This document shows positions 1 to 58,460 of a stretch of DNA of 58,460 nt, one piece after another. Where the stretch lies: assembly GCA_009711805.1 (NCBI GenBank), contig VEMX01000066.1, forward strand, positions 1 through 58,460, written 5' to 3'. This DNA comes from Balneolaceae bacterium (lineage in GTDB: Bacteria; Bacteroidota; Rhodothermia; Balneolales; Balneolaceae). The first letter of the stretch is position 1. The number at the start of each line of letters is the position of its first letter. The position numbers were made by a program, and so were the translations under genes. The notes under the pieces were generated by a model that made no database searches, was not told the origin of the DNA, and saw only the letters and a program-made list of their open reading frames with translations.

Positions 1-111
1 CATTCCCGCAAGCAGCTCGTTGATCAACTTATGGGCTATATAAAAGAATACAACCAGAACGATGCCAAACCATTCAAGTGGACCTACGGAAAAGAATACA
101 TTACGAATTAA
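1..111 (+). CDS. IS630-family transposase, C-terminal fragment (cut by window edge)
   Basis: The reading frame is open from the first base and ends at a TAA at 109-111, giving 36 residues. The tail reads KPFKWTYGKEY, which resembles the usual end of IS630/Tc1-type DDE transposases (AKPFKWTYTGK-like), so this is probably the last part of a transposase whose body lies to the left. The sequence just downstream (about 112-126) ends in a TA dinucleotide, as expected for the right end of an IS630 element, which duplicates TA on insertion. The family call rests on a short tail only. Confidence 0.6.
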   Translation, partial: HSRKQLVDQLMGYIKEYNQNDAKPFKWTYGKEYITN

Positions 112-143
112 GTGGTAATGACACTAGGAGTCTGTCAGACTTA
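112..143. mobile_element. IS terminus region with CTAG-GAGTCTGTCAGACTT
   Basis: After the transposase stop the DNA reads through a candidate IS630 right end (TA at 125-126). It then enters GAGTCTGTCAGACTT preceded by CTAG. Nearly the same string, CTAG-GAGCCTGTCGGACTT, occurs at 58334-58352 at the left edge of an IS1182-type element. The stretch is therefore likely a terminal inverted repeat or remnant of a related insertion sequence. From about 150 to 322 no gene is visible. Confidence 0.4.
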
Positions 144-333
144 CCATAATCTATTGCGAACCATCCTGACTTGGTCCGATTTCGAACTCTTTTATACAGG
201 TAAACTAATCATTTTTCTTATATAGCTTTTGGGACTTGACTAATCTTGTTTTTTTTATATACATGTATATGTATTTAAATTTAATACTTTATTTATACTT
301 ATTAACTTAAAAAAATAAAATTATGTGGAAGTT

Positions 334-371
334 ATTAAACTTGTTTATTAAACTTGTTTATTGTTTTTTTT
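334..371 (+). repeat. 13-bp tandem duplication followed by an 8-T run at a gene start
   Basis: ATTAAACTTGTTT occurs twice back to back (334-346 and 347-359). It is followed by a G and eight T residues. Both are slippage-prone and both lie within the signal-peptide region of the following lipoprotein gene. The unit length of 13 and the homopolymer both change frame when gained or lost. Confidence 0.85.
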
Positions 372-948
372 GCTATTAGGGTGTAGTACTAATTCTGTGG
401 AAGCACCTGAAAGGGATACAACCAAAATTGAGTTAGAAACAATTGCTGATTTAGATTTAGTTGCTAACAATATAGAAAGTAATTTCAAAATTGAGCATTT
501 ACTAGATATGCATAATTCACAAGCTAAACTAAATCATGACAAACTTGAAAAATTGGAGGAGGTTTTAAAGCCACTTGTCCAAAAGGGAAATGATTATCGA
601 AAAAAAATAGTCGAGAACTCAACAGAGAATAATCAATATTTAAAAGATCTTGAAAATTTGTCAGATGAAGAGTTAGCAATGGTAGGCTTTCTATCATTAT
701 TTGAGAAGGAAATGGAGAACAAAAAGAGAATGAAGGTTGCAGGGAATATAGATGGAGGAAGGATTATGTCTTGTTTAAGTATTGCCACAGGTTATAGCTC
801 GATTAAAGCGGTGTTAGATGTAAGTGGTTTAATGAGTGCTCGAACATTAATAGCCGCTGTTAAGGCAATAGGAAAAAGATATTTGGGTTATATTGGAGTT
901 GCTATTTTGGTTTATAGTTTTGCAGATTGTATGGGTGCTTTTGAATAA
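361..948 (+). CDS. Putative lipoprotein with hydrophobic C-terminal peptide; toxin-precursor-like
   Basis: The visible frame opens with TTG at 361 and starts at a lipobox (LLLGC, Cys8), too short for a signal peptide. An ATG at 323 in another frame encodes MWKLLNLFIKLVYCFF, and adding one T to the 8-T run would join it perfectly to LLLGCSTN. The true gene is thus probably 323-948 with a frame break at the homopolymer. Residues 20-120 are charged and helical. After a GNIDGG motif near residue 130 comes about 65 residues that are Gly/Ala-rich and hydrophobic, with one Cys near each end. This layout (signal, helical pro-region, C-terminal hydrophobic peptide with two Cys, followed by a membrane-protein gene) recalls SdpC-type toxin precursors. 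No sequence homology is claimed. Confidence 0.6.
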   Translation: MFFLLLGCSTNSVEAPERDTTKIELETIADLDLVANNIESNFKIEHLLDMHNSQAKLNHDKLEKLEEVLKPLVQKGNDYRKKIVENSTENNQYLKDLENLSDEELAMVGFLSLFEKEMENKKRMKVAGNIDGGRIMSCLSIATGYSSIKAVLDVSGLMSARTLIAAVKAIGKRYLGYIGVAILVYSFADCMGAFE

Positions 949-997
949 ACCGACTGTAGTGAACTCACCGAAGAATCATAGTCTAAATAAGTTACTA

Positions 998-1462
998 ATG
1001 AAAAAGAAACTCATTTATATATTTTTTGAAATTCCTGTTTTTATGGCCGCGGGAGTAGGCCTGTTTCAAGTAGTACATCTATTATTTTCTCCAGATGGAA
1101 TGATGCCAATTTTCTTTATTTGGATCGGATTATTAGGTGGCTTGTTAATATGGAAATTAGAGCTGAATACAATTAAGAAAATCCCGATGTATGTAGAATT
1201 TAAGTATGTCAAGTTCTACATATATGTATCAACCTTTATTGCATATACATTGTCCATTGTAGGCATTCTTTCTTGTATAAGGTATATGCTGGGGTATAAT
1301 GTAGGTATTATAGAATTTGTACCGGAGCTTCTTTCGTGGAAGTTGTTAATCATTTTGTTGCCATATGCTGCGGCTTGGGATACTTCAGCAGAAGTACTGA
1401 TTAACGATGCAAAAGAACATGCAACGCAGAATGATTTAGCAGAAGGGAAAAATTACGCTTGA
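998..1462 (+). CDS. Four-TM membrane protein, candidate immunity partner
   Basis: The protein is 154 residues long when started at the ATG at 998 (MKKKLIYIFFEIPVF). An earlier in-frame opening at 893 overlaps the upstream gene and adds an unlikely leader. Four hydrophobic segments are visible, near residues 5-28, 36-52, 70-95 and 110-125, and the tail is charged. It starts 50 bases after the lipoprotein gene, on the same strand, so the two are probably co-transcribed. Small polytopic proteins next to peptide-toxin precursors are often immunity proteins. That role is inferred from position and shape only; I do not recognise the family. Confidence 0.55.
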   Translation: MKKKLIYIFFEIPVFMAAGVGLFQVVHLLFSPDGMMPIFFIWIGLLGGLLIWKLELNTIKKIPMYVEFKYVKFYIYVSTFIAYTLSIVGILSCIRYMLGYNVGIIEFVPELLSWKLLIILLPYAAAWDTSAEVLINDAKEHATQNDLAEGKNYA

Positions 1463-1562
1463 TTTATCAGTGTGTGTGTGGAGTTAATCCTTCAAGGCAG
1501 TAATCTACGCGACTTTGTTGGGCCAAAGGCGCTTATATTGTGATTCTGTTTAACGTTTATTT

Positions 1563-2078
1563 TCAAATACACTTAAAATGCTCAAAAGGCTGGTGGCAGT
1601 TATTGCAAAAATATTGCGACTTGCATGCGGTTGATCCAAACTGGCTTTGTAATTCGGTTTCCAAAGAGTCGCAGAAAGGGCAGGGGATAATCTTTGTACT
1701 TTTGAGGGAAGACAGGAAATCATCCTGGTTTTGATCGCTGGTTTTTTCGGGAGGAGCTATTCCGTAGTTCTTGAGCTTTGCTTTGGCTTCCTCGGTCATC
1801 CAGTCGGTAGTCCAGGTTTCGGAGAAATCGAGTTTAACGTCAAAATTTGAGACGCCCCGCTCTTCCAACTTTTCATTTACCAGCTTCTCTATGGCTGCCA
1901 TAGCCGGGCACCCTGAATATGTAGGAGTGATACGGACCTGTACATGATTCCCCTCAACCTGCACACTTCGGGCGATTCCCATTTCCACAATATTGAGCAC
2001 AGGGATTTCCGGGTCAGTAATCTCTTTCAGGTACTCCCAAATCTGCTCCTCACTATGCAATTGAACCACTGACATCAC
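1563..2078 (-). CDS. paaD: Phenylacetate-CoA oxygenase assembly subunit PaaD (PaaJ)
   Basis: PaaD is the MIP18/DUF59-type protein required for the 1,2-phenylacetyl-CoA epoxidase, probably for metal-centre assembly. Residues 10-100 match the DUF59 fold, with DPEIPVLNIVEMGI and TYSGCPAM, the latter holding the family Cys. The C-terminal third contains CPFC, CNNC and HFKC motifs, typical of the zinc-ribbon-like tail of PaaD. Length 171 fits the family. Start is ATG at 2078 or the next codon (2075). It is the last paa gene here; no paaE reductase follows before the unrelated genes at 1.5 kb. It is separated from paaC by a 140-bp simple repeat. Confidence 0.93.
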   Translation of the reverse strand: MMSVVQLHSEEQIWEYLKEITDPEIPVLNIVEMGIARSVQVEGNHVQVRITPTYSGCPAMAAIEKLVNEKLEERGVSNFDVKLDFSETWTTDWMTEEAKAKLKNYGIAPPEKTSDQNQDDFLSSLKSTKIIPCPFCDSLETELQSQFGSTACKSQYFCNNCHQPFEHFKCI

Positions 2079-2079
2079 T

Positions 2080-2220
2080 CAACTCAAAACTAAAAACTAA
2101 TAACTAAAAACTGATAATTAATAACTAAACACTCAAAACTCACTCACCACTAAACACTACTAACTAAAAACTCAAAACTAATAACTATAAACTCATCACT
2201 AAAAACTAAAAACTAAAAAA
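2080..2220. repeat. Degenerate A/T/C simple-sequence repeat inside the paa operon
   Basis: The whole spacer between paaC and paaD consists of imperfect copies of ACTAAAA and AACTAATA-type 7-8-mers. On the plus strand C is the only non-A/T base apart from a single G. No other paa junction carries such a spacer. It resembles the simple-sequence arrays that border small cassettes in this genome (compare 48687-48750), so it may be the scar of an excised insert. It could also affect mRNA processing between the two genes. Confidence 0.85.
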
Positions 2221-2221
2221 A

Positions 2222-3007
2222 TCACTTCCACTCCGCATCAGGATAACTCCTCCGCATAAACTGCATTTGGGCCAGCAGATGTCCCAGGTACTCGGTATGA
2301 ACCCCGTTTCTGCTTCCGGTCATCATGAATTGATCCCAGTCGGGAACCGTAAGTGTGGCTTCATTTAAGGTGTCCTCCACCAGTTTTTTCCACTCATCAC
2401 GGAATAAAGAAAGATCTGCTCCATTACCATTTTTAATCATTATTTCATCTACCTCATCCATGTAGAACATCTCGCCGGTATACATCCATAAGTCATCAAA
2501 CGACTGCTGAATGCGATCATGGCTTTCTTCTGTTCCATCACCGAGGCGCAGCACCCATTCCCGGGTATGCCGCAGGTGATACTTGATTTCTTTGAGATGT
2601 TTGTTAATCATACCTCTGAACTGTTCATCAGCCGCCTCTTTTAGCTGCTCATATAAAAAGTAACTGAACGAGCTGAAAAGGAATTGCCGGGCAATGGTAA
2701 AGCCAAAATCTCCCTTGGGAAGTTCGCAGAGTTGGAGATTGGTAAAGTCGCGGTCGTTCCGGAAAAAGGCATAGTGATCTTCATCATGGCCTTCATTTTC
2801 AACTTCCGCAACGTATTTGTATAATGCTGTTGCATGGCCAATGGTATCCAGTGCAATATTGGCCATGGCCAGGTCTTCTTCCAACTCAGGGGCATGTCCA
2901 CACCATTCTGAAAGACGCTGTCCAAGAATAAGGCGATCATCAGCCAGCCTCAGCAGGTAAGTAATGAATGCCTGTTTTTCAGTAAGTTCTTTTGTTGGGA
3001 TACTCAT
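2222..3007 (-). CDS. paaC: Phenylacetate-CoA oxygenase structural subunit PaaC
   Basis: PaaC is the non-catalytic ferritin-like partner of PaaA in the epoxidase (PaaAC core). The 261-residue protein has the conserved LADDRLILGQRLSEWCGHAP and LEEDLAMANIALDTIGHA stretches of the PaaC family, and RHTREWVLRLGDGTEESH near residue 130. Length is normal for PaaC. It follows paaB after a 76-base gap. The order paaA-paaB-paaC-paaD on one strand is the standard operon order. Confidence 0.95.
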   Translation of the reverse strand: MSIPTKELTEKQAFITYLLRLADDRLILGQRLSEWCGHAPELEEDLAMANIALDTIGHATALYKYVAEVENEGHDEDHYAFFRNDRDFTNLQLCELPKGDFGFTIARQFLFSSFSYFLYEQLKEAADEQFRGMINKHLKEIKYHLRHTREWVLRLGDGTEESHDRIQQSFDDLWMYTGEMFYMDEVDEIMIKNGNGADLSLFRDEWKKLVEDTLNEATLTVPDWDQFMMTGSRNGVHTEYLGHLLAQMQFMRRSYPDAEWK

Positions 3008-3083
3008 AGTTGATCAATAGATTAATTGTTACCTGTGTATTGGTCATCACAGTGAACCAATAACTAATAACCATTCAATAAAG

Positions 3084-3389
3084 TTAAGATCTCTTTTTTA
3101 CAGCCCGTGGCACACTATAAAATTGGGGGTGCCGGTATGGTTTGTCATTTGCCGGGTCGAAAAAAGGTCCCATATCTTCAGGGGTTGATGAGGTAATGTG
3201 CTTGGATTCAACCACCCAAATATTTACACCTTCGTTACGGCGTGCATAGACATCTCTGGCATTTTGAAGCGCCATTTCTGCGTCTACTGCATGTACACTG
3301 CCCGCATGCTGGTGGGGCTTGCCCGATTTTGGTTGAGTAAAAACCTCCCAAAGAGGCCATTCGTTCTTATTTGAGCTATTTTCTGACAT
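3084..3389 (-). CDS. paaB: Phenylacetate-CoA oxygenase subunit PaaB
   Basis: PaaB is the small bridging subunit of the phenylacetyl-CoA epoxidase. The 101-residue protein shows the family core WPLWEVFTQPKSGKPHQHAG, then DAEMALQNARDVYARR and NIWVVES, and ends at a PaaB-like FFDPANDKPYRHPQFY segment. Length matches characterised PaaB proteins. It lies between paaA (88-base gap) and paaC. Confidence 0.95.
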   Translation of the reverse strand: MSENSSNKNEWPLWEVFTQPKSGKPHQHAGSVHAVDAEMALQNARDVYARRNEGVNIWVVESKHITSSTPEDMGPFFDPANDKPYRHPQFYSVPRAVKKRS

Positions 3390-3477
3390 TAATATGAATC
3401 GAATTAGTAATTAGAGAAATTTCACCGGGAGATATCCCCAAAGGGGTTCTGTTTTCATCCCCTTGTCCTGTAAACTG

Positions 3478-4422
3478 CTACGAAGCCTTTTCTTCGCCTA
3501 ATTTCTTTTTGCGGGCACATTCAGTTGCCGCTTCCCGAACCCAGGCGCCATCTTCATAAGCTTTTTTGCGGGTCTTGATGCGTTCCTTATTCATGATGCC
3601 GTTGCCCTTTATCACATTCCAGAACTCATCCCAAGGGAGTTCGCCGAAATCCCAGTGACCTGTTTCTTCATTATATTTCAGATCGGGATCGGGGATTTCA
3701 AGCCCAATGGCTTTGGCTTCCATTACCGTCCGGTCTACAAAATGCTGGCGTAGTTCATCATTTGTTTTCAGTTTAACCTGCCATTTGATGAGTTCAGCGC
3801 TATTTGGAGAGTCCGAGTCGTGCGGCCCAAACATCATGAGGCTGGGCCACCACCAGCGATTTACAGAATCCTGAGCCATTTTTTGTTGCTCTTCAGTTCC
3901 ATTTGCCATCCGGGCAATCATTTCATAACCCTGCTTTTTATGGAAGCTTTCTTCCTTGCAGATGCGAACCATAGACCGGGAGTAAGGGCCATAAGAGGAA
4001 CGAGCCAGCATAGTCTGATTTACAATAGCAGCTCCATCTACCAACCAGCCTATTGCACAGATGTCGGCATAGGTTAGAGTGGGGTAGTTGAAAATACTGG
4101 AGTATTTGGCATCGCCGTAGATGTATTGTTCTACCATTTCCTTTCGGCTGATACCCAGTGTTTCGGCTGCACTGTAAATATAGAGGCCATGTCCTGCCTC
4201 ATCCTGAACTTTGGCCAGTAATACCAGTTTTCGCTTTAGGGAAGGAGCTCGTTCAATCCAGTTGCCTTCGGGCAGCATACCTACCACTTCAGAATGGGCG
4301 TGCTGGCTCATCATCCGGATAAGCTGCTTGCGATATCGCTCCGGCATCCAGTCTTTAGGTTCAATTTTTTCGCCTGCGTCAATGCGTTGCTGAAATTCTT
4401 CAGCTCTTTTTTCTGTGTCCAT
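3478..4422 (-). CDS. paaA: 1,2-phenylacetyl-CoA epoxidase catalytic subunit PaaA
   Basis: PaaA is the diiron subunit that epoxidises phenylacetyl-CoA in the aerobic phenylacetate pathway. The carboxylate/His ligands expected for the diiron site are present: Glu45, Glu75 with His78 in the QDEAGH motif, and Glu158 with His161 in [27 protein letters not shown] is also typical. Length 314 is normal. It is the first gene of the paa operon. The 157-base gap upstream (4423-4579) is the likely promoter region, but I see no recognisable regulator site. No paaK, paaG, paaZ or regulator genes lie in the window. Confidence 0.96.
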
Positions 4423-4579
4423 TGTAAGCGCTTTTTTGGTTCGCTAAGGTAACATCTCAATGATTGTAATCATTCGAAAGATAGGATAAATGAAGCACAA
4501 AATCTGAGCTGGATTTTCGGCTGAAGATATTTTGATAATACACCATTTAGCGTAAGCGCCTTCTCAAAACATGCTTAGA

Positions 4580-4867
4580 TTAATTCAAACAAAACGAATG
4601 ATGATGGTGATGTCCAAATATTAAATCAGAGGCATAGGGTTCGGCCCAGGCTACCCCGGTTGCCAGCAGTAAGACAATGATGAGTGCTCCCTTCCGGATT
4701 TTGGTATGGTCTGATTTTCGGAGTTGATAAGCCAGGGCAATTAATCCTAATACCAGTGCCAGTTTAAAAAATCGAGCTCCCCATCCAATATGAAAGCTAT
4801 ATCCTCCTATAAATCCAAAAAAAATGAGTGCGGCTAAGAAAAGCAGAAAGTTGTTCGAAATTTTCAT
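4580..4867 (-). CDS. Small three-TM membrane protein with a His-rich C-terminus
   Basis: Starting at the ATG at 4867 gives 95 residues, MKISNNFLLFLAALIF...; the frame also opens at 4915. Three hydrophobic segments are visible (about 5-25, 30-48 and 60-75). The C-terminus contains five consecutive histidines followed by SFCLN. The His cluster is genomic, since it lies before the natural stop with flanking context typical of this DNA, and may bind metal. It is the last gene of the 7.9-4.6 kb minus-strand cassette. Family not recognised. Confidence 0.55.
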   Translation of the reverse strand: MKISNNFLLFLAALIFFGFIGGYSFHIGWGARFFKLALVLGLIALAYQLRKSDHTKIRKGALIIVLLLATGVAWAEPYASDLIFGHHHHHSFCLN

Positions 4868-4930
4868 GATATCCTCCCGGGTTGGTTCGGAGTTGTTCAC
4901 GAGTGCGGCTTTCATTTTGTTTCGGTAGCC

Positions 4931-5431
4931 CTACAACGAAGCTTCCAAATCATCCAGGTATTGATGGATGGTGTCGTCATAACCAAATACAAAACGTGCA
5001 AAAAACCGGAATATGGGGCTGTATATCTCTCCATTCTCAGTAATGGTAACCTGGGTACGGCTCATATCCAGGGAGTCGAGGCTGATGGACCATTCGCCAC
5101 CGAAAGGGAGATTCTTATCTACTATGCGAGATACGAATAAAGTGTCTTTGATCTGCCGGGCTTCCCGGAATGTTATAGGGTGATTGTTTGAATAGGATTC
5201 TTTCCAGTGTAAGGGGACCGTAGAATCTGAGTAAACTTCGACTGAATTTACTGTTGATCTCCAGGCTGGAAAAGCTGATGGTGTAGATATTCTTTCCCAT
5301 GCTTTATTCCGGGGCGCTTCAATTTCACGGCTTACAGTGACGCTATGGTTCTCCGGAAGCATATATCCCGTCAGATACACTCCTCCTGCCAGCAAGACAA
5401 GACAACCAATTATTATTCCAACATATTTCAT
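4931..5431 (-). CDS. SRPBCC-family (START-like) membrane-anchored protein
   Basis: The chosen ATG at 5431 gives MKYVGIIIGCLVLLAGGVYL, a clear N-terminal membrane anchor; the frame extends upstream to 5476 without better features. After the anchor, SVTVSREIEAPRNKAWERISTPSAFPAWRS is the classic first strand and helix of polyketide-cyclase/SRPBCC ligand-binding proteins. The C-terminal helix carries FGYDDTIHQYLDDLEASL. Length about 166. The substrate cannot be inferred. It sits between a VOC gene (83-base gap) and the small His-rich membrane gene (15-base gap). Confidence 0.8.
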   Translation of the reverse strand: MKYVGIIIGCLVLLAGGVYLTGYMLPENHSVTVSREIEAPRNKAWERISTPSAFPAWRSTVNSVEVYSDSTVPLHWKESYSNNHPITFREARQIKDTLFVSRIVDKNLPFGGEWSISLDSLDMSRTQVTITENGEIYSPIFRFFARFVFGYDDTIHQYLDDLEASL

Positions 5432-5514
5432 AGCAGTTAAAATAGTGTATTGATGGAAACTAATAATTTTTCGCAATCAGGCAACTTTATTTTCCATGTT
5501 ACCCTTACTTTTAC

Positions 5515-5937
5515 TTAAGAACTCAGGTTAGTATCTCCTTTAATCTTGTCATACTCCTCATCATTCGGTTCCCAGAGCTCAATTTTGTAACCGTTCGGGT
5601 CCATAATCCAGCCGAATTTTCCGTATTCATGTACTTCCATTTTGCCCACAATCTCCACGCCCTCTTGTTCGAGAACATCAAGCAGCTCTTCCAGGTTTTC
5701 TACCCGGTAGTTAATCATGGCGTCTTTAGTACTGGGATTGGTGTATTCGGTGGATTCATCAAAAATGCTCCAGGCTGTAAAACCCTTTTTGGATTCATCC
5801 TCCGCATGCCGCCATTCAAACGTACCACCCCATTTACCACTTTGTATCCCCAGGTGCTTTTGATACCATTCCCGGCTTTCGTCAGGGTTTTCTGCCTTTA
5901 AAAAAATTCCGCCAATTCCTGTTACTCTTTTCTTCAT
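5515..5937 (-). CDS. VOC-superfamily (glyoxalase/bleomycin-resistance-like) protein
   Basis: Starting at ATG 5937 gives MKKRVTGIGGIFLKAENPDE, with an in-frame alternative at 5949 that overlaps the upstream gene. The single VOC domain shows REWYQKHLGI near residue 25 and the closing GWIMDPNGYKIELWEPND strand, with Glu in the metal-ligand position. Length 140 is usual. It starts 8 bases after the preceding VOC gene, so co-translation is likely. Substrate is unknown; members include glyoxalase I, dioxygenases and antibiotic-binding proteins. Confidence 0.85.
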   Translation of the reverse strand: MKKRVTGIGGIFLKAENPDESREWYQKHLGIQSGKWGGTFEWRHAEDESKKGFTAWSIFDESTEYTNPSTKDAMINYRVENLEELLDVLEQEGVEIVGKMEVHEYGKFGWIMDPNGYKIELWEPNDEEYDKIKGDTNLSS

Positions 5938-5945
5938 GATATTCC

Positions 5946-6296
5946 TCATTCATTATGTTGATCAAATAAAATCTGGTTCCCATCCGGATCTGCTATGCAA
6001 AAATGACAAGAACCACTTTTATCATGAATAGATTCAGATTTCATCAGAAAGTCAACTCCTTGTTTTTTCAGGCTGTGGTATATACTCCGGGCATCAGTGG
6101 GATTAAAGGTGATGATGTTTTCCTTGAACATATCCTGGAATAGTCCAATATGGGATTGTCCCCTTTTCATGATGATCCAATTGTTTTGGATAGGGCCGGT
6201 ACCTTCCACCGTTTCAAAGCCCAGCTTTTCGTAGAAAGCTTTGGAGGTTTTTATGTCTTTTACCGCCAGGGATAAGGAGTGATTTTTAAGGTTCAT
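5946..6296 (-). CDS. VOC-superfamily protein, second copy
   Basis: The frame is open from 6380, but the domain begins at MNLKNHSLSLAVKDIKTSKAFYEKLGF, so the ATG at 6296 is preferred; the longer form would overlap the DUF1801 gene. The single VOC domain ends with CIADPDGNQILFDQHNE, matching the family's final strand. Length 116. It differs clearly from the following VOC gene, so the two are not a recent duplication. Confidence 0.85.
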   Translation of the reverse strand: MNLKNHSLSLAVKDIKTSKAFYEKLGFETVEGTGPIQNNWIIMKRGQSHIGLFQDMFKENIITFNPTDARSIYHSLKKQGVDFLMKSESIHDKSGSCHFCIADPDGNQILFDQHNE

Positions 6297-6339
6297 GCAT
6301 TCATGCAATAGAGATTTGATGTTTAGGATTTCCCAAGTA

Positions 6340-6795
6340 TTACCTCTTGATGTTTTTTTCATAAAGTGCAATCCATTCATCCACGCTCATTTTTCCCAAC
6401 AGCTCTCCGATTAAGTCAAATGGAATGGCCTCAGGTTTTTTGAAACGGATACAGCTTTTGCCCATATCAGGCTTACGGCCCATTCGGTTTTTGTATGCTG
6501 AAATAAACCATTTTTTGAGCTTTTCATCTGCATAGATACCACTGTGGTATAATGCGATATAATTCTTTTGGGAAGCCATATTCAAAAAATGGAGTGGTAA
6601 GTCGGGATTACAATGATAACCATCCGGGTAAATGGAATGGGGAACCACATATCCAATCATATTATAGATCATCATCTCAGAGAATCCTTTTGGCAAGTGT
6701 TTCAGAATAACACTGCGCAGCTTTTTCATAGGCTCTAGTCGTTCTTTTGGAACCTTCGATAAATACTCTTCGGGACTGGATGCTTCTATTTTCAT
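6340..6795 (-). CDS. DUF1801-domain protein (YdhG/YjbR-like)
   Basis: Residues 1-60 read SPEEYLSKVPKERLEPMKKL then LPKGFSEMMIYNMIGYVVP, the hallmark of DUF1801 (the family usually begins with a 'YL..L...R...L..LR' helix and an E.m.Y.mp.f strand). KSCIRFKKPEAIPFDLIGEL near the C-terminus is also typical. Length 151. It starts 2 bases after the DUF4199 stop, so the two are co-translated. The biochemical function of DUF1801 is unsettled. Confidence 0.85.
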   Translation of the reverse strand: MKIEASSPEEYLSKVPKERLEPMKKLRSVILKHLPKGFSEMMIYNMIGYVVPHSIYPDGYHCNPDLPLHFLNMASQKNYIALYHSGIYADEKLKKWFISAYKNRMGRKPDMGKSCIRFKKPEAIPFDLIGELLGKMSVDEWIALYEKNIKR

Positions 6796-6797
6796 GA

Positions 6798-7364
6798 TTA
6801 ATCTGTTTGGAGATGTTGAGAAGTAGTATCTTCATCAGAAGCAGGGAGTACCGTACTGTTCTTCAATAAAAGCGCGCTTATCAATGAAATAATAATACCC
6901 ACCGGAAGTATTTCGGACAGGGTGATCAACATTCGCAAAAAAGTGTTGCTGTACATTTTTTTGTAGTACTCCATCTTTTCGCTGGCTTCGGCCAATTCTT
7001 TTGCAGTAGCTCCTTCTGCTCTCAGGGTCTCCATGTATGAGGCTTGGTATGTATCAATAAATCCTTCTCCGCTGGTTTGCATATATATTTCCCACACTCC
7101 TACATAAATAACACTTGCTACTAAGGCTATATACAGGCCTGTCAGAAATGCCTTTCCAAATTTTATGATCCCGCCAAGGTGTTTATCTCTGTATTGTTTG
7201 ATGCCTACAAAAATTATGGACAAAGCAATAATCATAATCAGGTAGCCCACCCATTCGGCGTTGGCGTGCATAAGATCATCACCGGCAATGGTGGTAAGCA
7301 GGTACGCTATAACAGTATTAATGGCACCGGCCAGAACCCCATAAGTAAAGACAATCTTTTTCAT
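6798..7364 (-). CDS. DUF4199-family membrane protein
   Basis: The 188-residue protein begins MKKIVFTYGVLAGAINTVIA and shows four hydrophobic segments near 5-25, 38-55, 70-92 and 150-172. IIALSIIFVGIKQYRDKHLGG and GFIKFGKAF-like sequence (GGIIKFGKAFLTGLYIALVAS) define DUF4199, common in Bacteroidota. Between TM3 and TM4 lies a charged helical loop. It follows a membrane-anchored LuxR-type regulator gene, an association that suggests regulation or signalling. Function unknown. Confidence 0.85.
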   Translation of the reverse strand: MKKIVFTYGVLAGAINTVIAYLLTTIAGDDLMHANAEWVGYLIMIIALSIIFVGIKQYRDKHLGGIIKFGKAFLTGLYIALVASVIYVGVWEIYMQTSGEGFIDTYQASYMETLRAEGATAKELAEASEKMEYYKKMYSNTFLRMLITLSEILPVGIIISLISALLLKNSTVLPASDEDTTSQHLQTD

Positions 7365-7478
7365 AGTTGTTGGCTTTTGTTAGTCGAACGGTTCCAATTA
7401 ACAAATAAACAGGCATGAATGCCTCACCCGAAAGTATGATTTTCGGGAAATACAGCTAAAGGATGAGGCTAAAAGCGA

Positions 7479-7901
7479 TCAGTGAGCGATGATATTTAAA
7501 CTTCTTGCCTTTTCAACAGCTTCAGTACGGCGGTTTACATCCATTTTACTGTAGAGGTTGGAAAGGTGTGTTTTTACGGTGTTGATGGATACATACAACC
7601 GTTCAGCAATTTGTTTGTTGGATAGTCCCTCTGCTACCAACTCAAGTACTTCCAGTTCCCGCTGGCTGATGCCGAGATATGCTATAGCCTTTTTATTTCT
7701 TGCAGTCTTGGTTGTGGCATCCTCTTTTGGTGAGGTCAGTTTTTGCCCAATCCAGATCCCCATCCCCGTGAATAAAAGAGCAAGGAGGCCGATATAGAAT
7801 TCAATCCTGAGGTCCCGGATCAAAAATTTGTATTCAACCAGGTTCAGGATGAATGCTAATCCTGCCAGGGCTATTGCATATATGGCTACGGTTTTCTTCA
7901 T
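7479..7901 (-). CDS. Membrane-anchored LuxR-type HTH regulator
   Basis: From the ATG at 7901 (MKKTVAIYAIALAGLAF; the frame also runs to 7934) there are two TM segments (about 4-22 and 34-54) with no receiver or sensor domain. A GerE/LuxR HTH then fills residues 75-138: ISQRELEVLELVAEGLSNKQ and AERLYVSINTVKTHLSNLYS. So the DNA-binding domain is tethered at the membrane's inner face. It heads the minus-strand cassette down to 4580, with 114 bases to DUF4199, and probably regulates it. No phosphorylation domain is present, so any signal would come through the membrane part or a partner. Confidence 0.88.
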   Translation of the reverse strand: MKKTVAIYAIALAGLAFILNLVEYKFLIRDLRIEFYIGLLALLFTGMGIWIGQKLTSPKEDATTKTARNKKAIAYLGISQRELEVLELVAEGLSNKQIAERLYVSINTVKTHLSNLYSKMDVNRRTEAVEKARSLNIIAH

Positions 7902-7959
7902 AGCTGAATGTAAGCATACAGAATAAATTCGCAAGGGGGGATTAGGTAATAGAGTGAGA

Positions 7960-8300
7960 GGACAAAGGGGAAAAGGAAAATGGCTGGGGAGGGTGATTCG
8001 GGCATGGCAGTTTCACGCAGAGTTTCGCGGAGGGGGGTAGGGGTTATTTGCAAGCCTGGAGATGGATATTGAAGTTCTTACGCTCATTCCGTTCGGTATT
8101 CCAGCACCATCAGCGCAACTCAGCGGTTCATCAGCGGTCCTCTGCGAGAAAAGGGAAGTGGGGAAAAGGCCGGAGGGGTTGATCCGGAGAGTGTAGTTTC
8201 CCGCAGATTTTCGCGGAGTAAGGTGCAGAGTTTCGCGGAGGAGGCCGGGATTGTTTGTGGACCTCTGCGAGAAAGAGGAAATTTAAAAAAGCAGGGTTGA
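7960..8300. repeat. Intergenic CGCAGAG-type dispersed repeats
   Basis: The region between the regulator and the M29 peptidase gene holds no convincing gene. It contains diverged copies of the unit that is tandem at 31.6-33.0 kb. Recognisable parts are CGCAGAGTTTCGCGGAGG (about 8018 and 8226), CAGCGCAACTCAGCG (about 8112) and CTCTGCGAGAAAGAGGAA (about 8263). Copies run end to end with length changes, so this looks like an older array. The rest, 8300-8406, shows nothing further. Confidence 0.75.
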
Positions 8301-8406
8301 GTAGGACAAGCCGCCATTCCCCAGCCCGCCCAAAGCGGAAAGATGGTTTCATATTTTCTACTGATATTCATTTTAATACGCACATACGTTAAAAAACGTA
8401 GTAACA

Positions 8407-9507
8407 TTAAAGCAGGTTCTCCGGGTTCAGTCCTTTCAAGTCATCCACTACAAAGTTACGTCCTTTGCGGATCAGTTCGCCATCCAGGTACACATTGGCT
8501 CCTATACACACCAAGTCCCAGTGGATATTACTGCTGTTGCCGTTAGGGGCTATTTCGTAATCCTTGCCCAGGGTCAGATGGTTCGATCCGTAGATCTTTT
8601 CATCAAAAAGGATATCGTACATCGGGCTTTCGATAACCGGGTTTAACCCAAAGCTGAATTCCCCAAAACGGCGAGCGCCTTCATCAGTATCCAGGATGTC
8701 TTTGAGGGCATCGTTATTCGAAGAGTCAAAATCTACAACTACGCCATCTTCTACTACCAGCTTCACAAATTCGAAGGGTTTGCCCTGGTACACCGAGGGG
8801 GCGTAAGTGATGGTTCCGTTCACTGAATCGAGCACGGGAGAGGTGAAGAGTTCTCCATCAGGGATGTTGCGTTTTCCAAAGCAGGGGATCCAATTTTGTC
8901 CTTTAACCGAGAACTTGATGTCTGTGCCTTCGCCTTTAAGGTGGATTTCATCGGTAGCCCGGAGCCTTTTTTCGAGAGGCTTCATGGCTTCTTCCAATTT
9001 GCCGTAATCGACCAGGCAAGCTTTGTAATAAAATTCGGTGAATTCACGGGTGGGCATCTTAGCGTTCATGGCAAAAGCCGGGGAGGGGTAGCGCATAATG
9101 CACCAATTGGTATTATTGACCCGTTCATCAAAATGCACAGGCTTCAGAAAGTGCTCGGAATAGGCTTTGTTGGCTTCTTTACCAGCCCTTGAGTTTTCAT
9201 AGATATTCTGGGAAGCCCTGATGCCTACAAAGGCGTCCATTTGTTTCATAAGTGGAAGCTGGTCAGTGTCGGCCTGGTTTTGCCAAAACTCAGGATTGCC
9301 ATTTTCAATAAGCATACGTTGCGTCTCAGCGTCTTCAATCTTAATGAACGGATGTGCATCCATAGTACGGATTTGTTCTACCAGCGCACGGAGCAAACCG
9401 ATGCCGTTTAAACCGATGAGCTGTACCATTACATTTTGCCCCTTCTGCAATTCGGTACTGTGTTCAAGGATTAAAGCAGCAAGGTCCTGATCGTTTTGTG
9501 AAATCAT
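8407..9507 (-). CDS. M29-family metallo-aminopeptidase
   Basis: The 366-residue protein matches M29 aminopeptidases (aminopeptidase T/PepS type), cytoplasmic dinuclear-metal enzymes that trim N-terminal residues from peptides. Visible hallmarks are EGTDIKFSVKGQ, FGKRNIPDGELFTSPV, GARRFGEFSFGLNP, GSNHLTLGKDYE and SSNIHWDLVC, which carry the Glu/His/Asp metal ligands and catalytic residues. Length is close to the usual 370-410. It is transcribed alone, with repeat DNA downstream. Physiological substrate is unknown. Confidence 0.9.
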   Translation of the reverse strand: MISQNDQDLAALILEHSTELQKGQNVMVQLIGLNGIGLLRALVEQIRTMDAHPFIKIEDAETQRMLIENGNPEFWQNQADTDQLPLMKQMDAFVGIRASQNIYENSRAGKEANKAYSEHFLKPVHFDERVNNTNWCIMRYPSPAFAMNAKMPTREFTEFYYKACLVDYGKLEEAMKPLEKRLRATDEIHLKGEGTDIKFSVKGQNWIPCFGKRNIPDGELFTSPVLDSVNGTITYAPSVYQGKPFEFVKLVVEDGVVVDFDSSNNDALKDILDTDEGARRFGEFSFGLNPVIESPMYDILFDEKIYGSNHLTLGKDYEIAPNGNSSNIHWDLVCIGANVYLDGELIRKGRNFVVDDLKGLNPENLL

Positions 9508-9829
9508 TGTTATCTGGGTTGTGATTCTTTTGATGATGCCTGTCTAAGTTAACAGATTTGTTGGTTAAGTGGGAGGGGGAAAGGGAGGGGCATTGACGAG
9601 GGACTAACGACCAGAGATGGATTGTTTTCGACTCCTATACAAAATAATAAAGGTAAAAATCCATCTGACGGATTACCTGATGGGTACGTTAAAGTCCCGG
9701 AGCTCGAATTCCACTATCGGTCGGACGGGCTCGGAGACCGAGGGAGAGGAACGAATGTAATTGCAAAGCTAAATAACACCTCATCCAACCCTATTGGCTT
9801 GAACTTTCAATAAAAATTTCGATCATATA
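9508..9829. other. Intergenic region with an unplaced short open frame
   Basis: The frame 9622-9813 (+) could encode 63 residues from a TTG, including DGYVKVPELEFHYRSDGLGD. An overlapping ATG frame at 9617 is also open for about 47 codons. I recognise neither. The sequence has an unusually GC-rich patch (about 9690-9755) compared with its surroundings and may be a gene remnant. No promoter, RNA or repeat was identified with confidence. Confidence 0.3.
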
Positions 9830-10450
9830 TCATTCACTTGTTAACCGTATAACCCGATCACAAAGGTCTATCTCATGGGGATCGTTAGAGGCCAGAACAA
9901 TCATTTTACCATGCTGTGATGTTTCTTCTACAATATCCTGAACCAGGGCATGTCCTTTTTTATCCAGGTTGGAACCGGGTTCATCCAGAAAAATAATCTC
10001 TGGGTCACGCACGAGAGCTGCCGCCAGTTTTGTACGTTGTTGCTGTCCGGTAGAGAGACTTCCAAACAATTGATTTCCTAATTCTGATAACTGAACTCTT
10101 TGCAGTAAGTCATCCAGCTTTCGTTCAAATACGGGAATATTATTCACCTTAAGTAAAAAAGTGAGATTTTCTTTTACAGTCAGCTCGGCATATAGATTGA
10201 TATAGGGAGCAGCATAACCTGCCATAGATTTCAAGGTTTGAGCATCTATTGCTTTTCCATCCTTTTCCCAATACAAGGAACCGTTGGTAGGTCTGAGCAA
10301 AAAGGAGAGGCACTTCATTAAAGTAGTTTTGCCACTGCCGTTATTTCCTGCTATGCCCAGAACATTTCCACTGTATTCAAAAGTGAGGTTCTGGAAAATA
10401 GTCTTATAGTTATATTTCTTAGTTAGTTGTTCTGCGTGTATTGAAAGCAT
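9830..10450 (-). CDS. ABC transporter ATP-binding protein (CcmA-like)
   Basis: The 206-residue protein (start ATG at 10450, MLSIHAEQLTKKYNYKTIFQ; frame also open to 10465) has Walker A GNNGSGKTT, Q-loop region GYAAPYINLYAEL, signature LSTGQQQR, Walker B IIFLDEPGSNLDKKG and a SNDPHEIDLCDRV switch region. Its small size and sequence resemble CcmA, the ATPase of the haem/cytochrome-c biogenesis exporter. However, no CcmB or other partner lies next to it here, so the substrate is uncertain. Confidence 0.88.
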   Translation of the reverse strand: MLSIHAEQLTKKYNYKTIFQNLTFEYSGNVLGIAGNNGSGKTTLMKCLSFLLRPTNGSLYWEKDGKAIDAQTLKSMAGYAAPYINLYAELTVKENLTFLLKVNNIPVFERKLDDLLQRVQLSELGNQLFGSLSTGQQQRTKLAAALVRDPEIIFLDEPGSNLDKKGHALVQDIVEETSQHGKMIVLASNDPHEIDLCDRVIRLTSE

Positions 10451-10608
10451 GCCGAAAGGTAGCAAGTTATTTTGAAATAATAACCCATGAATATAGCTGT
10501 TGAATAGCAGAATTTTTAAACACTGTTTTACAACATAAATTTTCGCAAATCCTTAATTGTATTGCGAGCCAACAGGCGTTATTTTCAGTTAATCATCGAT
10601 CCGAAATT

Positions 10609-12393
10609 ATGCACCAGGCAGTAGAAGAAATCATCGACAGACTTATCAGTACCATTACTTCTCAGAAGGAATACTATACCCTTTCTGATTTGCTGCAAGG
10701 AGGTTTCCCGCCTTTTATTGTAGAACGCATACGGCTCGAGATTAATGAAAAGCTCAAAAAAGAGCTGGAAAAACCATCTTCTCAATGGGCTGAGACAAAT
10801 ACCCAGCTTGCCAATGATGCATGGGAAGATTTTCAACAGGCTGTCTTTAGTAATTCCCGTATTCCGCACAAGGAACTTTATGAGCTGATGGGTGCCGTGA
10901 TTACCGATATTATACAAGTAATTCTTGAACCCCGGCAACATATGGTTGATTATATTTTCCAGGGGGATGAGGAGTTGAAGTATGAGGAGGTAGCTTCCCG
11001 AAGCCGGAAAATCACTATCTACAGGCACTTTGCCAAAGCCGTTCCTATGTACATGCAAAAACGGAAACTGAAAAAGATAGACCGTCAAAAATGTAAAGCC
11101 CTAATCCAAAACCTGGATGCCAAACTGGTTGCCTCATACACGGCAAAGGAATGGACGCTGGTATTACACCCAATTTTTGTGCTGTATGCGGGTAAGGTAG
11201 ACTCTAAGTTGATTCAACTGTTTTTTGAGGATAAAGATCTTTACTTGACAGCCAAAGCATTTAATGAATTGAACCAAAAGATTACAGAAGACCAATTCAA
11301 AGACATACTGTCGTATCCCGATTTGTTGAATGTAGAATTACAGCAGAAGTTTAAGGAGAGATTCAGAAATGAATTAATTGCACAGAAGAATCGCTTTGAT
11401 TCTCCCGATGAAGAAGTTGTTGAAGTAGATGAAAATGAAAAAAAGCTGATTGATAATTTTTTTGAAGGATATGAAGAAGATTCTCTCGTAGCACAGGATT
11501 CAGCAGAACTGGCGTCTTTTAATGATTTCTTTAGCAGGGAAGAGGAGGCTGAGAACCTGGCAGATAGCGAAGAAGAAGATAGAGAGGTACCGCCAGGACG
11601 ATTCCATGAAAACCTGACATCGGTTTTGGATGAGGCTGTTCATTCATTCAATAGCCTTCATGAAGAAGATGATGAGAAAGAAACGAAGGAAGTTTCCCCT
11701 GTTTTAGAAACAAAGATAGATGAAGAAGAGGAGGGAGTTGGAGAAAAGGCTGAAGAAAGTTCAACAGACACCACTGCTGCGCCTGCCGAAGAAGAAAATA
11801 CCGATGAAGCCGAAGCAGAAGATAAGCCGATGTGGGAGCAGTATCTAAGTTCGGAGCAGATGGATTTAATGATGGCGGACCGGGAAGAGGCCGGGGATGA
11901 AGTAGAATCACCTGTGGCAAATGAAGTTGAAGAAACAGAAGACGGAGAAGAGCTGGAAGAAACAACAGACGATTTAAACACGCTGTTTGCAAAAGAAGAA
12001 GATGAGGATAATGATGATGAAACGATCATTGTGAGTGACGATGATTTTATAGAAGATCCCATTGCGGATGAATATTCATCGGAAGAACCCAAAGATAAGG
12101 TAAGCGAAGAAGTTTCGGATGTATCAACAGAGAATGGGAGGACATCCAACGAAGAACAGAATGCATCGGAGGTGCTAAAGGCCAAACAGAAGGTGTTTAT
12201 CAAGTATCTGTTTGGGGGTTCAAAGAAGGCATACGGCAAAGCTTTAAAAGAAATAGACGAGTTTGAAGACTGGAGCAAAGCCTCTGGTTATTTAAGAGAA
12301 GAAATTTTTAAACGGAATAATATCGATATGTTTTCAGAAGATGCGATTGAGTTTACAGATCGGCTGCAAGCATATTTTTCAGATCATAAATAA
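10609..12393 (+). CDS. Conserved hypothetical protein with long acidic middle region
   Basis: The 594-residue protein has three parts. Residues 1-264 are helical and of ordinary composition. Residues 265-520 are extremely rich in Glu/Asp with Ser/Thr and are probably disordered. Residues 523-594 form a compact helical region, KQKVFIKYLFGGSKKAYGKA to the end, with Phe/Trp-rich helices. No signal peptide or TM segment is seen. The gene ends 15 bases before the carboxylase gene and they likely share an mRNA. I do not recognise a named domain. The acidic linker resembles those of scaffold-like proteins, but no function is inferred. Confidence 0.85.
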   Translation: MHQAVEEIIDRLISTITSQKEYYTLSDLLQGGFPPFIVERIRLEINEKLKKELEKPSSQWAETNTQLANDAWEDFQQAVFSNSRIPHKELYELMGAVITDIIQVILEPRQHMVDYIFQGDEELKYEEVASRSRKITIYRHFAKAVPMYMQKRKLKKIDRQKCKALIQNLDAKLVASYTAKEWTLVLHPIFVLYAGKVDSKLIQLFFEDKDLYLTAKAFNELNQKITEDQFKDILSYPDLLNVELQQKFKERFRNELIAQKNRFDSPDEEVVEVDENEKKLIDNFFEGYEEDSLVAQDSAELASFNDFFSREEEAENLADSEEEDREVPPGRFHENLTSVLDEAVHSFNSLHEEDDEKETKEVSPVLETKIDEEEEGVGEKAEESSTDTTAAPAEEENTDEAEAEDKPMWEQYLSSEQMDLMMADREEAGDEVESPVANEVEETEDGEELEETTDDLNTLFAKEEDEDNDDETIIVSDDDFIEDPIADEYSSEEPKDKVSEEVSDVSTENGRTSNEEQNASEVLKAKQKVFIKYLFGGSKKAYGKALKEIDEFEDWSKASGYLREEIFKRNNIDMFSEDAIEFTDRLQAYFSDHK

Positions 12394-12408
12394 GAAAACA
12401 GGGAATCC

Positions 12409-13959
12409 ATGGCATCAAATCCAAAAGTTGAGCGACTTCAAAAACTTCGGGAGCAAGCAAAAATAGGCGGAGGTGAAGTTCGCATAGAGAAACAACACGA
12501 CAAAGGTAAACTAACAGCCAGAGAGCGTATTGACCTGTTATTGGATAAAGGTTCTTTTGAAGAACTGGACAAGTTTGTGACTCATCGTAGTTCAGCCTTT
12601 GGCCTGGATAAGAAAAAGGTGCTGGGGGATGGGGTTGTAACCGGACATGGGAAAATTCACGGCCGGCCGGTATATGTGTTTAGCCAGGATTTCACTGTTT
12701 TTGGGGGATCTCTTTCGGAGACGCATGCTGAAAAGATTTGTAAGATTATGGACCTGGCCCTTAAAAATGGAGTGCCGGTTATTGGGTTAAATGACTCTGG
12801 GGGTGCCCGCATACAGGAAGGAGTTTCTTCGCTGGGTGGCTATGCCGAAGTGTTTTGGAGAAACAGTATGGCCTCTGGTGTAGTGCCCCAAATATCGGCG
12901 GTAATGGGGCCATGTGCAGGGGGGGCTGTATATAGTCCGGCGCTTACCGATTTTATTTTTATGGTTGAAAACACCAGCTATATGTTTGTTACCGGGCCCA
13001 ATGTGGTAAAAACGGTTACTCACGAAGAGGTGACATCGGAAGAATTGGGCGGAGCAACGGCACACAATACAAAATCCGGAGTGGCACACTTTGCAAGTCC
13101 GAATGATGCCGTTTGTATTAACCAGATTCGGGAGCTAATGAATTACATTCCCCAGAATTGTGAAGGAAAAGTTCCCCTTATTGAATCTAAAGAGCCAGAT
13201 TCATCCAAAGCCAAAGCATTGGATGAGCTGGTTCCCCTTAATCCCAATAAGCCCTATGATATTCATGATGTGATTAATGGAGTCATGGATAAGGGCTCGT
13301 TCTATGAAGTGCATAAAGATTATGCCGATAATATTGTAGTTGGTTTTGCACGGATAGGCGGTCGCTCGGTTGGGGTGGTAGCCAACCAACCCCTGTCGTT
13401 AGCCGGCGTGCTCGATATTGATGCTTCACTGAAAGGAGCTCGTTTTGTGCGTTTCTGTGATGCTTTTAATATCCCGCTGGTGGTATTTGAAGATGTGCCG
13501 GGCTTTCTCCCTGGGACCGACCAAGAGTGGAATGGCATCATAAAACATGGTGCGAAGCTCTTATACGCCTTCTGCGAGGCTACCGTACCCAAGATGACGG
13601 TTATCACCCGTAAAGCCTATGGAGGCGCTTATGACGTAATGAATTCCAAGCATATCCGTGCGGATTATAACGTGGCCTGGCCCACAGCTGAGATTGCAGT
13701 GATGGGAACCAAGGGAGCGGTAGAAATTATTTTCAGAAAGGAGATTGCTAAAGCTGATGACCCTGAGGCAAAACAGAAAGAACTGGAAGATGAGTACAGT
13801 AAAAATTTTGCTCATCCATATCTGGCGGCAGGCCGCGGTTTTATTGATGATGTAATCTTACCATCCGAAACCCGTGAAAAGCTGATCAGAGCTTTGGAAG
13901 TGTCGAAAGACAAAGTGGATGCGGTGCCCAAGAAAAAGCATGATAATCTGCCTTTATAG
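12409..13959 (+). CDS. pccB: Acyl-CoA carboxylase beta subunit (propionyl-CoA carboxylase type)
   Basis: This carboxyltransferase subunit moves CO2 from carboxybiotin to an acyl-CoA, typically propionyl-CoA. The 516-residue length fits PccB/AccD-type subunits. Visible family signatures are [20 protein letters not shown], the acyl-CoA-binding [19 protein letters not shown] and the oxyanion [19 protein letters not shown], followed by a second crotonase-like half with [23 protein letters not shown] and [10 protein letters not shown]. The biotin carboxylase and biotin carrier genes are not in the window. Together with paa and amino-acid transaminases, a catabolic role for propionyl-CoA is plausible. 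Symbol assigned from family, not from substrate evidence. Confidence 0.9.
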
Positions 13960-13996
13960 ATGTGGCGAGAAGATGAGTAAACTCAAAAAAGCCTGG

Positions 13997-14165
13997 TCAT
14001 TGCGAGAAGCCCGGGACTTCAATAATGCCCGGTTCGTTAATGAGGAAGCGATCTCCTAAAATATGCCTGGGATATACACCAACACTGATTCCATCCATTG
14101 CCATGAACCGGGAAACTGCCGTGTACTCTCACCTCACCTTGCCGAAGGCACCCCTTATGGGGAAA
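13997..14165 (+). repeat. Dispersed repeat family R2, copy a
   Basis: This starts near TCATTGCGAGAAGCCC and continues through GCGATCTCCTAAAATATG, a GGGATATACACCAACACTGA-like block, and GGGAAACTGCCGTG. The same ordered blocks occur at 14880-15046, 52898-53095 and, inverted, at 31380-31570. No gene lies between 13960 and 15312; the whole interval is built from such repeats. Confidence 0.75.
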
Positions 14166-14331
14166 TCCTCTCCTGGAGGAGAGGACTTGCTGGGTAATTA
14201 ATAGATCGGTTACTCACTGTTGAGATTTTGGGACTTATTGAAAAGCTCTCTCCTTGTGCGCCGCAGACGTCCCCAGGGGCGGTGGGGGAAAGGGGAATGA
14301 GTGGTATTTTCTGCTTCTAAACTGGTACTTC

Positions 14332-14765
14332 CCCAAACAGTGTGTCTGTTGGTAGCATAAAAAAGTCTTCTTGTGTAGGTTTGGCGGCGCTGGCAGGGGT
14401 CTGTGAGAAATGGCGAGGAAAATACCGGCGATTTGCCCCCCTTAAACAATGAACCAAGATATCGGGCGGGGTTCACCTCTCTAAACTACGGGAGTATTAA
14501 AGAAGGAGTCATCGCGGGCGAAGTGTATACGAAGACCCGCGATCTCCCTGGCACGGGCAAAGGTGGTTAACAAGGAGGCCGTGGCAGGTGCAACCCATGT
14601 GGCGGGAGATCCCGGATCGGCGACTTCACTTCGTTACGCCTTGTCCGGGATGACAGGGTTTTCCCGCACGCATCCCGATTTGATCGGGAGAAGATGCGGA
14701 ATCACCTTGTTAGGGCATGTAGCCATGGACAAGCAGTGCTACCGAAGAAAAGTACCCAATTAAAC
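14332..14765 (+). repeat. Large inverted repeat R1, left copy (without MITE)
   Basis: This 434-bp block recurs in inverted orientation at 18250-18921. Shared landmarks include AAGTCTTCTTGTGTAGGTTT, AAATGGCGAGGAAAATACCG, GTGTATACGAAGACCCGCG, GGAGGCCGTGGCAGGTGCAA and GGACAAG(C/G)(A/G)GTGCTACCGAAG. The left copy keeps an uninterrupted CCCCCCTTAAACAATG at 14436-14451, which is the empty site for the MITE found in the right copy. R1 copies flank the lat and rocD genes. Confidence 0.9.
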
Positions 14766-14879
14766 ACGATACGAACCTTTTTCCGCTTGAGCCAGCTACC
14801 AACTAACTCAAAAAATAAGTGCGTTGTTAACCTACACAAGCAAGACCTCCGGACACACTACTTGGGTAAGTACCCTTCG

Positions 14880-15046
14880 GCACGCGAGGAGCCCAAACTT
14901 TTAATAAGGCCCGGTTTGTTACCGACACGGCGATCTCCCAACATATATTTGGGATATCCATCAACGCTGACCCCGTCAGTAGCCATAGAGAAGGGATTGT
15001 CACGGCTGGTTCGCGAGGCTTACGCATCCCTCGCAGAAGGAGGCTA
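14880..15046 (+). repeat. Dispersed repeat family R2, copy b
   Basis: Contains GCACGCGAGGAGCCC, AATAAGGCCCGGTTTGTTAC, CGGCGATCTCCCAACATAT, GGGATATCCATCAACGCTGA and a GGTTCGCGAGGCTTACGCA tail. The order matches the other R2 copies. The following 15047-15312 also lacks a gene. It is GC-rich to about 15140 (self-complementary GACCGGCGATCGGTC near 15059) and then carries short repeat-like text such as AACAGGATGTTTTGGATG. Confidence 0.75.
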
Positions 15047-15312
15047 ATCTATCGATCAGACCGGCGATCGGTCAGATCGGGTATGGAGCTGGTTTGTCTT
15101 CCCCCTCAGTCTGTCCGGTTGGAGCCCGCCTGACCCGATTGTCCAATCCGAGCAACCCAGCTTTATCTTTTCCCCAATTCATCACAACCATCCTGTCCAT
15201 CACACCCATTACAGTTAAACCCGGAAAAGGATAAACTAATATTATGCTGGATTGAGAGAATTAACAGGATGTTTTGGATGCACCGGAGTTACCCTCATTA
15301 TCCCCATAACCG

Positions 15313-16656
15313 TTAAGCCGGGCATTCATCAAGAGAAGCTTTATACGCTTTCTCCAGGATGTTCAATCCCTCATCTATTTGTTCTTGTTGGATGGTAAGC
15401 GGGGGACGGAAGCGTACTGTATTTGGCCCACAAGACAGGATCATAAGTCCATTGCTTACACATTCATTAATGACGGCATCCCTGGAGTGTCCATCCGGAA
15501 GATCAATGGCGCAGAAAAGGCCTTCTCCCCGGGGGTTAGAGAAATGTTCGTGTTCATCAGCAAAAGCTTCAAGACGTGTTTGCAGGTAGTTTCCTACAGA
15601 AGCTGCATTTTCAACAAGATTATCTTCTTCAATGACATCAAGAATTCGGCCAAAGCGAACCATGTCTACCAGATTGCCTCCCCAGGTAGAGTTGATTCTT
15701 GAAGATACATGGAAACAGTTGGTCTCAACTTCATCCACTCTCTCACTTGCAAGAATACCGCACACCTGGGCTTTTTTACCAAAAGAGAGAATATCAGGTT
15801 TTACATAATGTTCATGAGCCCAGAATTTACCCGTCATTCCCACTCCGGTTTGAACTTCATCGTGAATAAGCAGAGCATCATGTTTGTCTGCCAGGTCTCT
15901 TAAAGCTTGGTGGAATTCTACTCTGAAGTGACGATCGCCGCCTTCTCCCTGTATAGGTTCTATGAGGATGCAGGCGATATCATCTTTATGCTGTTCGAAA
16001 TATCGTTCTGCCTGGGCAATGGCCAGTGCTTCCTGTTGTTTGGTAGCGTCAATGTGTGCGTCAGTAGCCGGAAACGTCATGGCCGGGCTGATAATCCGGG
16101 GCCAGTCAAACTTAGGGAAGTATTTAACTTTATCTTCAACGGTATTGGTTACCGAAAGGGTATAGCCGGAGCGGCCGTGAAATGCTTTCTCAAAATGAAG
16201 TACTTTGTGTCCTTTTTCTTCCCGGTATCCTTTCTCAAAATTCTTTTGCACTTTCCAGTCGAAGGCTACTTTCAGGGCATTTTCTACTGCCAGTGCCCCG
16301 CCGGAGATGAAAAAGGAGTAGGGCATATAGTCGGGAATCCCCACACGGTCAAAGGATTCCATAAACTCTGCCAGGTCCTGGGTATAGATGTCTGAATTAG
16401 AAGGTTTGTTGATGGCAACCTGCCCTAATTTCTGTACAAAATCTTTGTCCTGTGCCAGTTTTGGGTGGTTCATGCCCAGGGGATTGGAAGCAAAAAAAGT
16501 AAAAAAGTCGAGATACTGCTTTCCGGATTTTGCATCATAAAGATAAGGCCCCTTACTTTTCTTCAGATCAAGGACCATATCATAGCCGTCGGTCAATATA
16601 TGTTTATCCAAAACAGAACGGACACTATCCGCAGTTACAGTAGTAGTATTACTCAT
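15313..16656 (-). CDS. lat: L-lysine 6-transaminase
   Basis: Lat transfers the epsilon-amino group of lysine to 2-oxoglutarate, giving 2-aminoadipate 6-semialdehyde, which cyclises to piperideine-6-carboxylate. The 447-residue protein fits Lat in length. It has the class III aminotransferase motifs LIHDEVQTGVGMTGKFWA (Asp266) and the PLP lysine in SFGKKAQVCG (about Lys294), a version specific to Lat rather than to general acetylornithine-type enzymes. INSTWGGNLVDMVR is also Lat-like. It lies downstream of rocD on the same strand with a 270-base gap containing a terminator, so the two are probably separate units. Confidence 0.93.
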   Translation of the reverse strand: MSNTTTVTADSVRSVLDKHILTDGYDMVLDLKKSKGPYLYDAKSGKQYLDFFTFFASNPLGMNHPKLAQDKDFVQKLGQVAINKPSNSDIYTQDLAEFMESFDRVGIPDYMPYSFFISGGALAVENALKVAFDWKVQKNFEKGYREEKGHKVLHFEKAFHGRSGYTLSVTNTVEDKVKYFPKFDWPRIISPAMTFPATDAHIDATKQQEALAIAQAERYFEQHKDDIACILIEPIQGEGGDRHFRVEFHQALRDLADKHDALLIHDEVQTGVGMTGKFWAHEHYVKPDILSFGKKAQVCGILASERVDEVETNCFHVSSRINSTWGGNLVDMVRFGRILDVIEEDNLVENAASVGNYLQTRLEAFADEHEHFSNPRGEGLFCAIDLPDGHSRDAVINECVSNGLMILSCGPNTVRFRPPLTIQQEQIDEGLNILEKAYKASLDECPA

Positions 16657-16884
16657 CGCTTACTCCAATATGTTAAGTTCATTTTTGCATAAGCTAACCA
16701 TTAGCGGTAATTGGCTCAATAGCGTTTAAACATTATAGGTACAGAAAGGGCTTTTTCAGGATGTATGACAGTGCGCAACAGACTGGATAAGCAGCTCATA
16801 TTGTGCTGAGACGTGGTTATATTTTAAGCGAAGAGAGAATTAAATGGTGAAGTTGTTTAGACAAAAAAGGAAAGCACCTGGACT

Positions 16885-16922
16885 GAAAAATCTCCCGGCT
16901 AAAAATTTAGTCCGGGAGATAG
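16885..16922 (-). terminator. Rho-independent terminator of rocD
   Basis: On the minus strand ATCTCCCGG and CCGGGAGAT pair around an A/T-rich loop and are followed by TTTTTC. It lies just 4 bases after the rocD stop. The remaining lat-rocD gap (16657-16884) shows no gene. Confidence 0.85.
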
Positions 16923-16926
16923 TAAA

Positions 16927-18165
16927 TTATTTACTGAAGCTTTTAAGGGTTTTTTTAATGATATCCACACATTCCAGTAATTCTTTCTCGGTCATTACCA
17001 GGGGAGGGGCAAAACGGATGATATTGCCGTGAGTGGGCTTGGCCAACAGGCCGTTGTCTTTAAGAGCTACACAAAAACGCCAGGCAGTATCACTGTCCGG
17101 AATGTCGTTGATAACTACGGCGTTCAGCAATCCACGCCCGCGTACGTTAACAAAGAGGTCATGTTTGTCTACAAATTCCTGCATTTTTTGGCGAAATAGT
17201 TTTCCGAGTTTATGGGCATTTTCAGCCAATTTTTCTTCTTTAACCACTTCGAGCGCGGCCATAGCTACCTTGCATGCGAGAGGATTTCCCCCAAAAGTAG
17301 AACCATGCTGCCCGGGCTTGATGACGTCCATGATTTCATGATCAGCAAGTACCGCTGATACGGGGTAGGTTCCTCCCGAAAGGGCTTTTCCGAGGATGAG
17401 CATATCGGGTTTTACAGCGGCAGCATTTTCTCCGTTCCCATCTACAGCAAGTAGCTGTCCTGTACGGGCTATTCCGGTTTGAATTTCGTCTGCAATAAAT
17501 AGTATATCGTTTTCTTTACAGAGGGTTGCGGCTTTTTCAATGTAGTCGTCATCGGGCACCACAACACCGGCTTCTCCCTGGATAGGTTCTACCAGGAAAC
17601 CTGCTATATTAGGTTGTTGTAAAGCCTCTTCCAAAGCATTAGTGTCATTGTAAGCTATTTTGACGAAGCCCGGGGTATAAGGGCCAAAATTCTTTTTGGC
17701 ATCGGGGTCGTTGGAGAAAGAGATAATGGTTGTAGTGCGCCCATGGAAGTTGTTTTCACACACAACGATTTGGGCTTCCTGTTCCGGGATACCTTTCTTT
17801 TCATAGGCCCATTTTCGGCAGATTTTGATAGCGGTTTCAACACCTTCTGCACCGGTGTTCATGGGAAGTACCTTGTCGAAGCCAAAGTAATCGGTAATAT
17901 ATTGTTCATATTCTCCCAGTACATCATTGTAGAAAGCTCTTGAAGTAAGGGTGAGCTTGGAAGCCTGATCGGTAAGGGCCTGGGTTATTTTGGGGTGGCA
18001 ATGTCCCTGGTTAACTGCAGAATAAGCGGAGAGAAAATCGAAGTATTTATTTCCTTCGGGATCCCATACATGTACGCCTTTTCCTTTTGCAAGTACCACA
18101 GGCAGTGGGTGATAGTTATGCGCGCCGTATTTGTCCTCCAGTTGAATAGCCTTTTTTGAAGTCAT
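16927..18165 (-). CDS. rocD: Ornithine-oxo-acid transaminase
   Basis: RocD converts ornithine and 2-oxoglutarate to glutamate semialdehyde (pyrroline-5-carboxylate) and glutamate. The chosen ATG at 18165 gives 412 residues ([20 protein letters not shown]); the frame also opens at 18201. Typical residues are [44 protein letters not shown], the Asp of [14 protein letters not shown] and the PLP Lys260 of [10 protein letters not shown]. With lat it makes a two-enzyme omega-aminotransferase module for basic amino acids, both products entering glutamate-family or aminoadipate breakdown. Confidence 0.94.
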
Positions 18166-18249
18166 AAATGTGTTTTGGGTTTGGATAAGAGTGAAGGGCA
18201 AACATACGAAATTTGTGATTTAATGAGCAGTAAGAATACTACGGTCCTT

Positions 18250-18921
18250 GGCCCAATTCAGGTGTTTTTCTTCGGTAGCACCGCTTGTCCATGGCTACAT
18301 GCCCTAACAAGGTGATTCTGCATCTTCTCCCGATCAAATCGGGATGCGTGCGGGAACCCCCCGTCATCCCGGACAAGGCGTAACGAAGTGAAGCCGCCGA
18401 TCCGGGATCTCCCGCCACATGGGTTGCACCTGCCACGGCCTCCTTGTTAACCACCTTGCCCGTACCAGGGAGATCGCGGGTCTTCGTATACACTTCGCCC
18501 GCGATGACTCATTCTTTAATACCCCCGTAGTTTAGATAGGTGAACCCCGCTCGATATCTTGGTTCATTGTTTAACCCGAATTATTCACGAATGGATGCAA
18601 AATGGCGATCTACATACTTGAATATATTACCGTTGAAGTGCTTTTGTAATAGCCCAATTTTGAGGTACGGATTAGGCGGCGAAATTTCCCCGTAGGCTGC
18701 GTTCAAGTGAAAATTGGGGTACTCAGGGTACCACAGTACCCTTCCGTTCCCATTTCCACTTCGCCTTGCGTACGATTAAATTTCTTGGTGAATAATCCGG
18801 GTTAAGGGGGCAAATCGCCGGTATTTTCCTCGCCATTTCTCACAGACCCCTGCCAGCGCCACCAAACCTACACAAGAAGACTTTTTATGCTACCGGAAGA
18901 CACACTCGATGGGAAAGTACC
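18250..18921 (-). repeat. Large inverted repeat R1, right copy (interrupted by MITE)
   Basis: This is the reverse complement of the 14332-14765 block, lengthened by a 227-bp element plus a 4-bp target duplication at 18571-18805. Outside that insert the two copies align along their whole length with scattered substitutions. No protein-coding gene is seen in 18202-19089; after R1 the remainder to 19020 is unremarkable. Confidence 0.9.
18575..18801. mobile_element. 227-bp MITE inserted in R1 with a TTAA target duplication
   Basis: The element begins CCCGAATTATTCAC and ends GTGAATAATCCGGG, giving inverted ends that match at 13 of 14 positions. It is bordered on both sides by TTAA (18571-18574 and 18802-18805). 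The other R1 copy has a single TTAA at 14442-14445 and no insert, which proves the boundaries. The middle contains the nested palindrome GGGTACTCAGGGTACC-ACAGTACCC. It encodes no protein, so it is non-autonomous. A second copy lies at 24189-24416. The ends resemble IS1380-type termini, but that assignment is from memory and unverified. Confidence 0.92.
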
Positions 18922-19020
18922 GACTAATGACCCGGGGTCATTGTCCAACGTCAATCGTCCCAGTTCCCTCTGTCCCGCCATTTAAATATTGGCATAACAC
19001 CAGAAAAAAGTAAAGGCATA

Positions 19021-19050
19021 AAAAAAGCCGACTCGAAAGCCGGCTTTTTT
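19021..19050 (-). terminator. Rho-independent terminator of the SusC1/SusD1 operon
   Basis: On the minus strand a 13-bp stem, AAAAAAGCCGGCT with AGTCGGCTTTTTT, closes a TTCG loop. It follows the SusD1 stop by about 40 bases. The hairpin and the 40 bases before it are nearly the same as those after SusD2 (31190-31261). Confidence 0.93.
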
Positions 19051-19089
19051 ATTTACTTCATTAAAGAAGTTGAGAATTATCTCCATTCA

Positions 19090-20559
19090 TTAATCGGTTA
19101 TATCCCACCATAAGTGAGTATCTGGAGTATCCGGACCTTGTACTTCAACAGCATTTTTATATGCTTCTTCGTTGATTTGAGATTCGGATGTTGGATACAC
19201 ATGACGTACAGGAATTTCGCCACTGGCATTCAATGCAAAAGCATGAGGAGTTAACTCTGGATAAGAAAGTCTTCTCCATTCACCCCAAGCTTCATATCCA
19301 AGAGGGAAGAGAGCAACCCATTTTTGGGTTCCTATTTTTTTCTTCCATTCTGCACTTGAATAAGCTACTTCTGCGGTGTTTACATAAGCAGAGTAATTGT
19401 CTGCATCATAAACATTCCACTGGCTCCATGAATCTTCGATAGCCTGAAGATAATAGTCTTCAGCTGAACCAGAAATCCAGCCTCGTTCTACAGCTTCAGC
19501 TTTTGCAAAATTCATCTCTGCAGTAGTAACAATAGGCAGAGGAGCAGATTGCTCACGTATAGCTTTTCCGGGAAATGAAATAGAAGCATTGGTTATATCG
19601 CCTGCATTTTCAGCATCGTAATCCATACCATTGATTTCATCAAAGGTTGTTTCACCGTCATTATTGCTTAGGTCTTCGGCTGGGTCAGCGTATCGGGTGA
19701 TACGATAATCATTGAGTCCAAGCATATAGTTGGCCATAACATCTGAGATAGCATAATCGGTACGTGTTCTAAAACGAGAATACCAAGGGTTCTCATTATC
19801 AGCATTACCGAGATAGGGATACATTACATCTTCTGTAATAATACCATCATTTAGAGCATCTGTGAATTCTGCCTCAGCAACGGATGAATTTACATCAGCC
19901 ATTCTAAGAGCAATTCTGGCTCTAAGGCTGTTAGCAAACATTGCCCATTGCTGCATATCTCCGGAAAAGAGAATATCGCCATTCACACCTTCGCCGTCAT
20001 CCATCTGAGCCACAGCTTCCTTGAGCTCTTTGATCAGATCAGCATAGATATCTTGCTGCGTATCGTATGACGGTGTGAAGTTTTCACGCCCCTGAAGTGC
20101 TTCTGTATAAGGTAAAGCCCCCCAGCGGTCTGCCATCACATGAAAGAAATATGCTTTTAATATGCGTGCAGCTGCAATTTGATTTGCATTACTGCCGCCT
20201 GAAAGCACATCGGCTTTTGTTACTTCGTCAGAGTTCAAATCAATAATAGTTTGCAGATCCTGTAGCGGACCTGTATACCAACCATTAAAATTGTAGGTAG
20301 AACTACTGTACTGCGAATCATCAGTGTACTGTGTTTCGGCTATATATTGTACATATATAGTACCGACCACAGAACCCGTGACACTGCTTACACTTCGTTG
20401 CGCACTGGTAAGAAGCAGTTCCGTTTTTACTTGTGATGGATTATTGGGGTCTTCGTTGAGATCTCCGAAATCATCACAGCTTGAAACTACAGCTACCATC
20501 ATTAATATGAGTGCTGTTTTCTTTGTTAGGTTCATAGCTTTGTTCTTTAGAATATTCAT
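19090..20559 (-). CDS. SusD/RagB-family nutrient-binding outer-membrane lipoprotein (SusD1)
   Basis: SusD-type lipoproteins sit on the outer face of the outer membrane as a lid on the SusC channel and bind the imported nutrient. A signal peptide ends in VVSSC (lipobox Cys 28 from ATG 20559, Cys 20 from the alternative ATG 20535), followed by DDFGDLNEDPNNPSQV, a SusD-like_2 N-terminus. Internal TPR-like helices include ARILKAYFFHVMADRWGALPYTEAL and the segment ending WVALFPLGYEAWGEWRR is typical. Length 489. It begins 13 bases after SusC1, and the pair is followed by a strong terminator. No glycan hydrolase or regulator adjoins, so the substrate cannot be read from context. Confidence 0.93.
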   Translation of the reverse strand: MNILKNKAMNLTKKTALILMMVAVVSSCDDFGDLNEDPNNPSQVKTELLLTSAQRSVSSVTGSVVGTIYVQYIAETQYTDDSQYSSSTYNFNGWYTGPLQDLQTIIDLNSDEVTKADVLSGGSNANQIAAARILKAYFFHVMADRWGALPYTEALQGRENFTPSYDTQQDIYADLIKELKEAVAQMDDGEGVNGDILFSGDMQQWAMFANSLRARIALRMADVNSSVAEAEFTDALNDGIITEDVMYPYLGNADNENPWYSRFRTRTDYAISDVMANYMLGLNDYRITRYADPAEDLSNNDGETTFDEINGMDYDAENAGDITNASISFPGKAIREQSAPLPIVTTAEMNFAKAEAVERGWISGSAEDYYLQAIEDSWSQWNVYDADNYSAYVNTAEVAYSSAEWKKKIGTQKWVALFPLGYEAWGEWRRLSYPELTPHAFALNASGEIPVRHVYPTSESQINEEAYKNAVEVQGPDTPDTHLWWDITD

Positions 20560-20572
20560 AAATAACCTCTGT

Positions 20573-23500
20573 TTAGAAACTGATGTTTAGGTTAAAACCA
20601 AAGGCACGTGTGCCGGGTAAACCGCCACCTTCCCAGAAACCAAATCCATTGGAATTGTTCTGAATAATAGACGGATCAACACCATCAACAGTAGAATACA
20701 GAAGTAATGCATTCTGGATATCCAGCGAAACTGTTGCTGACTTAACAGGTAGTGTGCTTATCAGGTCGGCTGGGAGAGTATAGGATAATTTAACCTCTCT
20801 AAGCTTAATGTAAGAAGCATCAAAAAACCATCGTTCTTTGTTCAGGAACTGGTCTCCCCAATACAGGGCAGCCTTTCTGAGGTAAGCAACTTCGTTGCCG
20901 CTTTCATCAACACCTTTCACCAGTACACCACCGGAATTACTAGCTGCATCGCCTAATAGAATTGTACTTACTTCATCACCATTAGAATCCAATACAGGAT
21001 CTCTCTGAGGATTACCAAGCGTGTTATTACCCACAGTATTGGCATGCAGGCCAGAGTAAGAACCAAACATTTGCGTAATAGAGTAGAATCTTCCTCCTTT
21101 CTGGAACTCTACAAAAGTTCCGAGAGAGAAGTTTTTGTAATCTACTCCAAGGTTAAAGCCACCCGTCCAGTCAGGTAAAATATTTCCAAGATCTTTATTC
21201 TGTTCCAGAACATATTTACCATCAGCGACTAATTTACGGCCTTGGTCATCAAGCTTATAACCACCATATCCGCCGGTGGTAACAGCTTTACCCCATTCTT
21301 CACCTTCTTCAGCAAACAGGGCCATACCAAAGAAAGCACTTTCTAATCGGCGAGTGGTAATTCCTTCAGCTAACTCATTTACCTCGGAGTAGCTGGATGA
21401 GAAGTTAAGGTCCATCTCTACGTTGAAGTCATCTGTCTGTACGGCAGTACCTCCAAGAGCAACTTCAATACCTGTAGTAGTGAACTTACCAGCGTTGACA
21501 ATTGAAGAACTAAACCCACTGGAACCAGGCACAGAAAGACTGAGAATCTCGTCTTCACGAACAGAATTATAATACGTAATATCTGTTCTTACTCTACCGT
21601 CCAGGAATCTTAAATCAAGGCCAAATTCATAATCAGAAGATACCGAAGGCCTGATTTCTGAATTCGCTAATGAATTAGGTATGGTTTGTGTTGGCTGAGA
21701 ACCATACGGGGTTCCTGAATTATAGGTCTGGAAAACACTGTAGGGGTTCAAGTCTTTTCCAACCTGAGCTACAGAAGCCCGAATCTTACCGAAGGATAAA
21801 ATACTTTGGTCATCAAACACATCCAGTTCAGTAAATACTAAACTCGTTGAGAAACCATAATACAGATTAGAGTTATCATCAGCCGGCAATGTAGAAGACC
21901 AGTCATTTCGCAATGAAGCATCTACATAAATCATGTCCTGATAACCAAGAGTGGCCGTACCAAATACACTATTCACTTGTTTATTTTGAGTGAAGTTAGA
22001 TACATCAGGCCGGTTAATGGAAGCATCAATATTAAAGAAGTTTGGTGTAGATAATCCACCAACTGTTTGCTGGATCAGAGAATTATACTTTTCTGTTCTG
22101 ATGTTACCCCCTACGAAACCTGTAAGAGAAACCTGATCAAAATCTTTCTCATAACGACCACCCAGCTCATAATTCACCTCGCGGCGTGTACGCTGTGCAA
22201 TAAAGTACCAATCTTCTTCCAAACCGCCACTGGCAATTCTATCCTCTACCGTAAATGCATATGTATCCAGGTGAAGTTTACCCGTCACCTCAAAATTATC
22301 ATTTACTCTGTAGCTCATTTGATAGTTTCCATATAAGCGGTCACGATCATCTTCAGCAACGTTCTCATTTACTGAGAAAAAGGGACTATCCCAATACAGT
22401 GGTGTTGTATTGTTTACAGAACGAATATTCCAGGTAGTGGGCTTTCCTGTAGATGTTTTGTATTCACGTAAAAAGTCCATATCCAGCTGGCGTTGAAACC
22501 ACTGATTAAAAGACTGAACGGAATTACCCTGTACCGCAGAGTATCCTTGAGCAGGTTTACCTTGTGATTGAGTATTTACATAACTGAAATTCACTTTAGA
22601 AGTGAAGCGATCGGAGTGACTTAATGCACCGCTAAAGTTAAGAGCTGTTTTGTCCAGTGAAGAATTTGGCATAACACCACTTCTGGCCGTATTACTTAGC
22701 CCTACACGGAATGAGGCGTTCTGAGAACCACCGGAAATAGATAAATTGTTCTTTACTCTAACACCCGTATCAAAGAAGTTTCTGATATTATCGGGATTAG
22801 CTTCCATCGGAATCTCAGTTCCATAGTCGCTTGAACCATCACCGTTGAAGTCATGATCGTACCAAGACCACCACGGGCGATACATTGTACCATCCATTTT
22901 TGGCCCCCAACTTTCATCGGCAGCATAGTTAAGTGTGTTGTAGGTTTTACCATCAGCAGGATCCGTTTTAGGAATAAAGTCTTGATGATATCCGCCTCCA
23001 TACTGGTTCTGATATTCCGGAAGGATATACACATTTTCCATATAGGTACTATTGGAAAAATTAACCTGAATGGGCTGGCCTTCTGCCATCTTTCCGCTCT
23101 TGGTTTCGATTAGTATTACACCATCAGAAGCACGGTTTCCATATAAGGCAGCTGCGGCAGCTCCTTTAAGTACAGATACAGATTCTACACTTTGCAGGTT
23201 TAAATCAGATGCCAGGTTTCCTAAATCACGGCCTCTGGCGGAGCTTCCCAAGGTAAATGAGGAGTTATCAATAGGAGTACCATCCACAACGAACAAGGGC
23301 TGCCCCTCGGATAATCCGTTGGCACCACGAATACGAATTCGCTGCGAGCCTCCCATACTGGCTCCGGAAGCACCGATAACCTGGACACCGGCAACTTTAC
23401 CTGAAAGTGAACCAACAATGTTATCTTCACTCACACGGGTAAGTGCGGAACCATCAATCGACTGTACAGAATATCCAATAGACTTTTCCTCTCGGGTCAA

Positions 23501-23848
23501 TCCAAAGGCTGTAACAACCATGCCTTCCAGCGCCTGAATGTCAGGGTTCAATGTTACATCCACTACGGTATTGGGACTGTCAACTGTCACGTTTCTTTCA
23601 ACAGTAACAAAACCCACGAAACTAACTCTGAGAGTATAGTCTCCATACGGAATGTTCTCTAATTCATATTCACCGTCAACATTTGTTGGTGTACCTTTCT
23701 CAAGTTCAACAATAACAATGTTTACACTAGGGAGAACCTCGCCGGTATCTCCACTGGTAATCGTACCTGTTAATGTTCCACTTTGAGCAAAGGCGATATT
23801 GACTGCAAATAATGCGAAATAAGCAATAGTAAGTAGCTTTTTAGTCAT
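20573..23848 (-). CDS. SusC/RagA-family TonB-linked outer-membrane protein (SusC1)
   Basis: The start at ATG 23848 gives a clean signal peptide MTKKLLTIAYFALFAVNIAFAQ; the frame extends to 23890 without extra signal. After it comes a carboxypeptidase-regulatory-like beta domain (GTLTGTITSGDTGEVLPSVN, about residues 22-105). The TonB plug follows, with RIRGANGLSEGQPLFVVDGT and SVLKGAAAAALYGNRASDG, then the 22-strand barrel ending in FGFNLNISF, the terminal aromatic needed for outer-membrane insertion. Length about 1091. It pairs with SusD1 for TonB-dependent import of large nutrients (oligosaccharides or peptides). Confidence 0.95.
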   Translation of the reverse strand: MTKKLLTIAYFALFAVNIAFAQSGTLTGTITSGDTGEVLPSVNIVIVELEKGTPTNVDGEYELENIPYGDYTLRVSFVGFVTVERNVTVDSPNTVVDVTLNPDIQALEGMVVTAFGLTREEKSIGYSVQSIDGSALTRVSEDNIVGSLSGKVAGVQVIGASGASMGGSQRIRIRGANGLSEGQPLFVVDGTPIDNSSFTLGSSARGRDLGNLASDLNLQSVESVSVLKGAAAAALYGNRASDGVILIETKSGKMAEGQPIQVNFSNSTYMENVYILPEYQNQYGGGYHQDFIPKTDPADGKTYNTLNYAADESWGPKMDGTMYRPWWSWYDHDFNGDGSSDYGTEIPMEANPDNIRNFFDTGVRVKNNLSISGGSQNASFRVGLSNTARSGVMPNSSLDKTALNFSGALSHSDRFTSKVNFSYVNTQSQGKPAQGYSAVQGNSVQSFNQWFQRQLDMDFLREYKTSTGKPTTWNIRSVNNTTPLYWDSPFFSVNENVAEDDRDRLYGNYQMSYRVNDNFEVTGKLHLDTYAFTVEDRIASGGLEEDWYFIAQRTRREVNYELGGRYEKDFDQVSLTGFVGGNIRTEKYNSLIQQTVGGLSTPNFFNIDASINRPDVSNFTQNKQVNSVFGTATLGYQDMIYVDASLRNDWSSTLPADDNSNLYYGFSTSLVFTELDVFDDQSILSFGKIRASVAQVGKDLNPYSVFQTYNSGTPYGSQPTQTIPNSLANSEIRPSVSSDYEFGLDLRFLDGRVRTDITYYNSVREDEILSLSVPGSSGFSSSIVNAGKFTTTGIEVALGGTAVQTDDFNVEMDLNFSSSYSEVNELAEGITTRRLESAFFGMALFAEEGEEWGKAVTTGGYGGYKLDDQGRKLVADGKYVLEQNKDLGNILPDWTGGFNLGVDYKNFSLGTFVEFQKGGRFYSITQMFGSYSGLHANTVGNNTLGNPQRDPVLDSNGDEVSTILLGDAASNSGGVLVKGVDESGNEVAYLRKAALYWGDQFLNKERWFFDASYIKLREVKLSYTLPADLISTLPVKSATVSLDIQNALLLYSTVDGVDPSIIQNNSNGFGFWEGGGLPGTRAFGFNLNISF

Positions 23849-23946
23849 AGTAACCTCTTTTAATTTTAATGTTATGGTTTGTAAAACCATTTAAGTATCT
23901 AAAGAACAAAAAAAAGAGGTTAAACACCACCGAAAAACCACCTTAA

Positions 23947-23970
23947 TAACATTAAAAAATATTAATGTTA
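23947..23970. promoter_or_regulatory. Inverted repeat upstream of SusC1
   Basis: TAACATTA and TAATGTTA (23947-23954 and 23963-23970) form a 24-bp palindrome about 100 bases before the SusC1 start. It may be an operator or the stem of an RNA leader. The rest of 23849-24188 shows no gene. Confidence 0.5.
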
Positions 23971-24188
23971 ATCATTGCTTTCTTGGTTCTTGAGCAGGCT
24001 TTCCAGGTGTTTTTCCCTATCTAAAAAAGATACAAAATGCCTCTCTGTAAGGTTTATAAACCATTAATGTTGTTTGTCGATTATACAAAACAAAAGATAT
24101 CCGGTACGAAGTAATTGTTGTCCTGCCACTTTTACATCAAAACGGCATAACTACATATTTACTCACTGAGCAAAAACAGTTTGCTTAG

Positions 24189-24416
24189 TCCGGATTATTC
24201 ACCAAGAAATTTAATCGTAGGCAAGGCGAAGTGGAAATGGGAACGGAAGGGTACTGTGGTACCCTGAGTACCCCAATTTTCACTTGAACGCAGCGTACGG
24301 GGAAATTTCGCCGCCTAATCCGTACCTCAAAATTGGGCTATTACATAAAGCAATTCAACGATAATATATTCAAGTATATAGATCGCCATTTTGCATCCAT
24401 TCGTGAATAATTCGGG
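24189..24416. mobile_element. 228-bp MITE, second copy, with TTAG target duplication
   Basis: This is the same element as at 18575-18801 in reverse orientation relative to it. It starts TCCGGATTATTCACC, ends GTGAATAATTCGGG and is flanked by TTAG at 24185-24188 and 24417-24420. The two copies differ only by scattered changes and one length change, including the same GGTACC-centred palindrome. With TTAA at the other copy, the target preference is TTAR. Confidence 0.9.
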
Positions 24417-24576
24417 TTAGCTGTTACCATCTTCTGTCATTTATTGTATAATAAGATTACCGGGATACTAAGCTAGTTGACTATATGTTATACACTTGGA
24501 ATGATTTTCAGGATTTATGTCTTATGAAATTAATTCGGGCTACCTAAAACTCCCTCAATAAACAGTTTTACTTTTT

Positions 24577-26007
24577 ATGCAAAAAAAGCTCACTATTACA
24601 TATCGACTCCTCTTCTGCATATTTTTTACCTTTATTATAGCCGGCTGCTCCAACAAATACATAGACAGAATTGATCGTGGACAAGGGTATAGTTATGAGC
24701 CCGGCTTTCCTGAAGTAAGACTTTCTACTACTGGCTATGTTGACCTGCAGGACAATACAAAAATTATTGTATCAGGATCCATTGTGTACGGCAGCCTTAT
24801 ATATAAGAAAGCAGGCGATCTATACCGGGCAAAAGTTAATGTTGATATTGAAATCATAAACAGAGCTGATCCTGACCAGAAGGCATTGAGTTTAGATTAT
24901 AATTATTCCCTCGACAGTGAGAACGAAAATATCATAAATAGCCAGGAGGTATATCGATTTGAACAAGAGTATGATGTCTCACCCGGGGATTACCTTATCC
25001 GGGTGGTTGTAACGGATCTCAATTCAGAGAAACAAACGGTTCGGGAAGCTCAATCTTCGATACCTGACCCTCAGGGAAAAATTTCAAAAATTACTGAAAT
25101 CAGAGTTTTAGGTAAAAACTCTTCGCAGCAAAAAACAACCTTTAAACCGGTTAACACTTACGACATCCCCTCGAAGCTGGATTCTTTGCAATTTATCTTC
25201 CAGGTAACCAACAATAAAGAAGATGAACAATTAACATTACAGGCACGGCTTCTGAGGTTTGAGTCGGATACAACTATTGCCCGAAAAATGAATTACAACA
25301 ATTATTCTCCTTCCCATATTTCATATAAAGGTATCGATTATGGTGAATATAAAGTTGTACAGAGTTCACGCCGGGTTTTAAATCAATCCGGCAGCGTTTT
25401 GATTGAGTTTACTTTTACCGATTTAAAAAGAGGCAATTACCGTCTTGAAGTTCTTTCCGAAAAGGAAGATGACGATTTATATAAGGCCCGGGATTTCAGT
25501 GTGAAAAGCAAAAACTATCCAGCGCTTAAAACTCCCAGGGAGCTGGCCCGCCCTCTTTATTATCTAATGGGGAGTGGTACCTACAAAAAAATGATGAGTA
25601 TTAAATCGAGTGATTCTCTTAAATCTTTTATTGACCGGTTTTGGTTGGCTAACATTGGAAACTCTGCACGAGCCAGAGAGGTAATCTCAAAGTATTATCA
25701 GAGAGTGGAAAGTGCCAATAAACAATTTTCAAATTATAAGGAAGGCTGGAAAACCGACATGGGAATGATATATATACTCTTTGGCCCTCCCTGGTACACT
25801 ACCTCTTTTTCTGATGAAATGCTTTGGTCTTATTCCTACAACAGAATGGATCCTGAAAAAAACTTTTTATTCAAACGCACTAAGCTCAAATCTAAGTTCT
25901 TTCCTTTTTTAAATTATTTGTTGGATAGAAAAATTGAATATAATAGCCTGTATTATAACCAGAGTAGTAAATGGAGAAATGGCTTGATACTCCGAGACAA
26001 CCTATAA
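24577..26007 (+). CDS. GWxTD-domain lipoprotein, paralogue 1
   Basis: The 476-residue protein has a signal peptide ending FIIAGC (lipobox), then a beta-rich first half (about 40-310) and a C-terminal GWxTD domain (about 320-470) with the defining KEGWKTDMGMIYILFGPP. GWxTD domains are frequent in Bacteroidota and related phyla and their function is not established. It shares roughly two thirds of its residues with the protein at 33259-34716, including long blocks such as STTGYV, LQFIFQVTNNKEDEQLTLQA and SSRRVLNQSGSV. It lies upstream of SusC2 with an antisense tRNA gene between them. Likely a periplasm-facing or surface lipoprotein. Confidence 0.9.
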   Translation: MQKKLTITYRLLFCIFFTFIIAGCSNKYIDRIDRGQGYSYEPGFPEVRLSTTGYVDLQDNTKIIVSGSIVYGSLIYKKAGDLYRAKVNVDIEIINRADPDQKALSLDYNYSLDSENENIINSQEVYRFEQEYDVSPGDYLIRVVVTDLNSEKQTVREAQSSIPDPQGKISKITEIRVLGKNSSQQKTTFKPVNTYDIPSKLDSLQFIFQVTNNKEDEQLTLQARLLRFESDTTIARKMNYNNYSPSHISYKGIDYGEYKVVQSSRRVLNQSGSVLIEFTFTDLKRGNYRLEVLSEKEDDDLYKARDFSVKSKNYPALKTPRELARPLYYLMGSGTYKKMMSIKSSDSLKSFIDRFWLANIGNSARAREVISKYYQRVESANKQFSNYKEGWKTDMGMIYILFGPPWYTTSFSDEMLWSYSYNRMDPEKNFLFKRTKLKSKFFPFLNYLLDRKIEYNSLYYNQSSKWRNGLILRDNL

Positions 26008-26045
26008 CCTGTTTATAAAGTATTCCAATACACCTATGGGAGCAA

Positions 26046-26080
26046 AAAAAAGCCCCTCGGTGATGTGCCGAGAGGCTTAA
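26046..26080 (-). terminator. Rho-independent terminator downstream of tRNA-fMet
   Basis: On the minus strand AAGCCTCTCGG pairs with CCGAGGGGCTT around a short loop and is followed by eight T. It lies 2-3 bases after the tRNA 3' end. On the plus strand it could also stop transcripts from the GWxTD gene ending at 26007. Confidence 0.88.
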
Positions 26081-26082
26081 AG

Positions 26083-26155
<73 letters not shown>

Positions 26156-26531
26156 ATGGACTTCTAATATACAAACTAAACACTCCTTAGATCAAACTTA
26201 TTTTTAATTATTTCTACATCTTTTTTATTCCCTGTTTGTATTGGAATGTTCAGAAAAAACCCATCTATCTTCCCATAAAAAAGCCCCTGATAAAAAAAGC
26301 CCCCTTATATATAAGGTCTGCCTGTTTTTAAAATCATCTTCCGATATCAAATCTTGTGCATGCCAAACTATTATCCTTATCACCAATCCCCTCTCCAATA
26401 GTTTGCGTATTCCGATTATAGAAAAGTAAAACATGACCCAGGAATACAGCGTTTTCCAAATTTAACAGTTTCTTATCACTGCATATATAAAAGCTTCGAT
26501 TTTTGGTTTCTTATTATTAATATGTGGGGAC

Positions 26532-26554
26532 GTTGATTAGTTATATTAATCAAC
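26532..26554. promoter_or_regulatory. Inverted repeat upstream of SusC2
   Basis: GTTGATTA and TAATCAAC are separated by 7 bases and lie 33 bases before the SusC2 ATG. This could be an operator or a leader hairpin. The rest of the 26156-26586 gap is A/T-rich with no gene and is presumably the promoter region of SusC2. Confidence 0.5.
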
Positions 26555-26586
26555 CAAGCTACAAACAATAATTAATTAAATCTATC

Positions 26587-29500
26587 ATGTTAAAAAAGCT
26601 ACATTTATTATTTATAGCTATGTTTTTGTCCGTTGGTGCGTACGCACAGAGCGGAACTTTGACCGGTACCATTACCGATGCAGAGTCTGGAGAAGCACTT
26701 CCGGCAGTAAACGTAGTTCTTACAGAAATCACAAAAGGTACAGCTACTGACCTTGACGGACATTATGAGATCTCAGGCATTCAACCTGGTACTTATACTG
26801 TTAAGGTTACATACATCGGTTTCCAGACACTTACCGAAGAAATACAGATTTCCTCCGGGGAAAATGTAAAAGACTTCTCTTTAGCGGAAGATATCGGTTT
26901 ATTGGATGAAATCGTTGTTTCTGGTGTTGCTGATGCGACCCCTCGTAAATTATTAACCGTATCTGTTGCCAAAGTAGATGCTGAACGTTTGAACCAGGTT
27001 CCTGCAACCTCGGTTTCAAGTTCTCTTGCTGCCAAGGTTTCAGGTGTAACCATTCGAAACACCAGCGGTACTCCCGGTGGCGAATCAAACATTCAGCTAC
27101 GAGCTGATAACAACTTAGGTATTAGTAGTGAACCCCTCATGATTGTTGATGGTGTTATCATTGAAGGATCACTTTCTGATATTAACGTTGATGATATTCA
27201 AAGTATCGAGGTAGTAAAAGGTGCTGCAGCTTCTTCATTATACGGTTCAAGAGCCGGTAATGGTGTTGTGGTGGTAACTACCAAGCGTGGTTCAACTCTC
27301 GAGAACGGTGCTATTGATATTACCGTGCGTAACGAGGTTGGTATCCAGCAATTGGAAAATACCATTGATCTTGCGGAACACCACTACTTTGATCTTGCAG
27401 ATGATTGGGAATCAGCAAAAGGAACTTATACCAAATTTGCTGGTGTAGACTATCCTGCAGGATATGTTGGCGGGTATGATAACAGAGTTGACGGTAGTCG
27501 CTCAATATCTGAGGACCGATACATGGATAATCCTTTTGGCGTTAATAACGACATTCAGGATCAATTCTTCCAAAATGGTACTAATTATACAAACTTTGTA
27601 TCTATTGCTACCCGTGTTGACCAAATCAATGTTTATGCTTCTTTCGAGAACAACTCCCAGGAAGGTATTATACCTGATACTGATGGTTTCCAGCGTCAAA
27701 ATTTCCGTATTAACGCTGACTACCAAATCAACGACTGGTTAAGAGTTGCTACCAGTAACCTGTTTATTGATACAAGCTCTGAGTTCCCCGGAAGCGGTGG
27801 CGGAATTTTCTTTGACCTCGTTCTTGCCGAGCCAGATAACAATCTGTATCTGGAGAACCCTGATGGACAACCATACTACATCCGTCATAACCAATGGAGT
27901 AATGAGGAAAACCCTCTGTACAATACTTGGAAAGAAGAGCGTGTAGAAAGCACAAAACGTCAAATTTCTAACTTTAACGTTCTTGCACGCCCTGTTGACT
28001 GGATTGAGTATAAAGGTGCTTACTCATTCGAAAATGAGTCTTACAACTACACTTCTTACACTCCTTTCGACACATGGGGACTTGGTTCTTCAGGTCCTGG
28101 ACCAGAGAATGACTTAGGTATTAATTACACTCAGGGTGACTTGTACAAGTACTTTGAAAATACCTACTCAGAAGTATTTGAGCATTCTGTTACATTCCGA
28201 AAAAGCTTTGGTAATGTAAACTGGAAGTCTACTTTCAAGTACCAGTGGGAACGATTAGACTTTGAATACTTTGATAGCTTTGGTCAGGATTTTGCTATTA
28301 TTGATACTCCTACCCTGGATGCTTTCCCATCTGATCGAATTTCTGCTTCTTCAAGCGTTCGTGAAATTCAGTCACAGAACTTCTATGGTACAGCATATTT
28401 TAATATTGATGATACATACATTGTTGACGCTCTGCTCCGACAAGATGAGTCTTCATTGTTCGGGCCAGATAGCCGCTCAAACTTATACTACCGGGTTTCT
28501 GCCGGTTATATCCTGACGGAGTCTTTTGACATACCTTTCGTAGACTACTTAAAACTTAGAGTAGCTCAGGGTACCTCAGGTAACCGTCCAAGATTCTCCT
28601 GGCAGTATGAAACATTTAGCTTGTCTAATGGTGTTGCTTCTAAAAACACCCTGGGTAATGAGAATCTCAAACCTTCTCAGACTAAAGAAACTGAATTTGG
28701 TTTAAATACCAGTATTGGAAACCTCAGTCTTGAGGCCATTTACTCTACTGCTGAAACAACCGATCAGTTCCTAAGAGTCCCACTGCTGCCTGTAGCTGGT
28801 TACAATGGACAGTACCAGAATGCAGGTACCATTGAAGCCAATACTTTTGAATTCAATGCAGATGCAGACCTGGTTCAAACTGACAATTTCCGATGGAACC
28901 TGGGTGTAACCTGGCAAACATCCAAGCAGGAAATTACAGCACTTGAGGTACCTCCTTATGCTTCAGGGCCAAGCGGCTTGTACTTCATCCGTGAAGGTGA
29001 AGACTACGGTGCCATCTACGGTCGTGCTTGGGTACGCAGTATGGATCAAATGGCTGCACAGCTGGAAGACGGCGATAGCATTGATAATTACGAAGTCAAC
29101 AGTGATGGCTATGTTATTGAAAAAGAGACAGCAGGCACTGTTGATGAATCAGGGATCTATGTACTTGATGAAAACGGTGATATAGCCAATATTAAAATTG
29201 GTAATGGTCGTCCGGACTGGACTTCCGGTATTTCCAATACGGTAAGCTATAAAGGATTTTCCGCTTACCTGCTCCTCGACATCAAGCATGGTGGCGATGT
29301 GTATAACAGAAAGTCTCAGTGGTTAACCCGGGATGCCCGTAACGGTATCATGGACATGGCCGGAGTACCAGACGACCAGAAGAAAACAGTTGATTACTAC
29401 CAGTCTTTCTATGATGTAAATTCTAATAACGCTTATTGGGTTGAAGATGCCGGATACGTTAAAGTCAGAGAGCTTGCTTTCAGCTATAACTTTGGCGCAC

Positions 29501-29691
29501 AGGAGCTGCAACCACTGTTTGGAAATGCTGTTAAAAACATTAAGGTATCAGCTATTGGCCGTAACCTACTCACCTTCTCCGATTATTCCGGATATGATCC
29601 TGAAGTTGGAAGTATCAGGAACCCATTTGATGGAACAGGTACTTATCCGAACTTTAGAAACTTTGCTTTTTCCGTTCAGGTTAAATTTTAA
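26587..29691 (+). CDS. SusC/RagA-family TonB-linked outer-membrane protein (SusC2)
   Basis: This 1034-residue protein has a signal peptide (MLKKLHLLFIAMFLSVGAYA), a carboxypeptidase-regulatory-like domain (GTLTGTITDAESGEALPAVN, about 22-105) and a plug with LMIVDGVIIEGSL and SIEVVKGAAASSLYGSRAGN. The barrel ends in FRNFAFSVQVKF, with the usual terminal Phe. It resembles SusC1 at the N-terminal domain but the barrels differ strongly, so the two systems probably import different substrates. SusD2 follows after 18 bases. Confidence 0.95.
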   Translation: MLKKLHLLFIAMFLSVGAYAQSGTLTGTITDAESGEALPAVNVVLTEITKGTATDLDGHYEISGIQPGTYTVKVTYIGFQTLTEEIQISSGENVKDFSLAEDIGLLDEIVVSGVADATPRKLLTVSVAKVDAERLNQVPATSVSSSLAAKVSGVTIRNTSGTPGGESNIQLRADNNLGISSEPLMIVDGVIIEGSLSDINVDDIQSIEVVKGAAASSLYGSRAGNGVVVVTTKRGSTLENGAIDITVRNEVGIQQLENTIDLAEHHYFDLADDWESAKGTYTKFAGVDYPAGYVGGYDNRVDGSRSISEDRYMDNPFGVNNDIQDQFFQNGTNYTNFVSIATRVDQINVYASFENNSQEGIIPDTDGFQRQNFRINADYQINDWLRVATSNLFIDTSSEFPGSGGGIFFDLVLAEPDNNLYLENPDGQPYYIRHNQWSNEENPLYNTWKEERVESTKRQISNFNVLARPVDWIEYKGAYSFENESYNYTSYTPFDTWGLGSSGPGPENDLGINYTQGDLYKYFENTYSEVFEHSVTFRKSFGNVNWKSTFKYQWERLDFEYFDSFGQDFAIIDTPTLDAFPSDRISASSSVREIQSQNFYGTAYFNIDDTYIVDALLRQDESSLFGPDSRSNLYYRVSAGYILTESFDIPFVDYLKLRVAQGTSGNRPRFSWQYETFSLSNGVASKNTLGNENLKPSQTKETEFGLNTSIGNLSLEAIYSTAETTDQFLRVPLLPVAGYNGQYQNAGTIEANTFEFNADADLVQTDNFRWNLGVTWQTSKQEITALEVPPYASGPSGLYFIREGEDYGAIYGRAWVRSMDQMAAQLEDGDSIDNYEVNSDGYVIEKETAGTVDESGIYVLDENGDIANIKIGNGRPDWTSGISNTVSYKGFSAYLLLDIKHGGDVYNRKSQWLTRDARNGIMDMAGVPDDQKKTVDYYQSFYDVNSNNAYWVEDAGYVKVRELAFSYNFGAQELQPLFGNAVKNIKVSAIGRNLLTFSDYSGYDPEVGSIRNPFDGTGTYPNFRNFAFSVQVKF

Positions 29692-29709
29692 ACATACAAT
29701 TATTAAAAT

Positions 29710-31203
29710 ATGAAACATCTAAAACACATATTATTGTACACATTCGGGCTTGCACTTATTGTTGCAAGCTGTGCGGATCTGTCGGTAGAAAACTTAAATG
29801 AGCCTAATACCAAAAGAGCTCTTTCTTCTAAAGCAGATCTTGAAAACTTAGCAGCCAGTCTGTATAGAAATTTCTATATAGATACATACGGGACTTCTCC
29901 AATAAGTGTCTTCGCAGTTGTTGCAGATAATGCTACTTGTTCATGGGGTAACTATGGAATGCGAGCTACTTCAAGCGAACCAAGAACAGCATGGGATAAC
30001 ACGGTATCTTTCCCGTATGAAGACGTAACAAGTAATTTCTTTGACGATATGTACGCCAACCTTTCATCTGCCTCAGACGTTCTGAGAGCAATCGATGAAG
30101 GTACAGACTTTGGATCAAACACTGCTCGCATCGAGGCTTGGGCCAAATTCAATCAGGCTATTAATTTTGCTAATGTTGCCCTTACGTTCGACCAGGGTTA
30201 TATTATTACAGAAGATACACCTGATTCTGAGTTGTTGAGCCCGGTATTGGTACCTAGCACTGATATTGCAGCCAAAGCCAAAGAGTTATTCGACGAAGCA
30301 ATTGCTATTGCAGATGCAAATAGCTTTAGTTTAGGCGATGGTTACATTAATGGAGTTTCAGGTGATAACGTACTGTTATCGCAACTTGCAAACACCTATG
30401 CCGCTCGCCTGCTGGCTTACATGCCAAGAACTGCTTCTGAAAATAATAACGTTGACTGGTCTGCTGTAAAAAGTTATGCCAGCAATGGTATTACTTCAGA
30501 CTTTGCTGTACTTATGGATGATGAAACCTGGTGGAACAACTACCAGTGGATCATAGCCTATCCTGGTTGGGGACGTGCCGACATGCGCCTCGCAAACATG
30601 ATGTATCCAGACACCAAGGCGGGTGGATACCCAGCACACAACCCTGACGGTGAAGATTTCCCTGCACCAGAAGAGGCTGTAGTAAATGCTGATCCTGAAA
30701 TTGATAATCGCATTATTACTGATTTCCAGCATCTGTCATCTAATAACTTCCGTGCAGAGCGTGGCTTGTATCATTACAGTAGTTTCAGAATGAGCAGATA
30801 TGATGAGTATATCTCTCTGTGGACTACAGAAGTAAATGAACTTCTTAAAGCTGAAAATGATATGATTTTAGCTGAAGCTGAGCTTATGCTCGGAAACGTT
30901 TCTGCTGCAGCTGCCATTCTGAATGACCCAGCTAACAGCCGTAAGGCTCGTGGCGGTCTTCCTGATGTAGCCGCTACAGAAACTGAAGTAAGTGATGCCA
31001 TTCATCACGAACGACAAATTGAATTGGCAAAAACAAGCTATGGTGTACAGTACTTCGACATGAGAAAAAGAGACCTGCTGCAAGTAGGGACTTTTACTCA
31101 GCTTCCACTTCCGGCAAAAACCCTGGAACTGTTAGAGGCTGAGAAGCCTTATTACACCTTTGGTGGAAATCAACCATCTTCTTCCACAGGTGGATGGAGA
31201 TAA
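29710..31203 (+). CDS. SusD/RagB-family outer-membrane lipoprotein (SusD2)
   Basis: This 497-residue protein has a lipoprotein signal (ALIVASC) followed by LSVENLNEPNTKRALSSKAD, a RagB/SusD-type N-terminus. Helical repeats around residues 140-260 and the C-terminal MRKRDLLQVGTFTQLPLPAK match SusD-like proteins that read RL.F.R..... LP.P. It forms the surface lid for SusC2. It ends in GGW-R and the mRNA ends at the UUCG terminator 30 bases on. No sugar-degrading or protease gene accompanies it. Confidence 0.93.
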   Translation: MKHLKHILLYTFGLALIVASCADLSVENLNEPNTKRALSSKADLENLAASLYRNFYIDTYGTSPISVFAVVADNATCSWGNYGMRATSSEPRTAWDNTVSFPYEDVTSNFFDDMYANLSSASDVLRAIDEGTDFGSNTARIEAWAKFNQAINFANVALTFDQGYIITEDTPDSELLSPVLVPSTDIAAKAKELFDEAIAIADANSFSLGDGYINGVSGDNVLLSQLANTYAARLLAYMPRTASENNNVDWSAVKSYASNGITSDFAVLMDDETWWNNYQWIIAYPGWGRADMRLANMMYPDTKAGGYPAHNPDGEDFPAPEEAVVNADPEIDNRIITDFQHLSSNNFRAERGLYHYSSFRMSRYDEYISLWTTEVNELLKAENDMILAEAELMLGNVSAAAAILNDPANSRKARGGLPDVAATETEVSDAIHHERQIELAKTSYGVQYFDMRKRDLLQVGTFTQLPLPAKTLELLEAEKPYYTFGGNQPSSSTGGWR

Positions 31204-31232
31204 TTACCACTTCTTTTTTAATGAAGTAAATG

Positions 31233-31261
31233 AAAAGCCGGCTTTCGAGCCGGCTTTTTTT
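31233..31261 (+). terminator. Rho-independent terminator of SusC2/SusD2
   Basis: A perfect stem AAAAGCCGGCT and AGCCGGCTTTT closes a TTCG tetraloop and is followed by a T run. This hairpin and the AATGAAGTAAAT before it are shared with the SusD1 3' end. Confidence 0.95.
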
Positions 31262-31264
31262 ATG

Positions 31265-31575
31265 TCTCTACTTTTTTCTGGAGCAGCCTGAACAAGGGGT
31301 TGCAACCCCTTGCCGATCGTATGGAACCGGGAGATGTTCCTTCCTCCCTCTCCATGGACATTCGTTAAAAATATAAAAGCCCATCTGCGAGGGCTGCGTG
31401 AGCTTGGCGAAGCAGACCGCGGCAGTCTCCCTGTTCATGGCAACTGATGTAATCAACGCCGATGGATATCCCAACCATATTTTGGGAGATCGCCGCGTCG
31501 GTAACGAACCGAGCCTTATTTAAGGTTTGAGCTTCTCGCGTGCCGTAGACATCCCCACGGGGAAATTGTGCAGAT
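31265..31575. repeat. Hybrid repeat: R3 end fused to inverted R2 copy c
   Basis: The first part (31278-31380) carries GGAGCAGCCTGAACAAGG, the perfect 18-bp palindrome AAGGGGTTGCAACCCCTT (31294-31311) and the CCATGGACATTCGTTAAAAA text of R3. From about 31380 it becomes an inverted R2 copy (GGCAGTCTCCCTGTTCATGG, GATGGATATCCCAACCATAT, GGAGATCGCCGCGTCGGTAA). The junction suggests recombination between the two families. No gene is present. Confidence 0.8.
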
Positions 31576-31624
31576 ATCCTGCATCCGTAGGGGAAGGGGC
31601 TTTTTTTTAGAATGCTGGCCAGAT

Positions 31625-33012
31625 CTACATCCTCAGCGCAACTCAGCGTTTCATCTGCGAGCCTCTGCGAGAAAGAGGGATTGAAAAAATGGCATGGGAG
31701 ATTGGTTTGGGTAGTGTAGGTTCACGCGGAGTTTCGCAGAGTAAGGCGTGGGGGGACAGAGGTTGTTTGCAGGCCTGGTAAGTACTTTTTTAATGATGGA
31801 TATTGAAGTTAATACGCTCATGCCTGCTCATACAACAACCAGATCGTTTAAAATCAACTGCTTCTTTTCCCTGGAGCAGCCTGGACAAGGGGTTGCAACC
31901 CCTTGCCGATCGTATCGAACCGGGAGATTTTCCTCTCCCCTCTCCATGGGCATTAGTCAAAAATATAAAAGCCCCATTTGAGAGGGATGGGTGAGCACGG
32001 CGAGCTAGCACGTGGCAGTCTCCCTGTTCATGGCAATGGGTGTAATCAGCGGACCTCTGCGAGAAAGAGGAATTGAAAAAATGCCGGGCAGTTGGTTTAG
32101 GTAGAGTAGGTTCACGCGGAGTTTCGCAGAGTAAGGCGCAGAGTTTCGCGGAGGGGTGGTTAGAGGTTGTTTACAGGCCTGGTGAGTATTTTTTAATGAT
32201 GGATATTGAAGTTGACACGCTCATGCCTGCTCATACGACGACCAGATCATTCAAAATCAACCGCTTCTTTTCCCTGGAGCAGCCTGAACAAGGGGTTGCA
32301 ACCCCTTGCCGATCGTATCGAACCGGGATATTTTCCTCCCTTCCTCTCCATGGACATTAGTCAAAAATATAAAAGCGCCATCTGAGAGGGATGGGTGCGC
32401 TCGGCGAGCTAGCACGTGGCAGTCTCCCTGTTCATGGCAATGGGTGTAATCAGCGGACCTCTGTGAGAAAGAGGAAATAAAAAAGGCCGGGCAGTTGGTT
32501 TAGGTAGAGTAGGTTCACGCGGATTTTCGCAGAGTAAGGCGCGGAGTTTTGCGGAGGAATGGTTAGAGGTTGTTTACGGGCTTGGTGAGTATTCTTTGAG
32601 GTAGCATTGACGTTTATCAACTTATTCTTGTCCATGTATTTCAGAATCCTCAGCGCAACTCAGCGTTTCATCTGCGAGCCTCTGCGAGAAAGAGGGATTG
32701 AAAAAATGGCATGGGAGATTGGTTTGGGTAGTGTAGGTTCACGCGGAGTTTCGCAGAGTAAGGCGTGGGGGGACAGAGGTTGTTTGCAGGCCTGGTAAGT
32801 ACTTTTTTAATGATAGATATTGAAGTTAATACGCTCATGCCTGCTCATACAACAACCAGATCGTTTAAAATCAACTGCTTCTTTTCCCTGGAGCAGCCTG
32901 GACAAGGGGTTGCAACCCCTTGCCGATTGTATGGAACCGGGAGATGTTCCTCCCTCCCCATGGACATTAGTCAAAAATATAAAAGCTCCATCTGAGAGGG
33001 ATAGGTGAGGAC
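31625..33012 (+). repeat. R3 tandem array: four ~400-bp direct repeat units, one truncated
   Basis: Each unit runs through CAGCGCAACTCAGCG, CTCTGCGAGAAAGAGG, GGTTCACGCGGA(G/T)TTTCGC, GGTTGTTTGCAGGCCTGG, ATTGAAGTTAATACGCTCAT, the palindrome AAGGGGTTGCAACCCCTT and TATAAAAGC(C/G/T)CCAT. Units start near 31629, 32050, 32455 (truncated after about 180 bp) and 32645. Palindromes lie at 31887, 32290 and 32904. The first and last units are almost identical over about 360 bp, which indicates recent duplication. Open frames inside are short, parallel the repeat and are not convincing genes. The remainder to 33258 has no gene. Confidence 0.9.
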
Positions 33013-33258
33013 GGCGAGCTAGCCCAAGCACAGCGTGACGGCAAGGCCATAACCCTTAATTTACTCCGGGACTTGCAGGCAGGAACTACCCCCAGGCAAA
33101 GCCGGCGGGAAATTCCTTGATTAAGGTAGTCTCGAAAATGCCCAGACACACTATGTAAAAAGCAAAACTCCTGGCAGGTAACTTTTTGCTAATCGCTGCT
33201 CTTGAGTAAGAAAAATTGCATAATATAATGTGGCTTCGATAAAGTCTGGAAAAGCAAA

Positions 33259-34716
33259 CTACAAGTTATCCTTTAATATAAGGCCGGAGCGCCATCGTTC
33301 AATTTGATTATACTGTACGCTATGGTAAGAATTCTTTCTTATAAATAAATAATTATGGAAGGGAAAGTATTTGGAATTAATCTTTGTACGATGAAAGAAA
33401 AAGTTCTTCCGGGGATCCTGACGATTGTAGGAATAAGACCAAAGCATTTCATCTCCAAAACTTTCAGTATACCAGGGAGAGCCAAAAAGGATGTAAATCA
33501 TACCGGCATCGGTTTTCCATCCTTCCTTAAAGTTAGAAAACTTTTTATTGGCGCTTTCAACCCTTTCATAGTACAGCGATAGTACACTGCGGGTGCGGGC
33601 TGCATTGTTTATATTTGAAAGCCAAAAGCGATCTATGGCGGCTTTTAATGAATCATTGTCCTCTATGGCCATTAAGGTCTCATATTCGCCCTTATCCATT
33701 AAATAATACAAAGGGGCTGCCAGTTCTCTGGGAGATTTTAAGGCGGGGTAATTCTTACTTTTAATACTAAAGTCCCTGGCTTTGTATAAATCATCATCAT
33801 CTCTTTCAGAAGTAACTTCTAATCTATAGTTGCCCCTGTCCAGATCGGTAAAGAAGTACTTAATCTGTACGCTTCCAGATTGATTAAGAACCCGGCGGGA
33901 ACTTTGTACAACATCATAATCATCGTATTCTATTCCCCTATATGAGATGTTGGAAGGGGAATAATTGTTAAAATTCATTCTTCGGGCTATAGTTGTATCT
34001 GCGTCAAATTTCAACAATCGAGCCTGTAATGTTAATTGTTCATCTTCTTTATTGTTAGTAACTTGGAATATGAATTGGAGGGAATCCAGCCTGGACGGAA
34101 TATCATAGGTGTTTACAGGATTAAAAAAAGTATTCTGGACAGAAGAATCTTTACCCAAAACCCTGATTTCTGTCACCTTTGAAATGTCTCCTTCAGGATC
34201 AGGAATAGATGATTCTGTTTCCTGAGTAGTTTGTTTTTCGGAGGTTAAGTCGGTGACTACTACCCTAATCAGGTAATCCCCTGGTGGTACATCATATTCG
34301 TGTTCAAATCGATAAACTTCCTGGTTGTTGATGATATTCTTTTCTTGACGGTTAATTGTATACTTATAGTCCAGTTTTATTGCTTTTTGATTATCCGCCG
34401 ACTTATTAATTACTTCAATATCCACTCCAATATTTGCCTGGTATAGATCGTCTGCTTTCTTATATATGAGGCTGCCATATACAATGGAACCAGATACAAT
34501 AATTTTTGTATCGTTCTGAGGATTAACATAACCTGTAGTAGAAAGTCTTAACTCTGGGAAGCCAGGCTTATAATTAAAACCTTGTCCTCGGTCGATCCTG
34601 TTGATGTATTTGTTTGAACAGCTGACAATAAACACTAAACTTATAATGCATATGAAAACCGAGTAAGAAAAGTAATGAGAATTGGGTTTTATGGAGGGCG
34701 CTGAAATTTTAATCAT
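33259..34716 (-). CDS. GWxTD-domain lipoprotein, paralogue 2
   Basis: This 485-residue paralogue of the protein at 24577-26007 has an N-terminal hydrophobic segment ending FIVSC (lipobox near residue 33), then SNKYINRIDRGQGFNYKPGF and the C-terminal KEGWKTDAGMIYILFG. A longer N-terminus than paralogue 1 precedes the signal. A Pro in the conserved FGPP of paralogue 1 is Ser here. The two genes point towards each other with SusC2/SusD2, the tRNA and the repeat array between them. Function is unknown; a role in envelope nutrient handling is inferred only from position. Confidence 0.9.
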   Translation of the reverse strand: MIKISAPSIKPNSHYFSYSVFICIISLVFIVSCSNKYINRIDRGQGFNYKPGFPELRLSTTGYVNPQNDTKIIVSGSIVYGSLIYKKADDLYQANIGVDIEVINKSADNQKAIKLDYKYTINRQEKNIINNQEVYRFEHEYDVPPGDYLIRVVVTDLTSEKQTTQETESSIPDPEGDISKVTEIRVLGKDSSVQNTFFNPVNTYDIPSRLDSLQFIFQVTNNKEDEQLTLQARLLKFDADTTIARRMNFNNYSPSNISYRGIEYDDYDVVQSSRRVLNQSGSVQIKYFFTDLDRGNYRLEVTSERDDDDLYKARDFSIKSKNYPALKSPRELAAPLYYLMDKGEYETLMAIEDNDSLKAAIDRFWLSNINNAARTRSVLSLYYERVESANKKFSNFKEGWKTDAGMIYILFGSPWYTESFGDEMLWSYSYNRQDPRKNFFFHRTKINSKYFPFHNYLFIRKNSYHSVQYNQIERWRSGLILKDNL

Positions 34717-34862
34717 AACTATTTTACCATAATCTACTGAATTATATATACCTGTATTAATTAGTAAAGAAATGAATTTTAAAAATCATTCCAAATATAT
34801 AACACGATTTAGCCTATCTTTAGTACCTTAACAGTTTTAAAATTTATAAATAACAACAGTAT

Positions 34863-36296
34863 ATGATATCAGCAAGGCGCCGCACAAAAATTGTTTGTAC
34901 CATTGGCCCCAGTTGTAACACTCAGGAAAAAATCGAAGATTTATTGCTTCATGGGATGAACGTTGCCCGGCTAAATTTTTCACATGGTACTCATCAAGAT
35001 CATGCTCATGTAATCCAGTATATAAGAAAAGCCGCACGAAAATATAAATATAGTGTACCTGTGCTGATGGACCTACAGGGCCCCAAGATAAGGGTAGGTC
35101 AAATGAAGGATGGAGGACAAGATCTGGAGACGGGGTCTTTTATAAAAATTACCGCTGATGATGTCATCGGAGATGAAAAAACTATTCCTATTGATTATGG
35201 TAACCTGATTCAGGAAGCTGAAGTGGATAACTCAATACTACTGGATGACGGACTCTTAGAGTTTAGAATTACAGAGAAACATGACGACCACTTGATGGCT
35301 AAAGTAGTAGTGGGCGGAATTTTAAAGCCTCGAAAAGGAGTGAACCTGCCGAATGTGAGGCTATCCATACCCGCTCTTACTGAGAAGGATTTAGAAGATC
35401 TTGAATTTGGCCTGAAACAAGACGTAGATTTAATCGCTCTGTCTTTTGTGCGAAGTGCCAAAGATGTAAGAGATATTATTTCGAGAGTAAGAGCAGCCGG
35501 CAGCCAGGCAGCAATTATTGCTAAAATCGAAAAGCCGGAAGCGGTAGAGGTTATTGATGAAATTATTGAAGAAGCCGATGGCGTGATGGTGGCAAGGGGA
35601 GACCTGGGAATTGAAATTCCTACTGAAGAAGTTCCATTAGTGCAAAAAATGATTATTGAAAAATGCCGTATGGCAGGTAAGCCTGTAATCACTGCCACTC
35701 AAATGTTGGACTCCATGATTAACAACCCCCGCCCAACACGTGCAGAAAGCTCTGATGTAGCCAATGCAGTACTGGATGGTACCGATGCTGTGATGCTCTC
35801 AGGCGAAACAGCCGCAGGGGATTACCCCATGGAGGCCGTTAATGTTATGGATCGGATTTGTCGGTCTATAGAAGAGAAAAGAACAGCGATCTATAACAGT
35901 CTTGAATATCGAAAACCGGAATGGAAAGAAAAACAAGTGATAGAATCCCTGGCATATTCATGTGTTACCATTGCGGATAATGTAGAAGCCAAAGCTATTA
36001 GTACCATTACACATTCGGGAAGCACAGCCAGACGAATCGCTAAATTTCGCCCTCAGGTTCCCATTGTGGCATTTACAGAAAGTCAAAAGGTTCGCCGGCA
36101 GCTAAACCTGGTTTGGGGAGTGTTTTCAGTAAGACTGGAAGAACTCTTTGATACTGACCGAAGCGTTAAAATGATGGAGGATTATCTCAAAGAAAATGGA
36201 ATGGTTAAAGATGGCGATCGGGTAATTGTGGCTACGGGCATGCCTATTGCAAAACGCGGCAGAACGAATATGATAAAGGTAAGTACGATTGAATAG
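34863..36296 (+). CDS. pyk: Pyruvate kinase
   Basis: The enzyme converts phosphoenolpyruvate and ADP to pyruvate and ATP in glycolysis. The 477-residue protein starts MISARRRTKIVCTIGPSCNT and has NVARLNFSHGTHQDH, the active-site IIAKIEKPEAVEVIDEI, VMVARGDLGIEIPTEEVP and GKPVITATQMLDSMINNPRP. The C-terminal domain (VTHSGSTARRIAKFRPQVP-like, about 360-477) is complete. Length is normal for bacterial type II-like enzymes. It is transcribed alone in a divergent position to GWxTD paralogue 2. Confidence 0.97.
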   Translation: MISARRRTKIVCTIGPSCNTQEKIEDLLLHGMNVARLNFSHGTHQDHAHVIQYIRKAARKYKYSVPVLMDLQGPKIRVGQMKDGGQDLETGSFIKITADDVIGDEKTIPIDYGNLIQEAEVDNSILLDDGLLEFRITEKHDDHLMAKVVVGGILKPRKGVNLPNVRLSIPALTEKDLEDLEFGLKQDVDLIALSFVRSAKDVRDIISRVRAAGSQAAIIAKIEKPEAVEVIDEIIEEADGVMVARGDLGIEIPTEEVPLVQKMIIEKCRMAGKPVITATQMLDSMINNPRPTRAESSDVANAVLDGTDAVMLSGETAAGDYPMEAVNVMDRICRSIEEKRTAIYNSLEYRKPEWKEKQVIESLAYSCVTIADNVEAKAISTITHSGSTARRIAKFRPQVPIVAFTESQKVRRQLNLVWGVFSVRLEELFDTDRSVKMMEDYLKENGMVKDGDRVIVATGMPIAKRGRTNMIKVSTIE

Positions 36297-36401
36297 GAAA
36301 TGCCGTTAGGCTATAGGATAGAGTAAAGCAGATGAGCGGGTTTTCATCAAAACTAAATTCGTCAGTTATGAATCTTTCAAAACTATAAGTTGTCCCCAGT
36401 G

Positions 36402-39191
36402 ATGTACCGAAATGTATTTCGAGATATTATTTGTTTGCTTATTCTTTTGGTAGTGGTAAGTGGATGCCGTTCAACCCTAAAGTCTAATTGGCGGAACTTT
36501 AATGCTTATTACAATACGTTTTATAACGCTAAGAAGAATTATAAAACAGGGCTGGAAAAAAACCTGGGACAATCCAGAGACTATAACCCTCTGCAACCCA
36601 TAAGAGTCTATAAAAAACCAGTTAATGCCGGCGCCAGCGATTTTAATAAAGCAATAGAGAAAGGAGCCGATATACTCCGAAAGTATAATGAGACTAAATG
36701 GGTGGATGATGCACTTGAACTCATAGGTAAATCCTACTACTTCCGGCAGGAATATTTTTCAGCAAATCAAAAATTTAAAGAACTCTACACTACCACTGGC
36801 AGTGTAAAAAAGAAACAGAAGGCGATTGTATGGCAAGGAAGGGTTTTGCTGGATATGGAGCTGTACAGTCAGGGGATTTCATTTTTAACAGACGAGCTGA
36901 TTTCTTTTGAAGGAGAATGGGATAAACACTTCCGGGCAGAGGCCTTGGTGCTATTAGCAGAACATTATGTATATGTCGAAAACTGGGAGTTGGCAAAAGA
37001 ACGGTTACTGGAAGGTATACCCGACTTATCTAAAAAAGAATACAAGGAACGGGCGTATTTTTTATTAGGACAGGTGTATGAAAAATTGAGAGAACAGGAG
37101 CAGGCATACGAAGCCTACGATAAAGTAAAAAAGTACTACACGGAGTATAACCTCCAATATCTGGCAAAACGGAAAAAAGCTGAAGTAGCCAGAAACTTAG
37201 GTCGTAATAAGGTTGCCTATTCTCTCTTTGATGACATGGTACGGGATGACAAAAACACCGAATACAAAGCTGAACTGGATTACGAACTCGCCCGTACGGA
37301 ACAGAGAAGAGGGAACTATGAAAAGGCCGAAGAGGTTTATCAGCAGCTGCTGAATGACAACTTCAATAGACCTGAAGCAGAGACCCGGGCCAAAGCCTAT
37401 TACAGCCTGGCCGAAATTTACCGATATGTTTATGATGACTTTCAACTGGCTTCCACCTATTACGATTCTGCAGCACAGGTTAATGCAGATCCGCAAAAAC
37501 TGCCGGAAGATTTTATGGCAGCAGAATTAGCCGAGTCTTTTGGCGAATATACACGCATCAGCAATGAGATTGCATTGCAGGATAGTTTGATGAAACTGGG
37601 CCAGCTTTCTCCCCAGGAATTTGATTCCGTTATGGTGCAGCTGCGTCAGCAAAAGAAAAGAGAACTTGAGCGGCTGCAGAAAGAACAGGAAGCCAGAGAA
37701 AACAGATTGGTGAATGTAGGGCAAGGGGATAATACCAATCAGCCAAGCGGTTCCTCAAATGGATTTTTAAATATCAGGAACCAGAGTATGATATTGGATG
37801 CAAAAACGCAGTTTAGAGCTCTTTGGGGAGATCGTCCTTTGGTAGATAATTGGCGGGTTACTAAACTTATACAATCATCAGCACGAGCCGCAAATGATAC
37901 GGGGATAGAAGAAGGAGAAATAAACTCATCCACGGTATCGAATGTGCTTGAGGTAGAAATTGACATAAGTAACATCCCTTTTACAGCACCGGAACAGGAT
38001 TCGGTACGGAAACTGATATCCGAATACCAATATGAGCTGGGGAACCTATTTTTTATATCCCTTAATATGCCCGACAGTGCAGCAAAGTATTACACCAAAG
38101 CAATTAATGGTCCTTCAAGAGACGAAGTGAAGGCCGTTTCCCTGTATTCATTATCGGAAGTCGAGTCTATAGCTGACAGGGAGAATGAAGCCCGAAATTA
38201 TGCCCGCAGACTGGTGAATGAGTTCCCTGAGTCGAAATACGCAAAACGGCTTGCTGATACCTATGATTTGAATATAGCGGTACCGGAGGATTCTTCTGAT
38301 GTAGATACCGACATGATGTATAAACAAATAGCTGCTGAGGACTCTGTTACAGCCACTGAACGGGCAGAAGAGTACCGAAGCTTCGCGCGGAACTATACAG
38401 GCGCTTACATGGCTCCGCAGGCTCTGTATGATGCAATTGTGATCTATATGGAGGAGGGCAAGAAGGATTCACTTTACCACTATAGAATGGAAGCATGGTG
38501 GAACTTTGAAGAGGAATGGGAAGAACAGAAAGATGCTTTTAAACAACTCAAGGATTCAGTTTCAGCTATGCTAAGCGATACAACTATAACCTTGTCAGAT
38601 TCTGTAAGAACGGAATATCAGCAGCTGCAGGATTCTACATTAAGTGAACCAGACTATAAAGTAATATTTCCCTATCAGGGAGAGATGTGGGATTCAGCAA
38701 GGGGGGCAGTGGATGATTTTCTTACAACATTTCCCAAATCCAGCATCCACTCAAGAGTACAGATGTTAGAGGAGGAACTTGATCTTCCAAAAGAACTGGA
38801 ACAGAAAAAGAAAAAATCAGAAGTACAAAAAGAAGAAACTGCGGTACAAGACTCCTCAGCTGTTGAAAATGAAGATGTACTTAATGTCGAATACACCCGT
38901 TGTGAGGAATTGGAAACAACCCTCACTGTAAGAGGCGGAGTTGAGGCCTTTATTGCTACAGTTGAAGGAATTGAAGAAATAGAGATATCTGCAATAGCCT
39001 ATCAGTTTTTTATAAATCAACGGGGCATTGTTCAGGATTACAACCTGGCAACCGAAGATGTATCTGATGATTTCCAGTCAAAATTTGAAGCCGCTATACA
39101 AAATAATCTCAGTTTTGAACCTGTACTAAAAGGCGGACAAGCTATTCCGGTTCAGTGTACCTTTACATTTGCACTATCCCAAAGCCGTTAG
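36402..39191 (+). CDS. SprE/PorW-like TPR lipoprotein
   Basis: The chosen ATG at 36402 gives MYRNVFRDIICLLILLVVVS then a GC lipobox; the frame also opens at a TTG at 36390. NWRNFNAYYNTFYNAKKNYK after the signal matches the N-terminal motif of SprE/PorW proteins, which associate with gliding and type IX secretion in Bacteroidota. TPR-like helical repeats cover about 90-400 and 540-640, separated by a Gln/Glu-rich coiled segment (about 400-460). The last 90 residues (VEYTRCEELETTLTVRGGVE onward) look like a TonB-C-type beta domain. The gene is alone, 94 bases after pyk. No other T9SS gene is in the window, so a secretion role is inferred. Confidence 0.8.
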   Translation: MYRNVFRDIICLLILLVVVSGCRSTLKSNWRNFNAYYNTFYNAKKNYKTGLEKNLGQSRDYNPLQPIRVYKKPVNAGASDFNKAIEKGADILRKYNETKWVDDALELIGKSYYFRQEYFSANQKFKELYTTTGSVKKKQKAIVWQGRVLLDMELYSQGISFLTDELISFEGEWDKHFRAEALVLLAEHYVYVENWELAKERLLEGIPDLSKKEYKERAYFLLGQVYEKLREQEQAYEAYDKVKKYYTEYNLQYLAKRKKAEVARNLGRNKVAYSLFDDMVRDDKNTEYKAELDYELARTEQRRGNYEKAEEVYQQLLNDNFNRPEAETRAKAYYSLAEIYRYVYDDFQLASTYYDSAAQVNADPQKLPEDFMAAELAESFGEYTRISNEIALQDSLMKLGQLSPQEFDSVMVQLRQQKKRELERLQKEQEARENRLVNVGQGDNTNQPSGSSNGFLNIRNQSMILDAKTQFRALWGDRPLVDNWRVTKLIQSSARAANDTGIEEGEINSSTVSNVLEVEIDISNIPFTAPEQDSVRKLISEYQYELGNLFFISLNMPDSAAKYYTKAINGPSRDEVKAVSLYSLSEVESIADRENEARNYARRLVNEFPESKYAKRLADTYDLNIAVPEDSSDVDTDMMYKQIAAEDSVTATERAEEYRSFARNYTGAYMAPQALYDAIVIYMEEGKKDSLYHYRMEAWWNFEEEWEEQKDAFKQLKDSVSAMLSDTTITLSDSVRTEYQQLQDSTLSEPDYKVIFPYQGEMWDSARGAVDDFLTTFPKSSIHSRVQMLEEELDLPKELEQKKKKSEVQKEETAVQDSSAVENEDVLNVEYTRCEELETTLTVRGGVEAFIATVEGIEEIEISAIAYQFFINQRGIVQDYNLATEDVSDDFQSKFEAAIQNNLSFEPVLKGGQAIPVQCTFTFALSQSR

Positions 39192-39201
39192 TAATTATTG
39201 T

Positions 39202-40236
39202 TTAGAGATGATGGTCTAATCCTTTTTTGATCCTGGAAATCAGTCCCGGCCCCTCATAAACAAGGCCGGTATAAAGTTGGATAAGGTCGGCACCGGCTTC
39301 TAATTTCCGTAAAGCACTTTGGGAGTCGTTTATTCCACCTACGCCTACAATAGGTTTGGAGCCACCAAGAATTTCGGAAAGCCACTGTACCACTTGGGTG
39401 CTTTGTTCAAAAATAGCGTTTCCACTCAAACCGCCATTTCCAATTTCAGCAAGTCTGGCCTTATTGGTTTTAAGAGAACTCCTGTTAGAAGACGTATTGG
39501 TAGCAACATAACCAGACACCTCATGGTCTTCACAAATATTCACCAATGTTTGAAGGACTTCCCGGGGGGTATCAACAGAAAATTTAACCAGGGTTGGTTT
39601 ACGGTCTTTACGGTTGGGTTCAAGAGCAGATAATAAGTCGTTAAGTGCAGAAGGATCCTCAAAAGTTTTACCTTCTCCGGTATTGGGACACGAAATATTC
39701 ACAGTAATATAATCGGCCACGGCTAAAGCTTGTTCATAGCTGAAAAGATAGTCTCTGAGAGCGTCATCCCCATAAATGGAAGCATCGTTGGTTTTCGCGA
39801 TGTTGACACCCAGGGGGATGTCCAGGTTATATGAAGAAACTGTACGGCAGATGGCCTCAGCCCCCTTGTTATTTAAACCCATGCGGTTGATGAGGGAATG
39901 ATCATCGGGCAGCCGAAAGGCGCGGGGTTTGGGATTTCCCTTAGAAGGTTTAGCTGTTATGCTGCCAATTTCTGCAAAACCAAAACCCAGCGATTGCATT
40001 GCCAGTGGGGTTGCCGCATTTTTGTCGAAGCCAGCCGCCAAGCCTATGGGGTTGGGGAATGTTAATCCCCAAAACTCTCGTTCAAGGCTCTCATATTTTT
40101 TGTTAAACAAGAGGGAGGTTAGCTGCTGAAGAAAAGTTGAATTATTAACATCTGATGCCAGTTGTAGAGTGATGTCATGGGCATCTTCGGCATCCAGGTT
40201 GAAAAGCAGAGGTTTTAAAAGGCGTTTATAAATCAT
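39202..40236 (-). CDS. pyrD: Dihydroorotate dehydrogenase (quinone), class 2
   Basis: PyrD oxidises dihydroorotate to orotate in pyrimidine synthesis, passing electrons to quinone at the membrane. The 344-residue protein has FPNPIGLAAGFDKNA, IGVNIAKTND, the catalytic Ser in YITVNISCPNTGEG, and FMN-binding GNGGLSGNAIFEQS and PIVGVGGINDSQSA. The Ser base and the N-terminal helical LLKPLLFNLDAEDAHDITLQ are features of membrane-linked class 2 enzymes. Convergent with the SprE-like gene, 10 bases apart. Confidence 0.96.
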   Translation of the reverse strand: MIYKRLLKPLLFNLDAEDAHDITLQLASDVNNSTFLQQLTSLLFNKKYESLEREFWGLTFPNPIGLAAGFDKNAATPLAMQSLGFGFAEIGSITAKPSKGNPKPRAFRLPDDHSLINRMGLNNKGAEAICRTVSSYNLDIPLGVNIAKTNDASIYGDDALRDYLFSYEQALAVADYITVNISCPNTGEGKTFEDPSALNDLLSALEPNRKDRKPTLVKFSVDTPREVLQTLVNICEDHEVSGYVATNTSSNRSSLKTNKARLAEIGNGGLSGNAIFEQSTQVVQWLSEILGGSKPIVGVGGINDSQSALRKLEAGADLIQLYTGLVYEGPGLISRIKKGLDHHL

Positions 40237-40321
40237 GGATCAAAGGTAAGCATCAAATTGGGAAAAAAGCATTCGAAAAATAGTGAATATGTCTTATCAT
40301 CGGACGGTTGATATCTAAAAG

Positions 40322-41587
40322 ATGAAAGTGAACTCAAAAGACATAACAAAGTTAGTAGTCTGGCTTAAAGAACAGGGACCGGTTATTTACCTGGAATCTC
40401 AGATGACAGAACATCCGTCCAGCCAAAAATCATATATAGCCGGGCTACCGGAATCCTGGATAAAGATAGGAGCAGATAGATGTTCCTGGGCAGAAAATGT
40501 AACAGGTATAGCCCCAGATACAGACTCCTGGACTATGCTTCGCCAGTATCAAAACTATGCCAAAAACTGGATATTTGGATATGCTGGCTACGATCTTAAA
40601 AATGATATTGAAGAGCTTGAATCAGTTAATGCAGCACTGATGGATGTTCCCGATTTATTCTTTTTTGCCCCTTCTTTTTTGGCTGAGATTGATCTGGACG
40701 GGAATATGCGTTTAATACACGGGGAGTATCCCGATATACCGGAAAATATAGAGCCTGAAGAGCCCGAAGTAAGATTAAGACACCGGATTTCAAAAGAGGA
40801 ATATTTGCGAGTAATTGAAGAAGCTCAAAGGGATATTTTTGAAGGGGAGTATTATGAAATTAATCTTTCGCATCCCCTCGTATTCGATTTTACAGGAGAA
40901 AGCTGGGTACTTTATCAGAGGATGAAAAATGTGGGCCCCGTACCCTTTGGAGGGTTTTTGAGTTTTGATGATGTCAGCATATGCTGTTCTTCTCCTGAGC
41001 GTTTTTTAGCAAAAAAAGGAAGCAGGGTGTGGTCGCAACCTATAAAAGGGACGGCTTCAAGAGAGCATCACGAGCATGGACAAATTGAACAATTGAAGAA
41101 TTCGGAGAAAGACCGGGCGGAAAACCTGATGATTGTGGATTTGGTTAGAAATGATTTAAGTCATTTTGCCCAAAGGGGTTCGGTACAGGTAAAAGATCTG
41201 TTCGAAATTCAAAGTTTTGAGACGGTGCACCAAATGGTATCTACGGTAGAATGCCAGGTTGGGGAAGAGACACATCCGGTAGATATACTGAAGGCCTGTT
41301 TTCCCATGGGATCAATGACTGGGGCACCTAAAATTGCCACTATGCAGGCCATTGAAAGGCTTGAAAATTATAAAAGAGGAATTTATTCGGGAGCGATGGG
41401 GTATATAAGCCCAGAGGGTGATTTTGATTTTAATGTATTGATTAGATCAGCCTTAATACAAGGACAACAACTTGTATACCCGGTAGGGGGTGCTATCACC
41501 AGTGATTCTGAGCCAGAAAAGGAATGGGATGAAACACTGATAAAGGCACGAGCCATCACCAATAGCATAAAAACACATATTAGTTGA
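40322..41587 (+). CDS. pabB: Aminodeoxychorismate synthase component I
   Basis: PabB aminates chorismate to 4-amino-4-deoxychorismate, the first step toward folate's p-aminobenzoate. The 421-residue protein carries the chorismate-binding domain with ENLMIVDLVRNDL, PMGSMTGAPKIATMQAIE and IYSGAMGYISPEGDFDF. The key residue is Lys in WSQPIKGTASRE. PIKGT is the PabB form with the catalytic lysine, whereas anthranilate synthase has PIAGT. That separates it from trpE. The glutamine amidotransferase (pabA) and lyase (pabC) are not adjacent. Starts ATG at 40322, 86 bases from divergent pyrD. Confidence 0.9.
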   Translation: MKVNSKDITKLVVWLKEQGPVIYLESQMTEHPSSQKSYIAGLPESWIKIGADRCSWAENVTGIAPDTDSWTMLRQYQNYAKNWIFGYAGYDLKNDIEELESVNAALMDVPDLFFFAPSFLAEIDLDGNMRLIHGEYPDIPENIEPEEPEVRLRHRISKEEYLRVIEEAQRDIFEGEYYEINLSHPLVFDFTGESWVLYQRMKNVGPVPFGGFLSFDDVSICCSSPERFLAKKGSRVWSQPIKGTASREHHEHGQIEQLKNSEKDRAENLMIVDLVRNDLSHFAQRGSVQVKDLFEIQSFETVHQMVSTVECQVGEETHPVDILKACFPMGSMTGAPKIATMQAIERLENYKRGIYSGAMGYISPEGDFDFNVLIRSALIQGQQLVYPVGGAITSDSEPEKEWDETLIKARAITNSIKTHIS

Positions 41588-41641
41588 ATGATGAAAAGTC
41601 TATGAGGGTTATGCTATCAGAATGAAGTCTACAGAAGCATA

Positions 41642-43144
41642 ATGAAATATTCTCAAGAACAACCGGCAACGCTTGGTGAATTAAAAGAAAGTGGATGGGA
41701 GTCCATTTCCGTAAAAGAAGAACTCCGAAAAAACCTGATCAATAAACTTAGAAGCGGAGAAGAGCTATTCCCCGGCATTCTGGGTTTTGACAAAACGGTG
41801 CTCCCGCAGATTCAGCACGCCCTTTTTTCGAAACATGATATAATTTTGTTGGGGCTTAGGGGGCAGGCCAAAACCCGTATTCTGAGGATGCTGGTATATT
41901 TTCTGGATGAATACATCCCCATTGTAAAAGGATCTGATATTAACGACGATCCACTTAATCCGCTTTCAAAATATGCGAAAGAATTGATCGAAGAGCAGGG
42001 GGATGACACTCCCATAAGGTGGTTGCACCGCTCTTTTCGATATGGAGAAAAATTAGCTACTCCCGATACTACGGTAGCTGACTTAATAGGAGATATAGAT
42101 CCCATTAAAGCAGCGGCACAGAAGCTCACCCTGGCCGATCAAAATGTAATTAACTTTGGGCTCATACCGCGTACTAACCGCGGAATTTTTGTTATAAATG
42201 AATTGCCCGACCTGCAACCCAGAATTCAGGTGGCACTCTTGAATATTATGCAAGAGCGTGATATTCAAATACGAGGTTTTAATGTGCGCATACCCCTGGA
42301 TGTTTCGATGGCTTTTTCTGCAAACCCAGAAGATTATACCAACCGGGGTTCCATTATTACTCCATTGAAAGATCGGATAGACTCACAAATCATAACACAC
42401 TATCCTCACAATATTGAAACTGCTATTTCAATTACTGAACAGGAAGCCTGGCAGCAACGGGATAATGAGGCCGAGGTTGTAGTGCCAGATGTATGCCGGG
42501 AGATTATAGAGCATGTGGCTTTTGAAGCCAGGAAATCAGAATATGTGGATCAAAAAAGTGGGGTTTCTACACGTATGACCATCACAGCCCTGGAGCAGGT
42601 GGTCTCTTCTGCTGAACGACGTGCTATTGTAAATGGAGAAAAGCGAACAACCGTACGCATAGCCGATATTTATCATATGGTGCCGGCTCTCACTGGTAAA
42701 ATGGAATTGGTATACGAAGGTGAACAGGAAGGCGCAATTAATGTAGCCAAACATATTTTGGGAAAGGCTATAGGCAAAATACTGAAAAAATATTTTGAAG
42801 ACCCTCAACGCAAAACGACGGAAGAAAAATCAGCCTATAAAACTATTACGGATTGGTTTGCCAACGGTAATGAAGTAAAGATTTCGGATACACTCTCAAA
42901 TCAGGAGTATAAGAAGGTGCTGGGGAAAGTTAAAGGGCTGCAGTCACTTATAGAAAAGTACATTCAGGATTGTGATACCGATGAACAATCTCTGTGGATG
43001 GATCTTGTATTAGAAGCACTACACCAGAATTCTATGCTCAGTAAACAGGATTTGGACGATCAAAGACTCTATTCCGATATGCTGGGCTCAATGTTTTCAT
43101 CTTTTGGGGATATGGGAGAAGAAGGATATGAGGATTTTAGATAA
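41642..43144 (+). CDS. AAA+ ATPase of the MoxR/magnesium-chelatase I type
   Basis: The 500-residue protein has Walker A GLRGQAKTR (71-79), Walker B in GIFVINELPDL (about 180-190), a sensor-1-like segment MAFSANPEDYTNRG, and arginine-rich ISTRM-type lid region (GVSTRMTITALEQVV). A C-terminal extension of about 170 residues follows, ending in a Met/Gly/acidic tail. This resembles ChlI/BchI-like ATPases, which normally work with a VWA-domain partner. No VWA gene follows; ribosomal protein L31 is next. Its client is therefore unknown. Confidence 0.85.
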   Translation: MKYSQEQPATLGELKESGWESISVKEELRKNLINKLRSGEELFPGILGFDKTVLPQIQHALFSKHDIILLGLRGQAKTRILRMLVYFLDEYIPIVKGSDINDDPLNPLSKYAKELIEEQGDDTPIRWLHRSFRYGEKLATPDTTVADLIGDIDPIKAAAQKLTLADQNVINFGLIPRTNRGIFVINELPDLQPRIQVALLNIMQERDIQIRGFNVRIPLDVSMAFSANPEDYTNRGSIITPLKDRIDSQIITHYPHNIETAISITEQEAWQQRDNEAEVVVPDVCREIIEHVAFEARKSEYVDQKSGVSTRMTITALEQVVSSAERRAIVNGEKRTTVRIADIYHMVPALTGKMELVYEGEQEGAINVAKHILGKAIGKILKKYFEDPQRKTTEEKSAYKTITDWFANGNEVKISDTLSNQEYKKVLGKVKGLQSLIEKYIQDCDTDEQSLWMDLVLEALHQNSMLSKQDLDDQRLYSDMLGSMFSSFGDMGEEGYEDFR

Positions 43145-43214
43145 TTCCGTTGAATTCACTTGCAGATAGTCTTATATTTGTAGTCTTCGAAAATTTTTAA
43201 GGAAGTCTATTGTT

Positions 43215-43436
43215 ATGAAAAAAGGAATTCATCCCGAGTATAAAGAAATTACAGTAGTATTGAGTGATGGAACTGAAATCCAGACCCGCAGCACTATGGA
43301 AACGCAAAGTGGCGTTTACAAGAGCGAGGTAGATTCTAAAAACCATCCGTTTTATACCAAGAGTAATACATTTACATCTAAAGCTGGCCGAATCGATCGA
43401 TTTAAGCGCCGCTATGGTAAGAAAGACGACAACTAA
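43215..43436 (+). CDS. rpmE: 50S ribosomal protein L31
   Basis: The 73-residue protein begins MKKGIHPEYKEITVVLSDGT and ends in AGRIDRFKRRYGKK, with NHPFYTKSNTF in the centre. This is the L31 family. The zinc Cys residues of the C+ form are absent (Ser/Val in those places), so it is a C- type that does not bind zinc. A terminator follows closely. Confidence 0.95.
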   Translation: MKKGIHPEYKEITVVLSDGTEIQTRSTMETQSGVYKSEVDSKNHPFYTKSNTFTSKAGRIDRFKRRYGKKDDN

Positions 43437-43459
43437 CTATTTGTTTTTATGAATTTGAA

Positions 43460-43494
43460 GGATGTGTTCGGTAAATGAATACATCCTTTTTTTA
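43460..43494 (+). terminator. Rho-independent terminator of rpmE
   Basis: GGATGTGTT pairs with AATACATCC around a 9-base loop and is followed by seven T. It is 23 bases past the rpmE stop. Confidence 0.9.
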
Positions 43495-43503
43495 TGTGAG
43501 GAT

Positions 43504-44130
43504 ATGGAACTCAAAAAATTTGAAGTCGGTCCTTTTCTTGAAAACACCTATCTGCTAAATAAGGGTGAGGAAAATCTGCTTATTGATCCAGGTTTTTCCC
43601 GTGAATCGGAATACAAGGTATTTAGGGAAACAATGAATGGAGAGCTGCTGGCTGTAGTGCTTACACATGCTCATGTAGATCATGTTCAGGGATTAAGCCG
43701 TGTTCTCCAGGATTATGATGTTCCTGTATATCTGAATGAGGAAGATCGGTTTTTATGGGAGAATTATGGGAGCCAGGCCAAAATGTTTGGTATTAATGAC
43801 GGGGGATTTAACTTTACTCCGGAGCCCTTGCCTTCTGATGGTAGCTTTACCATCGGTTCTTTTACTTTTGAATGCCTGTACACTCCGGGACATTCCCCAG
43901 ATCACAACTCTTTATATTTTAAGGAAACCCAGTGCGTAATTGCCGGCGATGCTCTTTTCAAGGAAAGCATAGGCCGCACAGATTTGTATAAAGGAAGTCT
44001 GCCGTTGTTGGAGAAAAGTATTAGAGAAAAACTGTATAGTCTGTCTGAAAAAACTACCGTATACCCGGGACATGGTCCACTCACCACAATTGGACATGAA
44101 AAAACCCACAACCCTTTTGTTAAAGCTTGA
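43504..44130 (+). CDS. MBL-fold metallo-hydrolase (glyoxalase II-like)
   Basis: The ATG at 43504 gives 208 residues (MELKKFEVGPFLENTYLL); the frame opens upstream at 43462 inside the rpmE terminator, so the short form is preferred. It has the zinc motif LTHAHVDHVQG, the second His in YTPGHSPDH, the Asp of VIAGDALF and the final His in YPGHGPLT. This is the full set of metal ligands of hydroxyacylglutathione-hydrolase-type proteins. The substrate could be a glutathione or other thioester; no C-terminal glyoxalase II substrate domain is present. Confidence 0.9.
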   Translation: MELKKFEVGPFLENTYLLNKGEENLLIDPGFSRESEYKVFRETMNGELLAVVLTHAHVDHVQGLSRVLQDYDVPVYLNEEDRFLWENYGSQAKMFGINDGGFNFTPEPLPSDGSFTIGSFTFECLYTPGHSPDHNSLYFKETQCVIAGDALFKESIGRTDLYKGSLPLLEKSIREKLYSLSEKTTVYPGHGPLTTIGHEKTHNPFVKA

Positions 44131-44189
44131 TGCAAAGGGCAATCAAGCATAGAAACTAAAACAGTTTTTTAGCTAAGAGAGGGATAGGA

Positions 44190-44807
44190 TCAGTTCTGTG
44201 TGTTTTCGAGCTTCTGAATCTGTTCATCAAAATAACCGGTCTTATCCGGCTTTATTTCCTTCAGCTTTTCATACATTTTTTGAGCTTCTTTCTTGCGCCC
44301 CTGCCGTGCATGAATTTTAGCTAAAGTCTCAGAAACTACATCATCAACCTCTTCAGCTTGTTTCCCCAAATCACGTTTATCGGTATCGTCTTCATCAGCG
44401 GGAATAGTGATTCGCTGAGATTCGGCTTCTTCGAGCAGGGCAATCAGTTTGTCCAGGTTTAAGAGGGGAGAGGTGCGGGAACCACGTTTCAACGGTTTAG
44501 TTGTGGAGGATACTGAACGGGCCGGAATGGCTGCTTCAAACTGTTCCGGATGTACCAGAAAGTAGTGCAAGTGCTCCATGAGCGGGCTGCCCGGCGCGTA
44601 TGTCTTTGCCTTGAGAGCCTCTCTCACCGATTGACTGTTCTCACCCTGATGATGATAAAACCAGGATAGAAGAAAGTGTCCTACAGCATCGGGCCCGCGT
44701 TTTCGAAGATGTTTTTTAAGCTTTCCGATGACTTTATCCGGGTCATCATCAAACTTCTCTACGTATGAAGAGAGCGATTTTGGTATGTTAAAAGGTAATT
44801 CTTGCAT
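44190..44807 (-). CDS. TPR-containing protein downstream of lptE
   Basis: The 205-residue protein has a helical N-terminal region (GKLKKHLRKRGPDAVGHFLL, LSWFYHHQGENSQSVREALK) and a TPR unit near 160-190 (VSETLAKIHARQGRKKEAQK). A Ser/Lys-rich linker (about 95-120) separates them. It is 54 bases after lptE on the same strand, so it is probably the third gene of the sigma-54 regulator-lptE operon. No signal peptide. Function unknown. Confidence 0.8.
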   Translation of the reverse strand: MQELPFNIPKSLSSYVEKFDDDPDKVIGKLKKHLRKRGPDAVGHFLLSWFYHHQGENSQSVREALKAKTYAPGSPLMEHLHYFLVHPEQFEAAIPARSVSSTTKPLKRGSRTSPLLNLDKLIALLEEAESQRITIPADEDDTDKRDLGKQAEEVDDVVSETLAKIHARQGRKKEAQKMYEKLKEIKPDKTGYFDEQIQKLENTQN

Positions 44808-44861
44808 AGGTTGTTAGCGCAGGGCCATAATAGTGTGCAGTAGCTTCACAATCAAAAGGTT

Positions 44862-45377
44862 TTACCAATTACTGACGGCATCATTAAACATATTGTTCGC
44901 AACTTGCTGTAATGCTTCATCAGCAGCGTCTCTTTCCCCGTTTATAGGATCCTCGGCTGTATCAAAGGTGGCACTTCCGTTAAAGGATGAGTTCCACTCC
45001 GCTTCGTCTTTATTATTGTATTTGAAAGAAGCCCGCACGGAAACACTTACCTGGTTCCGGTTGGCTTGTTCATCTCCGCCAATACTAAAGGGCCGGTTGG
45101 TGTAGCTTGTAATAACACCTTCCAGTACGGCATCTGCGTCGGAGGCATTGTTCGCCAGCTGGAGTTTGCTTTGATTCACAAACCGTTCAATCAGCGCCTG
45201 ATTAAGCCGGTCTCCCAAATCCCCCAATCCACTATTCGACTGGTCTGGAAAAAAGGGGATAAATATGGTATTTACTCCCTCAGGGATAGAGGCACCGGTA
45301 AAACTGTACCGCAGGCAGCCGGTAAAAAATATCCCTGTTAACATTAAAACCAGCACAAGGCGTTTATTCAAGTCCAT
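44862..45377 (-). CDS. lptE: LptE-family LPS-assembly lipoprotein
   Basis: LptE forms the plug of the LptD-LptE translocon that inserts lipopolysaccharide into the outer membrane. The ATG at 45377 gives MDLNKRLVLVLMLTGIFFTG then a C lipobox, and RYSFTGASIPEGVNTIFIPF, the typical Bacteroidota LptE start, follows. The remaining sequence has an LPS-assembly-type sandwich fold (VSVSVRASFKYNNKDEAEW). It overlaps the 3' end of the sigma-54 activator gene by 14 bases. The overlap suggests translational coupling. LptD is not in the window. Confidence 0.9.
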   Translation of the reverse strand: MDLNKRLVLVLMLTGIFFTGCLRYSFTGASIPEGVNTIFIPFFPDQSNSGLGDLGDRLNQALIERFVNQSKLQLANNASDADAVLEGVITSYTNRPFSIGGDEQANRNQVSVSVRASFKYNNKDEAEWNSSFNGSATFDTAEDPINGERDAADEALQQVANNMFNDAVSNW

Positions 45378-46653
45378 ATTGATCCAGCTTTCTGTATAGG
45401 GTTCGTTCACTTATGCCCAGGGTGTCGGATGCTTTGCGCCGATTACCATCAAACTTTTTAAGAGCCTGTTCAATTAAAAACTTTTCAGTTTCTTCGATAG
45501 ATGGGATTTTATCATCCCCGAAAAATTGTTCCATTTCGGATTCTTCAGGGGTATTGATTTCCTGTTGTTCAGGCATAGACTGCATCCCCAGCGTACCATG
45601 ATCTCCCACATCAATATTCATGTCCGATACTTCGTGATTGTCAACTTCGTTGCGAACAGACGGTGGGAGCGCTTTAATGTTTTTGTTTGAAAATGTTGAA
45701 TAAATAAAGTTGGCAAACATCTTTTTAACATCTGCTATATCATTACGCAGTTCAACAAGAGCCCGGTATATCAGTTCGCGGTCTTTACTGTCGAGGTCGG
45801 GATCGGAGGCAGAATCTTTAGTTCTGCTATTTTCAGACAGTATAGGGAGATTGTCGGCACTTCCTTCATGTTGTCTTCCTTTTAGATATTTTTGAAGTGT
45901 GCTTTTATCTATGAATTGGGATTTTTCAAGCACAACCAATTGTTCTGCAACATTCCGTAATTCCCGGATGTTTCCAGGCCATCGGTAAGAGATCAATAAC
46001 TCGCGTGCATCATCAGAAAAACCTTTAAATACCGAATCGTAACGTGAGGAAGATTCCTGAACAAATTTTCTGAATATGGGGATAATATCTTCCTGTCGGT
46101 CGCGCAACGGTGGAAGGTGGATTTTGACAGTGTCGAGCCTGTAGTAAAGGTCTTCACGAAAAATACCATCTTGTACCAGCTGCCATAAGTCTTGATTGGT
46201 TGCAGCCACAACCCGTACATCGGTGGTCTTTATCTTACTTGACCCCACCCGAAAAAATTCACCGCTTTCGAGTACCCGAAGTAGTTTTACCTGTACATTT
46301 TTTGGAGTGTCACCAATTTCATCCAGGAAAATGGTACCCCTGTCGGCTTTTTCAAAATACCCTTCCCGTGATTCGTTAGCGCCGGTAAAAGCACCTTTTT
46401 CGTGTCCAAACAATTCACTTTCTATAATACCTTCAGGAATAGCTCCACAGTTAACAATAACCAGGTTATTGTTTTTGCGTTGGCTTACATTATGAATGGC
46501 ACGGGCAGTTACATCTTTTCCCACGCCACTTTCACCTTGCATTAAAACGGTGATATCCGTTTTAGCTACCTGCATGATTTTATCAACAACCTGTCTCATC
46601 GCATCAGATGAACCAAGCAAACCATGTTGTTCCTGAAATACTTCGCGATCCAT
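45364..46653 (-). CDS. Sigma-54-dependent activator with Fis-type HTH, no sensory domain
   Basis: The 429-residue protein begins directly with the AAA+ domain: Walker A GESGVGKD (40-47), the sigma-54 contact loop GAFTGA (87-92), Walker B RGTIFLDEIGD and RWPGNIRELRN. No receiver or GAF domain precedes it. Residues 265-385 form a linker, acidic towards its end, followed by the Fis-type HTH (RRKASDTLGISERTLYRKLD) at the C-terminus. It should drive RpoN-dependent promoters. Control must come from a partner or from its level. It overlaps lptE and so is part of an envelope operon. Confidence 0.93.
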   Translation of the reverse strand: MDREVFQEQHGLLGSSDAMRQVVDKIMQVAKTDITVLMQGESGVGKDVTARAIHNVSQRKNNNLVIVNCGAIPEGIIESELFGHEKGAFTGANESREGYFEKADRGTIFLDEIGDTPKNVQVKLLRVLESGEFFRVGSSKIKTTDVRVVAATNQDLWQLVQDGIFREDLYYRLDTVKIHLPPLRDRQEDIIPIFRKFVQESSSRYDSVFKGFSDDARELLISYRWPGNIRELRNVAEQLVVLEKSQFIDKSTLQKYLKGRQHEGSADNLPILSENSRTKDSASDPDLDSKDRELIYRALVELRNDIADVKKMFANFIYSTFSNKNIKALPPSVRNEVDNHEVSDMNIDVGDHGTLGMQSMPEQQEINTPEESEMEQFFGDDKIPSIEETEKFLIEQALKKFDGNRRKASDTLGISERTLYRKLDQYGLE

Positions 46654-46750
46654 AAAAAACCTTGTGATTAACTACTGTCAGAATGACGTAAGTTAATAAA
46701 TATTGCTATGGCAAGTAAGCCAAATATAGGGTGTTATAAAGCTTTTTAAA

Positions 46751-47230
46751 CTACTTGATGAGCTCTTTGGCTTGTTCGATAGGGAGGTTTCTGGTTTCTT
46801 TAAAACTGGATAAAACCAGGTTAGAACGGGTTTTGCTCACTCCTTTCCAGGATTGGATACGAGAGAGCAAGCTTTCAAAGCTCCCGGTATTTTTTGTTCG
46901 TACTTTCAGGAAATGAGAGCCATCTCCTGTAATAGAATGGCATTCCAATACTTCAGGCTCTTCCATCGCACTTTCTACAAAGTTTTCATAGTTTTCAGAA
47001 CCGTCAACTTGTACAAAGATGAAGGCAGTAATATCAAAATGGAAGACTTTACTGTCCAGGATGGCACGGTATCCTTTAATGAGTCCGCGTTCTTCAAGTT
47101 TTCGCATTCGCTCAGAAACAGAAGGAACCGAAAGTCCTACTAAATCAGCGATAGTGTTGCGTTGGGCTCGGCCATTATTCTGTAAATGATTTAAAATGGA
47201 AATATCAATTTCATCCAAAAGGTGACTCAT
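46751..47230 (-). CDS. Lrp/AsnC-family transcriptional regulator
   Basis: The 159-residue protein has an N-terminal HTH (LNHLQNNGRAQRNTIADLVG, SVPSVSERMRKLEERGLIKG) and an RAM/AsnC effector domain (ITGDGSHFLKVRTKN, about 90-150). It likely binds amino acids and controls amino-acid metabolism. It is divergent to serS, with 185 bases between. Its gene lies far from lat/rocD, so a link to them is only a guess. Confidence 0.92.
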   Translation of the reverse strand: MSHLLDEIDISILNHLQNNGRAQRNTIADLVGLSVPSVSERMRKLEERGLIKGYRAILDSKVFHFDITAFIFVQVDGSENYENFVESAMEEPEVLECHSITGDGSHFLKVRTKNTGSFESLLSRIQSWKGVSKTRSNLVLSSFKETRNLPIEQAKELIK

Positions 47231-47415
47231 CTTTCTTGAACTCCTAAAATTTATAAGGTGAGGAGGTTTAAGCCTTAATTATTTAAGTATCAAAATATAA
47301 AAGCACCTCGGCAATCCCAAGAGAGAAGTACATAGATTATTAAAAAAAATGTGAAACAATAGATTTATAGCCCTTATCTTTAAAGCTCTTTCTCCAAAAC
47401 TAAAAAAATTGCTAC

Positions 47416-48684
47416 ATGCTGGATATAAACTATATCAGAGATAATAAGGCCAAAGTTGAAGATGCAATCAGGAATAAAGGTGAAGAAGATGTCTCGGTTG
47501 TAAAGAACGTACTTGAAGTGGATGAATCCTGGAGAGAGAAGGTTCAGTTGGTGGACGGCATGCGGAACGAAAGCAATGTTAAAGCCAAAGAAATTGGCAA
47601 GCTGATGGGGCAGGGCAAAAAGGAAGAGGCCCAGGCCATTATTCAGGAAACATCAGCATTAAAGGAAAAAGTTAAAGAACATGAAGAAGCATTAAATAAG
47701 CTTAAAGGTGAACGGGATGATTTACTCCTTAAAATCCCAAATGTGCCCCATTCTTCGGTGCCTGTAGGAGCTACGGAAGATGATAATGAAGTATTTAAAA
47801 ATTGGGGCAACATCAATAAAGACGAATGGCGTAAACCCCACTGGGATATTGTAGAACGCCATGGCTGGGTAGATTTTGAACGCGGAGTGAAAGTGAGTGG
47901 CGCAGGTTTCCCTTTTTATGTGGGAGCAGTAGCACAATTACAGCGCGCTCTTATTAACTATTTCATTAATGAAGCTGCCCAAAAGGGCTATACTGAATTA
48001 CAGGCGCCCTATTTAGTGAATGAAGATTCAGCACGGGGCACGGGACAAATTCCCGATAAGGAAGATATGATGTATGTAATTCCAAGAGATGAATTATTTG
48101 CTATTCCTACCGCTGAAGTGCCGGTCACTAATTTTCATCGGGGTGAAATTCTTGCTGAAGCGGATATCCCCAAAAAATATGTCTGCTATACTCCCTGCTG
48201 GCGAAGAGAAGCCGGTTCATATGGAAAAGATGTACGCGGACTTAACCGCCTGCATCAGTTCGATAAAGTGGAACTGGTTAAAATGGTGAAGCCGGAGCAT
48301 TCGTATGAAGAACTGGAAAATCTCCGGAAGCATGCCGAAGGGTTGTTGGAAGCATTGGAGCTGCCCTATCGAACCTTGTTAATGTGTACCGGAGACATGG
48401 GGTTCACCCAGAGTAAAAAATACGACCTTGAAGTGTGGAGCCCGGGACAGCAACGCTGGCTGGAAGTAAGCTCCTGCTCTAACTTCGAAAGTTTCCAGGC
48501 ACGCAGAATGCAGCTGCGGTACCGGAATGAAGAAAAGAAAACTGAAATCGTACATACTTTAAATGGATCGGGTCTTGCTCTGCCACGGGTAGTTTCAGCT
48601 ATTTTGGAAGCCTACCAGGAAGAGGATGGAAAAGTTAGAGTGCCGGATGTACTGAAAGGGTTTATTGGAAGGGATTATTTGTAG
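47416..48684 (+). CDS. serS: Serine-tRNA ligase
   Basis: SerS charges tRNA-Ser. The 422-residue protein has the N-terminal coiled-coil tRNA-binding arm (about 25-110) and a class II core. Motif 2 is CYTPCWRREAGSYGKDVRGL and motif 3 NGSGLALPRVVSAILEAYQE; LEVSSCSNFESFQARRMQLR lies between. Complete and normal in length. A tandem repeat begins three bases after the stop. Confidence 0.97.
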   Translation: MLDINYIRDNKAKVEDAIRNKGEEDVSVVKNVLEVDESWREKVQLVDGMRNESNVKAKEIGKLMGQGKKEEAQAIIQETSALKEKVKEHEEALNKLKGERDDLLLKIPNVPHSSVPVGATEDDNEVFKNWGNINKDEWRKPHWDIVERHGWVDFERGVKVSGAGFPFYVGAVAQLQRALINYFINEAAQKGYTELQAPYLVNEDSARGTGQIPDKEDMMYVIPRDELFAIPTAEVPVTNFHRGEILAEADIPKKYVCYTPCWRREAGSYGKDVRGLNRLHQFDKVELVKMVKPEHSYEELENLRKHAEGLLEALELPYRTLLMCTGDMGFTQSKKYDLEVWSPGQQRWLEVSSCSNFESFQARRMQLRYRNEEKKTEIVHTLNGSGLALPRVVSAILEAYQEEDGKVRVPDVLKGFIGRDYL

Positions 48685-48686
48685 GA

Positions 48687-48750
48687 GTGATGAAGTGATA
48701 AAGTGATAAAGTGATAAAGTGATGAAGTGATGAAGTGATGAAGTGATGAA
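48687..48750 (+). repeat. 8-bp tandem repeat, eight copies
   Basis: GTGATGAA or GTGATAAA is repeated eight times in a row. The A/G change is the only variation. A 20-bp inverted match lies at 49223-49242, on the far side of the four-helix-bundle gene, so the two could pair. Confidence 0.97.
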
Positions 48751-48808
48751 GTAAAAATATTGTGTAAGGAATTTGCATTTTGTGGCTCTTATAAAGAAAA
48801 AAGTAGCC

Positions 48809-49216
48809 ATGACATATAAAGAATGGGAAAAATCAGTCTATCCCGAAATAAAAAATGATATAGTTTGGAAGCTGGAGGTATACAGATATGCACTTTATTT
48901 ATCTGATTTGGCTTGGTCTGATTCTTTGCAAATAATTGAACGAAAACATTTTTCATTGGCAGATCAACTATATCGTTCCTCAAGTTCGATAAGCGCAAAT
49001 ACTTCAGAGGGCTATTCCAGAATTTCTAATAAAGAAAAAGCCAGATTTTATGAAATTGCATTAGGTTCTGCACGTGAAGCAAGGGGCTGGTATTTTAAAA
49101 GCCGACACATTCTTTCTGATGAAGTTTCTACTAAGCGAGTTCAACTTATCACCCACATCATCCGGCTTATGCTGAAAATGATCACCGATCGAAGAAAAGC
49201 CCATCAATCAAAATAA
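48809..49216 (+). CDS. Four-helix-bundle protein (23S rRNA intervening-sequence type)
   Basis: The chosen ATG at 48809 (MTYKEWEKSVYPEIKN) gives 135 residues; the frame opens upstream at 48773. The pattern LYRSSSSISANTSEGYSRIS, then KARFYEIALGSAREARGWYF and a C-terminal MLKMITDRRK helix is the S23/bAvd-like four-helix bundle found in intervening sequences of bacterial 23S rRNA genes. Such proteins often lie in small cassettes outside rRNA too. Here it stands between serS and a small membrane gene, flanked by inverted short repeats. Function of the family is unsettled. Confidence 0.9.
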   Translation: MTYKEWEKSVYPEIKNDIVWKLEVYRYALYLSDLAWSDSLQIIERKHFSLADQLYRSSSSISANTSEGYSRISNKEKARFYEIALGSAREARGWYFKSRHILSDEVSTKRVQLITHIIRLMLKMITDRRKAHQSK

Positions 49217-49222
49217 AACAAA

Positions 49223-49242
49223 CACTTCATTACTTCATCACG
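49223..49242. repeat. Inverted counterpart of the 8-bp array
   Basis: CACTTCATTACTTCATCACG is the reverse complement of GTGATGAAG units (CGTGATGAAGTAATGAAGTG). It lies 6 bases past the four-helix-bundle stop and could close a stem-loop around that gene. Confidence 0.85.
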
Positions 49243-49244
49243 CT

Positions 49245-49448
49245 CTACTTATTCTTCTTAACCAGCCACATAACACCCCAGATAATTCCAATTAAGGCAA
49301 GTGCTAATCCAAATCCTCCAAGAAAAGCATAGAGCAGATAGGGGATGATGATACTTACTACAATCCCGGTGATGGCTTTGATCGGGGAAGCGGCAACCGT
49401 TCCAGCACTAAAAAGGGACCGAATCAGACGTAATAATCGAGCTAACAT
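49245..49448 (-). CDS. Small membrane protein
   Basis: The 67-residue protein has two hydrophobic segments (VVSIIIPYLLYAFLGGFG and LALALIGIIWGVMWLV) separated by only a short hinge, an amphipathic Arg-rich N-terminus (MLARLLRLIRSLF) and a KKNK tail. No motif beyond this. It precedes the four-helix cassette convergently. Family not recognised. Confidence 0.6.
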   Translation of the reverse strand: MLARLLRLIRSLFSAGTVAASPIKAITGIVVSIIIPYLLYAFLGGFGLALALIGIIWGVMWLVKKNK

Positions 49449-49559
49449 AATTGCGTATTTAATTGAGGGCTTGCAAAAGCTACGGCCTGTTCTACAAAAA
49501 GATTCGTTTCTCCCAAAGCACTTCGCACAATACCTCGTTTAAGGGGCTATGTATAGACA

Positions 49560-50546
49560 TTACGCCACCGCGTAATATTCCTTTTCATCATAATTGAGCA
49601 GCAGTTCAAGAATGGGGTCCATTTCGTCATGCTCCATAATCTGCATGCGGAGTTTTTTTCCATTATGAATACCCTTGAGATACTTTCCATAATGCTTTTT
49701 CATAATGATGACCCCGTATTTATCCCCTTGGTGTTTTACAGATAACCGGAGTTGCTTGGCGCAGAGCTCAAGCCGTTCCCTGAGTGTAGGTTCTGGTAGT
49801 TTTTCTCCCGTTTCGAGGTAATGACGTGTTTGTTCGAAAATCCAGGGGTTGCCAATTGCGCCCCGGCCAATCATAACACCATCTACCCCGGTTTCATCAA
49901 ACATTTTCTTAGCAAGTTCAGGCGAGGTAACGTCTCCATTTCCAACAATAGGGATTTCGAGTCCCGGAGTGTTTTTTAATTTCTTTAGCCATTCCCAGCG
50001 GGCATCGCCTTTATATTTTTGGCAGCGGGTACGGGCATGTACCGTCAATACCTTTACTCCCAGCTTTTGAAGCATCAACCCCACTTCCTGAATGCGGATG
50101 GTACTATCATCCCAGCCCAAACGGGTTTTTACAGTTACAGGTTTACTTTCTACCGCATCCACTACAGTACCTGCCATACGTTCCATCATAGACAGATCTT
50201 TGAGGCACCCGGCTCCCGCTCCTTTGCGAACTACTTTATATACCGGACAGCCAAAATTAATATCCACAACATCGGGGTTATTGGCTTCGGCAACTTTAGC
50301 CGCTCCCTCCATGGCTTCTTCGCGCCCCCCAAATATCTGAACACCAAAAGGGCGTTCATTTTCAGAGAAATCCATTTTGTGAAAAGCTTTGTCCGAATCC
50401 CGGATTAACGCTTCAGAGCTGATAAATTCTGTATAAACGATATCCGCTCCCTTTTCCCGGCAAATCTGCCGGAAGGGAGAATCGGTTACATCCTCCATGG
50501 GAGCGAGGAAAAGAGGTTTGTCGGGCAGATGTATATCGCCAATGTC
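49560..50546 (-). CDS. dusB: tRNA-dihydrouridine synthase DusB
   Basis: DusB reduces uridine to dihydrouridine in tRNA D-loops with FMN. The ATG at 50546 gives MDIGDIHLPDKPLFLAPMED; the frame extends to 50573. It has APMEDVTDSPFRQICREKGA, YTEFISSEALI, the catalytic Cys of INFGCPVYKVVRKGAGAG, VKTRLGWDD, HARTRCQKYKGDA and VMIGRGAIGNPWIF. Length 328 fits DusB. Gene alone. The upstream gap to 51194 is gene-free. Confidence 0.95.
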   Translation of the reverse strand, partial: DIGDIHLPDKPLFLAPMEDVTDSPFRQICREKGADIVYTEFISSEALIRDSDKAFHKMDFSENERPFGVQIFGGREEAMEGAAKVAEANNPDVVDINFGCPVYKVVRKGAGAGCLKDLSMMERMAGTVVDAVESKPVTVKTRLGWDDSTIRIQEVGLMLQKLGVKVLTVHARTRCQKYKGDARWEWLKKLKNTPGLEIPIVGNGDVTSPELAKKMFDETGVDGVMIGRGAIGNPWIFEQTRHYLETGEKLPEPTLRERLELCAKQLRLSVKHQGDKYGVIIMKKHYGKYLKGIHNGKKLRMQIMEHDEMDPILELLLNYDEKEYYAVA

Positions 50547-50573
50547 CATCAATAACTGAAAGTATAATTGCAA

Positions 50574-51063
50574 GGTTTAATTGAAGGGTAAAAATAAGGG
50601 TTTCAAAAGGAGAAACATAACAAGTGGCGGTTTTAGTGGCAAAGCGTCCCAATGTGCAAAAGGCAGAGTAAAATTACTTTGAACTCTTTTCATAAAAAAT
50701 GCGCATTAGCTAATGAGAGGGAAGGTGACCTCAAACTCAGTATAACCACTAAATCATTTATTACTTGAACTCAGACTTCGATAAATATGAACAGTACACA
50801 ACAACGGCTGTAGAAAAAGGGAATCAGGCAATACCCCCACCCACGTCCAGCTTAAGAATAATTATCCAAAGCTGTTTAACCCACAAGCTATTATTGAATA
50901 TGACATAATCAAAGCTATACCAGTAACGCTGAAGGCTTAACGAGTGGCACCTATTACGATCATTTAAAACTACACAACAGACGGTTACACAGAAGATGAT
51001 CCTGATCAAATAAGCAATAGCTAAATAGCTTCATCAGTGATAGGATCATTACCTGATTGTAGC
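50574..51063. other. Gene-free region before the beta-propeller gene
   Basis: This stretch has no open frame that looks coding on either strand. It may hold a decayed gene or an RNA, because a hairpin plus T run follows at 51064-51097 with nothing recognised before it. Confidence 0.4.
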
Positions 51064-51097
51064 GGAAGCCGTGGGCGAGAGCCTGCGGCTTTTTTTG
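51064..51097 (+). terminator. Terminator-like hairpin
   Basis: GAAGCCGTGGGC pairs with GCCTGCGGCTT around a GAGA loop, followed by seven T. Its upstream transcript is unidentified. Confidence 0.75.
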
Positions 51098-51113
51098 TTC
51101 TAAGTTCCTACTG

Positions 51114-51134
51114 GTTGTAAAAGTTTTTTGCAAC
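51114..51134. promoter_or_regulatory. Near-palindrome upstream of the beta-propeller gene
   Basis: GTTGTAAAA and TTTTGCAAC form an inverted repeat about 60 bases before the ATG at 51195. It could be an operator. Evidence is symmetry only. Confidence 0.4.
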
Positions 51135-51194
51135 TGGTGGTTTTTTCACTTTAAAGCATGTTAATTATTCAGGAACCAATCTGAGGACAAAACT

Positions 51195-52202
51195 ATGGGT
51201 AAACTATTATCTGTTACTTTATCAGTAGTGTTGGTAGCTGCTTTTTTTACTGCAAGCGATGGAATTGAACAAAAGGCTGAAATTGAAATTCAGGAATGGG
51301 AAGTACCCTGGGAGCAAAGCCGCCCACGCGATCCTTATGTTGCTCCCGATGGCGATATTTGGTTTGTGGGACAACGAGCACATTATGTGGCGGAGTTCGA
51401 CCCTGATACCGAGACATTTAGAAAAATTGATTTGGAAGATGGAGCAGGCCCTCACACCGTGGTAGTTGATGCAGGGGGAAATCCCTGGTATGCAGGTAAC
51501 CGGGCTAACCATATCGGTAAGGTGGATCCGGGAAGTGGGAAAATAACCAAGTATATGATGCCAGACGATAATAGTGCTCGCGATCCACATACCATTGCAA
51601 TCAATGAATCCGGAGATTTTTGGTTTACTTCTCAGGGAGCAAATTCGGTTGGTTTTTTTGATATGAAAACTAAAGAACCAACGATTATTCCGGTACCTAC
51701 CTCACGTGCCCGGCCATACGGTATCATTATGGATCAGGATATGAAGACTCCGTGGATTGCTCTTTTTGGAACACATAAATTGGCAACCGTAGATCCTGCC
51801 ACAAAGCAATTGCGAGAATTTGAGCTTCCAGATGAAGGCAGCCGCCCCCGCCGGTTAACGCAAACTTCGGATGGGGTTATTTGGTATGGTGATTATTCCC
51901 GGGGTTATCTCGGAAGCTATAATCCCAATAATAGAGAAATAAAAGAGTGGCCTTTGCCTTCGGGTACATCATCCCGGCCGTATGCGATTACCGTGGATGA
52001 TAAAGACCGGGTATGGCTGGTTGAAACCGGGGTAGATCCCAATATGTTTGTTGGATTCGATACTCACACCAAAGAGTTTATAGCCTCCGAAGCAATACCG
52101 AGTGGCGGAGGAACTGTTCGGCATATGGTATTTGATGCTGCTACCCAATCTATTTGGTTTGGAACCGATACTAACTATCTGGGGCGGGCAAAACTGTATT
52201 GA
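51195..52202 (+). CDS. Secreted beta-propeller, virginiamycin-B-lyase (Vgb)-like
   Basis: The 335-residue protein has an N-terminal signal (MGKLLSVTLSVVLVAAFFTA) and about seven repeated blades, each with a DxxxxxWF pattern: APDGDIWFVGQRA, DAGGNPWYAGNRA, NESGDFWFTSQGA, QTSDGVIWYGDYS and DKDRVWLVE. This is the streptogramin B lyase (Vgb) fold, but many family members are not lyases and may bind or oxidise other substrates. Whether the catalytic His/Glu of Vgb are conserved cannot be settled here. A partner with a CXXCH motif follows 65 bases later. Confidence 0.85.
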   Translation: MGKLLSVTLSVVLVAAFFTASDGIEQKAEIEIQEWEVPWEQSRPRDPYVAPDGDIWFVGQRAHYVAEFDPDTETFRKIDLEDGAGPHTVVVDAGGNPWYAGNRANHIGKVDPGSGKITKYMMPDDNSARDPHTIAINESGDFWFTSQGANSVGFFDMKTKEPTIIPVPTSRARPYGIIMDQDMKTPWIALFGTHKLATVDPATKQLREFELPDEGSRPRRLTQTSDGVIWYGDYSRGYLGSYNPNNREIKEWPLPSGTSSRPYAITVDDKDRVWLVETGVDPNMFVGFDTHTKEFIASEAIPSGGGTVRHMVFDAATQSIWFGTDTNYLGRAKLY

Positions 52203-52267
52203 GAGAGTTCTATATCCAGGAAAGCTCGACTATACCTGTTAAATTTAAATATTGGGATTAACCGTCT

Positions 52268-52867
52268 ATGATTTCAGCCTGCGCCAAAGCACTAACCATT
52301 ATACTGATGACAATATCAGTATTTGGTTATCAGGCGAGTGAACCGGATAACCCATCACATTCTCTACCCCCATATCCCGGACATTTAACGGGTGCTTTTA
52401 CGGGAGGGTTTGGAGAAGAAAGCTGTCACAGTTGTCATTTTGATTACGACTTAAATTGGGAAGACGGGAAACTATCAGTATCTGGTATCCCGGATGTTGT
52501 TCTTCCCCAAAGGGCATATGCATTTATTATTGAGGTTAAACGGGAAGACTTGGCTAAGGCTGGATTTCAGATGAGTGCTCGTTACGAAGATGGCCGGCCG
52601 GCCGGGATTTTCGGGCTGTCCAATAACGACCGTCAGATGTTTACTGATGCAACTGCCGATTCAGTACAATATATCCAACATTCTGCGGCGGGTACTCTTC
52701 CTGTAGATGAAGATGATTTCCGCTGGACTGTACATTGGGAGTCTCCGGATTCGATATCCGGCAGGGTCATATTTAACATCGCAGCAAATGCTTCGAATGG
52801 AGATCAATCAGAGTTTGGAGACTGGATTTATGTGCAGGAGTTCTCTACTTCTCCTGGAAATAACTGA
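52268..52867 (+). CDS. Secreted single-CXXCH protein with choice-of-anchor-V/reelin-like domain
   Basis: The 199-residue protein has a signal peptide (KALTIILMTISVFGYQA) and then GFGEESCHSCHFDYDLN, with CHSCH at 53-57, the covalent haem-binding signature of c-type cytochromes. The rest is a beta sandwich ending in EFGDWIYVQEF. Proteins with one CXXCH followed by a choice-of-anchor-V or reeler-like domain are known, but their role is not. It follows the Vgb-like gene closely and both are secreted, so they likely act together in the periplasm. Confidence 0.8.
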   Translation: MISACAKALTIILMTISVFGYQASEPDNPSHSLPPYPGHLTGAFTGGFGEESCHSCHFDYDLNWEDGKLSVSGIPDVVLPQRAYAFIIEVKREDLAKAGFQMSARYEDGRPAGIFGLSNNDRQMFTDATADSVQYIQHSAAGTLPVDEDDFRWTVHWESPDSISGRVIFNIAANASNGDQSEFGDWIYVQEFSTSPGNN

Positions 52868-52897
52868 AAGATATAAGTGAATTGTTTAATCAAAGAA

Positions 52898-53095
52898 TTC
52901 CCCGTTGCGAGAAGCCTAAATCTATAAGAAGGGGGGCGTTACAGTACCGAAGCGGCGATCTCCATAAATATGTTTAGGATATACATCAGCGCTGCCCATA
53001 TCAATTGCCATAGATAAGGAGACTGCCACGGTCTGCTTCGCCAGGCTCACCCATCCCTCGCGTGCTGTAGACATCCCCACGGGAGAAGGAGGTTT
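52898..53095 (+). repeat. Dispersed repeat family R2, copy d
   Basis: This starts CCGTTGCGAGAAGCC and shares AGCGGCGATCTCCATAAATA, GGATATACATCAGCGCTG, GGAGACTGCCACGG and CTGCTTCGCCAGGCTCACCC with the other R2 copies. The rest of 52868-53427 has one unconvincing open frame (see rejected list) and presumably the fbaB promoter. Confidence 0.75.
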
Positions 53096-53427
53096 TTATT
53101 ATTTTTTCTTTTTTGGCCTCTAAACAAAGAACCAAAGATATATTGAAAACCAAGGCAGGGATGGCACTGATATTAACCTGCATAAAGATCAATTACGGCT
53201 TTTTGATTGATGCCCCGATGGGTCTGCCTCGGGGTAGTTCATTCGATTCTTTCCCGGACATTTTACCAAAACTGCATATAAGGCAGATTACGTTGCCCTT
53301 CAAACACATCAACATTAACATACATACAGAAGGAACTGTATTTCTCTTAGTCATTTCCCTTACGAACTCTTATATTTTCGCCTCACTTACTCAACCGAAG
53401 AACCAATTATAATCAGGAACAACAGAT

Positions 53428-54504
53428 ATGTCACTTGGAATAAATAGCATTGAAGAACTTTTGGGAGATGAAGCTTCTTATCTGCTTCAACATGAATGTG
53501 AAACTATTAGCAAAGACAGGCTTGCAAAGCCTGCGGGCACTTATGCAGATGATGTATGGTATCATTCTGATCGGAAAAACAGAGTGCTGATCAACCTGCA
53601 ACGGATCATTGACTCGGGGAGGCTTGCCGGCACGGGGTATGTTTCAATACTGCCCGTAGATCAGGGGATTGAACACTCAGCGGGTGCATCTTTTGCAAAA
53701 AATCCAGACTATTTTGACCCAGAGCATATTGTAAACCTGGCCATGGAAGCCGGATGTAATGCAGTGGCTTCTACTTTTGGAGCTCTTGCTTCCGTATCAA
53801 GAAAATATGCCCATAAGATTCCATTTGTGGTTAAAATAAATCACAACGAACTCATGACTTACCCCAATTCCTACGACCAAATTATGTTTGGTACCATCGA
53901 TAAGGCTTTTGAAATGGGAGCTGCAGCAGTAGGAGCTACTATTTATTTTGGTTCTGAGGAATCGAACCGGCAGATTGTAGAAGTTTCGCAGGCTTTTGAA
54001 TATGCACATGAGCTGGGTATGGCAACCATCCTTTGGTGCTATACAAGAAACAGTGCTTTTAAAGTAGACGGGGTAGACTACCACTCCTCAGCCGATTTAA
54101 CAGGCCAGGCAAACCATCTCGGGGTTACCTTAGGTGCTGATATCATCAAGCAAAAACAGCCATCCAATAATGGCGGATATAAGGCATTGAATTCCGGCGA
54201 CTCCAGCTATGGTAAGCTGGATGAGCGAATTTATACTGAACTTGCCAGTGATCACCCAATCGATTTAACCCGGTACCAGGTGGCAAACTGCTTTATGGGG
54301 CGTGCGGGCCTTATTAACTCAGGCGGCGCTTCAGGATCTAATGATTTTGCAGATGCCGTTAAAACTGCGGTTATTAATAAAAGAGCAGGTGGTATGGGAC
54401 TTATAAGCGGAAGAAAAGCATTTCAGCGTCCGATCAAAGAAGGGGTAAAGCTTCTGAATATGATCCAGGATGTTTATCTGAACGACGATATCACTTTAGC
54501 GTAA
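53428..54504 (+). CDS. fbaB: Class I fructose-bisphosphate aldolase
   Basis: The 358-residue protein belongs to the DeoC/archaeal-type class I aldolases that use a Schiff-base lysine. Recognisable parts are [66 protein letters not shown] (a Lys-containing strand) and [20 protein letters not shown] near the C-terminus. It cleaves or forms fructose-1,6-bisphosphate. Alone in its unit and closed by a terminator. Confidence 0.93.
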
Positions 54505-54520
54505 CTGCCAGTCTTTGCGA

Positions 54521-54553
54521 AAGGCCTTACTGGTTTTCGGTAAGGCCTTTTTT
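54521..54553 (+). terminator. Rho-independent terminator of fbaB
   Basis: AAGGCCTTAC pairs with GTAAGGCCTT around a loop of about nine bases and runs into a T tract. Starts 17 bases after the stop. Confidence 0.95.
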
Positions 54554-54582
54554 ATAGAATAGCTGTGTATTAACCCAATTAT

Positions 54583-55626
54583 TTGAGTGTAAAAGATAAA
54601 AATATCAGACAACCACAAGCATTTCTCTCAAAGAGATATTTATTTATTTCTATTGCGTTAAGTGTTCTTACCATGGCAGGGGTTATTTATTATACCTATA
54701 CGCCAGGGGTGTTAGAGCATCTGGTACCCAAAAGACTTCCGGGCTTGGTAATAGCTGTTATTGTGTCTGGAATGAGAGTTTGGTTCTCCGCAGCCAAAAT
54801 CCGGTTTTTATCTGAAAAAACGCTTGGATGGATGGCCTCAATAAGGGTAGTGCTGGCTTGGGATTTTACGTCAGCTGTTACCCCATCAACCATAGGCGGA
54901 GCCCCGATGGCTACCTATGCGATGAATAAAGAAGGGCTGAAGTTAGGTGGAGCGGGGGCTATTATCTTGTATGGCGTACTGTTAGACCAAATTTGGTTTG
55001 CCATTGCTATTCCTATTTTGCTGATTGCAGGATTATTTTATGAAGTTGTCCCCCCCGAAATAGGGCTTCTGGGCGAAATATCGATGGCTTTAGTATATAC
55101 GGGATTGTTGTGCTATGCAGGTTTATTGGCATATGGTGTGTTAGTGAATCCCACTGCTATTAAAAAAGTAGTGAATTGGGTTTTTAAGCTTCCTTTTCTA
55201 AGAAAATTTAAAGACAAAATTGAAGTAGAGGCCGAAAACCTGGAGGAATACGCCCAACAGCTGAGAAAGAAACCAGCCAGGTTCCTTTTTAAAGCATTTT
55301 TCTTGTCTACCATGTCCTGGATATGCAGAGTAGCACTGGCTACTATCGTTATTCTTAGTTTGTTGCCGGCACCGGAAGCCCTATCCATATTTCGAAGTTT
55401 GGCGATGAATTTAGCGTTTCTGTTGGTGCCAACCCCAGGAGGCAGTGGCGGGGTAGAAGGGTTGTTTGTGCTGTTCCAGGGGCCTTTGATTACGCGTGAG
55501 GCATTTATAGGATTGGCCGTTTTTCTCTGGAGAATTATAAGTTATTATATCAGTATTGGCCTGGGAATGATGGCAACCACCTGGTATATCAATCGGTCTG
55601 TTGTAGAAAGTAAACTCGAGGAATAG
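54583..55626 (+). CDS. UPF0104/lysylphosphatidylglycerol-synthase TM-region family (flippase-like)
   Basis: The 347-residue protein starts with TTG at 54583 (MSVKDKNIRQPQAF). It has about eight TM segments. FTSAVTPSTIGGAPMATYAM near residue 105 and LVPTPGGSGGVEGLFVLF near 285 are the two conserved Gly/Pro-rich motifs of the family's TM region. Related proteins include the MprF flippase domain and AglD-like proteins; the synthase domain itself is absent. Its substrate is likely a lipid. It ends 2 bases before radA. Confidence 0.88.
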   Translation: MSVKDKNIRQPQAFLSKRYLFISIALSVLTMAGVIYYTYTPGVLEHLVPKRLPGLVIAVIVSGMRVWFSAAKIRFLSEKTLGWMASIRVVLAWDFTSAVTPSTIGGAPMATYAMNKEGLKLGGAGAIILYGVLLDQIWFAIAIPILLIAGLFYEVVPPEIGLLGEISMALVYTGLLCYAGLLAYGVLVNPTAIKKVVNWVFKLPFLRKFKDKIEVEAENLEEYAQQLRKKPARFLFKAFFLSTMSWICRVALATIVILSLLPAPEALSIFRSLAMNLAFLLVPTPGGSGGVEGLFVLFQGPLITREAFIGLAVFLWRIISYYISIGLGMMATTWYINRSVVESKLEE

Positions 55627-55628
55627 TT

Positions 55629-56963
55629 TTGGCTAAAACAAAAGTTCGTTTTGAATGCTCCAATTGTGAGTATGTTTCTCCCAAGTGGATGGGAAGCTGC
55701 CCGTCCTGTAACGAATGGAATACTTTTTCTGAGATTACAGTAGAGAAAAAAAGCAAGGAGCATAAAGCTAAAGTAGATGGACTTGCCGCATCCGGGAAAC
55801 CCCAAAGCCTGGATCAGGTAGATGTAAGCGAGCAAAGTCGTTTTTCCAGCAATATAGGAGAATTGGACCGGGTACTGGGGGGAGGTTTCCTGCACGGCTC
55901 CTATATTCTGATTGGTGGAGAACCGGGAGTAGGTAAAAGTACACTTACGCTTCAAATAGCAAAGTCGAACCCTGGATTAAATATTTTGTATTGCGCCGGG
56001 GAAGAGTCTGCCGGGCAAATAAAACAACGTGCCCAACGCCTTGGAGTAAATTCAAAGAATTTATTCATCTATAATGAGACCCAGGTGGATGTGATTATAG
56101 CACAGGCTCAAAAAACGAAGCCGGATTTATTAATCATTGATTCTATTCAAACGGTATACAGAACAGAACTGAGTAGTATGCCGGGAAGCATTCAGCAGGT
56201 AAAAGAATGTGCCGCTTTGTTTCAGCAGCTGGCAAAAAAGAAGGATATTACCACCCTGGTAATTGGGCACGTTACCAAAGAAGGCGATATTGCCGGGCCG
56301 CGGGTACTGGAGCATATGGTAGATACCGTTCTTCAGTTTGAAGGCGATAAACAATACACTTATCGATTGCTCCGGAGTCTTAAAAACCGCTTTGGCCCCG
56401 CTCAGGAAGTAGGGGTTTTTGAAATGAAAGCCGATGGTCTTTCTGAAGTTGCCAATCCCTCTGGTCTGTTTGTGTCTGATACCACTTCGGGAATAAGTGG
56501 AAATGCAGTAGTGTGCACAATGGAAGGTACCCGGCCTTTATTGGTGGAAGTGCAGGCCCTGGTAACTCCTTCGGCCTATGGTTCTCCCCAAAGAACAGCC
56601 AACGGCTTTGACCGTAACCGACTTGCTTTACTCTTGGCTGTTTTGGAAAAGAGAGCGGGCCATTCATTCGCCAATCATGATGTATATCTTAATATAGCCG
56701 GCGGGTTTAAACTAAGTGATCCGGCAGGAGACCTTGGAGTGGTTTGCGCGCTGGTTTCCAGTCTTAAAGATGAACCTGTTAATCAGGGAATGGCTTTTAT
56801 TGGGGAAGTTGGATTGGGAGGGGAGATCAGAACAGTACCCCATTTTGTTCAGCGGAAGAAAGAAGCTGCAAAATTGGGATATCAATCGTTAATAGCTCCG
56901 AAAAACGGAGCGAACGAAGGCGTCACGTATATTTCACAGGCCATAAAAAAAGCCCTCGGGTAA
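55629..56963 (+). CDS. radA: DNA repair protein RadA (Sms)
   Basis: RadA is a RecA-like branch-migration motor in recombinational repair. The 444-residue protein, from a TTG start, has the four-Cys zinc motif (Cys10, Cys13, Cys24, Cys27), Walker A GGEPGVGKST (96-105), Walker B LLIIDSIQTV, the KNRFG motif (LLRSLKNRFGPAQEVG) and a C-terminal Lon-type domain (GAFKL-like AGGFKLSDPAGDLGVV). Complete. It starts 2 bases after the membrane gene, so they are co-translated. Confidence 0.97.
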   Translation: MAKTKVRFECSNCEYVSPKWMGSCPSCNEWNTFSEITVEKKSKEHKAKVDGLAASGKPQSLDQVDVSEQSRFSSNIGELDRVLGGGFLHGSYILIGGEPGVGKSTLTLQIAKSNPGLNILYCAGEESAGQIKQRAQRLGVNSKNLFIYNETQVDVIIAQAQKTKPDLLIIDSIQTVYRTELSSMPGSIQQVKECAALFQQLAKKKDITTLVIGHVTKEGDIAGPRVLEHMVDTVLQFEGDKQYTYRLLRSLKNRFGPAQEVGVFEMKADGLSEVANPSGLFVSDTTSGISGNAVVCTMEGTRPLLVEVQALVTPSAYGSPQRTANGFDRNRLALLLAVLEKRAGHSFANHDVYLNIAGGFKLSDPAGDLGVVCALVSSLKDEPVNQGMAFIGEVGLGGEIRTVPHFVQRKKEAAKLGYQSLIAPKNGANEGVTYISQAIKKALG

Positions 56964-56978
56964 AATCCTAAGGGCTTT
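56949..56978. terminator. Bidirectional terminator between radA and rpsU
   Basis: AAAGCCCT and AGGGCTTT form a hairpin. The minus-strand side has a run of seven T, which suits rpsU best. The hairpin overlaps the last codons of radA. T residues on the plus side are fewer. Confidence 0.85.
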
Positions 56979-56999
56979 AAAGTTCGTGCGTAACGAAAA

Positions 57000-57194
57000 T
57001 TAGTAATTTTCGCGCTGGCGACGACGCTGTTCGCGTTTAGCTTTTTTCAAAGCTTCTCGTCGCTTAACAGAAGGCTTAGTATACTGTTGACGATCCTTGT
57101 ATTCGTTGAGAACACGAGAACGGGTCACCAGCTTCTTAAAGCGATTTATTGCGCGATCTACACTTTCGTTGTCTTTTACTTCAACACCTAGCAT
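57000..57194 (-). CDS. rpsU: 30S ribosomal protein S21
   Basis: The 64-residue, highly basic protein matches S21: MLGVEVKDNESVDRAINRFK then VTRSRVLNEYKDRQQYTKPS, and a C-terminal run rich in Arg/Lys (KKAKREQRRRQRENY). Length normal. Its stop is 22 bases from the bidirectional terminator. Most of the following 57195-58009 gap is mobile debris (see below). Confidence 0.96.
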   Translation of the reverse strand: MLGVEVKDNESVDRAINRFKKLVTRSRVLNEYKDRQQYTKPSVKRREALKKAKREQRRRQRENY

Positions 57195-57411
57195 GAAGTA
57201 TCACATCCTTTCTTTTAAGATTAGTTCCCATGATTGGGAGCCCCATAATATACAAACTGATTTTTAGAATTGGAAAATCTATGTGCGGTTATTTAATGTT
57301 GGTGTTTGTGATACCCATTCATCACAGGTATTCTGCCCTCCACTTCGTAACTCAGTCCGATCGATTGCTCAACCCGGTCAAAAAATCGTTACGTCGGTAC
57401 ATCACAAATCC

Positions 57412-57438
57412 CACCTGGCGCAAGCGTCCGCTTGTGCC
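57412..57438 (+). repeat. Left 27-bp inverted repeat of RAYT remnant
   Basis: CACCTGGCGCAAGCGTCCGC plus seven more bases is matched perfectly by the reverse complement at 57706-57732. The core CAAGCG and CGCTTG is itself nearly palindromic, as in REP sequences. Confidence 0.95.
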
Positions 57439-57531
57439 ACCTCTGCCTGCCACCAACATACCATATAACATCCGTTAAAATGATCTGTAACGAATAGCTT
57501 GTTCACAGATCTAACTTCTAAAAAGAAACCA

Positions 57532-57666
57532 ATGAGCAGAACCTATAAATTCCTGGATCAAACTCAGGTTTACTTCGTCAGCTTTGCCACGGTCCATTGG
57601 ATATACAGCAGTGTACTTAACTACTACGGAAAACCGGGGCTGGTTGAGGTAGAACTGTGCTATTGA
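57532..57666 (+). pseudogene. Internally deleted REP-associated tyrosine transposase (RAYT)
   Basis: The 44-codon frame starts MSRTYKFLDQTQVYFVSFAT with VHWI, matching the start of TnpA_REP transposases. It then jumps to YSSVLNYYGKPGLVEVELCY, which resembles their C-terminal 'YSSARNYYGKPGLLEIE' motif. The whole catalytic middle (HUH motif and Tyr) is missing, so it is a deletion derivative. It lies exactly inside the perfect 27-bp inverted repeats, which are likely its REP partners. Confidence 0.85.
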
Positions 57667-57705
57667 TATTAAAATGTATATTTGACGATGCAATGGGTTT
57701 ATGCA

Positions 57706-57732
57706 GGCACAAGCGGACGCTTGCGCCAGGTG
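57706..57732 (-). repeat. Right 27-bp inverted repeat of RAYT remnant
   Basis: Perfect reverse complement of 57412-57438. The matching text continues a few bases outwards on both sides (AAATC and GATTT). The 57733-58009 remainder has no gene recognised. Confidence 0.95.
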
Positions 57733-58009
57733 AGATTTCAGATATCATCTTTAGGTTTTTTTTAGCGGGAAGCCAGAGCTTCTTAACAAGAATAAAACAG
57801 TTCAATAAATTTTTATTCAGCCGCCCCGCCTTCAGCTAAAATAGCTTTCGGAGAGCAGGTTTATTTGGAGGTGTTTATTGAACTTTTTCTGCGGGTAATT
57901 ACGGACCCCTAAGAATAAACAGTTGTTTTTTAGACTAAATTATATACTTTTAGCAGGCAATGACATGTTCATGAATAATGCGTTAGGGTTGCTCAATTAA
58001 AATCGAGAT

Positions 58010-58357
58010 ATGAAATACTTCATTAAAAAAAGCGCTAAAAAGAAACAGGAAGGTCCTTATTCAAAAGAGGATTTGATTCAACTACTTGGCTCTTATAAAA
58101 TTGGTACCAAAACACTTTGCAAGCCTGCCAATGATAATACCAACCAATTTAAACTTTTGAAAAATGTTGTTCCAGAAGTAATTACAGGTGTTGAAAAGCT
58201 ACGAGATAAAATAAAAAAGACTAAGAAAGATGAGCTAAAAATTGATACCAAGCATATTATCTTAACTACTGAAGCTTATCCTAAAAATCTTGAGATTGAA
58301 AAAAGATTGGGAATTATTAGTTCTGAATCTGCCCTAGGAGCCTGTCGGACTTTCTGA
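58010..58357 (+). pseudogene. GYF_2-YbjQ fusion gene truncated by an insertion sequence
   Basis: Residues 1-55 (KYFIKKSAKKKQEGPYSKED and LLGSYKIGTKTLC) match the GYF_2-type domain. Residues 78-110 (KHIILTTEAYPKNL and IEKRLGIISSESALG) match the N-terminal half of the YbjQ/DUF74 domain, normally about 100 residues. The match stops after ALG, where an IS terminus (CTAG-GAGCCTGTCGGACTT) begins, and the frame ends at a foreign stop at 58355. The rest of YbjQ is expected beyond the IS. YbjQ's function is not firmly known. Confidence 0.8.
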
Positions 58358-58460
58358 GGTTAAATTATTAGTTTAGGTTGAACTTCCAATGAACCAAAAA
58401 TACTTTAATGTCTGTTAATTTTCGCTTGGTGGATCGTGAGACTGCCTATTTGCTTCCTCC
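58338..58460 (+). mobile_element. IS1182-family element, left end (continues beyond window)
   Basis: The element starts GAGCCTGTCGGACTT directly after CTAG and includes 70 bases of leader before the transposase ATG at 58408. Its boundary is defined by the broken YbjQ frame on its left. Family comes from the transposase start. Confidence 0.75.
58408..58460 (+). CDS. IS1182-family transposase, N-terminal fragment (cut by window edge)
   Basis: The 17 visible codons read MSVNFRLVDRETAYLLPP, closely like the FRPVDRETPYLLPPS start of IS1182-type transposases. The gene runs off the window. Confidence 0.75.
   Translation, partial: MSVNFRLVDRETAYLLP

Follow-up and report, generated by a model that had tools for sequence, protein, structure and literature searches.

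A probable small mobile element downstream of serS in a Balneolaceae bacterium: an S23 gene between complementary short-repeat arms

How does a gene of the family known from 23S rRNA intervening sequences come to lie between two protein-coding genes, enclosed by short repeats of its own? This question is raised by a locus in a Balneolaceae bacterium (assembly GCA_009711805.1, contig VEMX01000066.1, positions 1 to 58,460; this whole stretch of 58,460 nucleotides is called the window below), where a compact cassette follows serS (47416..48684, plus strand; Pfam Seryl_tRNA_N and tRNA-synt_2b). The stop codon of serS occupies 48682-48684, and only 1-2 nt past it the cassette begins with a C-free left arm (48686..48752, plus strand), an array of AGTGATRA in 8.4 copies (TRF; 96% match, score 113). 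The arm is followed by a gene for an S23 protein, the 23S rRNA-IVP four-helix-bundle protein (48773..49216, plus strand; 147 aa from a TTG start, or 134 aa from the ATG at 48812), and then by a G-free right arm, CACTTCATTACTTCATCAC (49223..49241, plus strand), which is inverted with respect to the left array and matches it at 18 of 19 positions. The downstream neighbour, a convergent 67-aa ORF that is present here in many relatives, lies on the minus strand at 49245..49448, so that between the serS stop codon and the end of this ORF at 49245 the entire gap is taken up by the element.

The right arm pairs with 48719-48737 and also with 48727-48745 (19 nt, 95% complementary). In a seed-and-extend scan of the window this arm pair scores 16.5, whereas Markov-resampled window sequence contained no inverted pair scoring at least 16. 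The eight-unit array that the first-pass annotation had placed before the gene is real. The inverted match of 20 bp that it reported after the gene is present as well, but measures 19 nt, and the inverted repeats said to bound the cassette are complementary without being clean on both sides, since an expanded array on the left faces two units on the right. Two other repeats were seen elsewhere in the window. One, at 31660-32980, is an apparently non-coding 403-bp tandem repeat (2.3 copies, 89%) with the palindromes CAAGGGGTTGCAACCCCTTG and CTCTGCGAGAAAGAG and CGCAGAG motifs; the other, at 57406-57738, is a strong inverted repeat of 33 nt, AAATCCCACCTGGCGCAAGCGTCCGCTTGTGCC, whose loop measures 267 nt, and it shows no heptad period.

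The encoded protein had been taken from its sequence for a four-helix bundle, and profile searches place it in the S23/IVP family of rRNA intervening sequences, with 60.5 bits against PF05635 in Pfam (cut-off 33.8) and a score of 65.4 against TIGR02436, 'four helix bundle protein' (cut-off 24). Its AlphaFold model (pLDDT 97) is a four-helix bundle whose best structural matches are the solved S23 proteins 2rld and 2gsc, and it resembles more weakly Avd, alone or complexed with reverse transcriptase (4dwl and 8ube; TM-score about 0.65-0.8). Homology between S23 and Avd has been argued before (PMC10053308), and the Avd of diversity-generating retroelements is likewise a four-helix bundle of the same fold, but neither a reverse transcriptase nor a template repeat was recognised by eye among the ORFs at 45.5-52.5 kb of the window. 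The cassette itself encodes no recombinase, transposase or reverse transcriptase, and S23 is the sole ORF of note in the loop. In close pairs of S23 genes dN/dS is 0.03-0.09, a sign of strong purifying selection, from which it follows that the protein has some role. No catalytic site is known for S23.

The same protein family and the same gene-in-loop anatomy have been described in 23S rRNA. The 23S intervening sequence of Coxiella, 428 nt long with 28-bp ends, carries GACAGAT heptads 5' of its ORF, and RNase III cleaves it in vitro (PMC4990558). In the intervening sequences with an S23 ORF of Coxiella and Leptospira, as in the cassettes described here, complementary ends form a stem that loops out the S23 gene, and in Coxiella tandem heptamers precede the ORF in the same way. 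The present cassettes differ in that they lie between protein genes and have heptad or octad arms that vary from copy to copy. The window copy lies outside rRNA, as the first-pass annotation had stated, with serS and the convergent ORF as neighbours, and no rRNA was found at seven S23 loci of the source genome (L001-L007) or at ten further S23 loci.

The window copy is one of about eight S23 loci in its genome, six of which (L001-L006) have short repeats on either side that are specific to the locus and inverted with respect to each other. A check for further copies sharing the flanks of the window cassette had been suggested; inverted repeat arms do recur at other S23 loci, but their units differ from locus to locus. 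Within an element, by contrast, both arms match. Across 91 S23 loci from Balneolaceae, the left flank scored a mean of 12.2 against its own right flank and 9.0 against those of other elements (maximum of 10,000 permutations, 10.9), and 23 loci exceeded the 99th percentile of cross pairs in the inverted orientation, compared with 1 in the direct orientation. An arm score of at least 12 was reached by 40/90 S23 genes and by 6/346 control genes from the same regions, several of these six being S23 copies dropped earlier as duplicates. Roughly half the S23 genes from Balneolaceae stay below 12 in this test, in part because flanks were trimmed close to the start codon. Of another 77 loci from named organisms, chiefly Bacteroidota but with CPR bacteria and others among them, 67 reach 12 (self 17.4, cross 9.1), and on cyanobacterial plasmids 9/10 S23 loci have arms scoring at least 16, for example with GGGAGTA, GGGAACA or TAGGGTG repeats. 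The DNA of the window cassette itself has no match in plasmids. A search for other cargo genes in heptad hairpins gave few candidates, which proved to be S23 duplicates dropped earlier or weak, chance-like pairs.

The arms share a period rather than a sequence. In 90 clear-armed elements, the match is 0.59 at lag 7 and 0.62 at lag 14, compared with about 0.23-0.35 at other lags, most of which lie near 0.27; class-wide the arms are degenerate tandem 7-nt repeats like those of STRRs, with units mostly of 7 nt and sometimes of 8 nt, as in the window copy. Left arms contain 9% C and 26% G, and right arms the opposite. One explanation would be neutral replication slippage or template switching in intergenic DNA, functionally unrelated to S23. 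Heptanucleotides are the most frequent class of long simple repeat in the genomes of many bacteria, as reviewed in PMC4679880, and frequently one of the two arms, as in the window copy, has expanded into a perfect array. However, periods 7 and 8, together with the multiple 14, are clearly over-represented where S23 is abundant and much less frequent in S23-poor samples, several having a similar GC content, and paired arms change jointly next to flanks that are still 93-95% identical, as described below, all of which makes a purely neutral origin very improbable. That a single arm can expand alone is shown by locus L061, after serS, where a perfect 7-nt array of AGGTGAG in about 11 copies stands opposite a degenerate arm. 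A role of the arms as providers of stop codons in three frames was also considered and is unsupported as their main reason (stops in every frame occur in 30% of left arms and in 24% of shuffles).

Heptad hairpins also occur with no gene in them. By loop length they are bimodal, 35 having gene-sized loops with S23 and 23 having loops below 100 nt, the gene-less hairpins having loops of 0-30 nt; five loops above 100 nt lack S23, most of them chance-like. The junction after serS, where the first-pass annotation had advised looking for an empty site in relatives, holds no S23 in any of 29 relatives, and several of them have solo hairpins there whose units differ in each. The opposite outcome, a gene fixed at this site in all relatives with no repeats around it, was looked for as evidence against a mobile element and is not what was found. 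In the paaC-paaD junction, compared at 30 loci, relatives were found to have solo hairpins with differing arms, gaps of 6-12 nt and one antisense S23 cassette. A one-armed 7-nt array of AACTAAA, about 20 copies with no S23, lies in the paaD-paaC gap of the window itself at 2081..2219 (no strand assigned), where relatives have heptad hairpins or an S23 cassette.

Such solo hairpins in convergent and intercistronic gaps, the serS gap of relatives among them, are what would be expected if the hairpins served simply as bidirectional terminators or as stems that protect mRNA, with the S23 genes as chance passengers. This explanation is improbable, because the arms are missing from control genes, gene-sized heptad loops hold S23 almost exclusively (about 3 do not), entire cassettes are gained and lost, and the hairpins follow the S23 genes. 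Random 20-kb samples gave 16 heptad hairpins in 517 kb (9/12 genomes) from genomes with at least five S23 genes, compared with 1 in 954 kb (1/25 genomes) from genomes with none or one. In 148 whole genomes of the phylum, the count of the heptad pattern in both readings, joined by hand to the table of S23 genes, rises with the number of S23 genes (Spearman coefficient 0.61, p = 2e-16; p = 6e-4 when permuted within families). Exceptions run in both directions: G174 and G179 have 337 and 135 matches to the heptad pattern and no PF05635 match, so that a partner gene may have been lost or have escaped recognition there, and G042 has 11 S23 genes and few heptads of the pattern used.

Insertion polymorphism was seen when the surroundings of paaJ were compared across eight species that belong to a single genus. 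Between paaJ and paaY, two of them (G042 and G058) have an empty junction of 3 nt, five (G036, G057, G017, G052 and G048) have an S23 cassette of 432-442 nt, and G027 has a 487-nt cassette with a different S23. At the adjoining paaI-paaJ junction, five species share one S23, G052 and G058 have another, and G048 lacks the gene. The source genome also has S23 at paaI-paaJ and paaJ-paaY (L001 and L002), and in G036 several junctions of the phenylacetate operon (L084, 1358-13664) are filled by S23 cassettes or heptad hairpins. The junction between paaZ and the next gene had been considered as a clean empty site and was set aside in favour of paaJ-paaY, since its S23-free relatives carry a different short heptad-like stretch, which makes gain and loss indistinguishable there.

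One cassette has been transferred on its own. At paaJ-paaY, the G048 cassette shares 91-92% identity with its counterparts in G036, G057 and G052, whereas paaJ is just 73-75% identical; identity climbs at the cassette and drops again past it. The S23 of this cassette shows dS of 0.30-0.49, and the adjacent paaJ is saturated (pS 0.75-0.78), so the contrast does not come from protein-level selection and the cassette moved independently. Its S23 carries an in-frame stop, and the G048 genome contains no match to the heptad pattern. Because the transfer landed in the same junction, homologous recombination with very short flanks may have been an alternative route. When empty and filled paaJ-paaY junctions were compared by eye, neither a consensus end nor a target-site duplication was seen, the ends being specific to each element, which sets these cassettes apart from transposons and MITEs. 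The suggestion of the first-pass annotation that the cassette is a mobile element is thus largely supported, with an empty junction, replacement and horizontal transfer all seen at paaJ-paaY. S23 cassettes are a widespread class that occupies operon junctions and moves between species with no visible transposase, and the window cassette is probably one copy of such a small mobile element, of about 430-560 bp, in which a single S23 gene is enclosed by two complementary arms whose degenerate repeats are 7 or 8 nt long.

The way in which these cassettes lie in operons bears on whether they act at the level of RNA. With co-directional neighbours on both sides, 116 of 133 S23 genes are sense and 17 antisense, and few lie at convergent (11, the type of the window copy) or divergent (6) sites. 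On Pseudanabaena and Anabaena plasmids, heptad-armed S23 genes were seen between cas6 and cas4 of CRISPR loci (L326 and L332). The strong sense bias, the anatomy shared with the Coxiella intervening sequence and the pairing of the cassette ends in the predicted window RNA are all consistent with an RNA-level intervening sequence, whose arms would pair in the transcript and whose cassette would be excised from polycistronic mRNA by RNase III as in 23S rRNA, with the hairpin kept by selection on RNA structure. This reading has some plausibility, at clearly less than even chance. Selection on pairing in one RNA strand should favour G-U, but mismatched arm positions are G-U in 69 cases and A-C in 75, a lack of G-U excess that copying of DNA would equally produce and that gives no sign of selection on base pairing within the sense transcript. 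Taken over its full length, the RNA of the window cassette does not exceed shuffled sequences in stability (z = -0.67), and no fewer than 17 cassettes run antisense to the operon that holds them. Cutting of cassette RNA by RNase III, as known for rRNA intervening sequences (PMC4990558), is possible but unsupported by these results.

Changes in the arms may be accounted for at the DNA level. In the genus compared around paaJ, the G017 solo hairpin at paaC-paaD departs from those of related species at four positions of the stem, every one of them matched by a change on the opposite arm, next to flanks of 93-95% identity; when all species pairs are taken together, 26 stem cells are altered on both sides, none of them via G-U. 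Fold-back copying of DNA, or replacement of the hairpin, would explain such matched changes no less well than selection on RNA. For the mobile element favoured here, a course of events may be proposed in which S23, which forms a five-fold ring in solved relatives and is Avd-like, would bind the heptad hairpin in its RNA or single-stranded DNA form, the element would be copied into a new junction by host enzymes, and slippage together with fold-back copying would renew the arms. The cassette would then be tolerated because it sits where continuity of the transcript is unimportant, between cistrons here and at helix tips of 23S rRNA elsewhere.

Other repeat families share parts of this picture. 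REPINs share a consensus sequence, and the associated RAYT is a catalytic Y1 transposase. Like them, S23 elements comprise numerous gene-less hairpins and a full-length form with one protein gene, but they have no consensus palindrome and no Y1 transposase, and their arms vary between elements. For REPIN/RAYT systems, see PMC3116915. In Nostoc, the P6b stems of the trnL intron are described as degenerate heptad stems that form a hairpin and whose motifs have repeatedly replaced one another (PMC4476775), and heptamer arrays including TAACTGA are known from Beggiatoaceae and cyanobacteria (PMC4679880). These and the cyanobacterial STRRs resemble the present arms in their degenerate 7-nt repeats and, for P6b, in the hairpin. 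The portions of PMC4476775 and PMC4679880 drawn on make no link to S23, whereas the gene-sized hairpins found here carry S23 and the number of heptads tracks that of S23 genes. A broader proposal, speculative and on balance unlikely, is that S23 drives a transposase-free mobile element whose ends would be recognised by 7-nt periodicity and pairing instead of sequence, with an Avd-like S23 ring presenting the repeat hairpin to a host polymerase; the products of such an element would then include 23S rRNA intervening sequences, cyanobacterial STRRs, the Nostoc trnL heptad stems and the solo hairpins seen in Bacteroidota.

The S23 stem-loops of rRNA, the heptamers of the Coxiella intervening sequence, the Nostoc heptad stems, heptamer arrays and the IVP genes of cas loci are each known separately. 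No paper uniting these as one element was found in the open-access text searched, and novelty is provisional. S23/IVP genes are common yet unexplained, and short heptamer repeats of bacteria, though on record for decades, have no established cause; treating the two as one mobile element joins both puzzles and provides a testable protein, hairpin, set of empty sites and horizontal transfer. Earlier reports place IVP genes within rRNA insertions in CPR bacteria (PMC11270868) and in cas operons and loci (PMC3936711), and the reported link between S23 and cas genes may be mere insertion into operons. If S23 and the heptamers do form one element, IVP genes in both of these settings would be insertions and not parts of the systems in which they lie.
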